The translations under genes were made by a program, and so were the position numbers. Below, piece by piece: positions 1-64,000 of a stretch of DNA of 64,000 nucleotides (position 1 is the stretch's first letter; each line of letters starts with the position of its first letter). The stretch comes from Wolbachia endosymbiont of Litomosoides brasiliensis. Its GTDB lineage: Bacteria; Pseudomonadota; Alphaproteobacteria; Rickettsiales; Anaplasmataceae. Where the stretch lies: assembly GCF_013366805.1 (NCBI RefSeq), contig NZ_WQMO01000002.1, positions 1 through 64,000 of the forward strand, in the 5' to 3' direction. Under the pieces are notes generated by a model. That model made no database searches. It saw only the letters and a program-made list of their open reading frames with translations, and was not told the DNA's origin.

Positions 1-1489
1 CATCTGAAAATCCCATCTTTTTTAGTTCTAATATTTCGTGCGCGGTTTCAGGCAAACCAGTTTCTTTAATTTTTTGTTCAGCCAAGATGATTTGCTGTAT
101 GTTCTGCAAAAACCATAAGTCATACCCTGTAATTGAATTTATCTCTTCTATACTAATCCCATGACGCATTGCGTCAGCGGCAATTAGTAATCTATTTGGC
201 AACGATTTTGCTAATTGGGATTTTATGTGATCAACATCCGTGTCATGAGAAAACACCTCATCAAGCCCTGTAAGGCCAGTTTCAAGTGAGCGGAAAGCTT
301 TCTGTAGTGACTCATTAAAAGTACGACCTATAGACATTACTTCTCCCACTGATTTCATGGAAGTTGACAGTTCGCAATCTGTTCCCTTAAATTTTTCAAA
401 CTCAAAGCGAGGAACCTTAGTAACAACATAATCAATCACTGGTTCAAATGCAGCAGGTATAGTTGGTACACAATTGTTGCGTATTTCATCAAGTGAATAG
501 CCAACAGCAAGCTTGGTTGCAATTTTTGCTATGGGGTAACCTGTTGCCTTTGAGGCAAGCGCAGAAGAACGAGAAACTCTTGGATTCATTTCAATTACAA
601 CAAGGCTTCCATCTTCTTTAGGATTAACCGCAAATTGGACATTTGCACCACCTGCACTGACACCAATTTCTCTAAGTACTGCTATAGATGCATTTCTCAT
701 TTGTTGGTATTCTGCGTCACGCAGAGTCAAGGCAGGAGAAACGGTAATGCTATCACCTGTATGGACTCCCATGGGATCAATATTTTCTATCGAGCAGACT
801 ATTATACAGTTATCTTTGCAATCGCAAATAACTTCCATTTCGTATTCTTTCCAGCCGATGATGGACTCATCTATCTGAACTTCATTTATCGGTGAAACTT
901 TCAAGGCACCCTCCGCAATGTTGAAAAACTCCTCTTTATTGTACGCTATGCCACTACCTGTACCACCGAGAGTAAATGATGAACGGATGATCGCAGGTAA
1001 CCCTACATAGTCGAGAGCTTCCCTTATTTGTTCTTGATCTTTTATAATGATGCTTTTAGGGTATTTTAGCCCTATTTTATCCATAGATTGGCGAAATAAT
1101 TTTCTATCCCCTCCGCTTTTTTAATTGCTTCTCTATTTACGCCAATTAGCTTTACGTTATATTTATCCAATACCCTATCATCTACAAGTTTCATTGCACA
1201 GCTCAAAGCGGCTTGCCCGCACATTGTTGGCAATATTGCATCTGCCTTCTCTTTAATTATGATTTCTTCTATGATTTCAGGCAGTATAGTTCAATGTATG
1301 TTGCATCCTAAATTTAGGACCCGTCATTATAGTTGCAGGATTGGAATTAACGAAAATGACCTTATAATCCTCGTTCCTTAATACCTTGCAACTCTGAGTT
1401 CCGGAATAATTGAACTCGCATGCCTGACCTATAATTATCGGACCTACTCCTATTACTAGTATAGATTCTATATTTGTCAGTTTTGGCAT
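1..1489 (-). pseudogene. carB: Carbamoyl-phosphate synthase large subunit, broken by two frameshifts, 3' end outside window
   Basis: CarB makes carbamoyl phosphate from glutamine-derived ammonia, bicarbonate and ATP for pyrimidine (and arginine) synthesis. The first ~55 residues read in one frame from the ATG at 1489 (motifs [15 protein letters not shown]). At about 1287 the frame is lost by a one-base deletion inside the usual IEPI stretch. A second frame covers the segment ILPTMCGQAAL to about 1111, where two extra bases (a GG) shift it again. From 1110 to 1 the frame is consistent where I checked it and carries recognisable CarB motifs ([13 protein letters not shown], the MKSVGEVM region, ending in ELKKMGFSD). 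Each part aligns well with the family, so decay is recent, or the two indels are sequencing errors. The rest of the gene lies left of the window. carA is not in the window. Confidence 0.85.
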
Positions 1490-1986
1490 AATTATAATAA
1501 TGATTTCTCTCTAGGTAATGTTATCAATCTTTCCTATACATGTGAATTTTTACTAGTCTTATGGACACCACTTCAAGCCCACAACTATACGAATATCTTA
1601 ATTTAATAAACAGGATTTAAGTAGCTCATAGAAGTGCAAAAAGTTACTTGACAAACTTCGCCGGCCCTTATGGAAATGTGGTGTTTAGGCCTAAAATTTA
1701 TCTTTAATCTTTATTTTAAGTGACAAAGGCCTAGTATTAAACTAGGCTTGTTATGTTTAATTCTATAGATAGTTCATTTTTTTATAAATTTTTGTCTACA
1801 TTAGCTTAACCTTGTTTATTAAGTAATATAAGGGAAAACCGAACGCCAATTTTGAGAGAACAGTAGACAACTCACATTGCGGGGTTTCTTTTGTCTTTTT
1901 AGTTAAAAATCTAACTAATCTTATTTTTTATAGAAAAATTGCTTGACAAATTTCTGCATTCCCTTTACCCCAAGTTATGGGTATTT
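1490..1986. other. Non-coding stretch upstream of carB with a partial R2 repeat and a hairpin
   Basis: No open frame here resembles a protein. The stretch at about 1641-1720 begins with TTACTTGACAAAC and a CCGGCC block also found at 16645, so it is a partial copy of the R2 repeat described there. A hairpin at 1727-1749 (GCCTAGT / ACTAGGC, 7 bp core, 5-base loop) could stop transcription but is not directly behind a gene. A second TTGACAAAT-type block is at about 1942. Nothing else is recognised. Confidence 0.5.
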
Positions 1987-2146
1987 ATACTAATTCTCAT
2001 TGTTAGTGGGTAAACCAAAAAGCATATGTTGTTTAATTGCGGAGTGAGAAAGAGAGGTAATAAATTTGTACAAGGCGCTCTCAAGCAAAGCAATTGTGTT
2101 ACAGCCTTTATAAGGCTTCTCATGTTCTTAAATATTGTGACATTAA
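1987..2146 (-). mobile_element. IS630-family remnant, transposase 3' end fragment with terminal repeat
   Basis: The fragment starts with the element's terminal sequence ATACTAATTCTCATTGTTAG and runs into the 3' end of the transposase, coded on the minus strand (residues like LSHSTIKQL in other copies). It is cut at about 2146, where an oppositely oriented fragment of the same element begins. No functional frame remains. Confidence 0.8.
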
Positions 2147-2157
2147 TAGAAAAAAGC

Positions 2158-2896
2158 CTCCGTAGCAAAAATATGTTGCATTTCAAGAACAGCATTGACT
2201 ACATGGATAAAGCGCCTGAAATTTGGAAGAGAAGTAAGATTGTTTACTCCCCCCAGTGTTGTAGAAAAACTAGATTGAATTAGAGTCAATTTAGACAAGT
2301 CGAAGTATGAATACAAGAAAACCTTAATATTACCACTAAAAAAATTAGAATAAGAATTCTAAGAAAAATTTAGCTTGAATGCAGCAAGTCTACAGTAATA
2401 CACAAAAAATGAAGTTTTCGTACATTACGCCAAGACCAATTCACAATGAACAAGATAAAAGTGGGTGGGAAGAGTGCAAAAAAAAACATGAATGAGACTA
2501 TTGGGTAAGCATCCTAAATAAGGGTTATCTTTCTTTAATGAATTGTGGGTTAGTATGGGTAGTGTAAAGATGGCGTTAGAACACAGGTTGAAGTAAAATT
2601 GAGTAGACGCAAAATTTTTATCTTTACAGTGTAGTTAATCCTAGAAATGGAGAGAGTTCTAACTTATTTATACCAGATTTCAACACTGATTGTATAAATA
2701 TATTTCTTAAACAAGTGTTACAATATTTAAGAACACGAGAAGCCTTTCTTGTCATAGATTATACTAGTTGGCATAAGTCAAAAATTTAAATGTGCCTAAA
2801 AATATCGAGACTATATACCTATCACCATACTTACCTGGGCTCAATCCTATTGAGAGACTTTGTTGTTATGCAAAACAGAACATTTTGCATATATCA
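2158..2896 (+). mobile_element. IS630-family remnant, internal transposase part lacking both termini
   Basis: Plus-strand oriented transposase relic. It carries the helix-turn-helix region (VAKICCISRTAL-type, from about 2163), a degenerate first-aspartate region and the DDE end motif. That motif reads approximately YSPELNPIER in the family and is here at about 2828-2862 with substitutions. Multiple stops and shifts break it. It abuts the oppositely oriented fragment at 1987-2146, so two copies have recombined or one inserted into the other, followed by loss. Confidence 0.75.
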
Positions 2897-3119
2897 GCTC
2901 CATAATAATTAAGAATGAATGCGTGCATTGGCTTTTCAATAGTTTTTGTTTCTAGCTTCAAACGCTTGAACCTTAACGTAGTTGCCGTATTTCTCCTGAA
3001 TTAACTTTGATGTCCAATTTACATTCTTGTTCCACCACTTCTTTGCATGAGGTGTTTATGGCCATGAATTTTCTTAAGTGTATTGAAACCGGTATTTTCG
3101 GTACAGGTGATATTAAAAC
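2897..3119. other. Short gap of unknown content
   Basis: Between the IS remnant and the DD-carboxypeptidase gene. A minus-strand stretch reads as a broken peptide rich in W, K and N, but no family is recognised and stops interrupt it. It may be the relic of another gene. Confidence 0.25.
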
Positions 3120-4253
3120 TTAAAACAACATTCTAAAGAGCTTTTCTATGTAGTTTAATTCCTGTACGTCATTTACTGCATAAAGTGGTGTAGTTTGCTG
3201 CTCGACGCCTGGTATTTCTATAAAAATTTTGCCTACTTCTTGCCCCTTTCTAATGGGTGCAGGTATTATATCTTTATGTTCGACACGCACCTTAATTTTA
3301 TCACGCAGATTGCGATTATAGGTTATGGTGATGTCGTTTGCAACTGTAACAGATACTTTTCTCTCCTTTCCGTATAGAACATTTATTTCCTCAACTACAC
3401 TATCCTTAGCAAATATTTTCTTAGTATTAAAATGATTGAAGGAATACTGTATTAGCCTTTTTGCTTCTTCTATTCGCTCTTTTTCAGTGTTTAAGCCATT
3501 TACGACAGCGAAAATTCTCCTATCGTTTCGTTTTGCAGAAACTACAATACCGTAACCACCAGTGTTTGTGTAACCGGTCTTTAAGCCATCAACTCCAATA
3601 TCGTGAAAAAGTAAAAGATTTTTATTTTTTTGTGCGATGTTGTTATATGTTAGATATTGTTCAGAGAATAAGTCATAATATTCAGGGAAATCAATGAAAA
3701 TCCTTTTTGCTAGTACTACCAAATCTTTTGCACTCATAAAATGATCCTCATCCGGCCATCCACTTGAGTTGACAAAATAACTGTTGCTTAGGTTCAAGTT
3801 TTGTGCAACTTCGTTCATTTCAACTACGAAACCCTCTTCTGATCCGGCAATGCCCTCAGCTAGTGTTATGCAGGCATCATTACCTGAAACCGTTGCAATT
3901 CCTTCAAGCAGTTCTTTCACTGTAACGGATTGACCTTCCTTTAAAAACATAGAAGAGCCTTTTCTTTCCCACGCTTTTCTACTTACTTGAAATTTATCAT
4001 TCATATCTATTATTCCAGCTTTTAAATAATCGAAGGCTACATATAAAGTCATTAGCTTGCTCATTGAAGATGGAGCCATCTTTTCGTCGGAATTATGTTC
4101 AAAAATGAACGAGTCTGAGGCTAAATCTAAAACTACTGCTTGCTTTGCTTTAGTTCTAAATTGATATGAATGTGAAGAAAAAGGAAGCACAAAAACTAAC
4201 AGCAGGATTACCAATTTGCCTAATATGTTCATAATTTCAAATGTATTGTGCAC
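3120..4253 (-). CDS. dacC: D-alanyl-D-alanine carboxypeptidase (PBP5/6 type, peptidase S11)
   Basis: A periplasmic serine DD-carboxypeptidase that trims the terminal D-Ala of peptidoglycan pentapeptide. All three active-site motifs are visible in 377 residues: SxxK as S63-M-S-K66, SxN as S123-G-N125, and KTG at 225-227 followed by YTNTGGYG. An N-terminal hydrophobic stretch (about residues 10-28) looks like a signal peptide. The C-terminal third has the beta-rich domain of this family and ends in a short amphipathic tail (YIEKLFRMLF) that may hold the protein at the membrane. The start may be the ATG at 4253 or the next one at 4232 (MNILGKLV), which gives a more usual signal-peptide length. 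The symbol is uncertain (dacA/dacC/dacF type). Together with murB and murE here it supports active cell-wall precursor metabolism. Confidence 0.9.
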   Translation of the reverse strand: MHNTFEIMNILGKLVILLLVFVLPFSSHSYQFRTKAKQAVVLDLASDSFIFEHNSDEKMAPSSMSKLMTLYVAFDYLKAGIIDMNDKFQVSRKAWERKGSSMFLKEGQSVTVKELLEGIATVSGNDACITLAEGIAGSEEGFVVEMNEVAQNLNLSNSYFVNSSGWPDEDHFMSAKDLVVLAKRIFIDFPEYYDLFSEQYLTYNNIAQKNKNLLLFHDIGVDGLKTGYTNTGGYGIVVSAKRNDRRIFAVVNGLNTEKERIEEAKRLIQYSFNHFNTKKIFAKDSVVEEINVLYGKERKVSVTVANDITITYNRNLRDKIKVRVEHKDIIPAPIRKGQEVGKIFIEIPGVEQQTTPLYAVNDVQELNYIEKLFRMLF

Positions 4254-4408
4254 TAGTTAATAGTATAATTTTATATGCGTATTTCAATGAAATTGGGATA
4301 AAACTTTCATATGCATGATATAATAGATTTTGTATAACTGCTGCAGATATAATGTATAACTGTAAGCTCAAACATTTTAAAATATAAAAGCTGTGAGCCA
4401 AAAATAGG

Positions 4409-4740
4409 AGAGAGCGAGCATTTGGTTTAATTGTGTGATCGGGAGATGTTGGGTCAATCAAAATGGGTGATGGAACAAATATTCAAGGTGGTGCGGCAAT
4501 TCATGTGGATAGAGACCTTGGTGGTGCTACAGTTATTAGCACTATGGTAATAGTAGGGCATTTTTGTATGTTACACGCGTGCACAGTGTATGATAAAGCA
4601 TTTATTAGTATGGGTTCTATTGTGATGGGTCATGCAGTTATAGAGCATGAAGCTATAGAAGTTAAACATATTACATAGTCAGCACAAAATTATATTATGT
4701 TGCTAAAGGAATACAAGAATTAAAGGTTAAAAACATGCGT
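4409..4740 (+). pseudogene. Gamma-carbonic anhydrase-like (hexapeptide-repeat) pseudogene
   Basis: A 71-residue open stretch (4463-4678) shows the left-handed beta-helix pattern of the gamma-carbonic anhydrase/YrdA-PaaY family: TNIQGGAAIHVDRDLGG, then VGHFCMLHACTV, then ISMGSIVMGHAVIEH. The preceding bases still encode the family's SIWFNCVI...GDVGSIK segment, but two bases are missing at about 4443, which shifts the frame. The N-terminal ~40 residues are gone. The C-terminal tail after 4678 can be followed for roughly 20 codons in another frame. The gene is therefore dead. Its right end is followed within 50 bases by an IS630 remnant. Confidence 0.7.
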
Positions 4741-4788
4741 ATCAAGTTAAAATGAGATGGAAAGGCGAAGGCATCATTATAGCTGCTA

Positions 4789-5502
4789 ATACCAACTCTC
4801 ATTATAGAATTGTTTAATTGTGGAATGAGAAAGATCGGCAATAAATTTGTACAAAGCACTCTCAAGCAAAGCAATTGTATTATAGACTTTTCGTGTTCTT
4901 AAATGTTGTGATATTTGTTTAAGAAATATATTTATACAATCGGTGTTGGCATTCGGTGCAAATAAGCTAGAACCCCCTTCATTTCTAGAATTAATTACAC
5001 TGTGGAAGTAAAAATTTTGTCTACCTGATTTTACTTTAACCTGTGTTCTAAAGCCATCTTTGCACACCTGCCTCCAACTTTCGAATGTGTGACGAACCGC
5101 GATTCGTTAAAGAAAAGGAACTCTTATTCAGGATGCTTACCCAATAGTCTCATTCATGTTACTGTAGACTTATTGACATTCAAGCTAAATTTTTCCTAAA
5201 ATTCTTATTCTAATTTTTTTAGTGGTAATATTAAGGTTTTCTTGTATCCATACTTCAACCTAGTTTTTCTACGACATTGAGGGGAGTAAACAATTTTACT
5301 TCTCTTCCAAATTTTAGGCGCTTTATCCATGCGGTCAATGCTGTTCTTGAAATGCAACATATTTTTGCTACGGTTGATTCCACAACTTTTTTATCCAAGA
5401 ATTTTGATTTTAACTACATTTAAACCTCGCTATTTTACTTATTTCAGCATGGCTTCTTTTCTATTATTGTCTATCCGTTCCTTGTAAAGTGGGAATTGGT
5501 AT
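4789..5502 (-). mobile_element. IS630-family remnant with both terminal repeats, internally deleted
   Basis: Both ends are present: ATACCAACTCTCATTATAG on the left and ...GTGGGAATTGGTAT on the right. Between them lie transposase relics on the minus strand, including the segment around YLRTRKVYN and the HTH part at the right. The DDE end motif has been deleted at about 4890. The right terminus runs into pleD, and its last ~40 bases are read as the pleD 3' end. Confidence 0.8.
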
Positions 5503-6870
5503 AACTACCCTATTTCTGCCACTATTTTTTGCTTTATATAAATATCCATCAGCGCGTACTATAAATTTTTTAATATTATCAAGATCTGATTCTTGCATCT
5601 CTGCAATCCCAATGCTCACAGTTACATTGTGTGTTATGTTCTTATCCGAGAGTATAAAAGGTTCTGTAGCAATAATTTTACGTATCCTCTCTGCAACAAC
5701 GTATGCATCTGGTATATTGGTATCTGGCATTACAACAACGAATTCCTCACCGCCAAACCTAGCTAACAAATCCGTCACTCTAATGTTTTCAGAAATTCTC
5801 TTCTGTATTTGCTTTAAAAGCTCATCCCCGGCACTATGTCCAAAATCGTCATTTACTACCTTAAAATAGTCTATATCTAGTATCATAAGAGATAATCTTC
5901 TATTCTTTTCTACAGAGTCTTTAACAATGTTTCTTAAGTGTGCGTCAAAATATCTTCTGTTGTAACAGTTAGTGAGTGGGTCCTTTATGGACATTTCTGC
6001 ATTGTTAAATAAGTTCATTCTCAAGGCATCTTGGTATCTCTTGCGTTTCACTTGTAAATTAACTCTTGCTATTAATTCACTTTCATCCAGAGGCACTGTT
6101 AGATAATCATTGGCTCCTACATCGAGTGCTTTTACTAAGTTGTTTTTATTATAATCTTCGGAAAGGATCAGAATTGGTGTATATCGTGTTTCTACTTTGC
6201 TACGAAACTCAGAACACAAACGTAGTCCATCAGTTTTTAAAAATTGCATATCGGAAATAATTAGATCATAGTTATCCTCAATACTAACCTTCAATGCCTC
6301 CATTGGATCGTTCAGTATGTTAATTGATCTAAAGCGTTGCTTTAGTATATTATGTATCTGCTCTGCTTGAAAGATATCCTCATCTACAACAAGTATGCTG
6401 GAATCAAAGATCTGATTAGAATAGTCCATAATACTGCTTCCTGCTACCCCACCAATCTCAGCATTAGTTTCTCCTCTTAAGCGTAGTTCATCTATAACCA
6501 TCTTTAAGCGTGTGAGAGACTTAATTCTTGCAGATAAGGCAGTTTCATCTATTGGTTTAGTTAGGAAGTCATCTGCGCCAGCGTTAATGCCTTGCACTCT
6601 ATCGTGAGTGTCATGTAGTGCAGTCACCATGATTATTGGAATATGGGTTGTTAAGGGGTCGCTCTTTAAGTTCTTACAAATTTTAAAGCCGTTTATTTTT
6701 GGCATCATGATATCGAGTAATATAATATCAGGCTGCTGCTTTGTCACTAAATTTATGGCTTCTTCACCATCATGAGCTATAATAACCGTGTAGTACTCTG
6801 CTTTTAGTCGAGCTTCTAAAAGCTTAACATTAGATAGTACATCATCTACTACTAGAATCCTCGCTGTCAT
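5464..6870 (-). CDS. pleD: PleD-type response regulator diguanylate cyclase (REC-REC-GGEEF)
   Basis: Makes cyclic di-GMP from two GTP when phosphorylated by a sensor kinase. REC1 spans about residues 1-120, with phospho-acceptor D53 (LLDIMMP) and K105 (TKP). REC2 spans about 157-275 with D207 (ISDMQF). The GGDEF domain spans about 293-455 with the signature RFGGEEF (GGEEF 373-377) and the metal/substrate motif LDIDYFKVVND. An RxxD inhibitory site (R364-V-T-D367) lies five residues before it, so product feedback is likely. The last twelve residues (457-468) and the stop codon are coded by the terminal repeat of the adjoining IS630 remnant, after the normal family end at GRNRVV. The start overlaps tatB by 29 bases. 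It is last in the clpB-GDH-tatB-pleD block. Confidence 0.95.
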   Translation of the reverse strand: MTARILVVDDVLSNVKLLEARLKAEYYTVIIAHDGEEAINLVTKQQPDIILLDIMMPKINGFKICKNLKSDPLTTHIPIIMVTALHDTHDRVQGINAGADDFLTKPIDETALSARIKSLTRLKMVIDELRLRGETNAEIGGVAGSSIMDYSNQIFDSSILVVDEDIFQAEQIHNILKQRFRSINILNDPMEALKVSIEDNYDLIISDMQFLKTDGLRLCSEFRSKVETRYTPILILSEDYNKNNLVKALDVGANDYLTVPLDESELIARVNLQVKRKRYQDALRMNLFNNAEMSIKDPLTNCYNRRYFDAHLRNIVKDSVEKNRRLSLMILDIDYFKVVNDDFGHSAGDELLKQIQKRISENIRVTDLLARFGGEEFVVVMPDTNIPDAYVVAERIRKIIATEPFILSDKNITHNVTVSIGIAEMQESDLDNIKKFIVRADGYLYKAKNSGRNRVVIPIPTLQGTDRQ

Positions 6871-7138
6871 TACCTTTAGGTGTATTGTCTATGTTATAAG
6901 CAGGATAAGGTTTGCCATCCTTACCAATTATATAATTTACTTTCTCAGTGTTATACCCCTTATATAACTCTTCGATTCCCGCATCTTTCAATAATCTCCT
7001 AGCTTTTGATTTTATGATCATAAGATACCTATAGATATTTTTAATAAGGTCAATGAATACAGGTACCTTATTTTTATCAAGAACAATTATACTAACTAGA
7101 ACTACAAATAGAATTTCTGAAAGACCTATACTAAACAT
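6842..7138 (-). CDS. tatB: Sec-independent translocase subunit TatB-like protein
   Basis: A 98-residue protein with one N-terminal membrane helix (about residues 4-20), beginning MFSIGLSEILFVVLV, the typical opening of TatB/TatA proteins. An amphipathic helix and a charged tail rich in K, D, E and S follow. In the family, TatB works with TatC to receive folded twin-arginine substrates. The hinge that is usually GPK is here DKNKVP, so the match is to the general pattern and not to a strict signature. It sits 5 bases after the glutamate dehydrogenase and overlaps pleD, so the three are probably co-transcribed. tatC is not in the window. Confidence 0.75.
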   Translation of the reverse strand: MFSIGLSEILFVVLVSIIVLDKNKVPVFIDLIKNIYRYLMIIKSKARRLLKDAGIEELYKGYNTEKVNYIIGKDGKPYPAYNIDNTPKGNDSEDSSSR

Positions 7139-7143
7139 TTGTC

Positions 7144-10100
7144 TTACAAAGCAAGTACTTTAATTCTTCTAATTATAAATATTAATTTGCTTAAATCAAG
7201 TTTGGAAGCAACCATCTCATCTAAAAAACTGTTGTAACGTTCTATGCAATCCTTATCATTACGAGCCCAAGTTTGAACCTTATCTTCGTAGTTATTAGTA
7301 GCTTTTATAACTTTGACGGCTAGCTCATAGTGATAATGACTTAAATCGTCCAGTAAATCGTTAATTAGACTACGATCCCAATAAGAGGAATGACTTTTCA
7401 TCTTAATAGCAATTATCCTAATCAGGTCAAACCTCAGCAGTGATTTTAACTCAAAGTATATTTTACCAGCATCAAGGGTAGACAAGGACGTTTGCTCAGC
7501 GATAGATATGACATCAAGTGCATAAGCAAGAACGCATAAATCAGCAGCTTTTTTTGCTAGATCTTTATTTATATTGAGTTCTGCTAAAAAAGAGGATTCA
7601 TGGTTATAGGTTTTTAATAGGTGTTCGTCTAGAACTTCAGTTAAATTCTGGCCTAAAGTTTCAATTGCATCTTTAAACTTTGTAATGTTAGCTTGCTCTG
7701 CAAAGCTAAGTTTATCGAGATTTTTTGCTAACCAAAATGATACTCTACCGATAAATTTCTGCACATTTCTTACTATTTGTAAGTATGAATCAATATTAAT
7801 CTTTCCGTCCAATTTGTCAATTTCTTGCCATAAGCTATTTAAACTGTATAAGTGGTTAACAACAATATAAACATTTACCGCTTCATACACTTTAATTCCA
7901 GTACTTTCAACTAGATTATTAATAAATATACATCCCATCCTATTCACTACATCGTTTACAATACAAGTGGAAATGATTTCTCTGTGAAGTTGATGTTTTA
8001 ATATGGAATCCTTGAACTCCGTGACCATCTTTTGTGGAAAGTAATTTAATAAATAATCGTGGCATAAGAAATTTTCAGGCAAGTCAGAATGTATAATTTC
8101 ATTTTTTATTGCTGTTCTAGAATAAGACATTAAAACAGAAAGCTGAGGAGAGCTAAAACCCTCTGCCCCAGTTAACATTCTTGCTATTTCTTCATCTGCC
8201 GGAAGAAACTCCACACTTCGGTTTAATAGCCCAGATTTTTCCAAACTGAGTAATAACCTGTGGTGCTGTTCCAATCTCTCTTTGGCTTGTAAGCACTCAA
8301 GAAGTAATGCTTTTGTTTCAATTCTGTTGTGGTCTTCAAGCACCTTAGATGCAACTTCATCCACCATGCTAGCCAGTATTTTGTTCCTTTTTTCCAAAGA
8401 AATGCCACCTCCTTTCATAACTGAGACGAATGCAATTTTAATATTAACTTCAAGGTCAGAACATATTACTCCTGCTGAATTGTCAACAAAATCTGCATTA
8501 ATATATCCACCTCTTTTAGCATATTCTATTCTTCCAAGTTGCGTGCAACCAAGATTGCCACCTTCTATAAACATAGAAGCTCTAATATTCTCGCCATTCA
8601 CTCTTAATTCGTCGTTTGCTTTATCACCAACCGTACCGTGGCTTTCACTCTTTGCTTTAACAAAGGTGCCAATTCCTCCATTCCATATGAAATCCACTTT
8701 TGCTTTCAACAGATATCGAATTAAATTACTTGGAGGTAATGTGTCTTCCATTATATCAAAGCACTTTTTCATTTCTTGAGAAATATTGACTTGCTTGCTG
8801 CTGCGTTCGAATATTCCACCGCCCTGGGAAATCAGATCTTTGTTATAGTCTATCCAAGTTGAAAATGGTAACTCAAAAAGGCGTTTACGTTCTGCAAAAC
8901 TCTTTTCTGCATTAGGATTTGGATCAACGAAAATATGCATGTGGTTAAATGCGCCGATTAAACGTATATTTTTTGAAAGTAGCATACCATTTCCGAACAG
9001 GTCACCAGCCATGTCTCCAATTCCAACAACAGTCACGCCTTGGTAAATATCCTTATTCATTTTCCAAAAGTGCCTCTGTGCTGCAATCCACGCTCCCCTA
9101 GCCGTAATACCCATCTTTTTGTGGTCATAACCTGCTGATCCACCAGATGCAAATGCATCACCAAGCCAAAAATTATACTCATGTGCTATTTGGTTGGCAT
9201 AGTCAGAAAACGAGGCAGTGCCTTTATCTGCTGCAACTACTAAATATGGGTCATCTTCATCGTATCTAACTACGTTTTCTGGTGGGATTATTTTGCCATC
9301 AACTATGTTATCAGTAATAGCAAGCATGCCTCTAATAAAATCCTTATAGCACTCAACACCTTTTTTCCTTAAGATATTTTTATTTTTGTACACTTTCTTT
9401 ATTACAAATCCACCCTTTGCACCGACAGGGACGATAACTGCATTTTTCGTCATCTGAGCTTTCATAAGGCTCAAAACTTCGGTACGAAAATCTTCTGTCC
9501 TATCTGACCATCTTAAACCGCCACGTGCTAATTTCCCTCCTCTTAAATGTATTCCCTCAAACAGGTTTGAGTAAACATACAATTCGCGGTATGGACGCGG
9601 ATCTGGCAGACCATTTATTTTACTTGAATCAAATTTTATAGATAAGCGGGATTTATCGTCTTGATAGTAACTGGTCCTTAAAATAGCCATTATCAAGTTA
9701 AATATTGAGCGTAAGACGTAATCATGCGAAACATTGCTAATCTCTTTTAAAAGTTCCTCTATTTTTTCTCTAAAAATGTTTGTAGTTTCTACTCTATCAA
9801 TATCTATGCTAGGATCAAATCTTACATGAAATAGCTGTATCAAATACTTTACTATTTTTGGATACTCTGAAACTACTTTTTGAATGTATTCTGGGTTATA
9901 GTTAAATGATGTCTGCTTCAGGTAGGCACTTAGCGCTCTAACTAAAAGTACTTCTTTCCATTCAAGACCAGCAATAATGATTAAGCTGTTGAAATAATCA
10001 TTTTTAATTTCCCTTCTAAACACCTTCGCAAGCGTCATTTCAAATTGTTCTTTAAGAGTAATGTTATCTATCAATTCGTCGACTCTTGATAACACAAAAT

Positions 10101-11874
10101 GGTGTATCCATATACCACCGTTGATTTCTATATAATAACCATTATGGGATAGAATTTTTGCTCCTAGATTCTTAGTGATTCTTAATATCTTCGACAATTC
10201 AAGGCCTCCATTGCCTAGAGTGTAAACTTTTAACTGATAATTGAGATTATCGTGAGTAAGCCTTAAATCGACCTCGCTAACTCCTTTCTTCCTCACTGTC
10301 TCTAATTTTTTCATGTCATAATATGCATCGTGAGGTTCGAAGCTCTCTTGATAGCTTATCGGAAATGCCTTGCAATAACGGATGAATATATCTTCAACGG
10401 TGCTAAGAGTGTTATATAAATTATCTATAAAACGGTCTTCCCATTTTTCTGTGATGTTTCTTAGCTTGTTTTCGATGCGCAAAACTTCATCGTCGAAAAC
10501 ACGAGCATCCTTAATCTTTAGCACTACGTGCAACTTCATTAAATCATATTCATTGATAATGTGATTGTTGTAAATATCTGAGCTTGCTGCGTTTATTTCA
10601 TCCTTTAATATATCGCGTATATTGAACATTAACCTGGCGCTTGCATAACGCATCGGTATCAGCACTATGCAACTAATAAAGTCCCTTACTTTTCTTAAAA
10701 ACAATTTGACTCTTGGCCTAATTGCAAGAGACATAATTGAAATACAAATCTTAAATAACTCGTCCTCATTTGATTGGAATAGCTCATCACAGGAGAATGC
10801 TTGTAAAATAGAAATTAAAGCTTTATTATTGTGGCCACCAGGTAAAAATCCTGCTCTCTTTTCTATTGTTTTAACTTTATCCTTTATTAATGGAATAGTT
10901 CGAATATCTTGAACCTCTGCTATAGAAGTGAATAACCCGAAAAAATGCCGTTCCTTTGCTACATGACCTTGGTTGTTAGATTCTTTTACACATATACAAT
11001 TCATGTATGTACGCCTATGAACTATTGAGGTTAGGTCTGATCTTAATATGTATAAAGGATATAAGCCTTCAGAGAAGATTGATGAACTCTGATACTCTTG
11101 GCTTGTTTTCATTAATCCAAGATTTTCTTCATCATTGGAAACGAGCTTTCCATCTTTGTCCGCAATACGTTCTTGATAACCTAAAAATACGAAGTTGTTG
11201 TTTTTTAGCCAAACTAAAAAATCTCCGCCTGATGTCATTTTAGTGTAGGGTGCTAGTGGGACCTCAGTGTCAACTACTTGAGCAATGGAAAGAGAATTTT
11301 TTGCCTCATCAAGTCTCTTGAGCATCAATGGCCAGTCTTTTACAACACAATTGACTGCCTTTAGTGTTTTTTGCAGGGACTTTCTTAATATATCAACAAA
11401 ACTATTACTTATGCCTTTAATAATTACATATATCACTGACTCCTTGATACCATTATCCTCTTCTAAATTACAAATTTTGTTGATCAGGCCACTTTTTCTT
11501 TGTATATTAATTATACTATTACTATAGTAGCATATAGATAGGTCATGCGACTTGATGGTAGCAATAACAGAGTCAACCAAGAAAGGCATGTCGTTATTTA
11601 TTACCTTGATTGTAGTGAAATCACCTTCTATTCCTGGTATATCACTTGCATTACTTACCATCAATTTGCTTTCTTCTTTTTCTTTCTTGAAGATAAAGCT
11701 GTATGCATCTTCTGCAATGTATAAAAGAAATTTGTCATTAATCTTTAGGTTACTATTATAAACAAAATTATAAAAGTACCTGATAAACTCTTTAACTTTT
11801 GCCTTTTCTTTCTGGTTTTCTTGATTAACTAGCTTAAATAAAGACTCAGTGTTAACATTGTAATCTACACACAT
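7144..11874 (-). CDS. NAD-specific glutamate dehydrogenase, large (about 180 kDa) type
   Basis: Deaminates glutamate to 2-oxoglutarate with NAD, feeding amino-acid carbon into the TCA cycle. This suits an organism that lives on host amino acids. The 1,576 residues match the length of the alphaproteobacterial L-GDH180 family. The long N-terminal half is regulatory (ACT-like segments). The catalytic region lies in roughly residues 750-1250, with LARGGLRWSDR, the lysine-containing VPVGAKGGFV, and the nucleotide-binding DMAGDLFGNGML. SGGSAGYDHKKMGITARGAW is also conserved. The start is at an ATG 28 bases after the clpB stop, and tatB begins 5 bases after its own stop. No frame damage is seen. Confidence 0.93.
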   Translation of the reverse strand: MCVDYNVNTESLFKLVNQENQKEKAKVKEFIRYFYNFVYNSNLKINDKFLLYIAEDAYSFIFKKEKEESKLMVSNASDIPGIEGDFTTIKVINNDMPFLVDSVIATIKSHDLSICYYSNSIINIQRKSGLINKICNLEEDNGIKESVIYVIIKGISNSFVDILRKSLQKTLKAVNCVVKDWPLMLKRLDEAKNSLSIAQVVDTEVPLAPYTKMTSGGDFLVWLKNNNFVFLGYQERIADKDGKLVSNDEENLGLMKTSQEYQSSSIFSEGLYPLYILRSDLTSIVHRRTYMNCICVKESNNQGHVAKERHFFGLFTSIAEVQDIRTIPLIKDKVKTIEKRAGFLPGGHNNKALISILQAFSCDELFQSNEDELFKICISIMSLAIRPRVKLFLRKVRDFISCIVLIPMRYASARLMFNIRDILKDEINAASSDIYNNHIINEYDLMKLHVVLKIKDARVFDDEVLRIENKLRNITEKWEDRFIDNLYNTLSTVEDIFIRYCKAFPISYQESFEPHDAYYDMKKLETVRKKGVSEVDLRLTHDNLNYQLKVYTLGNGGLELSKILRITKNLGAKILSHNGYYIEINGGIWIHHFVLSRVDELIDNITLKEQFEMTLAKVFRREIKNDYFNSLIIIAGLEWKEVLLVRALSAYLKQTSFNYNPEYIQKVVSEYPKIVKYLIQLFHVRFDPSIDIDRVETTNIFREKIEELLKEISNVSHDYVLRSIFNLIMAILRTSYYQDDKSRLSIKFDSSKINGLPDPRPYRELYVYSNLFEGIHLRGGKLARGGLRWSDRTEDFRTEVLSLMKAQMTKNAVIVPVGAKGGFVIKKVYKNKNILRKKGVECYKDFIRGMLAITDNIVDGKIIPPENVVRYDEDDPYLVVAADKGTASFSDYANQIAHEYNFWLGDAFASGGSAGYDHKKMGITARGAWIAAQRHFWKMNKDIYQGVTVVGIGDMAGDLFGNGMLLSKNIRLIGAFNHMHIFVDPNPNAEKSFAERKRLFELPFSTWIDYNKDLISQGGGIFERSSKQVNISQEMKKCFDIMEDTLPPSNLIRYLLKAKVDFIWNGGIGTFVKAKSESHGTVGDKANDELRVNGENIRASMFIEGGNLGCTQLGRIEYAKRGGYINADFVDNSAGVICSDLEVNIKIAFVSVMKGGGISLEKRNKILASMVDEVASKVLEDHNRIETKALLLECLQAKERLEQHHRLLLSLEKSGLLNRSVEFLPADEEIARMLTGAEGFSSPQLSVLMSYSRTAIKNEIIHSDLPENFLCHDYLLNYFPQKMVTEFKDSILKHQLHREIISTCIVNDVVNRMGCIFINNLVESTGIKVYEAVNVYIVVNHLYSLNSLWQEIDKLDGKINIDSYLQIVRNVQKFIGRVSFWLAKNLDKLSFAEQANITKFKDAIETLGQNLTEVLDEHLLKTYNHESSFLAELNINKDLAKKAADLCVLAYALDVISIAEQTSLSTLDAGKIYFELKSLLRFDLIRIIAIKMKSHSSYWDRSLINDLLDDLSHYHYELAVKVIKATNNYEDKVQTWARNDKDCIERYNSFLDEMVASKLDLSKLIFIIRRIKVLAL

Positions 11875-11901
11875 TTTTTTAAACGAAAATATACAATGAA
11901 C

Positions 11902-14463
11902 TTAAACCTTTTTAACTAAGATTTCATTATTAAAAGCGTACACTATTAATTTATCACCTTCTGCTACTTCTCCCGATAAAACTAGCTTAGCTAGGTTATT
12001 TTGGATGCATTCTTGTATTACCCTTTTTAGTGGTCTTGCTCCATATTCAGGGTCATAGCCAACTTGTGCTATTAGTTCTTTAGCTTCTTGTAATAAACTT
12101 ATACTTAGTTTGCGCTTAGCAATTATTTTTTGTAGATAAAGGAATTGAACATCTATGATTTTGTAAATGTCTTCTTTGGTTAAACTATGGAATATAATAA
12201 TTTCATCAAGCCTATTTAAAAATTCAGGACGAAATGCTGATTTAACTATTTGCATCACTTCACTCTTTGTAGAGTCGACAACTCCTTTGAGCATTATCTC
12301 AGCACCAAGGTTAGAAGTTAAAATTAGTATGGTATTGCGGAAATCAATTAGCTTGCCATAGCTATCAGTAAGCCTGCCTTCATCCAAAATCTGCAGCAAT
12401 AGATTAAATATATCTGGATTTGCTTTTTCTATTTCATCAAATAAGATTACCTGATATGGCCTTCTTCTTACTGCTTCAGTTAATCTTCCACCTTGCTCAT
12501 AGCCAACATACCCTGGAGGTGCGCCAATTAACTTTGAAACGGAGTGTTTTTCCATGTATTCTGACATATCGAAGCGCAGAAGTGCTGATTGATCATCAAA
12601 CAGAAATTCAGCAAGGGCTTTTGCAAGTTCCGTTTTTCCAACTCCAGTTGGGCCCAAGAATAAAAATGAACCGAAAGGTCGATTAGTGTCCTGAATACCA
12701 GAACGGGAGCGCCTAACTGCATTACTTATTGCTTCTATTGCATCCTTTTGCCCTATTACCCTTTTCCCTATTTCATTTTCCATGCTAAGGAGCTTTTCCT
12801 TTTCACTGTGCATCATGTTATCAACTGGAATTCCTGTCCACCTTGAAACAATATTTGCAATATCGTCTTCGGTAACTTCTTTCTTTAAGAAGCTATCGGT
12901 AACTTCTTCCTGATTTGTTAATTTATTTTCAAGCTGAGGAATCACACCATACATCAGTTCTCCTGCTTTTTCTAAGTTTCCACTACGCTGAGCTAATTCC
13001 AACTCTTTTCTCGCATTATCTAGTTTTTCAGCTGTTTCTTGTATTTTAGCTATTTTATTCTTTTCTATTTGCCATTTACTGTTTAAGTCAGTGAATTTAC
13101 TGTTTAGGTTTTCGATTTCTTCATTTATCTTCTTTAGACGCTGCTTAGAATTCTCATCACGTTCTTTTTTTAGAGCTTCTGATTCAATTTTTAGCTGTAC
13201 AATCTTCCTTTCAAGTTCATCAATAATCTCAGGTTTGCTATCCATTTCAATTCTTACCCTGCTTGCTGCTTCATCAATCAAGTCGATTGCTTTATCAGGT
13301 AAAAATCTGTCTGTTATGTACCTATTAGATAACATTGCAGCAGCAATTATTGCACCATCTGTGATTCTGATACCATGATGTACTTCATATCTTTCCTTCA
13401 AACCTCTTAGTATAGAGATGGTATCAGTTTCAGTTGGTTGAGAAATAAATACAGGTTGGAAACGCCTTGCAAGTGCAGGATCTTTTTCTATATGTTCACG
13501 ATACTCATCTAAAGTTGTGGCTCCTATGCAGCGAATTTCTCCGCGTGCAAGAGCAGGCTTCAGCAGATTTGAAGCATCCATTGCACCACTTGTTGCTCCT
13601 GCTCCAACTAAAGTATGAAGCTCATCTATAAATAAGATAGCTTTTCCCTCTGCTTTTGAAAGCTCATTAATAACAGCTTTTAGTCTCTCCTCGAACTCTC
13701 CTCTAAATTTTGTTCCAGCAATTAATGCGCCAAGATCTAGGGCTAAAACTTTTGCATCACGTAAACCAAGTGGCACGTCATTTGCAACAATTCTATTTGC
13801 AAGCCCCTCAACTATTGCAGTTTTTCCAACACCAGGTTCACCTATCAGCACTGGATTATTCTTTGTTCGCCTCAGTGATACTTGCATAGTTCTTCTGATC
13901 TCTTCATCACGACCAATCACGGGATCAAGCTTGCCTTGCATAGCAAGCTCTGTAACGTCTTTTGTGTATTTCTTTGCTGCGTTTAATTTTTCCTCGCTGT
14001 TAGACGAATCTGCACTACTACCTTTTCTCATTTCTGCAATAGCTGAATTCAATTTTTGTAGTGTGACACCGTTCTCTGCTAGAATTTTACCTACAGTATC
14101 ATTTTTTTGTGCAGTCAATCCCTGTAGCAAACGTTCAACGGTGACAAATAAATCTTTGTTCTTCCTAGCTATACTAATTGAATCTTCAAAGACTTTTGCT
14201 ATTTCTCTTGAGAGTTGGAGGCTACTGCTTCCTGGACCTTCGACTACTGGAAACTTTTTTATTGCATTGTTCACAGCTTCGGAAATACTTTGCATATTCC
14301 CACCACAAGCACCTATTAAATCCTGAACTAAACCTGATTCATCTTCAAGCATCACTTTTAGTAAATGCTCAGGCATAAAAACCTGATGTCCAATTCCCAA
14401 TGCTTTCATTTGGGCACTTTGAATTAGGCTTTTTGCTTTTTCAGTAAATTTGTTTAGGTCCAT
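11902..14463 (-). CDS. clpB: Protein-disaggregating chaperone ClpB (Hsp100)
   Basis: Pulls proteins out of aggregates together with DnaK. The 853 residues have the full ClpB plan: an N-terminal double Clp repeat (1-145), first AAA+ module with Walker A GEPGVGKT and Walker B (FIDELHTL), a long coiled-coil middle domain (about 400-520), and a second AAA+ module with GPTGVGKT and LFDEIEKA. The C-terminal small domain contains [12 protein letters not shown]. The middle domain separates it from ClpA/ClpC. It is first in the minus-strand block ending in pleD, so heat-shock control could reach GDH, tatB and pleD as well. Confidence 0.97.
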
Positions 14464-14492
14464 AATGTAAGCTTAACTCATATTTCCTGGTA

Positions 14493-14521
14493 TATATAGC
14501 AATTGTTTTCTTAATTTTAAA
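14493..14521 (-). promoter_or_regulatory. Possible promoter of clpB
   Basis: On the minus strand TTTAAA (14516-14521) and TATATA (14493-14498) are 17 bases apart, with the ATG 30 bases downstream of the -10. The -35 is weak. In AT-rich DNA such matches arise by chance, so this is a candidate only. No clear RpoH-type box was seen. Confidence 0.3.
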
Positions 14522-14805
14522 CTAGAAGTTATTCACTGCCAGTAAAATCTACGATTGTTGTTCTTAACATATGCAACTAACACTTTAGACCTGCATGTAT
14601 AATTGCCATTTTTCACCACAAAGCTGCAGGAACTTAAGGTTAACACTATATGCTGTAACCAAGACTCGTCAAGTGTTTTTTATGTTGAAATTTGCTGAAT
14701 TGTTTTTTTTGTTTGATATTGACTGTGTAAAAGTCATACACGCTGCAAGCACTCAATAAATGTCATTTTTCTACATATCTGAAACATAGTTATTCAAGAG
14801 CCCTA

Positions 14806-14834
14806 TTGATATTTTGTGATATTTGTAGTAGGAT
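14806..14834 (+). promoter_or_regulatory. Candidate sigma-70 promoter of the 14863 gene
   Basis: TTGATA (14806-14811), a 17-base spacer, then TAGGAT (14829-14834), 28 bases before the ATG. The rest of the 14464-14862 gap shows no gene. It also has a TTGACT at about 14719. Confidence 0.45.
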
Positions 14835-14862
14835 GATAGTCTAAGGTTTAGGATGAAAATTT

Positions 14863-15375
14863 ATGACTGAAGCTCAGGGTCCAAACATTGCGGAGTGGCA
14901 AGCTCAACAACGATACCAAGAGCATCAAGGGGAAAAGAGCGGTTTTGGTCTTGGTCATAGTGACTCTGTTGCAACAATTGTAGATGGAATGAAGTGGTTA
15001 TTCAACTTTCATGAGGGGGCAATTTCTGCTTACAGCAACGTGCTTGAAAGTTTAGTGAGTGGTAATCTTGCAACATTGTTTGGGAAATCAGCCAATATGT
15101 TTGGCATAAAGTTTTTTGAGAGTTTTGCAGAACATTTTTCAGGTAGAAGTGGGGAAGGTATGTTATCAGAGGGAATGGATATGGCTCATGGTGAAGAAGG
15201 ACCTCATCAAGATGATTTTCCACATGCTAGTGATCAAATTGCTAATAATGCTGATGGTTTACGCGATATGCGTGATGCAGGTGATTATCATGGTCAGTCT
15301 TTTTCACCCAGTCCTTCACCACTCGTTGATGACGGCCATGGACATGAACTTAGTGGTCAGATGAATTTATCTTAG
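14863..15375 (+). CDS. Hypothetical protein, acidic, His/Gly/Ser-rich C-terminal half
   Basis: 170 residues, family not recognised. The N-terminal ~35 residues are polar (MTEAQGPNIAEWQAQQRY). Residues 36-95 could form two or three amphipathic helices (VDGMKWLFNFHEGAI, LESLVSGNLATLFG). The last ~70 residues are low complexity with many D, H, G and S (SPSPSPLVDDGHGHE). There is no signal peptide or membrane helix. A candidate promoter lies just upstream, and dxr begins 77 bases downstream on the same strand. The consistent frame and promoter suggest a real gene; it may be an effector or a surface-associated protein, but nothing proves it. Confidence 0.65.
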   Translation: MTEAQGPNIAEWQAQQRYQEHQGEKSGFGLGHSDSVATIVDGMKWLFNFHEGAISAYSNVLESLVSGNLATLFGKSANMFGIKFFESFAEHFSGRSGEGMLSEGMDMAHGEEGPHQDDFPHASDQIANNADGLRDMRDAGDYHGQSFSPSPSPLVDDGHGHELSGQMNLS

Positions 15376-15451
15376 GAGTTACTAAATAACTGGCAAATAT
15401 GAGAAGGGATGCTTCTCCTTAATTTATTATAATTAATATGAGTTCGTTTTA

Positions 15452-16621
15452 GTGAAAAAGATTTCAGTTTTAGGATCGACGGGAAATATTGGAAAAAAGA
15501 CTGTAGATTTACTCTTGAAGAGGAAAGAAGAATATCAAGTAGAAGCACTCAGTGCCTGTTCGAATTTTGCTCTACTGGCGTGCCAAGCAAAGCTGCTAAA
15601 TGCAAGGTATGTTGCTATCTCTAATGAAAGGTTTTACAAAGATTTAAAAGAAAGCCTGCTTGGTACAAACATCAAAGTAGAAGTTGGCGCTGAGGGTCTA
15701 GCAAGTATTGCTTCTCTGCCCGTTGATCTCTCAGTTGTTGCAGTAGTTGGTATTGCAGGCCTTGAGCCAGTCATGCACGTCATAGAGAGTGGCACTAAAG
15801 TCATTGCACTAGCGAATAAAGAAAGTATTGTTTGTGGTGGAAAACTATTGCTTAGGAAAGCTGAAGAAAAAAACGTACAGATAGTTCCTGTTGACTCTGA
15901 ACACAACGCAATTTTTCAAATTTTGCAGAATAGCAATAGATGTGTAGAAAAGATTATACTTACTGCTTCTGGTGGGTCATTCTTGAATTACAGCCTTGAG
16001 CAATTGAGAGATGTTACAGTAGGTCAAACACTCAGTCACCCTATTTGGAGTATGGGAAAGAAAATTTCAGTTGATAGTGCAACTATGATGAATAAAGCGC
16101 TAGAGATAATAGAAGCATATAACTTATTTAATATTAGCCCAAACAGAATTGAAGCAATAGTGCATCCTGAATCTATAATACATGGAATTGTAGTTTATAA
16201 GGATGGTTTCAACTTTGCTGTGCTTGCAGAGGCTGATATGACAATTCCCATTTCATATGCTCTATCTTGGCCAGAAAGGTCGACCTTAAGTTATAGATTA
16301 GATTTAACAAGGCAAAAATTGACCTTTCAAGAGCTAGACCACAGGCGATTTCCTGCACTAAAGCTTAGTATGGAAGTGTTGAATTCCTCTTCTTCACACG
16401 TAAATAGTATAGTACTTAATGCTGCAAATGAGGTAGCTGTTGATAAATTTTTAAAATCACGAATCGACTTTTTGGAGATAATAAAGGTAGTAGAGTCAAC
16501 AGTAGAGAATTTTGACAGTTACACTGACATTAACTCGCTACCGGATATAATAAACATTGATCTTGAAAGCCGCGCTATTGCTAAAGAAATTATCAAAAAT
16601 AAAATCCTTAAGTTATCATAG
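15452..16621 (+). CDS. dxr: 1-deoxy-D-xylulose 5-phosphate reductoisomerase
   Basis: Second step of the MEP isoprenoid pathway: DXP to MEP using NADPH. 389 residues, normal length. The NADPH-binding GSTGNIG is at 8-14. Family motifs seen are ALANKESIVCGG, the metal-site PVDSEHNAIFQ, ILTASGGSF, HPIWSMGKKISVDSATMMNKALE and HPESIIHG. The start is GTG at 15452 (VKKISVLG), set by homology; no strong ribosome-binding site precedes it. ispG in this window belongs to the same pathway. Confidence 0.97.
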   Translation: MKKISVLGSTGNIGKKTVDLLLKRKEEYQVEALSACSNFALLACQAKLLNARYVAISNERFYKDLKESLLGTNIKVEVGAEGLASIASLPVDLSVVAVVGIAGLEPVMHVIESGTKVIALANKESIVCGGKLLLRKAEEKNVQIVPVDSEHNAIFQILQNSNRCVEKIILTASGGSFLNYSLEQLRDVTVGQTLSHPIWSMGKKISVDSATMMNKALEIIEAYNLFNISPNRIEAIVHPESIIHGIVVYKDGFNFAVLAEADMTIPISYALSWPERSTLSYRLDLTRQKLTFQELDHRRFPALKLSMEVLNSSSSHVNSIVLNAANEVAVDKFLKSRIDFLEIIKVVESTVENFDSYTDINSLPDIINIDLESRAIAKEIIKNKILKLS

Positions 16622-16639
16622 TAACTGATAGAAAACGAG

Positions 16640-16845
16640 AAATTTACTTGACAAACCTTGCCGGCCTCTTTTAACCCTAACATTAGGGCTATTTGTTTAT
16701 CTTTAGTCTGTGCAGATAAAATAACAAAAAACTCAATGTACTTGGCACATTGTGTTTAATTTTTTGCACTGTGTGCGCCTTATATCTTTATGAGCTTTCA
16801 AGGCTTTTACCTAACATGAGCTTAAGGTGCGCTTATTAAAGCATG
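16640..16845 (+). repeat. R2 repeat, longest copy
   Basis: Non-coding repeat of about 200 bases. Recognisable blocks in order: TTACTTGACAAAC, CCGGCC, a short hairpin (CCCTAACATTAGGG), CTGTGCAGAT, TTTAATTTTTTGCAC, a TCTTTATGAG block, and GCGCTTATTAAAGC. The same blocks recur in this order, diverged and partly missing, at 1641-1720, 18625-18775 (inverted) and 61235-61330. It carries no open frame and I do not know a name for it. Confidence 0.6.
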
Positions 16846-16951
16846 AGACAGTAAAAAACACCAATTTTAAAAATTAGGTAGTAAATAATTAGCTAACAGT
16901 AGTTCTTTTGCTTCTCTCTTGCTTAAACAGTTGATATTAATTATCACTATA

Positions 16952-17811
16952 ATATTGAAATCAAAATTGTTGAATGAAAAAAGTCGTGGAATCAGCAAAA
17001 GAAACGCTGAAGTAAAGTGCGAAATAATGCGTGTTTTGCAAAAAACTAAATGCTGTAATTGTAGCAAAAAATACAGTATAACACCGTAACAAAAATATGT
17101 CCTATTTCAAGAATAGAATTGATTACATGGATAAAGCACTTTAAATTTGGAAGAGAAGAAAAATTGTTTTCTCCCCTCAACGTCGTAGAAAAATTAGATT
17201 GAATTAGAGTTGATTTGAACAAGTTGAAGTATTGATACAAGAAGACCATAATATTACTATTAAAAAAATGAGAATAAGAATCCAGGGAAATTTGGCTTAA
17301 ATTTCAGCAGGTTTAGAATATATCGTAACATGCAAAAAATGAAGTTTTTGTATGTTGCGTCAAGACCAATTTACAATGAATAAGGTAAAAGTAGACGGGG
17401 AGAGTTTTTAAAAAATTAATGAGACTATTGGTAATTGTCCTGAACGAGAGTCATTTTTCTTTAATGAATCGCGGTTTGGTACGCATTTGAGAGCTAGACA
17501 CTGGTGATTTTAAAAGGGCGCTAGAACACAGATTAAAGTAAAATTAGGTAGACAAAATTTTTATCTCTACAGTTCAGTCAATCCAGAAATGAAGGGAGTG
17601 CTAGCTTATTTACACCGAATGTTAACACTGATTGTATGAATATATTTCTTGAACAAATGTCATAATGTTTAAAAAATGGATTGTACTAGTTAGCATAAGT
17701 CAAGAAATTTAGAGGCACCTAGAAATATCGAGGTTATATACCTACTACCATACTCACCTAAGTAACTCTGCAATATTATTTATTTGACCCACTAACAATG
17801 AGAATTGGTAT
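16952..17811 (+). mobile_element. IS630-family remnant, plus orientation, 5' terminus missing
   Basis: Transposase relic. The 5' coding part (LKSKLLDEKVVKS-type start at about 16952), a DDE-like stretch with a deletion after ATACTCACC, and the 3' terminal repeat ending CAATGAGAATTGGTAT are visible. It has many stops and frameshifts, and the 5' terminal repeat is absent. Confidence 0.75.
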
Positions 17812-18017
17812 TAGCCATAGAGCCTCCTATACGAAAAGATTTAGAAAAAATGCAGCGTGCATTGAGTGGAAATGCATGTGCACTTATATACTGCTTGCAA
17901 ATGCACTGTACTTTTCACTAAAATTCGATTATTTAAGCCTGTAAACGAAAATAGGTTTAGTCCTAAAACACCTTCCTTGTCGGTGGAATAGAGCTACAAA
18001 AATATGTCAAGTAATTT

Positions 18018-18415
18018 TTTATATAGTTGTTTTTGATATTTCATTTACTTTAGCTATTTCTGTAATATTTAAAGTTTTTAGCTACTCATATGTAATTTGC
18101 TATTACCAACTATGTTACCGGAACAGCAGAGTCTATAAATAACAGACCAGCTCCACTACCACACTTTACGCATAAACGTTTGTTTATTAGATTAATAGCA
18201 CGATATTTAGTAACTTGGCTTACAAAAGTTGTAAAAGAACTCCTACTTTCTTCATATCTGTTGATTGAAAGCCAAACACTGCAAAAAAGCTTTTGCTTAA
18301 TATCATCAGGGCTGTTATGGTTAAAATCACTGAAGTACTTTAGGCATTTTGCACAATATTTTACATTTTAAACAGTTATAAGGTGTATTCCTAAGTAAGA
18401 GTTTTGTGGTTTCAT
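18018..18415 (-). pseudogene. Broken sigma-70-family-like gene with zinc-finger-like cysteines
   Basis: Minus-strand reading from an ATG at 18415 to a TAG at 18110-18112 is open except for one TAA at 18368-18370. It contains CAKCLKYF, then DDIKQKLFCSVWLSINRYEE followed by RSSFTTFVSQVTKYRAINL. That pattern matches region 2 of ECF or phage-type sigma factors (acidic D-I-x-Q, then RxSFxTFxxxVxxxxAIxL). CVKCGSGAG comes next. After the stop, another frame reads LNITEIAKVNEISKTTI (about 18025-18080), like the region-4 helix-turn-helix. The nonsense codon, the frame change and the lack of a neighbouring gene make it a pseudogene. The family call is from pattern only. Confidence 0.45.
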
Positions 18416-18951
18416 TGTGCCTTCTTGTAAGTATTAAGATTGAAAATGACTTAACATTACTAAGCTAGGTATAGCATAAGATGTAGGAAATGCAATAGTG
18501 ATAAGTTGAGGTGTCCTTAGCATAACCTTTAGCTACAAATATTTAAGAAATTTACAAGTAGAGAAAAGGCAAAAGGTATTCCGTGTTAGATAGTGTTTAC
18601 TCTTTAGTCCTATAAATTGGTATTCTATACTGCTTAAACGCTTTATAAGCGCGTTTCAGCTTATATGGTAAAAACTTAGAAACATTATGAAGATATTAAG
18701 GTATATATAGTGCAAAAAATTAAGCACAAGATACTAACTACTTTAATACTCTTGTCATTTAATCTGTACAGATTGAAGATAACTGAATACCTTCAGTGTT
18801 GAAATAGGGAGCTAGAGAAGCTTGTAAAGTAGTTTTTGTATTTTATGTTAGAATTGATAAGCTATGAATAAGCTTTTGTTCTCATGAAATTATATCCTCA
18901 TGAGTGAATTAATGTTATCTTTATTATTACTTGCTGATCTAAAGTTTTTTT
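18416..18951. other. Non-coding region before dnaE with an inverted R2 copy
   Basis: No credible frame. An R2 copy lies inverted at about 18625-18775: TTTAATTTTTTGCAC appears reversed as GTGCAAAAAATTAAGCAC at about 18709, and CTGTACAGAT at about 18760. A palindrome (AAACGCTTTATAAGCGCGTTT-like, 18635-18656) marks its end. The dnaE promoter must be in the last ~170 bases, but no clear box was found. Confidence 0.45.
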
Positions 18952-21900
18952 ATGTTCATACACTTGCGTGTTCATAGTGTTTATTCTTTACTTGAAAGTT
19001 CGGTCAAAATTGAGGAGCTGATAGGTCTTTGTTTGTGGAACAAAATGCCGGCAGTTGCAATTACTGATTCAGGTAATTTATTTGGCTCACTTGAATTTTC
19101 AGAATACGCGGCAAGTAGGGGAATACAACTAATAACAGGATGCAATATTATAATTAGGCATTCAGAGCAAAATTTACCTATATTATTGCTTGCAAAAAAT
19201 GAGCAAGGGTATACTAATCTAGTTGCTTTGGTAAGTGAGTCTTTCAGGAAGCGCAAAAATAACGGCGATATTCCTTATGTTAATTTTGATGAACTATTAA
19301 ATTTAAGCACAGGTCTGATCACTTTAGCAGGTGGATGTGATGGAATATTGGCTCAGCTGTTATTTAAGCAAGATAAAGGAACAGTTGAAAAACTGCTTTC
19401 AGTGTTCAATGGTCACTTATATGTTGAACTGCAGCGTCACGGGTCCAACAAAGAATTGGAGCTCGAAGAAACCTTGATAGGTTTCGCTTACCAGCATAAT
19501 ATACCACTTGTTGCAACAAATGATGTATTTTTTCCAAATAGGTCTGACTATGAAGCTTATGATATATTAACGTGTATATCTGAGGGAAGTTATGCTTTGG
19601 AAAGCAACAGAAAGAAGCTAACTACTGAGCACTATTTTAAGTCTGTGGCAGAAATGGAAAAGCTGTTTAGCGATATTCCCGAAGCAATTCATAACACTTT
19701 AGTGATAGCTAAGCGGTGCTCTTACATGCCAAGGAGCAGGCAGCCTATTTTGCCTAAATTCCCTTGTCGAGAGAATAAAACTGAAAATGAAGAACTAAAG
19801 GAGCAAGCAACTGCAGGGTTAGTGCTTCGTATTGCAAATAAAATAGACATAGACCTTAAGCAATACTACGATCGGCTAAATTATGAACTAAGTGTAATAA
19901 CTTCGATGAACTATGCTGGCTACTTTTTGATAGTTTCTGACTTTATTCGCTGGAGCAAAGCAAATAGCATTCCAGTTGGTCCAGGAAGGGGTTCTGGCAC
20001 TGGATCAATTGTTGCTTGGGCATTGCAGATTACAGACCTCGACCCAATAAGATTTGGCCTGATCTTTGAAAGATTTTTAAATCCTGATCGTATATCAATG
20101 CCTGACTTTGATATCGATTTCTGCCAGGAGAAAAGGGACTTAGTTATTGACTATGTTCGGAGGAAATATGGTTATGTTGCTCAAATAATTACTTTTGGTA
20201 AGTTACAGGCAAGGGCTGTGCTGCGTGATGTTGGAAGGGTGTTACAAATGCCTTACACTCAAGTGGACAAAATATCTAAAATGATTCCGTTTAATCCAGT
20301 AAACCCTGTGACTTTATCACAAGCAATAGAGTTTGATAAAAACTTACAGAAAGAACGGGATAGTGATGAAGTAATTGCAAAGCTCCTTGATATTTCTCTT
20401 AAGCTTGAAGGAATATATCGCCACGTTTCAACTCATGCTGCTGGAATTGTGATATGTGATCAAAAATTAGAAAATTTCGTTCCTGTGTACTACGATCCAA
20501 ACTCGGCTCTGCCAATTACACAATACAGCATGAAGTATGTTGAGAAAGCTGGACTGATAAAATTTGATTTTCTTGGGCTTGGTACGCTAACGCTAATAGA
20601 TCATGTCCGTCGTTTGATTAATCGCAATGGGAAAAAGATTGACGTTGCCTCAATTTCCTTGAATAACTGCAAAACTTACGAAATGCTCTCAAACGGTGAT
20701 TCAATTGGAGTATTTCAACTTGAAAGTTCAGGGATGAGGGAAGCTTTAATCAAGCTAAAGCCAGACTGCATTGAAGATATCATTGCATTAATCTCTCTTT
20801 ATCGTCCAGGACCTATGGATAACATTCCAACTTACATCGCAAGAAAGCATGGACTTGAAAAACCAGATTATATTCATCCATTACTTGAAAGGGTATTAAA
20901 AGAAACATTCGGAGTGATAATTTACCAAGAACAGGTAATGGAAATAGCACGCATTCTTTCTGGGTACAGCCTCGCAGAAGCAGATTTGCTAAGACGTGCT
21001 ATGGGTAAGAAAATTAAAGCAGAAATGGATAAACAACGCGAACTTTTTATTCAGGGGGCAACAAAAAATGGCGTTGATTATGATAGGGCAAGTTATATTT
21101 TTGACCTTGTTGCAAAATTTGCTGGTTATGGGTTTAATAAGTCTCACGCGGCCGCATATGCGGTTATATCTTATCAAACGGCTTACCTTAAGGCTAACTA
21201 TCCGTTAGAGTTTTTTACAGCCCTGATGAATCTGAATATCGATGATAGAGATAAATTGAATTTGTTTTATCATGCTGCAAAATTTAGTGGGGTTTCTGTT
21301 CTTTTGCCTGATATAAACAAATCTAAGACTAAATTCTCAATAGAGGGCAAGCACATACGCTACGGTATTGCTGCTCTGCGCAATGTTGGTTTTTCTATAG
21401 CAGAAGGAATAGTGAACACACGTTCAAGCGCTTACAAGGACATATGGGAATTCGTTCAAAACTCAGGTCACATAATAAATAAAAGGGCACTGGAAAGCTT
21501 AATTAAGTCTGGAGCATGTGATAGTGTACATAAGAACAGAAAGCAACTATACGAGTCAATGGACACACTAATTTACTTTGCAAATAAAAATAGACAGGAT
21601 AGAGAATCGAATCAAGCTGTTTTATTTGATGATTTTGGTATTCTAAAGCCAAGACTTGAGGAGGTAAAAGATTTTAGTGAAGAAGAAAAATTAGAGCATG
21701 AGTTATTTTCGCTAGGGTTTTATTTAACTGGCCATCCACTTGAAAAGTTTAGAACTCTTCTTGAGAAGCTAAATATTGGATTTATTGGAAAGAATAAGAC
21801 AGCAAAGACTGCTGGCGTAATATTAAATGTGCATATGAGAACCTCAGTGCGTGGGAGGTTTGTTATACTCACACTTTCTGATCCTCATAACGTTTCTGAA

Positions 21901-22293
21901 ATAGCGTTCTATAACAATGAAGTAATAGAGGAGAAAAGAAATTTATTTTCGCCTGGGACATTTGTAGTAATTGATCTTGAAACTTCGGAAAATACAACGA
22001 GATTAGTGGGAAGGGATATATCAGAATTTACAGAAAAGACTACCTCTATAATGAAAAGTTTAGTTTTAACTACTGGATATACTAATTCACAAAAAGCCGC
22101 TATGGAATTAAACTCAGTATTGAAAGACGGCAATGGCAAAACTAAAGTAATACTCAGACTTCTCTTTGAAAAGCATACAGTGAATATCTTGCTACCTGGT
22201 GCATATCTGATCACTCCTCAAGTTGTTTGTGAAATGTCTAACTTAAGCTGGATTGAAGGCATAGAAATTGATACAAATGGCTTGCTTGTCTAA
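18952..22293 (+). CDS. dnaE: DNA polymerase III alpha subunit
   Basis: Main replicative DNA polymerase. At 1,113 residues it is slightly shorter than the 1,160 of E. coli. The N-terminal PHP domain begins at once (FIHLRVHSVYSLLESSVKI, residues 2-20). The polymerase core includes VGPGRGSGTGSIVAW and the metal-binding PDFDIDFCQEKR. Further on are HVSTHAAGIVI, the finger/thumb motif LISLYRPGPMDNIP and GFNKSHAAAYAVISYQTAYLKA. An OB-fold segment follows (about residues 960-1040). The ATG at 18952 fits the family start. The rpsF promoter overlaps its 3' end. Confidence 0.97.
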   Translation: MFIHLRVHSVYSLLESSVKIEELIGLCLWNKMPAVAITDSGNLFGSLEFSEYAASRGIQLITGCNIIIRHSEQNLPILLLAKNEQGYTNLVALVSESFRKRKNNGDIPYVNFDELLNLSTGLITLAGGCDGILAQLLFKQDKGTVEKLLSVFNGHLYVELQRHGSNKELELEETLIGFAYQHNIPLVATNDVFFPNRSDYEAYDILTCISEGSYALESNRKKLTTEHYFKSVAEMEKLFSDIPEAIHNTLVIAKRCSYMPRSRQPILPKFPCRENKTENEELKEQATAGLVLRIANKIDIDLKQYYDRLNYELSVITSMNYAGYFLIVSDFIRWSKANSIPVGPGRGSGTGSIVAWALQITDLDPIRFGLIFERFLNPDRISMPDFDIDFCQEKRDLVIDYVRRKYGYVAQIITFGKLQARAVLRDVGRVLQMPYTQVDKISKMIPFNPVNPVTLSQAIEFDKNLQKERDSDEVIAKLLDISLKLEGIYRHVSTHAAGIVICDQKLENFVPVYYDPNSALPITQYSMKYVEKAGLIKFDFLGLGTLTLIDHVRRLINRNGKKIDVASISLNNCKTYEMLSNGDSIGVFQLESSGMREALIKLKPDCIEDIIALISLYRPGPMDNIPTYIARKHGLEKPDYIHPLLERVLKETFGVIIYQEQVMEIARILSGYSLAEADLLRRAMGKKIKAEMDKQRELFIQGATKNGVDYDRASYIFDLVAKFAGYGFNKSHAAAYAVISYQTAYLKANYPLEFFTALMNLNIDDRDKLNLFYHAAKFSGVSVLLPDINKSKTKFSIEGKHIRYGIAALRNVGFSIAEGIVNTRSSAYKDIWEFVQNSGHIINKRALESLIKSGACDSVHKNRKQLYESMDTLIYFANKNRQDRESNQAVLFDDFGILKPRLEEVKDFSEEEKLEHELFSLGFYLTGHPLEKFRTLLEKLNIGFIGKNKTAKTAGVILNVHMRTSVRGRFVILTLSDPHNVSEIAFYNNEVIEEKRNLFSPGTFVVIDLETSENTTRLVGRDISEFTEKTTSIMKSLVLTTGYTNSQKAAMELNSVLKDGNGKTKVILRLLFEKHTVNILLPGAYLITPQVVCEMSNLSWIEGIEIDTNGLLV

Positions 22294-22309
22294 AAAAGTT
22301 TTGTATAAT
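22282..22309 (+). promoter_or_regulatory. Candidate promoter of rpsF-rpsR-rplI
   Basis: TTGCTT (22282-22287), 16-base spacer, perfect TATAAT (22304-22309). The -35 lies in the last codons of dnaE and the GTG start of rpsF is 33 bases downstream of the -10. An AAAGGAAAG ribosome-binding site precedes the start. Confidence 0.5.
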
Positions 22310-22341
22310 AAAATATTTAATCGATATTAAAGGAAAGTATA

Positions 22342-23124
22342 GTGAATCTTTACGAATTTACTTTCATAGCACAGCAGGGGTTATTGCAGCAAGAAGTAGA
22401 AGGAATGGCTCAGGAGCTAGGTGTTTTATTAAGAAATATTAAGGCAGATATTATGTTCCAGCAAATTAAGGGTATTCTGGAAAAAGGAAGTGACAAGTTT
22501 ACAAAACGAAGTTTAGAAATGCGTGCTAAAGATATTCAAGAAAATCTAACTACTTACTCTAGTTTCTTGGAAGGTTTTGCAAAGATTCTATGGATTGAGC
22601 TAGAAGAAGATCTTTCAAATTTGAAAGAAGTGAAGTTGAAAATTAGCGAAGAGTTGAAGGATGACCTAAGAGGTTTAGGAATAATACAAGATTTTATAAA
22701 GCTTTTAGAGAGTGGTAAGCAAATCGCTAAGAATACATTTATTTACAATGTGGTAAGTGCTTTAAAGGAAGCTATTTCAAAGCATTTAATAAAGACCTTT
22801 CAAAGAATTTTACAAGGTTTTAGAATGACAGGGCCAAACCAATTTGGCAAAACATTGGAAATGCTTCTAGGTAATGTTGAAGCTTTAGGATTGATAAAAT
22901 ATGAATACTGGGGTTTACTAGATTTTGCATACCCAATAAACAAAATGAAGAGTGGTCATTATTGTATAATGTGCATAAGTTCTACCTCAAGCATTATGGA
23001 TGAGTTTGTACGTAGAATGAAACTTAACGAAAATGTCGTTCGCCACTTATCTGTACATGTCGATAAATTTTTTGAAGGTAAATCTCATATGATGAATAAA
23101 CAAATTGAGGAACAAAGCACATAA
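22342..23124 (+). CDS. rpsF: Ribosomal protein S6 with a ~145-residue internal insertion
   Basis: S6 binds 16S rRNA together with S18, and the gene order rpsF-rpsR-rplI is the standard one. The first ~31 residues match the S6 start ([20 protein letters not shown]). Residues ~179-245 match the rest: [22 protein letters not shown] and [15 protein letters not shown]. Between them lie about 145 residues unlike S6, mostly predicted helix with many K, E and L. S6 proteins are normally ~95-135 residues; this one is 260. The insert falls between the first helix and the second beta strand. The frame is intact and codon use is like its neighbours. The start is GTG at 22342. rpsR overlaps by one base. 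Confidence 0.88.
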
Positions 23125-23399
23125 TGACAAAGAAACGAAGTAATTTTAGTGATTCTTACGTATCTGTAAATAATAGAACTGGATTTAAGCGTTCTAAAGT
23201 TTGCCCTCTTGCTACTTTTCGGGATGAAGATATAGATTATAAGAATACGGATTTATTATCCAGGTTTACCTCTGACTATGGTAGAATATTACCTAGGAGA
23301 TTAACAGGGGTATGTGCAAAAAAACAAAGAAAATTGCGCTTAGCAATCATAAGAGCACGTTTTTTAGCTCTTGTTCCTTACTGTACTAAAAAAGTTTAG
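23124..23399 (+). CDS. rpsR: Ribosomal protein S18
   Basis: 91 residues, standard size. Characteristic motifs: [37 protein letters not shown] and [13 protein letters not shown]. Its ATG shares the last base of the rpsF stop codon (TAATG), so translation of the two is coupled. S18 pairs with S6 on the small subunit platform. The cysteine in VCPLATF is the usual one. Confidence 0.97.
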
Positions 23400-23406
23400 G
23401 TTGTGT

Positions 23407-23925
23407 ATGTTGGTAATTTTGAAAGAAAATATCAGAACCCTCGGTAAATTAGGTGAGATTGTGAAAGTAAAGCCTGGCTACGCACGTAATTTTCTTTTTC
23501 CACAAAGGAAAGCAGTGAAAGCCACTAAGGAAGGCATGGCAAAACTGGAGGAGCAGCGTTCCTTTTTAGAAGAGGAGAATACAAAAAAATTGAATTTGGC
23601 AAAGGATCTAGCAGCGTCTCTTGCTGGTAAGTTTGTAGTGTTGGTAAAGCAAGCTTCTGAGGATGGTAAGATTTTTGGTTCTGTAACAACAAGAGAAGTT
23701 GCAAAATCTTTGTTGCAAGAGTGTGAAGTTGATCACCGTAGAATATCTTTTAATGGAGTAAAGATAAGAAATTTAGGTGAGTACCAAGCAAGTATAGAGC
23801 TTCATAGTGAAATAGTAGTACAAGTTGCTGTGCATGTTGTAAGGTCAGAAATAGACGCACATGAGTTAAGGCAGGTAAAATTGCAAAGCCAGAAGTTGCG
23901 ACAACAAGAGGCAAGAACAGAATGA
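23407..23925 (+). CDS. rplI: Ribosomal protein L9
   Basis: 172 residues with the L9 N-terminal domain (VILKENIRTLGKLGEIVKVK, then YARNFLFPQ), a connecting helix and the C-terminal domain (EDGKIFGSVTTREVA). A longer frame is open from 23371 but overlaps rpsR. The ATG at 23407 gives the family start MLVILKEN, so I take that. The C-terminal extension past the usual ~150 residues is K/R/Q-rich. It ends the rpsF-rpsR-rplI operon. Confidence 0.95.
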   Translation: MLVILKENIRTLGKLGEIVKVKPGYARNFLFPQRKAVKATKEGMAKLEEQRSFLEEENTKKLNLAKDLAASLAGKFVVLVKQASEDGKIFGSVTTREVAKSLLQECEVDHRRISFNGVKIRNLGEYQASIELHSEIVVQVAVHVVRSEIDAHELRQVKLQSQKLRQQEARTE

Positions 23926-24075
23926 AGTTGGAGAAGCTACTGATAGTGATAAAGCTGATCAAAAGTGACCTCTTGTTATAACGCAAGGAAATGTTTTTCA
24001 TAGCTAAATTAGTACCATTTCAGTATGTAGCACTGTGGTTTATTATACTTAGAAACAAAAAGGGGAGGTCATTCT

Positions 24076-25368
24076 ATGATACCTCGTTATAGCCGTAAAG
24101 AGATATCTGCTATTTGGGAGGAAAATAATAAGTTTAACATATGGCTAGAAATAGAAAGGTTAGCATGTGAGGCTCAAGCAAAGTTAGGAGTAATTCCAAG
24201 TAATGTTGCTCAACAGCTCTCTGGTACTATTAAATTTGATGTTGAGCGTATTAATGAGATTGAATCCACTGTAAAACACGATGTTATAGCTTTTTTAAAA
24301 TATATTGCTGAAAAGGTGGGAGTTGATGTACGTTATCTCCACTACGGGATGACAAGTTCTGATGTGTTAGACACATGCTTTGCTGTACAGCTGAAAGAAT
24401 CATGTAAAATTCTGCTTGAGAATCTAAGAAATTTACTTGCAGCGTTGAAAAAAAAGGCTGAGTACTATAAAGGTACTGTGTGTGTTGGGCGTAGTCACGG
24501 AATGCATGCAGAGCCAACAACTCTTGGGTTAAAGTTTACCAGGTTTTATGCGGAATTTAAACGTGGCTATCAAAGATTAATTAATGCGCAAAAAGAAGTC
24601 TCAATTTGCAAAGTATCAGGCGCTGTAGGCAATTTTGCAAATATTGATCCGTTTGTTGAGGAATATGTAGCAAAAGGAATGGAACTTATACCAGAGACCA
24701 TATCGTCTCAAGTAATTCCTCGTGATAGACATGCTATGTTCTTTTCAGTTTTGGGAGTAATTGCAAGCTCAATAGAAAATGTTGCTGTTGAAATTCGTCA
24801 CTTGCAAAGAACTGAGATTGGAGAAATTTCTGAATATTTTTCTACTGGACAGAAAGGAAGCTCTGCTATGCCACACAAGTGCAATCCTATTTTAAGCGAG
24901 AATTTAACTGGACTCTCACGTTTAATACGCAGTTACGTATTTCCTGCATTAGAAAATGTTGCATTGTGGCATGAACGGGATATATCACACTCATCTGTGG
25001 AAAGATATATTGCGCCTGGTGCTTGTATAATAATGGATTTTGCTTTAGTGCGATTAACGGATTTAATAGACAGATTGGTGATTAACAAAGAAAATATTGA
25101 AAAGAACTTAAACTCTTCGAAAGGTTTAATTTTCTCACAGCGTATATTACTTGAATTAATAAATGGTGGTTTGGCAAGGGAAGAGGCGTATAAAATTGTT
25201 CAGGGCAATGCAATGAAAGTGAAACAGAACAACAGTGATTTTTTGTTCGAATTAAAACAAGATAGATCCTTACTTGAAGTCATTAACTCTGAAAAACTTG
25301 AATCTTTGTTTAATTTAAAATATTATACGAAATGTGTAGACCATATATACAAGAAGGTCTTTGACTAG
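24076..25368 (+). CDS. purB: Adenylosuccinate lyase
   Basis: Acts twice in purine synthesis: SAICAR to AICAR, and adenylosuccinate to AMP, releasing fumarate. 430 residues. The fumarase/aspartase signature is clear (GSSAMPHKCNPILSENL), as are the catalytic-base neighbourhood (VGRSHGMHAEPTTLG) and the substrate region YGMTSSDVLDT. A purine-rich AGGGGAGG ribosome-binding site lies 8 bases before the ATG. The last base of its stop codon is the first base of the tRNA-Met gene. Confidence 0.96.
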   Translation: MIPRYSRKEISAIWEENNKFNIWLEIERLACEAQAKLGVIPSNVAQQLSGTIKFDVERINEIESTVKHDVIAFLKYIAEKVGVDVRYLHYGMTSSDVLDTCFAVQLKESCKILLENLRNLLAALKKKAEYYKGTVCVGRSHGMHAEPTTLGLKFTRFYAEFKRGYQRLINAQKEVSICKVSGAVGNFANIDPFVEEYVAKGMELIPETISSQVIPRDRHAMFFSVLGVIASSIENVAVEIRHLQRTEIGEISEYFSTGQKGSSAMPHKCNPILSENLTGLSRLIRSYVFPALENVALWHERDISHSSVERYIAPGACIIMDFALVRLTDLIDRLVINKENIEKNLNSSKGLIFSQRILLELINGGLAREEAYKIVQGNAMKVKQNNSDFLFELKQDRSLLEVINSEKLESLFNLKYYTKCVDHIYKKVFD

Positions 25369-25440
25369 GCTGAGTAGCTCAGTTGGTAGAGCGGGAGGAT
25401 CATAATCTCTTGGTCGTGGGTTCAAGTCCCTCCTCAGCCA
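25368..25440 (+). tRNA. tRNA-Met (CAT anticodon)
   Basis: A 73-base cloverleaf. Acceptor stem GGCTGAG/CTCAGCC, D arm GCTC...GAGC, anticodon loop ATCATAA giving CAT, T loop TTCAAGT and discriminator A. The T stem has one T-T mismatch and CCA is not encoded. CAT could also be the lysidine-modified Ile tRNA; the GGCTGAG acceptor and A-rich loop fit elongator Met better. It starts on the last base of the purB stop codon. Confidence 0.85.
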
Positions 25441-25498
25441 CTAGTTATATTGGTTTTAGTATACTATGAAATCAGCAATAACTGCTTGCTTTGACTAT

Positions 25499-25642
25499 CT
25501 ATGCAGGTGATCTTTTGCGTTTTAACTGTTTACCCAAATTTCCTATCTTCTTTCCGTAATCTGTTAACTTTTTACTATCTTTCTCAAAAAGGTATGTACT
25601 TTCTTGTAATTTTGATAGAGAGTTAATGATTAAATCTTTCAT
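25499..25642 (-). CDS. Possible small basic protein, 47 residues
   Basis: Uninterrupted minus-strand frame from the ATG at 25642 to a TAG at 25499. The peptide is hydrophilic and lysine-rich (LQESTYLFEKDSKKLTDYG, then KRKRSPA at the end), predicted mostly helical. No family is recognised, there is no clear ribosome-binding site and there is no operon partner. It could be chance or the remains of a larger gene. Confidence 0.3.
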   Translation of the reverse strand: MKDLIINSLSKLQESTYLFEKDSKKLTDYGKKIGNLGKQLKRKRSPA

Positions 25643-25779
25643 GATATTAGGTTAATTACACTTCATTAAATTAGAGAAACTGCAAACGGGTTTTCGCCTT
25701 TACCTACAGTAAACCAAAACAATCCCGTATAATTTTTAGGAAGACATATAAAATGCTTGATTTATACATTAGGTATGTA

Positions 25780-26025
25780 ACACTAATTCCCATTATGTAA
25801 AGAGCGGGCATGCAATAATAGATAATAGGGACCATACTGAAGTCAGTAGGATAACGAAGTTTAGGTGGCGTTAAAATCAAAATTATTGGATAAAAAAAGT
25901 TATGGAGCCAGCAAAAGAAATGCTGAGGGAAGTGCGAAGTGCAAATTTATTACTTCTCTTTCCTATCCACAATTAAACAACTCTGCAATGTTACTTATCT
26001 GCCTGTTAACAATGAGAACTGGTAT
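25780..26025 (+). mobile_element. MITE-like 246-bp IS630 derivative with both ends and no middle
   Basis: The left end (CACTAATTCCCATTATGTAA, then the first ~35 transposase codons) is joined directly at about 25945 to the last ~25 transposase codons and the right end (ACAATGAGAACTGGTATA). About three quarters of the element is missing. Having both terminal repeats with such a clean internal deletion makes it look like a non-autonomous element that could once have been moved by an intact relative. Confidence 0.7.
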
Positions 26026-26160
26026 AGACAGATACTTTATAAGAAAAGCATGAAGTACCACTCCGTGTTCAAAAAATGGGAACGTGTCTTAAATTGTTTA
26101 CAGTTGAAGTTTTTATGGATACTATTATAACGTACACTGTAAATTAAAACGAGTATGGCC

Positions 26161-26451
26161 TTATTGTATGTTACGTTGCGTAGGTTGAGGATCATGCTTT
26201 ATTTTCATGTTTATGTCTTGATCCAATGCAACCAATAAGTTAAGCAAGTACTCTAAAGAGAATCCTTCAATTTTTGACTTATTAATTTGAGATACTTTAG
26301 GTTGGTCAATTTTTAGAGCAATTGCTGCTTTTTTCTGTGTTCTATACCTCTTATTTATTAGCCGTGCAACAATCTTTATTAATTTCAGTTTTGTATCTTT
26401 TATATTATCTAACTCTATTGTTATAGGATAATTTAATTGCAAATTTTGCAT
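26161..26451 (-). CDS. XRE-family helix-turn-helix regulator, HigA-antitoxin-like
   Basis: 96 residues. Residues ~36-85 form an XRE-type helix-turn-helix: KAAIALKIDQPKVSQINKS, then IEGFSLEYLLNLLVALDQ. The pattern "L-x-I-x-Q-P-x-V-S-x-I-x-x-x-x-I-x-x-F-S-x-x-x-L" is typical of the short regulators that act as HigA-type antitoxins. No RelE/HigB-like toxin frame lies on either side: rpmG is 24 bases upstream and non-coding DNA is downstream. It is therefore either an orphan antitoxin or a free regulator. The first ~35 residues are not conserved in the family. Confidence 0.7.
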   Translation of the reverse strand: MQNLQLNYPITIELDNIKDTKLKLIKIVARLINKRYRTQKKAAIALKIDQPKVSQINKSKIEGFSLEYLLNLLVALDQDINMKIKHDPQPTQRNIQ

Positions 26452-26475
26452 AGTGACAATTTCCTTATAAAAAAA

Positions 26476-26676
26476 TTACTTTAGCTTTTCTTCTTTAAAC
26501 AGTACATGCCTTCTGACTACTGGATCATACTTTCTAAACTCCAGTTTTCTAGTAAGCTTTTTTGGATTACGCTTTTTTACGTAAAAGTAACCTGTTGATT
26601 TTTCTTCACCTGTGCTTGTTATTTTTGTTGCACTGCTAACTAACTTAACAAGCAAAGAAGCATTCTTTTTTGCCAT
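26476..26676 (-). CDS. rpmG: Ribosomal protein L33
   Basis: 66 residues. The pattern [31 protein letters not shown] and then [20 protein letters not shown] is diagnostic of L33 when read in segments ([24 protein letters not shown]). This form lacks the zinc-binding cysteines, as is usual in Proteobacteria. It is transcribed away from rne and followed closely by the HTH gene. Confidence 0.95.
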
Positions 26677-26838
26677 ATTTAATATAATAATATAAACCTT
26701 GTGTGAGTTTATTACATGGAGCGCTAAAAGTCAATCACTTTGTGCCTTAGAACAATGTAGATTGCAAAATTCTTGACAATTGACAGTGCATTGAGTAACA
26801 TAAAGTTAATTTTGGAGCGCAAAGCAAACGGTAAATAA

Positions 26839-28611
26839 GTGATAAATGGTGGTAAGAGGTTACTATTAATAGAAAATTCCATCTGTTCTGATGAGGTAAG
26901 AGTTGCTTTATCGGCTGACAATAGAGTTGTGGAATTTGAACAAGAATTCAAAGAAAAAAGACAATTAAGAGGTAATATATACGTTGCTTGTGTAAAACGC
27001 ATAGAGCCTTCTTTGCAGGCTGTATTTATCGAATATGGAAAAAACAAGCAAGGTTTTTTGTCTTTTTCCGAGATATCTCCAGATTATTTCAATATTCCAG
27101 AAAAGGAAAAAGAAATTTTCTTTGAAGGTTGCTCAAATGACGATTATGCAGAAGAAAGTGGCAGTGTGTCGACAAATACTTCTTCAGATTCAGTAGCTAA
27201 TAGGAATGTTAACGAGTCCGGTAATGGTTTTGCAAGAGAGGTGTCTCTATATAAGAGATACAAGTTGCAAGATGTCATTTCAGTAAATCAAAGATTATTA
27301 GTTCAGCTAACTAAGGAAGAACGAGGCAATAAAGGAGCTTCATTTACGACGTACATAACTTTAGTAGGTAGGTACTGTGTTTTCATGCCTAATTCCATGA
27401 GTAAAGGTGGAATTTCCCGTAGAATTGAAGATGCTAATGTCAGAAAACAGTTAAAGGATATATTAAGTTCAATAGACTTGCCGAAAAGGTCGGGTTTAAT
27501 AATAAGAACCATTGGTTCAGGGAAAAGTAAAAAAGAAATTGAGCAGGATTACAATTATTTATCTTCATTATGGCAGAATATTCAAAAAAATGCTTCCTCT
27601 GTAAATGTTCCATCATTGATTTATAATGAAGCAGACCTAATTATGAGGTCTATTCGTGATTTTTGTAGCAATGGTATGGAGGTTATAGTATCTGGAAAGG
27701 AAGCTTTTGAAACAGTAAGACAGTATGCTAGGAATGCATTAAAAGGTAGTAAGTTGCGTTACAGGTTGTATAGAGGTTTTATTCCAATCTTTACTTACTA
27801 CGGAGTCGAGGATCAAATTTCTGAGTTGTACAGCAATAGAGTGAAATTACCGTCTGGTGGATCTTTGATAATAACTTTAACTGAGGCATTTGTTTCAATA
27901 GATGTAAATTCAGGAAAGATGACAGGGGAAGATAGTATAGAGGAGACAGCTTATAGAACTAATATGGAAGCAGTACCTGAAATATCAAGACAGGTAAATT
28001 TAAGGGGCTTGTCGGGGTTAATAGTAGTCGACTTTATTGACATGTTAAGGTATCAGTATTGTAGAGCTGTTGAGTCTGCTATTAGGCAGGCGTTTAAGGA
28101 TGACAAAGCTAGAGTTCAATTTAGCTACATAAATGACTTTGGCTTAATGGTGTTTTCAAGGCAAAGAATTAAACCAAGCATACAGGAAATTAACACTACA
28201 GAGTGTTTGCACTGTAAAGGAGTTGGAAAGGTGAAGTCAAATGAGGTAGTTGTTGCATCAATATTGAGAGATTTGCAGCACATTGCTAGTAGGAACCGAA
28301 ATAGATCATTTGATTTAGTAGCACATGGTGCAATTATAGCACATATTTTTAATAATAAACGCAGCACAGTTTCTACAATTGAAAAAGAGTTTAATATCAA
28401 ACTAAATGTTAATGCTGATAGCAATTTAAGTGTAGATACGTTCGTTTTAAAACGAGGGGATGACGTTAACTTGGGTGATTGTAAGCCATTGCAAAACTCT
28501 GGTTACAAGATTGAAAGCAGCAGCAATGAAAGAGCTTCTGATTCAGAGAAATTACAAGGCAGTTTTTGGTTAACTAAGTGGCTTTCACGTATTTTGAACT
28601 CTAATAGCTAA
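26839..28611 (+). CDS. rne: Ribonuclease E/G family endoribonuclease
   Basis: Cuts single-stranded AU-rich RNA for mRNA turnover and rRNA/tRNA processing. 590 residues: the catalytic half is complete and the long C-terminal degradosome scaffold of E. coli RNase E is absent. The S1 domain lies near residues 38-140 ([23 protein letters not shown]) and is split by an acidic Ser/Asn-rich stretch of about 45 residues. The DNase I-like domain has SIDVNSGK (metal-binding Asp) and [10 protein letters not shown]. The zinc-link CLHCKGVG is near residue 455. The start is GTG at 26839. dnaK follows 86 bases downstream. Confidence 0.93.
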
Positions 28612-28629
28612 CTGGAAATACTAAAGGGA

Positions 28630-28660
28630 CTTGTAATCGGCGAGTCCTATACTTATATAT
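28630..28660 (+). promoter_or_regulatory. dnaK promoter: overlapping RpoH-like and sigma-70-like boxes
   Basis: CTTG (28630-28633), 18 bases, then CTTATATAT (28652-28660) matches the alphaproteobacterial heat-shock (RpoH) pattern CTTG-N17/18-CYTATNT. TTGTAA (28631-28636), 17 bases, then TATATA (28654-28659) fits sigma-70 on the same bases. The dnaK ATG is about 38 bases downstream, and GGGAG precedes it. Confidence 0.5.
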
Positions 28661-28697
28661 TCTTATATCAGACAACATTTATAAGGGAGTATTCATT

Positions 28698-30605
28698 ATG
28701 GGAAGGGCAATAGGTATAGATCTTGGAACAACAAATTCTTGTGTTGCAATACAAGGTAAGATAATAGAAAATAAAGAAGGAGCAAGGACTACTCCGTCTG
28801 TAGTTGCATTTACTTCATCAGGAGAGAGATTAATTGGCGCTCCAGCAAAGAGGCAAGCAACCACCAATGCAAGTAATACTTTTTTTGCTACTAAGAGATT
28901 AATAGGTCGTCAGTATGGTGATCCTGAAGTGAAAGGTCTAAATGTGCCGTATAAAGTGTTTGCAGCAAAAAATGGTGATGCATGGATTAAAACAACAGAT
29001 GGTAAAGAATACTCCCCTAGTCAAATTGGTGCTTTTATACTACAAAATCTAAAAGAAGCAGCAGAAGCTTATCTTGGGGAAGAAGTGAAGGATGCTGTGA
29101 TAACAGTGCCAGCATACTTCAACGATTCTCAACGTCAAGCAACAAAAGATGCAGGAAAAATTGCTGGGTTGAATGTACTTAGAATAGTTAATGAACCAAC
29201 TGCTGCGGCACTTGCTTATGGTCTTGATAAGAAGCATGGTCACACAATAGTGGTATATGACCTTGGTGGTGGTACATTTGACGTTTCAATACTTGAAATA
29301 GGTGATGGAGTTTTTGAAGTAAAAGCTACGAATGGTGATACCCACCTTGGAGGTGAAGACTTTGATAATGCAATAGTAAGTTATTTACTAGATGAATTTA
29401 AGAAAGGTAATGGCATTGATCTAAAAAATGATCCAATGGCTATGCAAAGAATCAAAGAAGCTGCTGAAAAAGCGAAGATTGAATTATCAAGTGCAATGGA
29501 AACGGAAATAAATCTGCCATTTATTACGGCTGATGCAAGTGGTCCAAAACACTTGAATATGAAATTAACAAGAGCAAAACTTGAAAGCTTAGTAAATGAT
29601 TTAATTGAAAGAACTATAGCTCCTTGCAAAAGAGCTCTTGAGGATGCTGGTTTATCTGCTAATCAAATTGGTGAAGTGGTGCTTGTTGGTGGTATGACTC
29701 GCATGCCAAAGGTAATAGAGAAAGTTAAAGAATTCTTTGGCAAGGACCCACATAGAGGAGTAAATCCTGATGAAGTTGTAGCAATTGGCGCTGCGATACA
29801 AGCAGGAATCGTTCAAGGTGATGTAAGGGATGTGTTATTACTTGATGTAACTCCGCTTTCCCTTGGTATTGAAACTTTAGGAGGGGTGTTCACTCCACTT
29901 ATTGAGCGTAATACTACTATTCCTACTAAAAAATCTCAGGTATTTTCAACTGCAGAAGATAATCAAACGGCTGTAACAATTAAAGTGTATCAAGGTGAAA
30001 GGAAATTGGCAGTTGATAATAAGCTGCTTGGTCAATTTGGTTTGGAGGGTATACCACCTGCTCCTCATGGAGTTCCTCAGATCGAAGTGACATTTGATAT
30101 AGATGCAAATGGAATAGTACATGTCTCTGCAAAAGATAAAGCTACTGGGAAAGAACAGAAGATACGTATTCAGTCTTCAGGTGGTTTGTCTGAGGGTGAA
30201 ATAAATCGTATGATAAAAGAGGCTGAGGAAAAGGCACAAGAAGATGAGAAACGCAAAAAATTTATTGAAGTGAAGAACCAAGCAGATAGCTTAGTTCATT
30301 CTACGGAAAAGTCTCTGAAAGAGTATGGTTATAAGGTTTCACCAGAAGATAAATCTGCTATTGAAAATGCAGTTAATGAATTAAAAGGGGCTAGTAAATC
30401 TGATAACATTGATGACACTAATGCAATACAACAAAAAATTACTAATCTTTCTCAATTATCTATGAAGCTTGGAGAGGCTATGTATAAGGAATCTCAGCAA
30501 CAACAGGGAAAAGAAAGCTCTGCTAGTTCATCCACAACGAATGAGGAAGAAAAAGTAGTAGATTCTGATTATCAAGACATAGATAATAGGGAAGAGAGTA
30601 AATAA
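28698..30605 (+). CDS. dnaK: Chaperone DnaK (Hsp70)
   Basis: 635 residues, normal length. The ATPase domain (1-~385) has [13 protein letters not shown] at the start, the phosphate-binding [15 protein letters not shown] and [13 protein letters not shown]. The interdomain linker [15 protein letters not shown] precedes the beta-sandwich substrate domain and helical lid. The C-terminal tail is S/T/E-rich and ends in EES K. Works with ClpB (this window) and with DnaJ/GrpE (not here). Ribosome-binding site AAGGGAG upstream. A palindromic repeat 13 bases after the stop may help end transcription. Confidence 0.98.
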
Positions 30606-30617
30606 GAGTGTATTTTG

Positions 30618-30634
30618 CCAGCGCTTGACGCTGG
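30618..30634. repeat. Palindromic element copy downstream of dnaK
   Basis: CCAGCG-CTTGA-CGCTGG followed by AATCTAGGGAG. The same core occurs (diverged) inside rluC at 63331-63343, and related palindromes lie at 32233-32255, 33684-33706 and 63245-63268. As a 6-bp GC-rich hairpin directly after dnaK it could act as a terminator or mRNA-stabilising structure. Confidence 0.6.
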
Positions 30635-30677
30635 AATCTAGGGAGAGAGGACTAGTATTAATTACTTAGATGACAGA

Positions 30678-30962
30678 ATGGATATCATTAAGACAATAGA
30701 AGAAAAAATACGCAGTTCAATAGATGTAATTGATGTTGATATTATCGATGAATCTGTAAAGCATACAAGTCATTATTTTTCTTCGTCTTCTTCAACACTA
30801 CCTTCACATATCAAGCTAGTACTAATATCTGACAGTTTTGCCGGAATGGATAGCCTCAAAAGGCACAAGTTGATTTATAAGTTATTAAAGAGTGAGATAG
30901 AGCTAATACATGCAATTTCTCTTCACTTATATACGCAAAGCGAATACAATTTAAAAAATTGA
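30678..30962 (+). CDS. bolA: BolA-family protein
   Basis: 94 residues. BolA proteins bind monothiol glutaredoxins and shared iron-sulfur clusters and affect envelope and stress responses. The family pattern is clear: SHYFSSSSSTLPSHIKLVLISDSFAGMDSLKRHKLIY, read in segments as a beta strand (HIKLVLIS), the F-x-G-x-x-x-x-x-R-H signature, then a helix (LLKSEIELIHAISLHLYT). It lies 9 bases before the MetC-type gene on the same strand. Confidence 0.85.
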   Translation: MDIIKTIEEKIRSSIDVIDVDIIDESVKHTSHYFSSSSSTLPSHIKLVLISDSFAGMDSLKRHKLIYKLLKSEIELIHAISLHLYTQSEYNLKN

Positions 30963-30971
30963 TAACAGAAC

Positions 30972-32213
30972 GTGAAAGAGGAATCTTTATTAGTTAAAGC
31001 AGGAAGAAAGTTTGAAGACTACAAAGGTTCTATGAATCCACCAGTTTATCATTCTTCTACCATATTATTTCCTACTTACAAGAACTACTTAGATGCAGCA
31101 AATGGAAAAAGCATATATGATGTGGTGAATGATGATGTTGTAAGAGATTATAGCTACAGTAGTGTAGGCACTCCCACCGTTCATTATTTTTCAAATGCAC
31201 TTGCTGAAATTGAGGGTAGGGGACAAGCATTAATCTATCCTTCTGGGTTGTTTGCACTTACTTTTACCGTTCTGACTTTTGCTAGAGCAGGTTCGCATGT
31301 TTTAATTCAAGATAATAGCTATTACCGACTTAAGAGGTTTGCCGAGAATGAGCTACCAAAAAGAGGAGTAGAGGTAACCTTCTATGATCCAACACAGGAT
31401 ATAGCTAGTTTGATTCAGAATAATACTGAATTAATAATGGTCGAGACTCCTGGTTCTGTAACGTTTGAGATTTCAAATATAGAACATATAGTGAAGGTTT
31501 CTAAGGAGCATAAAATCTTGACCGTCTGTGATAATTCGTGGGCTACTCCTTTGTTGTTTAGGCCACTTGATTATAGTATTGATGTTGCACTGTATGGGGT
31601 TACAAAGTATATAGCCGGTCACTCAGATTTATTGATGGGAGCCATTATTGCTGAAGGTGAGGTTTTTAAATTACTTTATGAGAACTGCAAGAATTACGGA
31701 GTTACTGTGCAACCATACGACTGTTACCTTGCACATCGAGGGCTAAGAACACTGCACACACGCATGAGAAAGCATCAAAGTACAGCAATGGAAGTGGCAA
31801 AATGGTTAGAAAAGCATCCGAAAATCAAAAAAGTCTTATATCCAGCACTTCCTTCCCACCCTCAACATGAATTATGGAAAAGTTACTTCAAGGGGGCAAG
31901 TAGCGTATTTAGTATAGTACTGGATAGAGAATATTCATGTGAGGAACTAAGCTATATGGTTGATCATATGAAAATTTTTAATATCGGTGCTTCTTGGGGA
32001 GGGTGTGATAGCTTGATATTACCAATAGATCGTAAGTCTGTGTTAAGATCTGTAATGAATTCAGATTATAGTGGAAGTTTTGTACGAATATTTTGTGGGC
32101 TAGAAGATCCTGAAGATTTAATTTCTGATTTGAGTGCTGCACTAGCAAGGTTGCCATGTTTGGGCTTTCAAGCTGATGAAGTAGGACATGATACTGAGAG
32201 AGTTACTGCATGA
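30972..32213 (+). CDS. metC: Cystathionine beta-lyase-like PLP enzyme (Cys/Met metabolism family)
   Basis: 413 residues, PLP fold type I. Seen: VYHSSTILFPTY near the N-terminus, YSYSSVGTPTVHYF, the phosphate-binding YPSGLFALT, the PLP aspartate in CDNSWATP, and the Schiff-base lysine K212 in YGVTKYIAGHSDLLMG. The start is GTG at 30972 (no ATG before residue 21). The family splits cystathionine, and MetC of E. coli also racemises alanine. Wolbachia is reported to lack a normal alanine racemase, so a role in D-Ala supply has been proposed; I cannot test that here. The gene's last 26 bases overlap the start of murE, which supports a link to cell-wall precursors. Confidence 0.9.
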   Translation: MKEESLLVKAGRKFEDYKGSMNPPVYHSSTILFPTYKNYLDAANGKSIYDVVNDDVVRDYSYSSVGTPTVHYFSNALAEIEGRGQALIYPSGLFALTFTVLTFARAGSHVLIQDNSYYRLKRFAENELPKRGVEVTFYDPTQDIASLIQNNTELIMVETPGSVTFEISNIEHIVKVSKEHKILTVCDNSWATPLLFRPLDYSIDVALYGVTKYIAGHSDLLMGAIIAEGEVFKLLYENCKNYGVTVQPYDCYLAHRGLRTLHTRMRKHQSTAMEVAKWLEKHPKIKKVLYPALPSHPQHELWKSYFKGASSVFSIVLDREYSCEELSYMVDHMKIFNIGASWGGCDSLILPIDRKSVLRSVMNSDYSGSFVRIFCGLEDPEDLISDLSAALARLPCLGFQADEVGHDTERVTA

Positions 32214-33678
32214 TATTGGTGGTCTTCCTGTTATCCCAGTGTCAAGCACTGGGATCCAGCAATTAGTGTTGCACACTGGAGCAATACTAGATAACTGCAC
32301 TATTGATTTTAACCTTGAGGTTAAGGGTGTTACGTGTAATCCAAGGAAAGTCAAAGACGGTTATCTTTTTGTTTGTGTATCAGAGGAAGGTGAGAGATGT
32401 GTAGGCAGTGTAAAAGCTTCAGCAATAATAGCAGGTTTTAATGCAGTTCCAGTGCATGGTGCTGAGACCTATATCTTCTACCCAAACCCTCTGGACATAT
32501 ATAGCAAGATAGTTAGCAGGTTTTATCGGTTTAAGCAGCTCAAATGTGTTGCTGCTGTGACGGGTACAAATGGTAAGACTTCGGTGGTGGAGTTTTGCCG
32601 CCAAATCTGGCAAAACGCGGGTTATAATGCAGCATCTGTGGGAACACTTGGAACATGTGTTAATAATGAAAGGAAAGATAATAACAGTGGCCTTACTACT
32701 CCGGATGCAGATGACCTCTATTTCACATTGCGTGATGTGAATAGCAAAAATATAGAACGCTTAGCATTGGAGGCTTCGAGTCATGGAATTGATCAGTATA
32801 GAATCCATGGATTAGCATTAAATGCTGCAGCTTTTACTAATTTCTCGCAAGATCATTTGGATTATCATAAAGACGTAAGTAAGTATTTTGAGGCTAAGAA
32901 AAGGTTATTTTACGAGGTGCTGCCAGAAGAAAAAACGGCAGTCTTAAATTCGGATATAGATGAATACTACACATTGCTTAAGATAGCTAAAAAACGTAAC
33001 AGCAAAGTCATAACATATGGGAAAACAGGCTCTGACATTACTTTATTAAGACAAATCCCCACCCCTGATGGTCAACATCTTACAATTAAAATTGGTAATA
33101 AAGTTTACCGTATGTTTTTTCCAGTTTTGGGGCAGTTTCAAGCATATAATTTACTGTGTGCAATAGGTATAGTTATTGTATCTAAGTTAGATTATCGGAA
33201 GATATGTATAAATAAACTCGTTTCTTTACCGGGAAGAATAGAAAAGGTAAAACCTTTTGCATTTGTAGATTACGCCCACACTCCAAGTGCGCTTAAACAA
33301 GCTCTGTTATCTTTAAAGTGGCATTTCAATAAAAAAATAGTTCTGGTTTTTGGTTGTGGTGGGAATCGTGATCAGGTAAAACGTGCAGAGATGGGTAAAA
33401 TAGCGAAGGTATATGCAGACAGAGTAATAGTCACAGATGATAATCCGCGTGGTGAAGATCCAGCAAAAATTCGTCGCGATATTTTGCTATATTGCTCTGA
33501 TGGACTAGAGGTAAGGGATAGGAGAAAAGCTATAAGGAAGGGTATAAATATTGCCTATGATGAGAATATGATTCTGCTTGTTGCAGGAAAAGGGCATGAA
33601 AGATTTCAAATTGTAGGGAACAAAACTTTTGAATTTAGTGATGTTGAGGTTATTAAAAATCACATTTTAATGTACTGA
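32188..33678 (+). CDS. murE: UDP-N-acetylmuramoyl-tripeptide synthetase (meso-DAP adding)
   Basis: Adds meso-diaminopimelate to UDP-MurNAc-L-Ala-D-Glu on the way to lipid II. 496 residues. ATP loop TGTNGKT at 125-131, central signature EASSHGID, carbamylated-lysine region YFEAKKRLF, and DNPR at 418-421, the motif selecting meso-DAP over lysine. The N-terminus starts as in the family (MILRELLHD). It then has ~28 foreign residues (about 11-38, including VIPVSSTGIQQL) coded by a palindromic repeat before rejoining at VKGVTCNPRKVKDGYLF. The start lies inside metC. An enzyme with this insert should still fold because the insert falls before the first conserved strand. Confidence 0.96.
   Translation: MILRELLHDIGGLPVIPVSSTGIQQLVLHTGAILDNCTIDFNLEVKGVTCNPRKVKDGYLFVCVSEEGERCVGSVKASAIIAGFNAVPVHGAETYIFYPNPLDIYSKIVSRFYRFKQLKCVAAVTGTNGKTSVVEFCRQIWQNAGYNAASVGTLGTCVNNERKDNNSGLTTPDADDLYFTLRDVNSKNIERLALEASSHGIDQYRIHGLALNAAAFTNFSQDHLDYHKDVSKYFEAKKRLFYEVLPEEKTAVLNSDIDEYYTLLKIAKKRNSKVITYGKTGSDITLLRQIPTPDGQHLTIKIGNKVYRMFFPVLGQFQAYNLLCAIGIVIVSKLDYRKICINKLVSLPGRIEKVKPFAFVDYAHTPSALKQALLSLKWHFNKKIVLVFGCGGNRDQVKRAEMGKIAKVYADRVIVTDDNPRGEDPAKIRRDILLYCSDGLEVRDRRKAIRKGINIAYDENMILLVAGKGHERFQIVGNKTFEFSDVEVIKNHILMY
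32221..32290 (+). repeat. Protein-coding palindromic element inside murE
   Basis: ATCCCAGT-GTCAAGC-ACTGGGAT (32233-32255) is an 8-bp inverted repeat in the form common to Wolbachia small palindromic elements (TGTCATCCCAGTG...CACTGGGATCCAGC). It is in frame with murE, has no stop and adds about 25-28 residues. In-frame palindromes of this kind are known from Rickettsia (RPE) and have been described in Wolbachia (WPE). Element borders are estimates. Confidence 0.7.
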
Positions 33679-33683
33679 TTTTC

Positions 33684-33706
33684 ACAGTATCAAGCACTAG
33701 GATGAC
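33684..33706. repeat. Decayed palindromic element after murE
   Basis: CAGTATCAAGCACTAGGATGAC resembles the murE palindrome (CAGTGTCAAGCACTGGGAT) with point changes that weaken the stem. It lies 6 bases past the murE stop, in the same strand sense. Confidence 0.45.
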
Positions 33707-33771
33707 ACCAAAAGTGGGCTACTGATTTTTTATATGGGTTACGCAAAAGTTCTTCACCGTTCTTGTAAATG

Positions 33772-34128
33772 ATACTAATTCCCACTACAAAAGAGAACAC
33801 AATAACTGAAGTAAGATAGCCAGGTTTTAAATGGCGTTAAAATCAAAATTATTGGATGAAAGGGTCGTGAAATCAGCTATGTTACAAAAAAACTAGAGGG
33901 GAAAAATTTTCGCTCCCCCTCAACATCGTCAATTTGAACAAGTTGGGTATGATACAAGAAAACCCTAATATTTACCATTAAAGAAATGAAAATAAGAACA
34001 CAGGAAAAATTTAGCTTGAATGTTAGCAAGTCTACAGTACACTTTTATTACGCCAAGACCAATTTATGATGAACAAGATAAAAGTATACAGGAGAAGAGT
34101 TAAAAAAAAACTTAACGAGGCTATTGGT
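33772..34128 (+). mobile_element. IS630-family remnant, plus orientation, 5' third
   Basis: Left terminal repeat ATACTAATTCCCACTACAAA, then the first part of the transposase (ATGGCGTTAAAATCAAAATT at about 33831) with deletions. It ends at ...GAGGCTATTGGTAA, where an inverted copy begins. The same break occurs at 37542. Confidence 0.75.
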
Positions 34129-34129
34129 A

Positions 34130-34876
34130 ATACTAATTCTCGTTGTTGGTAGATTAAATAGGTAACATTGTGGCGTAAGAAAGAGAGGTAATAAATTTGT
34201 ACAAAGTGCTCTCACGCAAAGCAATTTTATTATAGGTTTTGTTACGCAGAATGTTCTATTTATATACAACCAAAGTTTCCCGACAGGATTGAGCTCAAGT
34301 GAATTGGTAGCAGGTATATAATCTAATATTTTTAGGTACCTTTAAATTTTTTGACTTATATCAACTAGCATAATCTATAACAAGAAAGGCTTCTCGTGTT
34401 CTTAAATATTGTAATATTTGTCCAAGAAATATATTCATACAATCAGTGTTGATATTTGATACAAATAAGCTAAAATCCTTTCCATCTCTAGAAGAGATTG
34501 CACTATAGAGATAAAAATTTTGTCTATCTAATTTTACTTTAACCTGTGTTCTAACACCCTTTTTAAATCACCCGTATCCAACTTTTGAATGTGTTAAACT
34601 TATGATTCATCAAAGAAAAATAACTCTTGTTATTGGCCAGGATACTCACCGACAGCCTTATTAAGTTTTCTTCAAACTCTTCTCCTGTATACCTTTATCT
34701 TATTCATCTTGATTCTGATTCAATCTAGTTTTTCTAAGGTGTTAAGGGGGAACAAAAATTTTCTCCTCTTTTAAATTTTAGGTGCTTTATATTTTTGTTA
34801 CGACTGTTATACTGTGCTTTTTTCTGCGATTACGGCATTTAGTTTTTTTTGCAACATAGTAGTGGGAATTGGCATA
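34130..34876 (-). mobile_element. IS630-family remnant, minus orientation, both ends present
   Basis: Begins with ATACTAATTCTCGTTGTTGG and ends ...AGTGGGAATTGGCAT. The interior holds transposase relics on the minus strand: GATTGAGCTCAAGTGAATTG from the NPIER region, a FFFDES-type first-aspartate region at about 34597-34620, and the HTH end. It has internal deletions and several stops. Confidence 0.75.
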
Positions 34877-35102
34877 AGACAAAAGACGAGTCAGTGGAGC
34901 GATAGGGAGCAGTTGAATAGTAAAAATTGTAGAATGGGATGGGTTAAATAAGGCGCAACTCAGCTAACATCTTGCACGGTTTGAGGAGAAAATAGAGACC
35001 TTTCTCAAATCTAATGTTCATACAGATATGTGCTTGACACTGAAATAATACTGCTAGCTATGAAAATTGCTCTTAAAGCACAATTTTTGTGTATCATCAA
35101 TT
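34877..35102. terminator. Gap after ispG with a hairpin at 35063-35087
   Basis: AAAATTG (35063-35069) and CAATTTT (35081-35087) form a 7-bp stem with an 11-base loop, followed by T on the plus strand. It lies 16 bases past the ispG stop. AT-rich, so weak as a terminator. Nothing else was recognised in the gap. Confidence 0.3.
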
Positions 35103-36410
35103 TTATGTGTAATGCTCCTTCACATAGTCATCGATAATTACCTTAAATTCTTCAAAGATGTTATTACCCTGTAGAGTTTTAAAATACTTCCCATCTTTAT
35201 AAACCGCTGAAATGGGCTTTTCTCCATATCCATGTAAGCTAATTCCTAAATTAGCATGTTTGCTTTCTCCGGGGCCATTTACGATACAACCCATGACAGC
35301 GATGTTCATATGCTCTACACCTGGATTTTTTTTCTTCCATACCGGCATACGAATTTTTATATAATCATTTACTTTTTCGGTCAATATACGAAAACGATCA
35401 CTATTTGTACGTCCACAACCTGGACACGAATTAACTTGAGGATTAAAGTGACGCAAGCCTATGGACTGCAGTATTTCTTGACACACTGTTACTTCATTAA
35501 CTCGTGATTCACCAGGACGTTGAGTTAATGAAGCCCGTATCGTATCTCCAATGCCATTTTGTAGTAAGTAAGTAAGCCCTGCTGTGGTATTTATCATGCC
35601 TTTGTTGCCCATACCAGCTTCAGTTAAACCCAAATGCAAGGCATAATTAGAAGATTTTGCAAGAGCCGTATAAACTGAAATCAAATCTTGCACTCTACTG
35701 ACTTTACACGAAATAACTATTTTATCTGAACTGAGGCCAATTTCTTCAGCTTTTTGTGCACTATTGAGAGCTGACATTACAAGTGCCTTGCGCAATATAA
35801 CGTTAGAAGATTTTGGATTACTGGATAAAGAATTTTCATCCATCAATTTTTGTGAAAGGTATTTATCAAGACTACCCCAATTTACCCCAATCCTAACCGG
35901 GATATTATGCGTTATTGCATACTCTATAACCCTTTCAAACTTTTCATCACGTTTGTTGCCAAAGCCTATATTGCCTGGATTGATTCTAACCTTACCTAGT
36001 ATTTTGATGTTGTCTGGGTAATCTCGAACTAACTTATCTAGCTCATACTGCCCACAGCCTACCAATATCTTGCCGTCGAAGCCTTCTTTATTTATCTCTT
36101 CTACTATATAAGGTATTGCTCTTGCTACTTCCTCTGAGTTTAAAGCAATCCGCACCAGCTCTGAACCTGAACGTGCTAATTCTATTATTTCTTTTGCATA
36201 TTGCTTAGCACTGCTTTTTACATCATCAGAACCTATGTGTACACCAAGTGCCATAGATTGTACAACTATAGGATTATTTCCACCTATCTTTACTTGTCCG
36301 ACTTTTACAACATAAGTCTTATGCCGAGGAGCAGGTAATAATTCACATACTTCATTACTCAAGTCATAATCTACCAGATCTCCATTCAACATGTTATTAA
36401 TTTGCTGCAT
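35103..36410 (-). CDS. ispG: 4-hydroxy-3-methylbut-2-en-1-yl diphosphate synthase
   Basis: Iron-sulfur enzyme of the MEP pathway converting MEcPP to HMBPP. 435 residues, as usual for Proteobacteria. TIM-barrel part: [55 protein letters not shown]. The C-terminal 4Fe-4S part has NSCPGCGRT (two Cys), a third Cys in [14 protein letters not shown]. The ATG at 36410 lies inside the upstream secreted-protein gene by 14 bases. dxr of the same pathway is at 15452. Confidence 0.97.
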
Positions 36411-37023
36411 CAGCTACACTTCCAAGCAAATCCGAGTCGTTTGAACTAACGTTATTTAAGTCGGCAATGGAATCATGTGAATAAGTTCTTTTTGATGGAG
36501 CATTTTTTATAGTAACACTTATAGGAGAAGCTTTTTTCTCCTGCGTTGAAGTGGCTTCTTTTCCTTCTTGTCGTTCACCTTCATGTTGCTCATCCTCACG
36601 TTGAGAAGTTGGTCCTTGATCTATGAATACAGCACCTTTTAAACGTGCAATGTTGATGCCATGTTGATTTACCATAGCATCCTCTTCATCGTTGATTACG
36701 CAAACTTCTGTATTACTCAGCTCGCTATCAAAGTGAGAAATTTTTTTTTCTTTTAGCTTCTTGGCCAGTTTTTCTTTGTTTATGTTAATATTAGTTCGAC
36801 CCTGTGACTTTTTTTTCTTTAGAAGCTCCCTACGCTTTTCATATAGTTTATATGACTCAGCGAAATCCTCATCTTCATGAAAGTTTGTACCACCAGGATT
36901 ACCAAGAGGTCTATATTTTTTACTAAACTTCACTTTAGATTTAGCTTCAGCATCTTGCACAGTAAAAAAGCTAAAAACCAAAAACACTAGTGTAGATAAA
37001 ACTCCAAAAAAAAACCTAAGCAT
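36397..37023 (-). CDS. Hypothetical secreted protein, Lys/Glu-rich
   Basis: 208 residues, family not recognised. A classic signal peptide ([20 protein letters not shown], likely cut after DAEA at ~27) is followed by a basic, then mixed-charge hydrophilic chain. About residues 62-100 are a lysine-rich, coiled-coil-like segment. The middle (about 145-170) is E/Q/H-rich and the end is Asn/Asp/Ser-rich ([14 protein letters not shown]). No membrane helix besides the signal. The 14-base overlap with ispG suggests co-transcription. It could be a periplasmic or exported, lineage-specific protein. Confidence 0.65.
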
Positions 37024-37167
37024 ATGGTTCTATAGTAAACATTTTGCTTTAAAGAGTAGCAATTAACTTACTTTAAGTAAACCAGAATCTTTGCTAATTT
37101 TGTAATGAATAGTGACTTCATGTTTTGTTGATGTAAGCAAGATTTACATTTTTTAAATATTTATATA

Positions 37168-37542
37168 TACCTTACTGAAGTAAGTAAAATAGCAAGGTTT
37201 AAATGGCATTAAAATCAAAATTATTGGATGAAAAAGTCATGTGATCAGCAAAAGAAATGCTGAAGGAAGTGCAGAGTAACGTATATGTTGCAAAATGGAT
37301 AGAGCACCTAAAATTTAAAAAGAAGAAAAATTGTTTATTCCCCTTTAACATTGTAAAAAAACTAGATTGAATCATAGTCAGTTTGAACAAGTTAAAATAT
37401 GATAAGGGGACCCGAATATTGCATTAAAAAATGAGAATAAGAATCCAGGAAAAATTTAGCTTAAATGTTAGCAAGTCTACAGTAATGTGCAGAAAATAAG
37501 ATATACAGAAAGAGTTAAAAGAAATTAATGAGACTATTGGCA
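37168..37542 (+). mobile_element. IS630-family remnant, plus orientation, 5' third
   Basis: Starts inside the left end (CTTACTGAAGTAAGTAAAAT), keeps the transposase start (AAATGGCATTAAAATCAAAA at about 37200) and breaks at GAGACTATTGGCAA, the same point as the copy at 33772-34128, where an inverted copy follows. The whole is shifted and stopped. Confidence 0.75.
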
Positions 37543-38239
37543 ATACTAATTCTCATTATTAGTGAGTCAAATAAGTGGCATTGTAAAGTTGTTTAATTGC
37601 AGAGTGAGAAGGATGGGCAATAAATTTGCATAAAGCACTCTCAAGCAAATCAATTGTATTATAGACTTTATTACGCAAAATGCTCTGTTTTGTATACAAT
37701 TAAAGTACTCTCAATAGGATTGGGCTCAGGTGAGTATGGTAGAGGTATATAATCTTGATATTCTTAGGTACCTTTAAATTTTTTGACTTATGCTAACTAG
37801 CACAACACATGACAAGAAACGCTCCTCTCCGTGCAAACTAATTTTGCTTTAACTTGTATTCCAACGTCCTTTTGCTGTAAACTTACTGACATTCAAGCCA
37901 AATTTTTCCTGGATTCTTATTCTCATTTCTTTAATGTAATGTTCTGGTTTTCTTATATCATGCTCAACTCATTCGAATTGACTATGATTCAATCTAGTCT
38001 TTCTACGATGTTGAAGGGAAACAAACAATTTTTCTTCTTTTTAAATTTTAGGTGCTCCATCCATTTTGCAACATATACGTTACTCTGCACTTCCTTCAGC
38101 ATTTCTTTTGCTGATCACACGACTTTTTTATCCAATAATTTTGATTTTAATGTCATTTAAAATTCGCTATTTTACTTACTTTAGTGTAGCTCCTTTCCTA
38201 TTATTGCCTATCCGTTCTTTGTACAGTGGTAATTGGTAT
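37543..38239 (-). mobile_element. IS630-family remnant, minus orientation
   Basis: Starts ATACTAATTCTCATTATTAG and ends ...CAGTGGTAATTGGTAT. The DDE end motif region (GATTGGGCTCAGGTGAGTAT at about 37718-37737) is readable. A large internal piece between ~37830 and 37865 is deleted. No intact frame. Confidence 0.75.
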
Positions 38240-38450
38240 TAGATTGAATGAGACTTAAAATATTATTTTTCTTTCGTTCATTACATCAACCCTGACCTTC
38301 AACAGATACGTTTTCATTTTCCCTGGACATAGATGAATTTCCGTTCTTCTCGGCATAATTTTACATTTCTAGAGGATATTATAAAATAGAAATATCTTTA
38401 ACTTAAAAATCAACTAATTGTACGAGTAAATAAAGAAGAAACTTGAGCAC

Positions 38451-39866
38451 TTGTCTGTAATGTTATATAGTAATTACTCTGAGCGGTATAGTATGGATGA
38501 TACCATTATAAGAAAATACGATATTAGGGGTGTGGTAGGCAAAGATCTGCAGATTAGTGATGGATACGAAATAGGCAGAAAATTTGGCCAGACCGTGGCT
38601 AGTGTTTGCGTAGGCTATGACAGCAGAATAGATTCACCAGGTATAGAAAAAGAATTAACTAGGGGCTTAACTCTATCCGGAGCAAATGTCATACGCATTG
38701 GACTATGCTCTTCACCCATGCTCTACGCTGCAACTCAAATCACGCAGGCAGATCTTGGCATTATAGTAACCGCCTCCCACAACCCAAGCAACTATAATGG
38801 CTTTAAATTTTTCAGTAGTGAAAAAGTTTACTCAGATCAAGAAACAAAGGAAATTATAAGCAGTGCGATTAAAAACAGTACAAAAATTGGAAGCTTAATT
38901 AACATAAATATATATAGTCAATACATTCACATATTAAAAAGTGCGGTAAAGAACAATTCTACACAAAAATTAAAGATAGCCTGGGATTGTGGAAATAGCC
39001 CAGCAAGTGGAATCTTAAGGTATATTGAAGCAGTCTTGCCAGGTCATACTCATATCATAATCAATAATTCTATAGATGGAGCATTTCCATTACATAACCC
39101 AGATCCCATAGAAGAAAAAAATCTTGTTCAACTTATTGATATTGTAAAGCAAGACAAATGTAATCTAGGTATTGCACTTGATGGTGATAGTGATAGGGTG
39201 CGCTTAATTGATGATAAGGGCAACATTGTTTCCAATGATCATTTATTTATGATTCTTGTGCGTGAAGTATTAGAGGAATATCCACGCAGCAAAGTTATTG
39301 CCAACGTAAAAATGAGTATGAAAGTGCATGATTTTGTCAGTAAATTAGGGGGACAAGTGGTTACTTGTGCTACTGGGCACTCGCTAGTTAAGAAAAAAAT
39401 GATGGAAGAAGGAGCAAAATTTGCTGGTGAGTTAAGTGGGCATTTTTTCTTCTCTGAGCTAGGTTTTGATGATGGACTATATTCTGCTATTAAGGCCATT
39501 GACATTTTACTTAGGCGAAGCCAAAGTCTATCTCAGATAGTTAAGGACTTACCAAAGCTATATATTACCCATGAAATAAAGATTATGGTTAAAGATGAAA
39601 AAAGATTTCAAATAATTGAGTCAATAAAGAAAACACTGGAGCAGCAAAATATTGCGTTTTCAGATCTTGACGGTATTAAGGTAACCGGTAATGACAATAA
39701 AGGCTGGTGGCTCCTTAGGGTGTCAAATACACAAGACTGCATTACAGCAAGGTGTGAAGGAAATACCCTAGAAGATTTTGAATTCACTAAAAGGACCTTG
39801 TTTCGTTATATTGATAAAGCAAGGTCTTTAGACTGTGACCTTCATAAAAATAAAGGGAACTTATAA
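38451..39866 (+). CDS. Phosphomannomutase/phosphoglucomutase (alpha-D-phosphohexomutase family)
   Basis: Moves phosphate between C1 and C6 of mannose or glucose phosphate through a phosphoserine. Catalytic loop TASHNP at 107-112 (S109), metal loop DGDSDR at 244-249, sugar-binding GELSGHFFF, and KYDIRG near the N-terminus, all as in PMM/PGM (ManB/AlgC type). 471 residues. The listed start is a TTG at 38451; ATGs at 38460 and 38493 (MDDTIIRKYDIRG) are alternatives, and the last fits typical family starts best. No clear ribosome-binding site decides it. IS debris flanks it on both sides. Confidence 0.9.
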   Translation: MSVMLYSNYSERYSMDDTIIRKYDIRGVVGKDLQISDGYEIGRKFGQTVASVCVGYDSRIDSPGIEKELTRGLTLSGANVIRIGLCSSPMLYAATQITQADLGIIVTASHNPSNYNGFKFFSSEKVYSDQETKEIISSAIKNSTKIGSLININIYSQYIHILKSAVKNNSTQKLKIAWDCGNSPASGILRYIEAVLPGHTHIIINNSIDGAFPLHNPDPIEEKNLVQLIDIVKQDKCNLGIALDGDSDRVRLIDDKGNIVSNDHLFMILVREVLEEYPRSKVIANVKMSMKVHDFVSKLGGQVVTCATGHSLVKKKMMEEGAKFAGELSGHFFFSELGFDDGLYSAIKAIDILLRRSQSLSQIVKDLPKLYITHEIKIMVKDEKRFQIIESIKKTLEQQNIAFSDLDGIKVTGNDNKGWWLLRVSNTQDCITARCEGNTLEDFEFTKRTLFRYIDKARSLDCDLHKNKGNL

Positions 39867-39870
39867 AGTT

Positions 39871-40687
39871 ATACTAATTCTCATTATTAGTGGGTCAAAT
39901 AAATGAAATTGTAAAGTTGTTTAATTGTGGAGTGAGAAAGAGAAGTAATAAATTTGCACAAAGTGCTCTCAAGAAAAGCAATCGTATTATGGACTTTATT
40001 ACGCAGAATGTTCTATTTTATATACAAATATTGCAAAATTTGTTCAAGAAATATATTTATACAACCGGTGTTGACATTCGGTGTAAATAGGATTAACTCC
40101 GCTGTGGAGATAAAAATTTTTCTGCCTAATTTTGCTTTTCATCAAAGAAGAATAACTCTTACCAATAGTCTCGTTAATTTTTTTTAAGCTCTTCCCCTCT
40201 ACCTTTATCTTGTCCATTGTGAATTGGTCTTGATGCAATATACGAAAATTTCATTTTTGCATATATTAAAGCCAAATCTTTCCTAGATTCTTATTCTCAT
40301 TTCTTTAATAGTAATATTAGAGTTTTCTTATACATACAAGACTTGTCTAATTAATTTTTCTACGATGTTGAGAAGGGAGTAAACGATCTCCCCCTTTTCT
40401 TCTAAGTTTTAGTGCTTTATTTATGCAGTTAGTGCTGTTCTTAAAATGCGAACATATTTTTGCTATGGCTGTTATACTGTGCTTTTTTGCTGCGATTACA
40501 GCGTTTAATTTTTTTATAACATTGCGTCATCTTACACTTTCTCCAGCATTTCTTTTGCTGATTCCATGACTTTTTCATCCAATAATTTTGATTTGTGGTA
40601 TCATTTAAACCTTGCTATTTCACTGACTTCAGTATGGTCTCTTTTCTATTATTGTCTACCCGTCCCTTATGCAGTGAGAATTAGTAT
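39871..40687 (-). mobile_element. IS630-family remnant, both terminal repeats, internally deleted
   Basis: Begins ATACTAATTCTCATTATTAG five bases after the phosphohexomutase stop and ends GCAGTGAGAATTAGTAT. The transposase relic on the minus strand lacks the DDE end motif (deleted at about 40022) but keeps the HTH end and parts of the middle. Confidence 0.78.
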
Positions 40688-40837
40688 TAAATTAGATGAT
40701 GTACATGGAAGATTATAATGCTAAAGTGTTGAATATATCCTATAGGCTTGCTAAATTAAAGACAACCTAGTTTTTATAAGTTAAGGAGAAGTCTTCGATT
40801 ATATGAATCTTTAAAATACAATGTCCAACCTCAAGTA

Positions 40838-42067
40838 ATGTCTATTGTCTTTGAAATTACTGTGGCTATTCGCTATTTGCAAGCGAAGAGTGCTAAATTT
40901 TGCTCTGTAATGACTTTATTCTCTATTGTTGGTATTGCTCTTGGAGTTGCAACGTTAATAGTGGTGATGTCTGTAATGAATGGGTTTAGAATAAAGTTGC
41001 TTGACTCGATACTTGGCATTGATGGACATATCAATGTTTATTTTGATAGCAACATAAATTCAGATTACCATGCAGTATTAGAATCTGTTGGGAAAATTCC
41101 AGGTGTATTAAAAGCAACTCCTATGACCAATGATCAAGTTATTATTACAGCAAATGGCGGAATTGTTGGTGCTGTAGTGCGAGGTGTATCAGCTAAAGAC
41201 TTGCTCAATAACACTACTGTTAAAAATAGTATAATTATAGGTGATGTGAAAAAATTCGATAAAGGAGTAATAATAGGAGCACGCTTAGCGGAAGTATTAG
41301 AAGTTGGTTATGGAGGAAAAATTATGCTTATATCACCTGAGGGATTTGATGCATTGTTTGGTGAGATGCTAAGGATGAAAGAATATGAAGTCGTAGCCAT
41401 ATTTGACATGGGTATGTTTGAGTATGATAATACTTTGATATACATGCCCATAAAGTCGGCACAGGCCTTTTTTAACTATAGAGATAATGTAAGAAACATA
41501 GAGATATTTGTGGACGACGTTGCTAAAGCTGATAAGCTAGCAAGTACTATAGAAAAAGAAACAGGAATAGAAGCTAAAAGTTGGCAATTGCAACAAAGCC
41601 ACTATTTCAATGCTTTGGAAACTGAAAAGAATGTGATGTTTTTAATTCTTACTTTGATTATAATTGTGGCGGCATTCAATATTGCCTCGAATCTAATGAT
41701 GATAGTACAAGACAAAAAATCTGCGATTGCAATTATGCGCACATTTGGTGCAACAAGTGGAAGTATTATGCGCATATTTTGTATTTGTGGGTTGCTAATT
41801 GGTTTTACAGGAACTTGCCTTGGTTGTATTATAGGTGTTGTTTTTTCCCTCAATATTGAAAATATCAGAATATTTTTAGAAAGCATTACTAACGTCAAGC
41901 TACTTGATCCTATGATATACTTTTTTTCAAATTTACCAATAATATTAGTCCCTCAAGACATAGTGAATATTTCTGCACTTACATTATTCTTATCATTTCT
42001 AGCAGCAGTTGCTCCTGCATTACAGGCAGCTATGCAAGACCCTGCGGAGATATTACGTTATGAATAA
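40838..42067 (+). CDS. lolC: Lipoprotein-releasing ABC transporter permease (LolC/LolE)
   Basis: Inner-membrane subunit that, with LolD, extracts outer-membrane lipoproteins. 409 residues with four membrane helices: one near residues 22-45 (VMTLFSIVGIALGVATLIVV) and three in the C-terminal part (about 266-290, 313-345, 375-400), the MacB/LolC layout with a large periplasmic domain between. The N-terminal RYLQAKSAKF is typical of the family. Alphaproteobacteria usually have one LolC/E gene. The stop overlaps the next gene's start by 8 bases. lolD is not here. Confidence 0.93.
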   Translation: MSIVFEITVAIRYLQAKSAKFCSVMTLFSIVGIALGVATLIVVMSVMNGFRIKLLDSILGIDGHINVYFDSNINSDYHAVLESVGKIPGVLKATPMTNDQVIITANGGIVGAVVRGVSAKDLLNNTTVKNSIIIGDVKKFDKGVIIGARLAEVLEVGYGGKIMLISPEGFDALFGEMLRMKEYEVVAIFDMGMFEYDNTLIYMPIKSAQAFFNYRDNVRNIEIFVDDVAKADKLASTIEKETGIEAKSWQLQQSHYFNALETEKNVMFLILTLIIIVAAFNIASNLMMIVQDKKSAIAIMRTFGATSGSIMRIFCICGLLIGFTGTCLGCIIGVVFSLNIENIRIFLESITNVKLLDPMIYFFSNLPIILVPQDIVNISALTLFLSFLAAVAPALQAAMQDPAEILRYE

Positions 42068-42794
42068 TACTCAGCAAAAATGCATAGGCTGGTTCTTGAT
42101 TGTACTATTATTTGCTAGTTATATTACAATAAATAACATAGTGTTTTTAAAAGCAAATCAACAGGAGGGTGAGAACAAAATAAAGGTTTTGATGGGGAAC
42201 ATAGATGAGCTTAGGATGTTGCTTGAAATTAATCAGTCAAAAATAGAAAAAAAGATATTTGATTTTAAAAGAAGTTTGCTCACTCAATGTGAGCAAATAG
42301 GTGATGGTAGTACAAGGTATAAGAATCTTGCAAAATTACTGTTACTTGTGGTGAAGATGAAGAATTCATTGTTGCAAGAAGCAAAATTTAATAATCATAT
42401 AAATTCAATAAAACCTTTAATATTAGAACTTGACGATCCAGAGATAGAGAATGCAGTAAATGAATTGGAAGGTTTAAAAGAGATAGATACTTTACATGAA
42501 TTGAGTTTGTCTTTTGAAAAAACTATTGCTATTATTAACTACAACAAAGGCACACTGTTTCAAAAAATCATTTCAAATTGGGTAAAAATACGAGTTAAAA
42601 ATGACCCGTTAAGAGCAAAATTCACGGAAATTGAGGAGTCAGTAAACGATAATGATTGGCAAAGTGTGACCGCTACAGTAAGCAGTTTAACAAATCCAGA
42701 ATTCAAACTGTGGCTTAATAAATTGAATGGTTTTATTGTAGCTTCCAAGAATATTTCAATAATATACTATCACCTATTACAATATATCTCATGA
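42060..42794 (+). CDS. Mitofilin (Mic60)/HemX-like membrane coiled-coil protein
   Basis: 244 residues. One membrane helix at residues ~9-27 (GWFLIVLLFASYITI) is followed by a long helical, charged region and a C-terminal helical part (about 180-240, with WVKIRVKN, FTEIEESVNDNDW and LWLNKLNGF). That layout and the tail resemble alphaproteobacterial mitofilin, whose gene normally lies between hemD and hemY; here it is directly before hemY (4-base ATGA overlap). The ATG at 42060 is preferred over an earlier in-frame one at 42009 because it overlaps lolC by only 8 bases. Family assignment rests on architecture and position and is not certain. Confidence 0.55.
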   Translation: MNNTQQKCIGWFLIVLLFASYITINNIVFLKANQQEGENKIKVLMGNIDELRMLLEINQSKIEKKIFDFKRSLLTQCEQIGDGSTRYKNLAKLLLLVVKMKNSLLQEAKFNNHINSIKPLILELDDPEIENAVNELEGLKEIDTLHELSLSFEKTIAIINYNKGTLFQKIISNWVKIRVKNDPLRAKFTEIEESVNDNDWQSVTATVSSLTNPEFKLWLNKLNGFIVASKNISIIYYHLLQYIS

Positions 42795-44008
42795 TTTGTT
42801 TTATAGTTTTCGTTCTCTCATTTTTATTTGGCATATGGGCCAAGATGAGTGGTGAAGTAGTAAAGTTAGAGCTAGGCAGTTATATTATAAGTGTTGATCT
42901 ATATTTCATTATTTTTGCTTGTATAGTTTTATTGTTTTTATTAGTTACACTTGCACACTTTTTTTCTTCCATTTCATCAACGTTTGCCAATATAAAAAGC
43001 AGAAAAAGAGATAGAGAAGAATTGCTTCTTTTTGAAGCCTTTTTTAGCGTAGACTTGGACAATATAGAAAATGCCCACAAGCTAGTTAAAAGTCTAAATG
43101 AGGAAAACGATAGGTTATCTCTAATAAAGATTTTCAACTCAGGTAAGACAGGGAATTATAGCTTTTTCAGTGATGGTTTAACGGATATTGCAAATAAAAA
43201 TCGTAACTTAGCTCTACTCTTAGCCAATAAGCTGATTGCCCACCTCAAACAGGAAAGAACAATCTTTCAAAAATTCATAGAGTATTGCTCTAGCTCAGTT
43301 AATGACAAAATTCTATCTATTCCCTTTCAAATAGAACACTGTACATTGCAAGAAGATTGGGTCAACGCAATTTCTAGATTAAAGGAAGCTATCAAGTTCA
43401 ACGTTTTTCTTCCCTTTGACCATAAAAAGATGTTTGCAGTTTTTTATTGTGCTTTGGCAAAACAATATGAAAGGAAAGGAAACTTTAAAGAGGCTGTGAA
43501 GTCTTTATTTAGAGCACAAGGTTATTGTGCAACTTTTCAACCTATCAATTATTTAAAGGCAGAGTTATATATTAGACTTGGAAAGATCAGAAAAGCTTCT
43601 GCAGTACTAGAGGCAGAGTATATAGTAAACCCTACTCCTCAATCAGCCAAAATTTACATCAGTTTAAATAGTGAAGGTGCTGAAAGGCTATATAACCTAC
43701 GCCCCGATTATTATTTTAGTTATTGTTTACTTGCTTCATCCTTAATTAGTTCAGGTAAATACGATCTTGCAAGTCAACATCTAAATACTGCTATAAAAAA
43801 AGCTAATTATATGTCAATCTACCTTATTATGGTACAGCTCAAGGTTCTGTTACAAGAGCAAGATCAAATAATTCATTGGTTGAACAAGATGGGCTCAGAA
43901 GCTTTGCCTGATCCGTGCTGGAAGTGTAGGAATTGTAACAAAGAACTAGAACGGTGGGATTATAAATGTTCAAGTTGCAATGGCTTTAATTATGTGTATT
44001 ATAGTTAG
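42791..44008 (+). CDS. hemY: HemY-type membrane protein with TPR-like repeats
   Basis: 405 residues. Two N-terminal membrane helices (about 1-17 and 35-60), then the HemY N-domain (RKRDREELLLFEAFFSVDLD) and helical TPR-like repeats. The C-terminal zinc-ribbon-like segment has four Cys (CWKCRNC ... KCSSC). This is the HemY of proteobacterial hem operons, not the protoporphyrinogen oxidase that shares the name; its precise role in haem synthesis is not settled. It overlaps the mitofilin-like gene by 4 bases. Confidence 0.85.
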   Translation: MICFIVFVLSFLFGIWAKMSGEVVKLELGSYIISVDLYFIIFACIVLLFLLVTLAHFFSSISSTFANIKSRKRDREELLLFEAFFSVDLDNIENAHKLVKSLNEENDRLSLIKIFNSGKTGNYSFFSDGLTDIANKNRNLALLLANKLIAHLKQERTIFQKFIEYCSSSVNDKILSIPFQIEHCTLQEDWVNAISRLKEAIKFNVFLPFDHKKMFAVFYCALAKQYERKGNFKEAVKSLFRAQGYCATFQPINYLKAELYIRLGKIRKASAVLEAEYIVNPTPQSAKIYISLNSEGAERLYNLRPDYYFSYCLLASSLISSGKYDLASQHLNTAIKKANYMSIYLIMVQLKVLLQEQDQIIHWLNKMGSEALPDPCWKCRNCNKELERWDYKCSSCNGFNYVYYS

Positions 44009-44108
44009 GTTAGTGGTGATTCCTGGAGGTATAGGTCTATAAACCAGTTTCAACTGTTGATTCAAAAGCAATCTTGTGTTATGTTGGTATATTTTAAGGT
44101 GGCAATTA

Positions 44109-44820
44109 TGCTAACACAGGTTTTCATTGCTAATAGGTCAAATAAAGTGACGTTGCAGAGTTGTTTAATTGTAGAGTGAGAAAGAGAGAATAAATTTGCA
44201 CAGAACGCTCTCAGGCTAGGATTGAGCTCGGGTGAGTATGGTGGGTAGTAATATAATAAGGTTTCTCGTGTTCTTAAATATTGCAGCATTTGTTCAAGAC
44301 ATGTATTCATACAATCTAATTTTACTTTAACCTGTGTTCTAATGCCTTTTTTGATCTACTCATGTCTAATTTTTGAGTGGCAGATCTGCTGACATTCAAG
44401 CCAAATTTTTCCTGGATTCTAATTCTCATTTCTTTAATGGTAATGCTATGGTTTCCTTGCATCCATACTCGGCTTGTTCAAATTGGCTCTGAGATTCAAA
44501 TCTAGCTTTTCCACGATATTGAGAAGGAGAAACAATTTTTCTTCTCTTCTAAATTTTAGGTGCTTCATCCATACAGTTAGTGTATGCATCTTGAAATGCA
44601 ACATATCTTTGTGCTACGACTGTTATACTACGCTTTTTTGCTACAATTACAGCGTTTAGTTTTTTGCACTTTTTTTAGCATTTTTTTGCTGATTCTACGG
44701 CTTTTTCATCTAATAATTTTGATTTTCAAAACGCTACTTAAACCTCGCTATTTTACTTACCCCAGTAAGGCTTCTTTTCCATTATTACCTATCAGTTCTT
44801 TTTATAATGGGAATTAGTAT
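44109..44820 (-). mobile_element. IS630-family remnant, internally deleted
   Basis: Left end decayed (TTTTCATTGCTAATAGGTCA), right end clear (TAATGGGAATTAGTAT). The DDE-end motif (GGATTGAGCTCGGGTGAGTA at ~44219) has been joined to an earlier part of the transposase by deletions. Minus orientation, no frame. Confidence 0.75.
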
Positions 44821-44926
44821 TAAATATACGCATGAAAAAAGACAGGGCTATTTTATAAAGAACATTTTAGAAATTAAGACAGATAGCGTTAAACAGCTAG
44901 AAAATACAGTAGCTATAAAAAACTGC

Positions 44927-45814
44927 CTAATGGATACCCAAGACCCTTATTTCCCACTCAAGTTCAATGTTAAATTTGTTTTTCACTGCATCTCTTACCT
45001 TGTTGCCAAGGTTTTCCAAGTCAGACGCAGTTGCATTATTATAATTAAGTAAAAAATTACAATGTTTCTTGGAAATTTTAGCTCCACCATTATTTAATCC
45101 TCGACAACCAGATCCATCAATCAGTTTCCACGCCTGGCAGTATCTTGGATTTTTGAATATACACCCAGCAGTTTTTCCTCTCACTGGTTGGCTTTTGTTT
45201 TTTTTATCGATAATTTCTTTTAACCTATGTAATATAACCTCATGCCCTGAACTTACCCCTTTAAACTCAGCTTCAATAAAAATCCACTGCCCTTTTAAGC
45301 TGTGTCCACGATAAACATAACCCATTTCTTTGCTGGAGAATTCATATAGATTTCCATCACTTAGATTCACCGCCTTTATGGATTGAACAACGCTTGCAAT
45401 ATCACTACAATATGCACCTGCATTCATTTCTATTCCACCACCAACTGTTCCTGGAATTCCAACTAGAAACTCAAACCCACTAATTTGCTGCTCTCCTGCA
45501 AAGTAAGCGAGGTTGATGAGTGACGCAGCACCACCTGCAACGATAGAGTTATTACTTTTGTATTTAATATATGCGAACTCCTTACCTAATTTTACCGTTA
45601 TTCCTCGGATGCCACCATCACGCACTATTATGTTGGATGTCGCACCGATAACGCTAATTGGCAATTCAGTATTTTTGATTAAAAATGTTAAATCCTCAAT
45701 GTCGCGTGGTTTAAATAACACATCAGCTTGTCCACCAACATTTAACCATGTTATTTTAGACATTAGAACATTATAACGATAGATTCCATGCACTTCCGGC
45801 AAGCTTATAGGCAT
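44927..45814 (-). CDS. murB: UDP-N-acetylenolpyruvoylglucosamine reductase (MurB), Cys at the usual Ser position
   Basis: NADPH-dependent FAD enzyme making UDP-MurNAc. 295 residues. FAD-binding motifs: TWLNVGGQADVLF, VIGATSNIIVRDGG, EFLVGIPGTVGGGIEMNAGAY. In the C-terminal domain, the conserved S-G-S-x-F-K-N-P segment reads TAGCIFKNP, so the proton-donating serine (Ser229 of E. coli) is C218. The glutamate near the end (ELEWEIRVLG) is present. The start overlaps hemC by 10 bases, so the two are co-transcribed. Confidence 0.93.
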   Translation of the reverse strand: MPISLPEVHGIYRYNVLMSKITWLNVGGQADVLFKPRDIEDLTFLIKNTELPISVIGATSNIIVRDGGIRGITVKLGKEFAYIKYKSNNSIVAGGAASLINLAYFAGEQQISGFEFLVGIPGTVGGGIEMNAGAYCSDIASVVQSIKAVNLSDGNLYEFSSKEMGYVYRGHSLKGQWIFIEAEFKGVSSGHEVILHRLKEIIDKKNKSQPVRGKTAGCIFKNPRYCQAWKLIDGSGCRGLNNGGAKISKKHCNFLLNYNNATASDLENLGNKVRDAVKNKFNIELEWEIRVLGIH

Positions 45815-46683
45815 TTTGATTTCAATTCCAGTCCTGCATCCATACCAATTTTTTCTGCATCTTCTATAAATGAGGTACGCTCAGTAAAGTATATATTTTT
45901 TTCGTTTGCCAACATACAATAAAGATGTAGCACATTTTCACTCACATATTTTGCCAGAGCTGCAAGTGGTGTAAAGCACGAACCATTTACTGTCTTCATA
46001 AAGCTGCGTTCTGATCTCACCCTTATAAAAGATTTATTGTTATTAATTTTCTCTAAAAGATCGATAATTTTTACATCATTTTTTCTACATTGAATGCAAA
46101 TTGCCCCCTGTCCTACTGCACTTAACATAGTTTTCGGTGACAATACCTCTGTAATCAAGTAATCTTTTCTTAACCTTATTAATCCTGCTTCAGCTAGAAT
46201 TATTCCATCAAAGTTTTGATTCTGCAGTCTAGTTGTCACATTTCCACGTAGCGGCACTATATTTAAATCTGGTCTAAAATTTAGCAACTGAACTCTTCTT
46301 CTTATTGAGGAAGTTGCAATTATGGCTCGCTGTGGCAAAGATTTAAGACTCTTATACTTACTAGAAATAAATGTATCGTATGGACTTGACCTTTCTAGAA
46401 TACAAGGAATTGTTAAATCTTTTGAAAAAAATGCAGGAACATCCTTTAGCGAATGAACTGCCATATCTATGTTATTCTCAATCAATTCAGTCTCAATTTC
46501 TTTAATGAACAGTCCCTTACCTCCTATTTCAGCGAGGTTCGCATTTGCATATTTGTCACCGGAAGTTTTTATTTTAATGATCTCAACAGATAAACTAGGA
46601 AAAAAGTCCAACAACCTTTGCTTTGCTTCTAAAACTTGAGCAATTGCAAGATTGCTTCCTCTGGTACCCATTCTGATTAACAT
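45805..46683 (-). CDS. hemC: Hydroxymethylbilane synthase (porphobilinogen deaminase)
   Basis: Joins four porphobilinogens into hydroxymethylbilane in haem synthesis. 292 residues. MGTRGSNLAIAQ at 5-16, catalytic aspartate in HSLKDVP (D81), arginine-rich SSIRRR (125-130), and C236 in NGSCFTPLAA that holds the dipyrromethane cofactor. The start can be the ATG at 46683 or the one four codons in, which fits the family equally. hemJ and hemY are elsewhere in the window. It is first gene of a hemC-murB pair. Confidence 0.96.
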   Translation of the reverse strand: MLIRMGTRGSNLAIAQVLEAKQRLLDFFPSLSVEIIKIKTSGDKYANANLAEIGGKGLFIKEIETELIENNIDMAVHSLKDVPAFFSKDLTIPCILERSSPYDTFISSKYKSLKSLPQRAIIATSSIRRRVQLLNFRPDLNIVPLRGNVTTRLQNQNFDGIILAEAGLIRLRKDYLITEVLSPKTMLSAVGQGAICIQCRKNDVKIIDLLEKINNNKSFIRVRSERSFMKTVNGSCFTPLAALAKYVSENVLHLYCMLANEKNIYFTERTSFIEDAEKIGMDAGLELKSKCL

Positions 46684-46870
46684 ATACTAAGTAGCTCTGG
46701 GAAGGTTAATGAACAAATTGTTTCAGTTTTATGGCCTCATGTCTATCTTTTGTTTTCTGTAATACCAACTCTTATTGTTAATGGTTCAAATAAGTGATAG
46801 TGCTCCTTTTTTTCTTTTCCATATACATAAAAACTAGATAATATTGTGAGTAAGATTTTTTTGTATTTTG
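46684..46870. other. Short gap with IS630 end fragment
   Basis: A 40-base fragment of the IS630 end (AATACCAACTCTTATTGTTA) is at 46762-46800. Nothing else is recognised; the promoter for hemC must be in the left part. Confidence 0.5.
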
Positions 46871-47500
46871 ATGCTTTTCAATTCTATCGCTTTTGCCTCT
46901 CTATTATTAGAGCTTCTCTACATTGTTGTAAGAAAGAATAAAAAACTGAGCAGAAAAGAACAAAAATAGTAAATTTAAAGGTGAGAGAGGCTGAGAAGAG
47001 ACTAACAAACACCTTTAAAGCACCATCTCTTGATGCTTTGTAAACAAATGACAATAATTTTCCGAACTCGGCAAAGGAAGCAATCGACAGCAAATTAAAA
47101 GGGACAGAAAGTAAACTTCAAAAAAAACGAGCAACGATTAACAAAATTGCAACTCTTATAAAAGAAAAACTGGAAAAATTTGATAGTGAGATACGCGAAC
47201 GGAAAAAGAGAGAGTAGCTTATGAAGGTTTAAAAGAGCAAATTGGAGCATTGATAAACCAAACTTCTAGCCTTACTGATGCTTTGAAGAAGCCTCATGTT
47301 AGGGAAATGGAGTGAAATGCAGCTAAGAAAAAGTGGTGGAAATGGTGGAGAATGGTTGAATATGTTGAACGCTGCGATTTTTACCCAGCCATCAGCAATT
47401 GATAAAAATGAGGTATTTACTGCATCCTGACTTAACAATCAAGAAGCTGTATGATAAAATAATTTGCTGATACAAAAGGAAAAATTAAATGATTATTTTT
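46871..47500 (+). pseudogene. rmuC: RmuC (DNA recombination protein) pseudogene
   Basis: Frames read together give an RmuC-like chain. It starts with a membrane anchor (MLFNSIAFASLLLELLYIVV, 46871) and a helical segment with KEAIDSKLKGTESKLQKK. IKEKLEKFDSEI and LKEQIGALINQTSSLTDALKK follow. Next comes the signature region EMQLRKVVEMV ... MVEYVERCDF (family: RGxWGEMxLRxVVExAGM...CDF), then HPDLTIKKLYDKII. Stops (for example at 46966-46968) and several frameshifts interrupt it, and the C-terminal third is gone. RmuC is a coiled-coil nuclease-like protein reducing inversions. Identification is from motif order only. Confidence 0.65.
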
Positions 47501-47793
47501 TGGCAAGAAAAAGCCCATAATGATCTGGGTAGAAGAAAATATTGGAATCAATTTTGATAGAGATTAGAGTAAAAAAAAGTGATTTATTATAACACCAATC
47601 ACTTTTATCGCGCTACGATAATTTGCGCAGAAGTTTAAAGAGCGTTATTTATCATTATAAAACCTCTACTTGAAGCGAGAGTTTCCTGCTACTTGAGAAC
47701 TCAATAGGGCTTGGTATACATAGCAGTTTACATGCTGAGGAATTAAGGTGGATTAGATCTCACTCATGTTTTTCCATATCTGTATTGAATTTA
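47501..47793. other. Non-coding gap before tRNA-Arg
   Basis: No frame of interest. An inverted repeat (AAGTGATT ... AATCACTT at about 47578-47612) could be a terminator-like hairpin. Otherwise unremarkable. Confidence 0.3.
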
Positions 47794-47868
47794 TGCACCC
47801 TGAGCGACTTGAACGCCCGACCTTTTGATCCGTAGTCAAATGCTCTAATCCAACTGAGCTAAGGGTGC
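47794..47868 (-). tRNA. tRNA-Arg (ACG anticodon)
   Basis: A 75-base cloverleaf on the minus strand. Acceptor GCACCCT/AGGGTGC, D arm GCTC...GAGC with AGTTGGATTA loop, anticodon stem TTTGA/TCAAA with loop CTACGGA (ACG), T loop TTCAAGT and discriminator A. ACG would be deaminated to ICG by TadA in most bacteria, and a tadA gene is in this window at 54232. CCA is not encoded. Confidence 0.92.
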
Positions 47869-47951
47869 TTTCATAAAATGAACTTTAACAGATTTATAGT
47901 TTAATTCAATTAATTTGGTTAAATAAAGTAGAGTGCTGCGCGCCAAAGCCA

Positions 47952-48613
47952 AATTACACAAAATGTTCTGTTTTATATACAGCCAAAGTCTCTCAATAGG
48001 ATTGAACTCAGGTGAGTATGGTGGTGGGTATATAATCCCGGTATTTTTAGGTAACTTTAAATGTTTTAACTTATGTTAATTAGTGCAATTTATGATAAGA
48101 AAGGCTTCTCGTGTCCTTAAACATTACGACGTTTATTCAAGAAATACATTCATATAATAGGTGCTGACATTCAATGCAAATAAGCTAGAACCTTCTCCAT
48201 TTCTAAGATTAACTGCACTGTAGAGATAAAAATTTTGTCCACCTAATTTTACTTTAATCTATGTTCTAACACCCTTTCTTAAACCACCCACGTCCAACTT
48301 TTGAATGTGTGCCAACCCGCAATTCATTTATGCGAAAACTTCATTTTTTGCATATTACAGTGTGCTGTAGACTTGCCGACATTTGAGCAAAACTTTCCTG
48401 GATCTCTACTCTCATTTCTTTACTTCAATTTGCTCAAATTGACTCTGATTCAATCTAGTTTTTTCACAGCATTGAGGGAAATTAAACAATTTTTCTTCTC
48501 TCCTAAATTTTAAGTGCTTTATCCACAATGCTGTTTAAACCTCTCTATTTTACTTACTTTAGAATGTTTTTCCATTATTATCTACCCATTCCTCGTACAG
48601 TAGTAATGAGTAT
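47952..48613 (-). mobile_element. IS630-family remnant, left end missing
   Basis: Contains the DDE end motif (GATTGAACTCAGGTGAGTATGG at about 48001), and the HTH end on the right is largely deleted. It ends AGTAATGAGTAT. A further scrap of end sequence (AACAATAAGAATTGGTAT) lies at 48614-48631. Confidence 0.72.
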
Positions 48614-48737
48614 AACAATAAGAATTGGTATTACTACTACTAATTATTTTACATGAAAGTGCAAGCGCCAAAGCAAGAAAATATAAATAAATTTGTAGCA
48701 TGAATGCTAAAGGGATCAAGTTAATTTTACATAATAA

Positions 48738-51311
48738 TTAATACGAACCTATACTTACAATAAACTTTCCACCTTTAGTTGTAAGCCCTTCTTGTATGTT
48801 TTCACTCCATTCTATCATTTCAGCATTGCAGATTGTCTGTAAATCATTCTGTGCAGACCAATCCAACTTATCCTCTTGTACATTTGCTTTTATTATTAAC
48901 TTTTTTATCAAATGCTTAACTGAGACATTATTGCCCGCTTTTATTTTTCTCACGAGATTTAATATTTGTATAAAATTGTCTCCCACTTCTTCAGAATGCT
49001 TATCGTAGACAAGCTCTTCCTTATTCGGCCAATTACCTCGATTATGCACAGAATTATAGCTATATAGTTGGTAGTATATTTCTTCCGTAATATATGGCAG
49101 AAAAGGTGCAAATAACCGCAAAATAATATTTAATACATATGTCAAACTTTGTTTCGCACTTAAGTGCGCCTTGCTGCTTACTGTATTTCCATATGCACGT
49201 TTTTTTGCTAATTCCAAGTAATTGTCACAAAAATCCTTCCAAAAAAAATCTTCTATTGCACCCAAAGCTTCACAGTATTCAAATTGTAATAAGTTGTTCG
49301 TTGCTTTTTCTATAACTTTATATAATTTAGATAATATCCACTGGTCCATTGTCTCACTGACAGAATTTACACTTACAGCCTGATGCTTTTCTATGAAGTT
49401 GGAAACAAACTTGCCGGCATTCCAAAGTTTCGTAACAAGGCGCTTGCCAATTTTTAATGTATTTTCAGAGTAGACTGTATCAACTCCAAGACTTGAGTTC
49501 GCCGTCCAGTAACGCACCACATCTGCACCATATGTATCAAGTATCAACTTTGGAGTTATTATGTTACCTTTTGATTTACTCATCTTTTTCTTATCATCAG
49601 CCAAGCACCAGCCACTAATCATGATATTTTTCCAGGGCAAAGAATTTGCATGGTAGTACGCTTTCAAAATCGTATAAAAAGCCCAAGTTCTTATTATCTC
49701 ATGGCTCTGGCTGCGCAGATCTGCGGGAAATATCTTGTTGTAACGGTGACCTGGCAAGCTAAACTCATTATTTATTGCCAACGCACTCAGTTGAGGAGTA
49801 ATTGCACTTGTGGCCCAGGTATCCATTACATCTTGATCTGGAACTACCTCCTTCTTACTATACCCCTTCGGCAAGTCCTTCAATGGATCTACAGGCAGGT
49901 CCTCTACTTCAGCTAGGATAACCCTGCCTTCTTCGCCTTTACGTTTTGAATACCACACTGGAAATGGTACACCAAAATAACGTTGCCTTGAAATACACCA
50001 GTTCCAATTTAATCCTTCTATCCACACTTCCATACGCTTACGCATGGTGTTTGGATGCCAGTTACATTCTTTTACTTTATCTAATATCTGAGCTTTTTGA
50101 TCTAAAGTCTTAATAAACCATTGATAAGTAAACAATATTTCAAGTGGTGCACCAGACCTCTCTGCACATTTGACAGAATGAGAAATGTTGGTGCTTTCTA
50201 TCAAAAGTCCTCTTTCAGTTAGAATTTCAATTATTCTCTTTCTTGCTTCTTTAACCTTTAGTCCATTGATTTCATCATAGATTTCAGTATCACATACTGG
50301 AATGATACCATGATGTGGTGGAATTGCGCCTTCCTTTGTAATCTTAGTACTCCTTTCTTCTGTTATTCCATTACCTTGACAATGGGATCTATTACTATCG
50401 TACACTGAACCTAGATTTATCCTCCCATCCTGATCTATAATAATTTTCATCGGCAAATTATGCTTTTGTTGCCAATATATGTCAAGTTCATCACCAAATG
50501 TACAACACATAACAAGCCCAGTGCCTTTATCTATTTTAACCTTATCATCAGCTATTATTGGAACTTTTGCTCCTATTATTGGTACTACAGATGTTTTTCC
50601 GATCAGATGAGCATAACGTGCATCCTCTGGGTGGCAAAAAACTGCAACACATGCCGGAAGTAACTCAGGTCGCGTAGTTGCAACATCGATCTGCCCATTT
50701 TCTTCAGTGGAAAAAGTTATTGTATTTAAAGATGACTCACAGACTTTGTCTTCTATTTCTGCTTGTGCAATTGCTGTTTTATCAACTGGATCCCAAAGAA
50801 TAGGTTGCATCTTTTTATATGCATATCCCTTATTATATAGATCAATGAACGACATTTGAGAAAGCGTCACAGTTTCTTTGCTGATTGTATGGTATACTAA
50901 ACTCCAGTCATAACTAATGCCAACTGATCTAAATAGTTCCTTAAATTCCTGCTTTGATTTTTCGATAACGTTATGGCACATCTCTATAAATTTTTCTCTG
51001 CTAATTTCTCTTGCACGAGTTTTATAGGTTCGTTCTACCAACCTTTCGGTAGGAAGACCATTGTCATCAAACCCAATTGGATAAAAGACATCCTTTCCAA
51101 GCATGCGTTGAAATCTTGCAATAAAGTCTGTGTGACAATAGCTGAATATGTGACCAATGTGCAGCTTGCCTGATATCGTTGGTGGAGGTGTATCTATAGT
51201 AAAAGTATTCTCCTTTTTACCATCCCATTTATAGACTCCACTGCCTTCCCATAATATATTACACTTGTTTTCGACTTCTTTGAAGCTGTATTTTTCTTCT
51301 AGCATGACCAC
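48738..51311 (-). CDS. valS: Valyl-tRNA synthetase, archaeal-type
   Basis: Charges tRNA-Val. 857 residues, class I. HIGH at 51-54 in TPPPTISGKLHIGH, KMSKS near 576-580 (KKMSKSKGN), editing domain between. The N-terminal core reads DFIARFQRMLGKDVFYPIGF and DDNGLPTERLVE, the form found in archaeal ValRS, where bacterial ValRS has ...GxDHAGIATQ. The C-terminal coiled coil of bacterial ValRS is absent. Rickettsiales are known to carry an archaeal-type ValRS. The ATG at 51311 or the next at 51305 (MLEEKYSF) starts it. Confidence 0.95.
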   Translation of the reverse strand: MVMLEEKYSFKEVENKCNILWEGSGVYKWDGKKENTFTIDTPPPTISGKLHIGHIFSYCHTDFIARFQRMLGKDVFYPIGFDDNGLPTERLVERTYKTRAREISREKFIEMCHNVIEKSKQEFKELFRSVGISYDWSLVYHTISKETVTLSQMSFIDLYNKGYAYKKMQPILWDPVDKTAIAQAEIEDKVCESSLNTITFSTEENGQIDVATTRPELLPACVAVFCHPEDARYAHLIGKTSVVPIIGAKVPIIADDKVKIDKGTGLVMCCTFGDELDIYWQQKHNLPMKIIIDQDGRINLGSVYDSNRSHCQGNGITEERSTKITKEGAIPPHHGIIPVCDTEIYDEINGLKVKEARKRIIEILTERGLLIESTNISHSVKCAERSGAPLEILFTYQWFIKTLDQKAQILDKVKECNWHPNTMRKRMEVWIEGLNWNWCISRQRYFGVPFPVWYSKRKGEEGRVILAEVEDLPVDPLKDLPKGYSKKEVVPDQDVMDTWATSAITPQLSALAINNEFSLPGHRYNKIFPADLRSQSHEIIRTWAFYTILKAYYHANSLPWKNIMISGWCLADDKKKMSKSKGNIITPKLILDTYGADVVRYWTANSSLGVDTVYSENTLKIGKRLVTKLWNAGKFVSNFIEKHQAVSVNSVSETMDQWILSKLYKVIEKATNNLLQFEYCEALGAIEDFFWKDFCDNYLELAKKRAYGNTVSSKAHLSAKQSLTYVLNIILRLFAPFLPYITEEIYYQLYSYNSVHNRGNWPNKEELVYDKHSEEVGDNFIQILNLVRKIKAGNNVSVKHLIKKLIIKANVQEDKLDWSAQNDLQTICNAEMIEWSENIQEGLTTKGGKFIVSIGSY

Positions 51312-51410
51312 TTAAGTATTCCTTAATTTCAAACCAATAGCTAAAGCATAAGCAAAGTTTCCCTATGTATAACTAAATTTCCTGGATTCAAGTGTCAAGC
51401 ATATATCTGT

Positions 51411-52419
51411 ATAACACCATTCCCATTATATAAGAAACGGATAGACAATAATGGAAAAGAAGCCATACTGAAATAAGTAAAATAGCAAGATTTAAATGAC
51501 GTTGAAATCAAAATTATTGGATGAAAGAGTCGTAAAATTAGCAAAAGAAACGCTACAGAAAGTATGAAATAACACATATGTTACAAAAAAAACTATGCTG
51601 TAAGTGCAGCAAAAAAAACACAGTATAACAGCCACAGCAAAAATATGTTGCATTTCAAGAACAGCACTAACTGCGTGGATAAAGCACCTAAAATTTGGAA
51701 GATTTGAATAAATTAAAGTATGGATACAAGAAAACCTAATATTATTATTAAAGAAGTGAGGTAAAATCTAGGAAAATTTAGCTTGAATGTCAGTAAGTCT
51801 ACAGTACACCGTAATATGCAAAAAATGAAGTTTTCGTATATTACACCAAGACCAATTCATAATGAACAAGATGAAAGTAGACAGAAAGAGTTTTAAAAAA
51901 CTTAACGAGACTATTGGTAAGTATACTGAACAAGAGTTATTCATCTTTGATGAGTTGTGACTTGGCACACATTCAAAAGTTGGACAGGGTGGTTTAAGAA
52001 AGGGTGTTAGAACATAAATTAAAGTAAAATTAGGTGACAAAATTTTTATCTCCACAGTGCAGTTAATACTAGAAATGGAGAGAGTTCTAGCTTATTTACA
52101 CTGAATGTCAACGCCGATTATATGAATATATTTCTTGAATAAATATTACAATATCTAAGAACACGAGAAGCTTTTCTTATATGGATTGTGCTAATTAGTA
52201 TAAGTTAAAAATTTAAAGGTACCCAAAAATATAGAGATTATATACCAGCAACTATACTCACCTGAGTTCAATCTTATCGAGAGACTTCTGTTGTATATAA
52301 AACAGAACATTTTACGTAATAAAGTCTGTGTATAAGTTTATAACCTCTCTTTTTTTCATTCCGCAATTAAACAACTCTACAATGTTACCCATTTGATCTA
52401 TTAATAGTGATAATTATAT
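51411..52419 (+). mobile_element. IS630-family remnant, almost full length, plus orientation
   Basis: Both ends present, about 1.0 kb, close to the full element size. The transposase order is intact (HTH region ~51600-51690, first-Asp region FIFDEL at ~51940, second Asp region ~52190, NPIER-like ~52265) but split by frameshifts and stops. It is the best single copy here for reconstructing the ancestral transposase. Confidence 0.8.
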
Positions 52420-52729
52420 ATTAGCGGGATCTAGAGGCACCGTGGATGAGAATTACAGTATGACAAATTGTGCTTAGCACCACGCGTTAGAATGACGCGA
52501 GAAGGAGGCACTTGAACAACAAGAAAGAAGTACTGGGATGCCTATACATTTATAGCAACAAGGCACTACCTCAGGCTATATCCATTATAGCTTTATCACT
52601 AAATTTAATAACATTTTAATTATCACATACTATAATAAAAAAGTCAAATCCATACATCCAGGTTGTAGCTTTACTAAACCCCAAAAAGCAGTCACAATAA
52701 AGTAAGCAAACATTTACAAGTTAAATTTA
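52420..52729. other. Gap before the MFS gene with a decayed palindromic element
   Basis: At about 52430-52500, GCGGGATCTAGAGGCACC and CACGCGTTAGAATGACGCG resemble degraded small palindromic repeats. The remainder is AT-rich with no frame. The MFS gene's promoter is presumably in the last 100 bases. Confidence 0.35.
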
Positions 52730-54001
52730 GTGTGCAATCAGCAAACAAGAGCATTGATATCAACAATACTCTGTAGAATTGCAATATGGTATGATCACAT
52801 GCTCTTTATTGATCTAGTCAACATAATCAGTAGAGAGTTTTGTTCTGCAAAAGACGTCTACTATAATATACTGCAATTGTTTGGAATTGCAGGGCTGGGT
52901 GCTATGGTAAGGCCACTTGGTGCATCTGCATTTGGTCACATCGGTGATAGGCATGGAAGGAGAATGGCACTAACGATTGCTATCTTGCTAATATCGATCT
53001 CATCTAGTCTTGTCGCGTTTATTCCAGGCTATAGTCGAATAGGTATAACCTCTACTATATTGCTTCTTGCAATCCATGTAACACAAGGTATTGCACTAGG
53101 CGCTGAACAAGGAGGCAGTTCTGTTTACCTCATAGAGCATTTATCCAATAAGAAAAAACTAGGAATGTTTTTTGGAATAATAAGTTTTGGTCGCTCCATT
53201 GGTGTCCTGCTTTCTGTCGTGATAGTGATCATATGCAAAAAAACTACTGATTTTAACGCTTGGGGTTGGAGAATGCCGTTTACTTTTTCGGCCATTTTAG
53301 GATTAATGAGTGCATATAGTATATACACATTAGGAGAAACCCCAGCATATGAAAAAAATCGAGAACAAAGAAATTTGCCTAATTTACCAATAATAGAACT
53401 TATAAAGCGCTATAAGAGAGCTCTAATACTTGCTGTCTTAATATCTGTACCTGTTAATGTTGCTGTTGGATTTACCATATTTCTTCGAACAATTGCAAAA
53501 GAAATAGTACCAGTCGAGACTTATGTAACAACATATGTCAACGAAATTGTGTTAATTATAACCAGTATATTAATACCAATATCTTCAATAGCGCTCGGAA
53601 TGTTAGTGGATAGAGTAGGAAAAGAGCGCACTGCAATCTTATTTATAGTAATTACGATGATACTATGTTGTCCTATGTTATCTATTGCATATTACTATAA
53701 AAGTTACCTTATAATTATGTTGAGTGTAATGGCTCTCTCTATAATAGAAAGGGGTATTAATCCCATAGGAATAGTTGCATCTGAACTCTTCCCTACCAAT
53801 GTTAGATTTAGTGGAGTGAGTTTATCACGCAATATTTCTTTTGCCTTGCATGGTGGATTTACTCCCATGATATGCACTTGGTTTACTATAACATTCCCTC
53901 AAATAAATTTTGTCGCTGGGCTTTATATAATCTTCTGCTTATTGATCAGTCTGATAGCAATACTGCAAATAAAATCACAAGATAAAAAATTTGATTGGTA
54001 A
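52730..54001 (+). CDS. MFS transporter, metabolite:H+ symporter (MHS/ProP-like) type
   Basis: 423 residues with about twelve membrane helices, in two sets of six around a central loop (~190-225). Family signs: the loop-2 motif GHIGDRHGRRMAL (about residues 73-85), GIALGAEQGGSSVYLIEHL in helix 4, GWRMPFTFSAILG, and LVDRVGKERT in the second half. The opening (TILCRIAIWYDHMLFI) is like ProP/KgtP-type carriers of organic acids, proline or betaine. Substrate cannot be read from sequence. The start is GTG at 52730 with no better start nearby. Confidence 0.88.
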   Translation: MCNQQTRALISTILCRIAIWYDHMLFIDLVNIISREFCSAKDVYYNILQLFGIAGLGAMVRPLGASAFGHIGDRHGRRMALTIAILLISISSSLVAFIPGYSRIGITSTILLLAIHVTQGIALGAEQGGSSVYLIEHLSNKKKLGMFFGIISFGRSIGVLLSVVIVIICKKTTDFNAWGWRMPFTFSAILGLMSAYSIYTLGETPAYEKNREQRNLPNLPIIELIKRYKRALILAVLISVPVNVAVGFTIFLRTIAKEIVPVETYVTTYVNEIVLIITSILIPISSIALGMLVDRVGKERTAILFIVITMILCCPMLSIAYYYKSYLIIMLSVMALSIIERGINPIGIVASELFPTNVRFSGVSLSRNISFALHGGFTPMICTWFTITFPQINFVAGLYIIFCLLISLIAILQIKSQDKKFDW

Positions 54002-54036
54002 AAATTCTAGTATAAACTACACACGTTAAGTTAAGC

Positions 54037-54192
54037 CTACATGGGTTGTACTAGTGGACACAAGTCAAAAAATTTAAAGGCACTTAAAAATGAGATTATA
54101 TACCTACTACCATACTTACCGGAGGTTGCATATAAAACAGAACATTTTGCGTAATAAAGTCTGCAACATAATCACTGAGGATTAGTATAACG
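54037..54192 (+). mobile_element. IS630-family fragment, C-terminal transposase region
   Basis: GGTTGTACTAGTGGACACAA and TATACCTACTACCATACTTACC are the DDE-domain segment of the repeat. The NPIER motif is deleted, followed by AAAACAGAACATTTTGCGTA. No terminus. Confidence 0.7.
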
Positions 54193-54231
54193 CGGGTAAA
54201 ATGCTACTAGGTACATGGCTATACAAGAAAT

Positions 54232-54681
54232 CTAATGACAATTGGTATGGTCTCTCAGTTTCTCAAAAAAATCTTTTAACAAAAAAGAGCACTCTGTTTC
54301 TAATATCCCACCATAAATTTCAGGTACGTGGCTGCAAAATTGAAATATTTTAGCACCATTTTCAATTCCTCCACCTTTTGAATTATAAGCTCCAAAATAC
54401 AACCGTTTAATTTTTGCAAATGAGACAGCTTGAGCACACATCGGACATGGTTCTAATGTTACGTACATGTCAGCGTCACAAAGTGCTGGTGTCGAAAGTA
54501 ATTCGCATGCTTGTCTGATCACCAACATCTCTGCATGTGCAGTCGGATCGCTGGATATATTATGTGCAAAAGAAATGATATCATCTCCATTAACTATCAC
54601 AGCTCCTATGGGGACCTCATCATTTTTTTTGGCAAGCTCAGCTTGCTCTATAGCAAGCTTCATATATTGGCATTTAAACAC
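54232..54681 (-). CDS. tadA: tRNA-specific adenosine deaminase
   Basis: Converts A34 to inosine in tRNA-Arg(ACG), which is in this window. 149 residues. Zinc motifs HAE (49-51, catalytic Glu) and PCPMC (78-82). VPIGAVIV and ETECSFLLKDFF are family segments. It lies 21 bases after pyrG, third gene of secG-pyrG-tadA. Confidence 0.95.
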   Translation of the reverse strand: MFKCQYMKLAIEQAELAKKNDEVPIGAVIVNGDDIISFAHNISSDPTAHAEMLVIRQACELLSTPALCDADMYVTLEPCPMCAQAVSFAKIKRLYFGAYNSKGGGIENGAKIFQFCSHVPEIYGGILETECSFLLKDFFEKLRDHTNCH

Positions 54682-54702
54682 TTTCCTTTGTTAATCTTCT
54701 TC

Positions 54703-56307
54703 TTAAATTCTATTAACCGCTGCCTTAACAAATGATATAAAAAGAGGATGAGGAGAAAACGGCTTCGATTGGAACTCCGGGTGAAATTGAACACCGATAA
54801 ACCATGGGTGATTTTCTAACTCCACTGCTTCTATACATGTTTTATCTTCTGACATGCCGCTGCATATCAGTCCATTTTTTTCTAAATCATCTTTATAATC
54901 TAAATTAATTATGTATCTATGTCTATGCCTTTCCGAAACAATAGCATCTCTATATACATCTGCCATTTTGGAATTTAGGCTTATATTACATTTGTATGCT
55001 CCAAGCCTCATGGTTCCACCAAGATCAGCGTTTTTATTACCAACCAGCTTAACGATTGGGTGTTTACAGGTATAAAACTCCTCAGAGTGTACATCTTCAA
55101 ACTTAATAACATTGCGAGCAAATTCAATAACCGCAAGCTGCATACCAAGGCATATTCCAAAAAATGGGATATTATTTATGCGAGCGTAATTTATTGCTAA
55201 CATTTTACCTTCTATTCCATTATCCCCAAACCCCCCTGGAACAAGAACTGCATGAGAATTCTTCAACTTATCCTCCATAAGCTCTTTATTTATAGGTTTT
55301 TCACTCTCCTCTCTTGAGTTAACCCAATTTATTTTTACTCTGACTCTATTACTAATTGCACCATGATTTAACGCCTCAATTAGTGACTTATACGTGTCAG
55401 GAAATTCAGTGTATTTCCCTACTATAGACACGGTAACTTCCTGCATTGGATGCCTCATAGAATGCACTATTTGATCCCACTCAGTTAGACTTGGTTTTGG
55501 TTTACTTAAATGAAAATGTTCCAAAATTTGTGTACCAAGTCCATATTGACTATATAAGACAGGTAGTTCATATATATGGCTTACATCAGGAGCGGGTATT
55601 ACATTAGATAAAGAAACGTTGCAAAGGTTGGCTATTTTCCCTCTTTGATTACCAGAAATTTCTTTTTCACTACGGCATAATATAATATCTGGCTGCAGCC
55701 CTGCAAAATTTAGCTCTCGGACTGAATGCTGTGTTGGTTTTGTCTTTAATTCCTGTGCTGCAGCAAGATATGGTACCAAGGTTAAGTGAACAAGGATAAC
55801 TCTTTGCTTTCCGAGTTTATAGTCAATTTGACGTATGGCTTCCAAAAAAGGTTGGCTTTCAATATCACCTACAGTCCCACCAATTTCACATATTACAAAA
55901 TCCAAGCCTTCCGTACCATTAAAAATAAATGACTTGATTAAATCCGTTACATGAGGAATGACTTGCACAGTTTTGCCAAGATAATCACCACACCTTTCTT
56001 TTTTCAATAATTCATAATATATCTTGCCAGTTGTTATGTTGTCATCTTTGGTTGCTCTAATTCCCGTAAAACGCTCATAGTGCCCAAGATCTAAATCAGT
56101 TTCAGCACCATCTTCAGTAACGAATACTTCTCCATGCTGAGTTGGACTCATCATTCCAGGATCAATATTTAGATACGGGTCAAGTTTTCTGATGCGGACT
56201 TTAAAGCTGTGAGCTTGAAGAAGTGCACCTATACTTGAAGCAACCAAACCTTTGCCGAGTGATGAAACAACTCCACCCGTTACAAAGATAAATTTAGCTT
56301 CTTTCAT
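54703..56307 (-). CDS. pyrG: CTP synthase
   Basis: Aminates UTP to CTP using glutamine and ATP. 534 residues. Synthetase part: [41 protein letters not shown]. Glutaminase part: VPGGFGDNG, active-site Cys in FGICLGMQ, and HPEF (His/Glu). The ATG shares a base with the secG stop. Confidence 0.97.
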
Positions 56308-56627
56308 TAATTTTCAAATGGAACAAAAGTAGATTCATTTTTTTGTTGTTTCTCCAATATAATTTTCTCTGCTATTGATTTTTTATGTACATCTTTTGAA
56401 CACAATCCTGACAATAGTAATGTATTCATAATAAATAACCCAACAACTATGGCTGTTATTTTGCTAAGCGGATTTGCAGAATATTTTACTGGAATTATCG
56501 AATTGAGTCCTTGCTGCGAATTACTAAAGCCACTTAGTGAGCTATTTCCTGGTGGCCGTAAGAGTACCAAAATTACTAACATAACAACCAATACTATTTG
56601 AAACACACTTAATATCGTTATTGACAT
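56307..56627 (-). CDS. secG: Protein translocase subunit SecG
   Basis: Small membrane subunit of SecYEG. Two membrane helices (about 5-23 and 55-75) separated by a GNSSLSGF-type loop, as in SecG. An open frame begins earlier, at 56672 (121 residues), but the ATG at 56627 gives [15 protein letters not shown], the usual family start (106 residues). Neither has a convincing ribosome-binding site. Overlaps pyrG by one base. Confidence 0.85.
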
Positions 56628-56672
56628 TATAAGTAGGGTTAAAAATAAAAATTCTAGGAGCACAAAGCACAT

Positions 56673-57065
56673 AAGTCAAGTTCTTATACATACCTATCAT
56701 TCAAGAAGTTTATTAAATATTTTGCTTAAAAAGCTAATTTATTATTATAGGAGATACACAATGAACGGTTTATTAATGGTTAAAGATTATAAAAAGGGGA
56801 GTAGAAAGCGCTTAAGAAAGAAAATTATTTTAGATAACAGACACCAGCATATAGTAGAATTGACGTAAACACTAGTAGAAAAAAAACTTTACGGAGTAAA
56901 CAATACAACAACTAAGCTATTGTAAAACAACTTTATCATTGAAGTAATGAGGCTAGCAAGGTTTGTTAAGTGTTTTTTTTGCACTCCTGGTACCACACTT
57001 ACTCCTAAATATTGTAATTCGTGCAGTATGTGCTAGAATAGCACCATTTGTTATTGTCTTCCGCT
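56673..57065. other. Gap between secG and ppdK containing a possible tiny gene
   Basis: The gap holds a short frame (56761-56868, listed separately). Otherwise AT-rich with no repeat recognised. Confidence 0.4.
56761..56868 (+). CDS. Possible 35-residue basic protein
   Basis: ATG at 56761 is preceded by AGGAG with a 7-base gap, one of the better ribosome-binding sites here. The peptide is MNGLLMVKDYKKGSRKRLRK and 15 more residues, strongly basic. No family is recognised. It may be real, a leader, or the remains of a longer gene. Confidence 0.35.
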   Translation: MNGLLMVKDYKKGSRKRLRKKIILDNRHQHIVELT

Positions 57066-59714
57066 TTACCCAGCACACTTAGATTTCTGTGCTGCCACTA
57101 GCTTTGCAATCGGTACTCTATAAGGTGAACATGAGATGTAATCCACCCCTAATTTGATGAGAAATTCTATGGATTTTGGATCTGCTCCGTGCTCTCCACA
57201 TATACCAAGTTTAAGTTCTTCTCGGGTTTTTTTGCCTTTTTTGATAGCTATTTTAATTAACTCCCCTACCCCTTCGATATCTAGCACCTCAAATGGATCA
57301 TTTTCAAATATATTGTTTTCTTTGTAAGAATTGAGGAAATTGACTGAATCATCTCTTGAGAGCCCCATAGTTGTTTGCGTTAAATCATTAGTGCCAAAAC
57401 TAAAAAATTCTGCGTGTTTTGCTAACTTATCAGCAATCAGTACTGCCCGCGGTAGCTCTATCATCGTTCCAACTGAATAGTTCACATCGAAATTTTCGGC
57501 CTCTTTCTTTAATAACTCACATATCAAAATAAATTCTTTCTCGTTCATGATAAAAGGAATCATAATTTCTGGTTTAACCTCTACCTCTTTTTCCTTCTTT
57601 AGCTCATCCATGGCACTAAATATTGCTCTAGCTTGCATACTATATATTTCAGGATGAGAAATGGCGAGCCTGCAGCCTCTGTGGCCAAGCATTGGATTTT
57701 TTTCTGATAACTGTGCTATTTTGTTTTTTACTGATTCAATTGACTTATTTAGTGATTTAGCGATTTTTTCTATAGTGGACTGATTACTAGGTAAAAACTC
57801 ATGTAGAGGTGGATCAAGTAAACGTATAGTAACCTCCATGCCCACCATAATGGAAAATATCTCTTTGAAATCGGACTTTTGCATTCCCTCTAACTTGCTT
57901 AATGCACTTGCTCTTTCAGCTTTGTCGTCGGCTATTATCAATCTTCGAATGAACTCAATCCTGTCGCTAGCAAAAAACATATGCTCCGTACGACATAAAC
58001 CTATGCCTTCAGCACCAAATTCTTTAGCAATTTTTGCATCTTTTGGAGTATCAGCATTCGCCCTCACTTTAATTGTTTTAGTTTCATCTATCCAGTTAAT
58101 TATCGTCTTGAACTCTTGCGATAACTCAGGTAAAATTGTGGGAAGGATGCCAAGCATAACCTCACCTGTTCCTCCATTGATGGTTATTGGTTCACCTTTA
58201 TCTACTGTTGTATCTCCTACAGAAAAGAAATTTCCTTTTTTATCGATATAAAGTCCATTTACACTGCAAATGCATGGCTTACCCATCCCGCGGGTCACAA
58301 CTGCAGCATGTGAAGTCATCCCTCCTCGTGCTGTTATTATACCACTTGCAGCGTTTATTCCATTGATATCTTCCGGGCTTGTTTCTGATCTTACTAAAAT
58401 TACTTTTTTGCCCTGTTCTGCAGCTTTTTCTGCATCATTTGCACTGAAAGCTACATATCCTGAAGCAACGCCTGGAGAAGCTGGTAGTCCCTTCCCTATT
58501 ACTTTTTGATCGCCCTTAGCTTCAAGGACTGGATGCAACAAATTATCAAAAGTTTTTGGATCAATTTTTAGTATTCCTTCTTCTTTTGTAATCGTTCCTT
58601 CGTTCACCATATCAACTATTATGTGAACAGTAGCTTCAGCTGTACGCTTGCCAGACCTAGTTTGTAAAATCCATAACTTGCCACCCTGCACAGTAAATTC
58701 AATATCTTGCATGTCTTTATGGTGCGCCTCAAGTTTTTTACATATCTCACATAATTCTTGATAAACGCTTGACATCAGCTTTTCCATGGTGTTTTCTTGC
58801 TCCCCATTAATCGGTATAGGAGTATAAACACCAGAAACCACATCTTCACCTTGAGCATTGACCAAAAATTCGCCAAAACATTTTTTTTCTCCAGTTGAAG
58901 GATTACGTGTAAATATTACACCAGTTGCTGAATTATTATTCAGATTACCAAAAACCATTGCTTGTATATTAACTGCAGTTCCAAGGTCTTCAGGAATATT
59001 ATGTATTTTTCTATAGGAAACAGCTCTATCATTTTGCCAAGAAGCGAATACTGCATTCACTGAGCTTAGCAGCTGCTCTTCAACGTTCTGCGGAAAATGC
59101 TTCTCTGTTTTTCTATGTACTATCTTTTTGAAATCATGAACAATCCTCTTTAAGACATCAACATTAAGATCAGCTAAACTTTTTGCTCCATTTTTTTGTT
59201 GTTCTTTATCAATAACGCTTTGAAATAAATGGTGGTCGAGTTCCAACACAACATTGGAATACATCATGATAAAACGACAGTAGCTATCGTAAGCAAAACG
59301 TTCTCCACTTCTTCTTGCAAGACCAATAACAGTTGTATCGTTTAAGCCAGCGTTTAAAATTGTATCGAGCATACCTGGCATTGAATTAACACTACCGGAA
59401 CGTATTGAAACTAACAAGGGATTATTTGAATCTCCGAATTTACAACCGATATCATTTTCGAGCATTGCCATATATTCTCTGATTACGCTACATAAGTTAG
59501 CAGATAGTCCATTACTTTGGTAATAATTTTTATAAGCAGAAGTAGAAATTGTAAAACCAGGTGGAACGGGAATGCCAAGGTTGCACATTTCTGCTAAATT
59601 TGCTCCCTTTCCTCCCAGCAGATTTTTCATTTCTGCATTGCCTTCACACTTGTTCTGACTAAAGTAGTATATTAACTTTTCTTTCATTGTTTCTGGCTTT
59701 TTCTTGACAAACAT
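57066..59714 (-). CDS. ppdK: Pyruvate, phosphate dikinase
   Basis: Interconverts pyruvate+ATP+Pi and PEP+AMP+PPi. 882 residues, normal size. Nucleotide domain: GGKGANLAEMCNLGIPVPPGF near the start; swivelling phosphohistidine domain with GGMTSHAAVVTRG (catalytic His); PEP/pyruvate barrel with GLCRTEHMFF, LGHRGCRLAI and the C-terminal GICGEHGADP. Gives PEP without pyruvate kinase and is seen as a drug target in filarial Wolbachia. The start is ATG 59714 or an internal one at 59687. The hemJ gene ends 21 bases before it. Confidence 0.97.
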   Translation of the reverse strand: MFVKKKPETMKEKLIYYFSQNKCEGNAEMKNLLGGKGANLAEMCNLGIPVPPGFTISTSAYKNYYQSNGLSANLCSVIREYMAMLENDIGCKFGDSNNPLLVSIRSGSVNSMPGMLDTILNAGLNDTTVIGLARRSGERFAYDSYCRFIMMYSNVVLELDHHLFQSVIDKEQQKNGAKSLADLNVDVLKRIVHDFKKIVHRKTEKHFPQNVEEQLLSSVNAVFASWQNDRAVSYRKIHNIPEDLGTAVNIQAMVFGNLNNNSATGVIFTRNPSTGEKKCFGEFLVNAQGEDVVSGVYTPIPINGEQENTMEKLMSSVYQELCEICKKLEAHHKDMQDIEFTVQGGKLWILQTRSGKRTAEATVHIIVDMVNEGTITKEEGILKIDPKTFDNLLHPVLEAKGDQKVIGKGLPASPGVASGYVAFSANDAEKAAEQGKKVILVRSETSPEDINGINAASGIITARGGMTSHAAVVTRGMGKPCICSVNGLYIDKKGNFFSVGDTTVDKGEPITINGGTGEVMLGILPTILPELSQEFKTIINWIDETKTIKVRANADTPKDAKIAKEFGAEGIGLCRTEHMFFASDRIEFIRRLIIADDKAERASALSKLEGMQKSDFKEIFSIMVGMEVTIRLLDPPLHEFLPSNQSTIEKIAKSLNKSIESVKNKIAQLSEKNPMLGHRGCRLAISHPEIYSMQARAIFSAMDELKKEKEVEVKPEIMIPFIMNEKEFILICELLKKEAENFDVNYSVGTMIELPRAVLIADKLAKHAEFFSFGTNDLTQTTMGLSRDDSVNFLNSYKENNIFENDPFEVLDIEGVGELIKIAIKKGKKTREELKLGICGEHGADPKSIEFLIKLGVDYISCSPYRVPIAKLVAAQKSKCAG

Positions 59715-59735
59715 ATTTTATAAAAACAGTATCTG

Positions 59736-60164
59736 TTAAAAAGGTTTCACAACAACCATAATAACTATGATTATTATCAACACCGTGACCATCTCATTCA
59801 AAACGCGAAAATAAACGTGAGTTTTTTCATTTGAACCTATTACAAACTTCTTCCTGTGCATTGCAAGTAGCTTGTGAACACCAAACATAAAAAATAATGC
59901 CAGTGCTTTTATATGAAACCACCCTTCATGATACGCTTCCCTAATAATCATTAATATGACTCCAAAGCTGAGTGAAAAAAGCATTGCAGGGTTTATAATA
60001 TACCTTAAAAGTCTCCTTTCCATTGTTTGAAGTAAGCTATCACTTTCCGATCCTGGCTTTACAGTTACGTGATAAACGTATAGCCTAGGCAAATAAAGCA
60101 TACCTGCCATCCATGCAATGATGAAAATAATATGAAAAGCCTCGAGCCAGCGATAATAATCCAT
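59736..60164 (-). CDS. hemJ: Protoporphyrinogen oxidase HemJ
   Basis: Oxidises protoporphyrinogen IX to protoporphyrin IX in bacteria lacking HemG/HemY oxidases. 142 residues, four membrane helices. The conserved start is clear: FHIIFIIAWMAGMLYLPRLYVYH, read as His11 in helix 1 and the LPRLYVYH motif after it. A second conserved block, MERRLLRYIINPAM, follows.  No start problem: ATG at 60164. Short distance to ppdK on the same strand suggests co-transcription. Confidence 0.92.
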   Translation of the reverse strand: MDYYRWLEAFHIIFIIAWMAGMLYLPRLYVYHVTVKPGSESDSLLQTMERRLLRYIINPAMLFSLSFGVILMIIREAYHEGWFHIKALALFFMFGVHKLLAMHRKKFVIGSNEKTHVYFRVLNEMVTVLIIIIVIMVVVKPF

Positions 60165-60174
60165 GTAGATATTG

Positions 60175-60203
60175 TTACAAGGTGTGAAAATTTCTGATAT
60201 TAT
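60175..60203 (+). promoter_or_regulatory. Candidate promoter of pdhA
   Basis: TTACAA (60175-60180), 17-base spacer, TATTAT (60198-60203); ATG at 60230. It lies in the 65-base divergent gap between hemJ and pdhA. Confidence 0.45.
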
Positions 60204-60229
60204 CTTAGTTTAATGAAAAAGAAATCAAG

Positions 60230-61213
60230 ATGAAAGCAGAAAATTTCACTAAAGAGCGGGTAATTGAATTTTACAAGAAAATGCTACTCATACGCAGATT
60301 TGAGGAAAAGGCAGGGCAATTATATGGAATAGGACTAATAGGTGGATTTTGTCATCTATCAATAGGACAGGAGGCAGTTGCAGTTGGAACTTATGCTGCA
60401 TCAAGACCTGGTGATGCTTTTGTCACAAGTTATAGGGACCATGGTTTAATGCTTGCATGTGATTCCAATCCAGATGTTGTGATGGCAGAGCTAACTGGCA
60501 AAGAAACAGGGTGTTCAAAAGGCAAAGGTGGCTCAATGCATATATTTGATGTCAAAAAGCAATTCTTTGGTGGGCATGGAATAGTTGGTGCACAAGTTCC
60601 AATTGGCACGGGAATAGCATTTGCTAATAGATACAAGAAAAAAGATAACGTAGTGTTCACGTATTTTGGTGACGGTGCGGCAAGTCAAGGGCAAGTGTAT
60701 GAGTCGTTTAATATGGCATCTTTGTGGAAGTTGCCTGTAGTTTATATCATAGAAAATAACGAGTACGCGATGGGAACCTCCGTGCAAAGATCAACTTTAG
60801 TAACCGAGCTATATAAGAGAGGGGAAAGCTTTGGTATTCTTGGAAAGCAAGTTAATGGAATGGATTTCTTTCCTGTTTATGTAGCCACAAGCGAAGCAGC
60901 TGAGCACGCACGTAGCGGAAAAGGACCTATTTTACTTGAAATGAAGACATATCGATACCGCGGCCATTCGATGTCAGATCCTGCTACTTATCGTTCGAAA
61001 GAAGAAGTTGAAGATATGAAGCAAAATCATGACCCTATAAGCACTTTAAAGAAGTGCATAATAGATAATAAAATTGCTTCAGAGGAAGAATGTAAAGCAA
61101 TTGATAAGGAAGTGCGTAACTTAGTGAAAAAGTCAGAAGATTTTTCTAAAAATAGTAAAGAGCCAAACATTGATGAGCTATATACTGACGTTTATAAATC
61201 TGCCAAACGTTAA
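60230..61213 (+). CDS. pdhA: Pyruvate dehydrogenase E1 component, alpha subunit
   Basis: Thiamine-diphosphate part of E1, decarboxylating pyruvate to feed acetyl-CoA. 327 residues. TPP-binding motif GDGAASQGQVYESFNMASLW...NNEYAMGT; also FCHLSIGQEAV, SYRDHGLML, GGSMHIFD, and the phosphorylation-loop-like YRYRGHSMSDPATYR. It stands alone here; pdhB is not adjacent, as is common in Rickettsiales. Confidence 0.97.
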   Translation: MKAENFTKERVIEFYKKMLLIRRFEEKAGQLYGIGLIGGFCHLSIGQEAVAVGTYAASRPGDAFVTSYRDHGLMLACDSNPDVVMAELTGKETGCSKGKGGSMHIFDVKKQFFGGHGIVGAQVPIGTGIAFANRYKKKDNVVFTYFGDGAASQGQVYESFNMASLWKLPVVYIIENNEYAMGTSVQRSTLVTELYKRGESFGILGKQVNGMDFFPVYVATSEAAEHARSGKGPILLEMKTYRYRGHSMSDPATYRSKEEVEDMKQNHDPISTLKKCIIDNKIASEEECKAIDKEVRNLVKKSEDFSKNSKEPNIDELYTDVYKSAKR

Positions 61214-61234
61214 CTGAAGCTAATTATTTATCTT

Positions 61235-61330
61235 CCCTGTACAGATTGAACAACAAAAAAAACTTAACGTACCTGATGCATCATGTTTAATTTTTTGCAC
61301 GTGTGTACCTCACGTCTTTTATATTGTTGT
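61235..61330 (+). repeat. R2 repeat, shortened copy
   Basis: CTGTACAGATTGAA, AACTTAACGTACCTGATGCA, TTTAATTTTTTGCAC and CCTCACGTCTTTTA match the middle of the 16640-16845 copy in the same order. Both outer parts are missing. Confidence 0.6.
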
Positions 61331-61377
61331 CCACATTATCAACTAGTGCTATAAACCGTACTTGCTGATACCAATTC

Positions 61378-62358
61378 TCATTGTTAGTAGGTCAAACAAG
61401 TGACATTGCAGAGCTGTTTAATTGTATAGTGAGTAAAGAGAGATAATAAATTTACACAAAACACTCTCAAACAAAGCAATTGCATTATAGACTTTATTAC
61501 ACAAAATGCTCTGTTAAATTTTTAATTTATACTAACTAGCGCAATTCACAACAAGAAAGGCTTCTCGTGTTCTAAATATTGTAACATCTGTTCAAGAAAC
61601 ATATCCATATAATCAGTGTTGACATTTTATGCAAATAAGCCAGAACTCTTTCCATTTTTAGGATTAACTATACTGTAGAGATGAAAATTTTTCTACCTAA
61701 TTTCACTTTACCCTGTGTTCTAACGCCCCTTTTAAACTACCCGTGCCAACTTTTAAATGTGTGCTAACCCGCAATTCACTAAAGAAAAATAACTCTTATT
61801 CAGGATACTTACCCAATAGTCTCATTCAATTTTTTTGAACTCTCCCTTCCTACCTTTATCTTGTTCATTGTATACGAAAACTCCATTTTTTACATATTAC
61901 GGTGTGTTGTAGACTTGCTGACATTCAAGCCAAATTTTTCTGGATTCCTATTCCCATTTCTTTAATGGTAATATTAGAATTTTCTTATATCCATACTCCA
62001 ACTTGTTCAAATTGATTCTAACTTAATCTAGTTTCTCTACAATGTTAGGAGGAGCAAACAATTCTTCTTCTCTTCAAATTTTAGGTACTTTATCCACGCA
62101 GTCAGTGCTATTCTTGAAATGCAACATATTTTTGCTACGGCTGTTATACTGTGCTTTTTTGCTGCAATCACAGCACCTGGGTTTTTGTAACATATGCGTT
62201 ATTTTATATTTTCTTCAGCATTTCTTTTGCTGATTTCACGAGACTTTTTTATCCAATAATTTTGGTTTCAATACCATTTAAACCTCACTATTTTACTTAC
62301 TTCAGCACGACTTCTTTCCCATTATTGCCTATCCGCTCCTTGCACAGTGGAATTAGAA
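61378..62358 (-). mobile_element. IS630-family remnant, near full length, minus orientation
   Basis: Starts ATACCAATTCTCATTGTTAG, ends CACAGTGGAATTAGAAT. About 980 bases; most of the transposase relic is there in order but the NPIER block is missing near 61512. Many stops. It lies 91 bases before rluC. Confidence 0.8.
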
Positions 62359-62448
62359 TAATAAAAGATTTTGCAGAGTATATTTTGTGCTATACTTTTA
62401 TCCATGTCACGCAAATAACTGACGCTGATATTTATTCAGATAAAGTAA

Positions 62449-63618
62449 ATGAAAAATATAAAAATCATATCAGTAGAAGATAACAACGTTAGGCTAGACA
62501 GATACATCAGAAGGGTCTTTCCCAATTTAAAGCAATCTACAATTGAGAAGTCTTTAAGGAGGGGATTGATCAAAGTTGATGACCGCAAAGCTCAGTCTAG
62601 TGACAGAGTAAACTCTGGACAAATTATAATGATAAAATACTTAGATTATATTGAAAACACTAATTCTGATTACAAACATAATGAAAAATTGGTAGAGCTA
62701 TTAAGAAGCAACATATTATATGAGGACGAATATATATTAGCCATTAACAAACCTGCAGGAGTAATTGTTCAAGGTGGTATAAAAGTAAAGATTAGTATTA
62801 GTGACTTGCTTGATCAAATTAGAGAGGGAGAAACACTTAAAATTGTCCATAGACTAGATAGAGACACAAGTGGAGCAATAATATTTGCACGCAATGTTAA
62901 TGTTGCCAGATATCTTATGGAAGAATTCAAAGGACGGAGAGTAAAAAAAACTTACTTAGCATTAACCTCTGGCATACCAAGCAAGAATAGAGGAGTAATA
63001 GACTACCCATTGATGAAGAAATACGTTTCAGGCCAAGAAAAAGTGGTCATTGACGAAAATTCATCCCAGAATGCCGCTACGCGTTTTTCGATTATAGCAA
63101 AATTCAAACTTAACAAACCTTTCGTGCAACGTCCTATCATTCAAGTAGCTAATACACAGCTATACGAACATTGTAATTCGAGTTTGTTAGGAGTGCATTA
63201 TCCAAGTGGCCTTTCCTCCTGTTATCCCAGTACCTTTTCTTGTCATCTCAGTGCCTTGACACTGAGATCCAGCAAAATTGATTGTAAACAAGCGCACTAC
63301 ACAACATTTTCAACCAAAAAGCTGGACTCTAGCGTCAAACGCTGGAATGAAACCAGATCGGTTGCTTATTTAAAATTACAACCAATCACTGGCAGAACGC
63401 ATCAGTTGCGCGCACATTTAGCCCATATAAACTGTCCTATTCTTGGTGATGGTAAATATGGTGGTAAAAAAGCTTTTGTCGATGGCATAGTAAGTAAAAT
63501 CCACCTTCACTCATATTCTTTATCTTTAAAGCTGCCAAATGATAAAAAAATCACTATTACTGCACCTCCCCCTGAGCATATCATAAAATCCATTGAGGTG
63601 CTACACACTCTCTTTTAA
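62449..63618 (+). CDS. rluC: 23S rRNA pseudouridine synthase (RluC/RluD family) with in-frame palindromic repeats
   Basis: Isomerises uridines of 23S rRNA. 389 residues, family usually ~300-330. N-terminal S4-like RNA-binding domain (~14-70: VRLDRYIRRVFPNL). Catalytic motif HRLDRDTSGAIIFARN with the aspartate in HRLD (134-137), and GRTHQLRAHLAHI (315-327). Between KFKLNKPF and SVAYLKLQPITG lie about 80 foreign residues (~224-304), coded by two palindromic elements, with no stop. The frame downstream is intact, so the gene is probably still made. Which Rlu it is (C vs D) is inference. Confidence 0.88.
   Translation: MKNIKIISVEDNNVRLDRYIRRVFPNLKQSTIEKSLRRGLIKVDDRKAQSSDRVNSGQIIMIKYLDYIENTNSDYKHNEKLVELLRSNILYEDEYILAINKPAGVIVQGGIKVKISISDLLDQIREGETLKIVHRLDRDTSGAIIFARNVNVARYLMEEFKGRRVKKTYLALTSGIPSKNRGVIDYPLMKKYVSGQEKVVIDENSSQNAATRFSIIAKFKLNKPFVQRPIIQVANTQLYEHCNSSLLGVHYPSGLSSCYPSTFSCHLSALTLRSSKIDCKQAHYTTFSTKKLDSSVKRWNETRSVAYLKLQPITGRTHQLRAHLAHINCPILGDGKYGGKKAFVDGIVSKIHLHSYSLSLKLPNDKKITITAPPPEHIIKSIEVLHTLF
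63118..63360 (+). repeat. Two protein-coding palindromic elements inside rluC
   Basis: First: ATCTCAGTG-CCTTGA-CACTGAGAT (63245-63268), 9-bp stem, preceded by TGTTATCCCAGTACC (start of another copy). Second: AGCGT-CAA-ACGCT (63331-63343), flanked by CTGGACTCT and GGAATGAAACC, the same core as the copy after dnaK. Together they add ~80 codons in frame. Outer borders are approximate. Confidence 0.65.
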
Positions 63619-63747
63619 GTGGCAATGCTAGGAGATTGCAAAGCAGTAATTTAAAAAAAAGCAAAGAAACCCCCTAGTAGCTAGTTATTTACATTTAACT
63701 TTCAAACATGGAGTTCCCTTATTCAAACGCTTAATAAGCGCAACTCA
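63619..63747. other. Short gap after rluC
   Basis: Contains TTCAAACGCTTAATAAGCGC (63722-63741), a palindrome like the end block of the R2 repeats. No gene. Confidence 0.4.
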
Positions 63748-64000
63748 TGCTAATTCCTATTATATCAGAAACGAATAAACAATAATGGGAAAGAAGCTGT
63801 ACTGAAGTAAGCAAAATAGCGAGGTTTAAGTGGCGTTAAAATCAAAATTATTAAATGAAAAAGTCTTGTAAAATCAGCAAAAGAAATGCTAAAAAAAGTG
63901 TGAAATAACGCATGTGTTACAAAAAAAACTAGCTGCTACAATTGCAGCAAAAAAGCGTAGTCTCAATGCCGTAGAAGAACTAGATTGAATCAGAGTCAAT
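63748..64000 (+). mobile_element. IS630-family remnant continuing past the window end
   Basis: Begins TGCTAATTCCTATTATATCA, then the transposase start (GTTTAAGTGGCGTTAAAATC at ~63826). A deletion joins 63960 to a later part. The element runs off the window. Confidence 0.75.

Follow-up and report, generated by a model that had tools for sequence, protein, structure and literature searches.

Three genes that overlap one another end to end were analysed in the Wolbachia endosymbiont of Litomosoides brasiliensis: lolC/E, a gene for a protein of 244 residues that we call X, and hemY (Table 1). The window, meaning the whole stretch of DNA that was analysed, is 64,000 nucleotides long. The upstream lolC/E overlaps the start of X by 8 bases, and the start of hemY overlaps the end of X by 4 bases, so that X lies directly before hemY, as the sequence-only reading of this DNA had it. 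The overlap of the frames suggests that X and hemY are probably carried on one transcript. That reading had also pointed to the hemD-hemY interval of relatives for comparison; here the gene upstream of X is lolC/E, and hemD sits on a separate contig of this genome (G000:C21). In hemY itself, Pfam matched HemY_N at 3.3e-5, short of its cut-off, and also matched the TPRs.

Table 1. Positions of the genes and predicted protein features, in window coordinates.
Feature	Position	Strand	Basis
lolC/E, lipoprotein-releasing ABC transporter permease	40838-42067	+	TIGR02212, E 1.2e-142
Gene X, 244 aa, very probable diverged mitofilin/Mic60 homologue	42060-42794	+	ATG at 42060
Predicted single transmembrane helix, X residues 12-30	42093-42149	+	Hydropathy; helix 14-30 in low-confidence model
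Predicted long helix, X residues 41-79	42180-42296	+	Full-length model, pLDDT < 50 there
Probable mitofilin domain, X residues 84-243, eight predicted helices	42309-42788	+	hhalign register, HMM match, domain model
Putative LBS1 (lipid-binding site 1) counterpart, X residues 143-159, aromatic F152	42486-42536	+	Alignment to mitofilin HMM
W-V-K-I-R, X residues 174-178, likely counterpart of mitofilin L-V-x-I-R-K motif	42579-42593	+	
X W218, likely counterpart of mitofilin tryptophan	42711-42713	+	Invariant in alignment A2
hemY, 405 aa: HemY_N, TPR repeats, C-terminal four-cysteine ribbon	42791-44008	+	

X orthologues were found at E < 1e-9 in 50 of the 67 genomes of the family, and none of these 50 genomes has an internal stop in the gene. 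The dN/dS of X is 0.11-0.17, next to 0.10-0.18 for hemY and 0.13-0.20 for lolC, and X is under purifying selection. Because the frame is kept in so many genomes at such a low ratio, it did not arise by chance.

The X protein has the single N-terminal transmembrane helix that is a trait of mitofilins, which bears out the sequence-only reading on this point: by hydropathy its top hydrophobic stretch is residues 12-30, with a mean Kyte-Doolittle value of 2.21, and the best window past residue 40 reaches 1.03. The long helix that follows is probably a coiled coil, an assignment that is weakly supported because the helix appears only in a low-confidence model. A mitofilin HMM matches residues 59-239. 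The copy is shortened, as had been proposed, since the 39 mitofilins used for comparison are 263-439 aa long, and it retains the C-terminal domain.

Three elements of this domain were followed through the X family. The first is the putative LBS1 counterpart, in which the stretch around F152 aligns near position 205 of the mitofilin HMM, and the LBS1 stretch of the HMM falls opposite residues 2-19 of the 7pv1 chain with a weak score, colinear. In X proteins of the Wolbachia group this column holds phenylalanine without exception (34 of 34), and in the Ehrlichia-like ones it does so in 8 of 9; leucine takes its place in 5 of 7 Anaplasma-like ones. The hydrophobic moment of the LBS1-like helix is 0.36, which 11% of shuffles reach, so its amphipathy is not significant. 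The second is the W-V-K-I-R motif: W174 is kept across the family and the arginine is not, being present in 31/39 mitofilins and in X mostly K, Q, E or unaligned. The third is the tryptophan at HMM column 288 (W218 in X), which is found in 29/39 mitofilins and 34/34 Wolbachia-group X proteins.

Structures of the full-length protein (pLDDT 51.1) and of residues 84-244 (pLDDT 69.4, pTM 0.64, eight helices) were predicted, each from 6 sequences. Searches with these models returned generic helical bundles and did not list Mic60, with best E values of 0.096 (full-length) and 0.85 (domain) in Foldseek and best Z values of 10.3 and 9.5 in VIA. The structure searches are undecided on Mic60 because both models are too weak.

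Single-sequence searches do not see X as a mitofilin. Pfam model PF09731 gave no match at E <= 10 to X alone, to the 9 relatives that were tested or to the whole genome, and NCBIfam gave nothing credible for X. This miss seems to be a limit of the model, because Pfam recognises just 16 of the 39 comparison mitofilins from Rickettsiales at E 1e-3. The X family profile alone found no Mic60 among solved chains, and the X-family HMM, run on the ORFs of 79 loci, gave no match at E <= 10 other than X members, which indicates that sequence-level search is too weak in that direction. With default filters, the mitofilin profile reached the X locus in 4/67 family genomes (G175, G141, G132, G075), and unrelated stretches score equal to three of these four. 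PF09731 matches in other Wolbachia-group genomes (G129, 0.067) lie elsewhere and fall on the coiled-coil part of the model. Single-sequence matches of X to T3SchapCesA (1.7), UpsF (0.0093) and PhuZ (0.12) were set aside as noise. Locus L078, in the 0.9-Mb genome G147, had a match to X at 0.008 and was rejected, its ORF being a different protein with no adjacent hemY. The ORFs of the weak matches L011-L016 were re-scored by phmmer, and a phage search using X gave no match.

Comparison of families with families tells a different story from Pfam. An alignment of the 50 X orthologues was compared by hhalign with 39 Rickettsiales mitofilins (set A6), none of them from X's own family; this set took the place of a first HMM (MIT2) that had included one member, L162. 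The match has P = 1.1e-15 over 180 columns, as against 0.0056 for the best of 100 block shuffles, 0.031 for hemY and 0.11 for lolC. Each of three subsets of X matches the same 39 in one register: Wolbachia-group at 1.1e-14, Anaplasma-like at 2.8e-12 and Ehrlichia-like at 1.7e-9. Against 19 Rickettsiales mitofilins from PF09731 loci the X family gives P 1.8e-10, with controls at 0.079 (best of 100 column shuffles), 0.011 (100 block shuffles), 0.054 (reversed) and 0.0099 (hemY), and against 30 Mic60 proteins from other orders of the class it gives P 7.6e-6 with the register unchanged.

The HMM built without X's family ranks X first of 288 frames in the window, at 1.6e-10, with the second at 0.17. 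It matches all 50 X members, 45 of them at E < 1e-3, and over 1139 ORFs every match below 1e-3 is a pre-hemY ORF, a fragment of one, or X. The 39-sequence profile also matches the solved Mic60 chain 7pv1, at 5.7e-13. Locus L162 holds an in-family intermediate, a 204-aa protein before hemY that retains W-V-K-I-R-K. Part of the refuting outcome that the sequence-only reading had named, the lack of any match to a mitofilin profile, is literally what PF09731 gives on sequence and genome, but the HMM without X's family and hhalign both match. Profiles, HMM, residue pattern and gene position agree with the mitofilin-like identity that reading had proposed, and X is almost certainly a mitofilin homologue.

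X sits where alphaproteobacterial Mic60 sits. Mitofilin is directly before hemY in 19/20 Rickettsiales loci and 27/30 class-level loci. All 51 family genomes with hemY have X or a relative before it, and all 16 without intact hemY are also without intact X, in counts from 67 related genomes that are not independent events; in 2 genomes both genes remain as remnants in place beside an intact lolC. The gene had been described as often missing in reduced Rickettsiales, which fails for this family, where it is present wherever hemY is. A second family (f12), which seems to belong to Rickettsiaceae, has ORFs of 201-258 aa before hemY, which lie after hemD in the single case tested. The mitofilin HMM scores these candidates between 6.8e-6 and 0.2 at 8 loci, but their family profile gives no better than P 4.3e-4 with the 39 mitofilins and 0.45 with Mic60 of the class-level set. 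It is very likely, at slightly lower confidence than homology itself, that X is orthologous to the gene of the hemD-mic60-hemY locus.

Altogether this suggests that Wolbachia, Ehrlichia and their close relatives have in X their orthologue of Mic60, changed so much that standard models miss it, and we give this reading, with its proposed mechanism, a probability of roughly 0.8. The function we infer is as follows. The single helix would anchor X in the inner membrane, a short coiled coil would extend into the periplasm, and the C-terminal mitofilin domain would self-associate and rest on the membrane via the LBS1-like helix and its F152. X may then shape the inner membrane locally, or keep it close to the outer membrane. 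X and HemY, probably made from one operon given their overlapping frames, would act in the same process, and cooperation with HemY is somewhat favoured; whether membrane-shaping or contact-site function is retained is an even call.

The strongest alternative, still a minority view to us, is that X is a mitofilin that no longer shapes membranes and whose sole remaining role is to scaffold HemY or to partner it in assembly, for example of a heme-related or envelope kind. X and hemY share their fate in 67/67 family genomes and their frames overlap, the motif arginine is lost and so is the LBS1 aromatic in Anaplasma-like members, and intracytoplasmic membranes are not known from Wolbachia, Ehrlichia and relatives. 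On the other hand, the aromatic is retained in the Wolbachia-group and Ehrlichia-like proteins, and the alignment spans the whole domain rather than one stretch. It is very improbable that an unrelated single-pass coiled-coil membrane protein took mitofilin's place and that the similarity is a bias of helical composition: Pfam and NCBIfam do offer nothing credible for X and off-target coiled-coil stretches weakly match the mitofilin profile, but the aligned part (X 91-243) is the C-terminal domain rather than the coiled coil, block shuffles that preserve periodicity fall far short of the real match, the three subsets agree in register, and L162 is intermediate. A decaying gene heading for loss is disfavoured and the least probable reading, since dN/dS close to that of both neighbours and the absence of internal stops in 50 genomes stand against the shortness of X relative to mitofilins of other Rickettsiales and the 16/67 genomes that lack it intact, two with visible remnants.

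Mic60 shapes the inner folds of mitochondria. It is a MICOS subunit thought, in the available text of PMC12631773 and PMC12136173, to derive from the alphaproteobacterial ancestor of mitochondria. By the alignments of X, these reduced bacteria still have the gene, in a form that has diverged past standard models, and if Mic60 is retained in Wolbachia, Ehrlichia and relatives then absence calls by PF09731 in reduced Rickettsiales are unsafe. X would offer a naturally occurring example of Mic60 in cells with small genomes, where minimal function and the tie to HemY could be studied. A wider and doubtful proposal is that a compact, cryptic Mic60 persists in obligate intracellular Anaplasmataceae, for which inner-membrane folds are not known, kept or lost with HemY, the original role being a HemY-coupled envelope or contact-site one rather than the making of folds, and crista shaping derived later; if true, the weak HemX-mitofilin similarity beside gammaproteobacterial hemY would shift the origin of that role deeper. 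A literature search of partial coverage found no description of X as Mic60, and an earlier one may exist.

Several known systems can be set beside X. Gammaproteobacterial HemX (PF04375) also adjoins hemY, in 25/25 HemX loci fetched, and shows weak similarity to mitofilins (P 3.1e-7; 0.0014 against class-level Mic60), but X against 24 HemX proteins by hhalign is not significant (P 0.046) and X has no PF04375 match in Pfam. The Wolbachia gene wVul_0085 is named 'mitofilin' in the available part of PMC6026926, probably from a coiled-coil match because Smc is also listed there. Alphaproteobacterial Mic60 (PF09731, hemD-mic60-hemY) resembles X in its place before hemY, its N-terminal membrane helix and a mitofilin domain in the same register; unlike it, X has no long N-terminal extension or linker at 244 aa, is missed by PF09731, has lost the motif arginine and has lolC/E in place of hemD upstream. 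Mitochondrial Mic60 (7pv1) has no direct sequence match from X and is tied to it via the 39-sequence profile; the core of the domain, where X aligns, lies within that profile. The published mitofilin map, as given in the available text of PMC12631773, runs from a2 to a8 with LBS2 at a5, and the eight helices predicted for X residues 84-244 are compatible with it. The same text describes the Euglenozoan 'cryptic mitofilins' Mic34 and Mic40, which are soluble eukaryotic proteins whereas X is bacterial and apparently single-pass membrane; as in X, their domain is seen only by profile-profile comparison after fast divergence.

The protein encoded between lolC/E and hemY, here called X, is a cryptic mitofilin (Mic60). 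The consecutive frames of lolC/E, X and hemY overlap by a few bases, and X has a single strongly hydrophobic stretch, residues 12-30. The four cysteines at the C-terminal end of HemY are invariant in an alignment of 18 sequences, and LapB models match its C-terminal half, which suggests a HemY/LapB mix. The short ORF beyond hemY had no Pfam match; judging by its motif, it resembles an IS630-type transposase end.

X, its neighbours and nearby features, in window positions
Feature	Positions	Strand	Placement	Description
lolC/E	40838-42067		directly 5' of X	TIGR02212, 1.2e-142; identity certain
X	42060-42794	+		ATG-started frame, 244 aa
hemY	42791-44008		directly 3' of X	HemY_N 3.3e-5 plus TPRs
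four-cysteine ribbon	43925-43978		end of HemY	residues 379-396
short ORF	44062-44310	minus	directly 3' of hemY	
hemC	45805-46683	other strand	1.8 kb downstream, adjoins murB	possibly remainder of hem neighbourhood

Standard domain searches did not identify X. Its sole Pfam match was T3SchapCesA at 1.7, and NCBIfam gave only UpsF (0.0093) and DpsA (0.11), all far under cut-off. The Pfam mitofilin model, PF09731, found no match in this genome, and nine relatives of X searched against Pfam showed no mitofilin at E <= 10. The same was true of L078, tested alongside them, whose ORF proved unrelated to X. A profile of 39 Rickettsiales mitofilins from outside X's family (A6) was built from the 57 collected. 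With default filters it hit the X locus in no more than 4 of the 67 family genomes, and stretches elsewhere reached 5.2e-5; the identification of X as a mitofilin therefore depends on comparing profile with profile and on searches with the filters off.

Aligned with hhalign, the X family (50 orthologues) matched A6 with P 1.1e-15 and probability 98.6 over 180 columns. It also matched 19 proteins from 20 PF09731 loci (P 1.8e-10, probability 96.9, 154 columns; L022 was left out because it lies in two frames) and thirty class-level Mic60 proteins (7.6e-6, 153 columns, register unchanged). The subsets matched A6 separately: Wolbachia-group (genus g1) at 1.1e-14, Anaplasma-like (g4) at 2.8e-12 and Ehrlichia-like (g2, g3) at 1.7e-9, under labels assigned in this analysis and backed for g1 and g3 by named X-bearing records. 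The records comprise a single Wolbachia MAG, with 66% identity, and four from Ehrlichia, with 27-29%; the genome analysed here is Wolbachia-like. As controls against A6, the best of 100 block shuffles gave 0.0056, hemY 0.031 and lolC 0.11. With filters off, the A6 HMM ranked X top among 288 window frames (1.6e-10; runner-up 0.17). Across 1139 ORFs it matched all 50 X members, 39 below 1e-5 and 45 below 1e-3, and the first ORF that was neither X nor pre-hemY scored 0.0011. A6 itself matched, at 5.7e-13, the solved Mic60 chain 7pv1, which is a Mic60-Mic19 fusion; X's own profile did not find 7pv1.

Gene position was compared across 131 Rickettsiales genomes. PF09731 scored above cut-off in 18 and at E <= 1 in 54, many of these in coiled coils. 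hemY adjoins the mitofilin gene in 19 of 20 fetched PF09731 loci (the exception is L021); at L022 the mitofilin gene is split over two frames, with a 313-base gap to hemY. In other orders of the class, hemY lies beside Mic60 at 27 of 30 loci. A reverse search with an 18-sequence hemY alignment matched 98/131 genomes at 1e-5, some through TPRs or the cysteine ribbon alone. Among 53 further hemY loci fetched (L110-L162), the first mitofilin HMM matched an ORF in 39 at E <= 10 and in 38 at E < 1e-3. The gene upstream was hemD for 8 of 10 such ORFs tested; at L162 it encodes a phosphoesterase instead, and at L134 a protein like DsbA. In X's family lolC/E occupies the hemD position, and hemD is on another contig. 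Family f12, probably Rickettsiaceae, has a 201-258-aa ORF before hemY (L138, L141, L142, L144-L147, L159), which follows hemD in the case tested and might represent a mitofilin reduced still further.

In gammaproteobacteria, HemX occupies the place beside hemY (L202-L226). Twenty-four HemX sequences matched A6 at P 3.1e-7, with 31 confidently aligned columns and the core L-x-x-L-V-x-V-R, and class-level Mic60 at 0.0014 (best shuffle 0.041); X had no significant match to HemX (0.046). On these alignments, HemX and Mic60 may share ancestry.

X appears to be kept together with hemY. Its dN/dS is 0.11-0.17 against eight relatives (a ninth is saturated), similar to hemY (0.10-0.18) and lolC (0.13-0.20) over nine. 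X was found at E < 1e-9 in 50/67 family genomes, all with a full-length hemY match; in G141 hemY is preceded by L162, a 204-aa ORF, and the remaining 16 have no intact X or hemY. The genomes in this count are related and do not represent independent cases, and the 16 include some incomplete assemblies. In two reduced Wolbachia-group genomes (G160, G169; loci L163, L164) lolC is intact and X and hemY persist in place as broken remnants. In another Wolbachia-group genome, G149 (L042:1498-3450), lolC and X are read as one frame of 650 aa, reflecting either a fusion or an indel from sequencing.

AlphaFold, given six input sequences, predicted full-length X at pLDDT 51 and residues 84-244 at pLDDT 69 and pTM 0.64, with residues 171-209 below 50. 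The 84-244 model has eight helices, and their order is consistent with the mitofilin map published in PMC12631773. Mic60 was not listed by Foldseek and VIA searches with these low-confidence models.

In the A6 HMM alignment, X keeps a leucine and an aromatic in the helix opposite the 7pv1 start, which from the alignment we take to be lipid-binding site 1 (LBS1). The aromatic is F in 34/34 Wolbachia-group and 8/9 Ehrlichia-like members, and L in 5/7 Anaplasma-like ones. The column-288 tryptophan is kept in 34/34 Wolbachia-group members; the column is unaligned in 6/9 Ehrlichia-like and 1/7 Anaplasma-like members. W218 is invariant across a 22-sequence X alignment. The L-V-x-I-R-K arginine, present in 31/39 mitofilins, is not kept in X. 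L162, from another genus of X's family and among the mitofilins left out of A6, is a natural intermediate, retaining the F as well as W-V-K-I-R-K. The hydrophobic moment of X helix 145-159 is 0.36, equalled by 11% of shuffles, so its amphipathy is not significant.

Loss of the motif arginine, and of the LBS1 aromatic in Anaplasma-like members, leaves room for X to function as a scaffold without membrane bending. By analogy with Mic60, X as a mitofilin would be anchored in the inner membrane, with a periplasmic coiled coil and a self-associating, membrane-facing domain, and would act with HemY. X is comparable to euglenozoan Mic34/Mic40, for which profile-profile comparison was needed too (PMC12631773).
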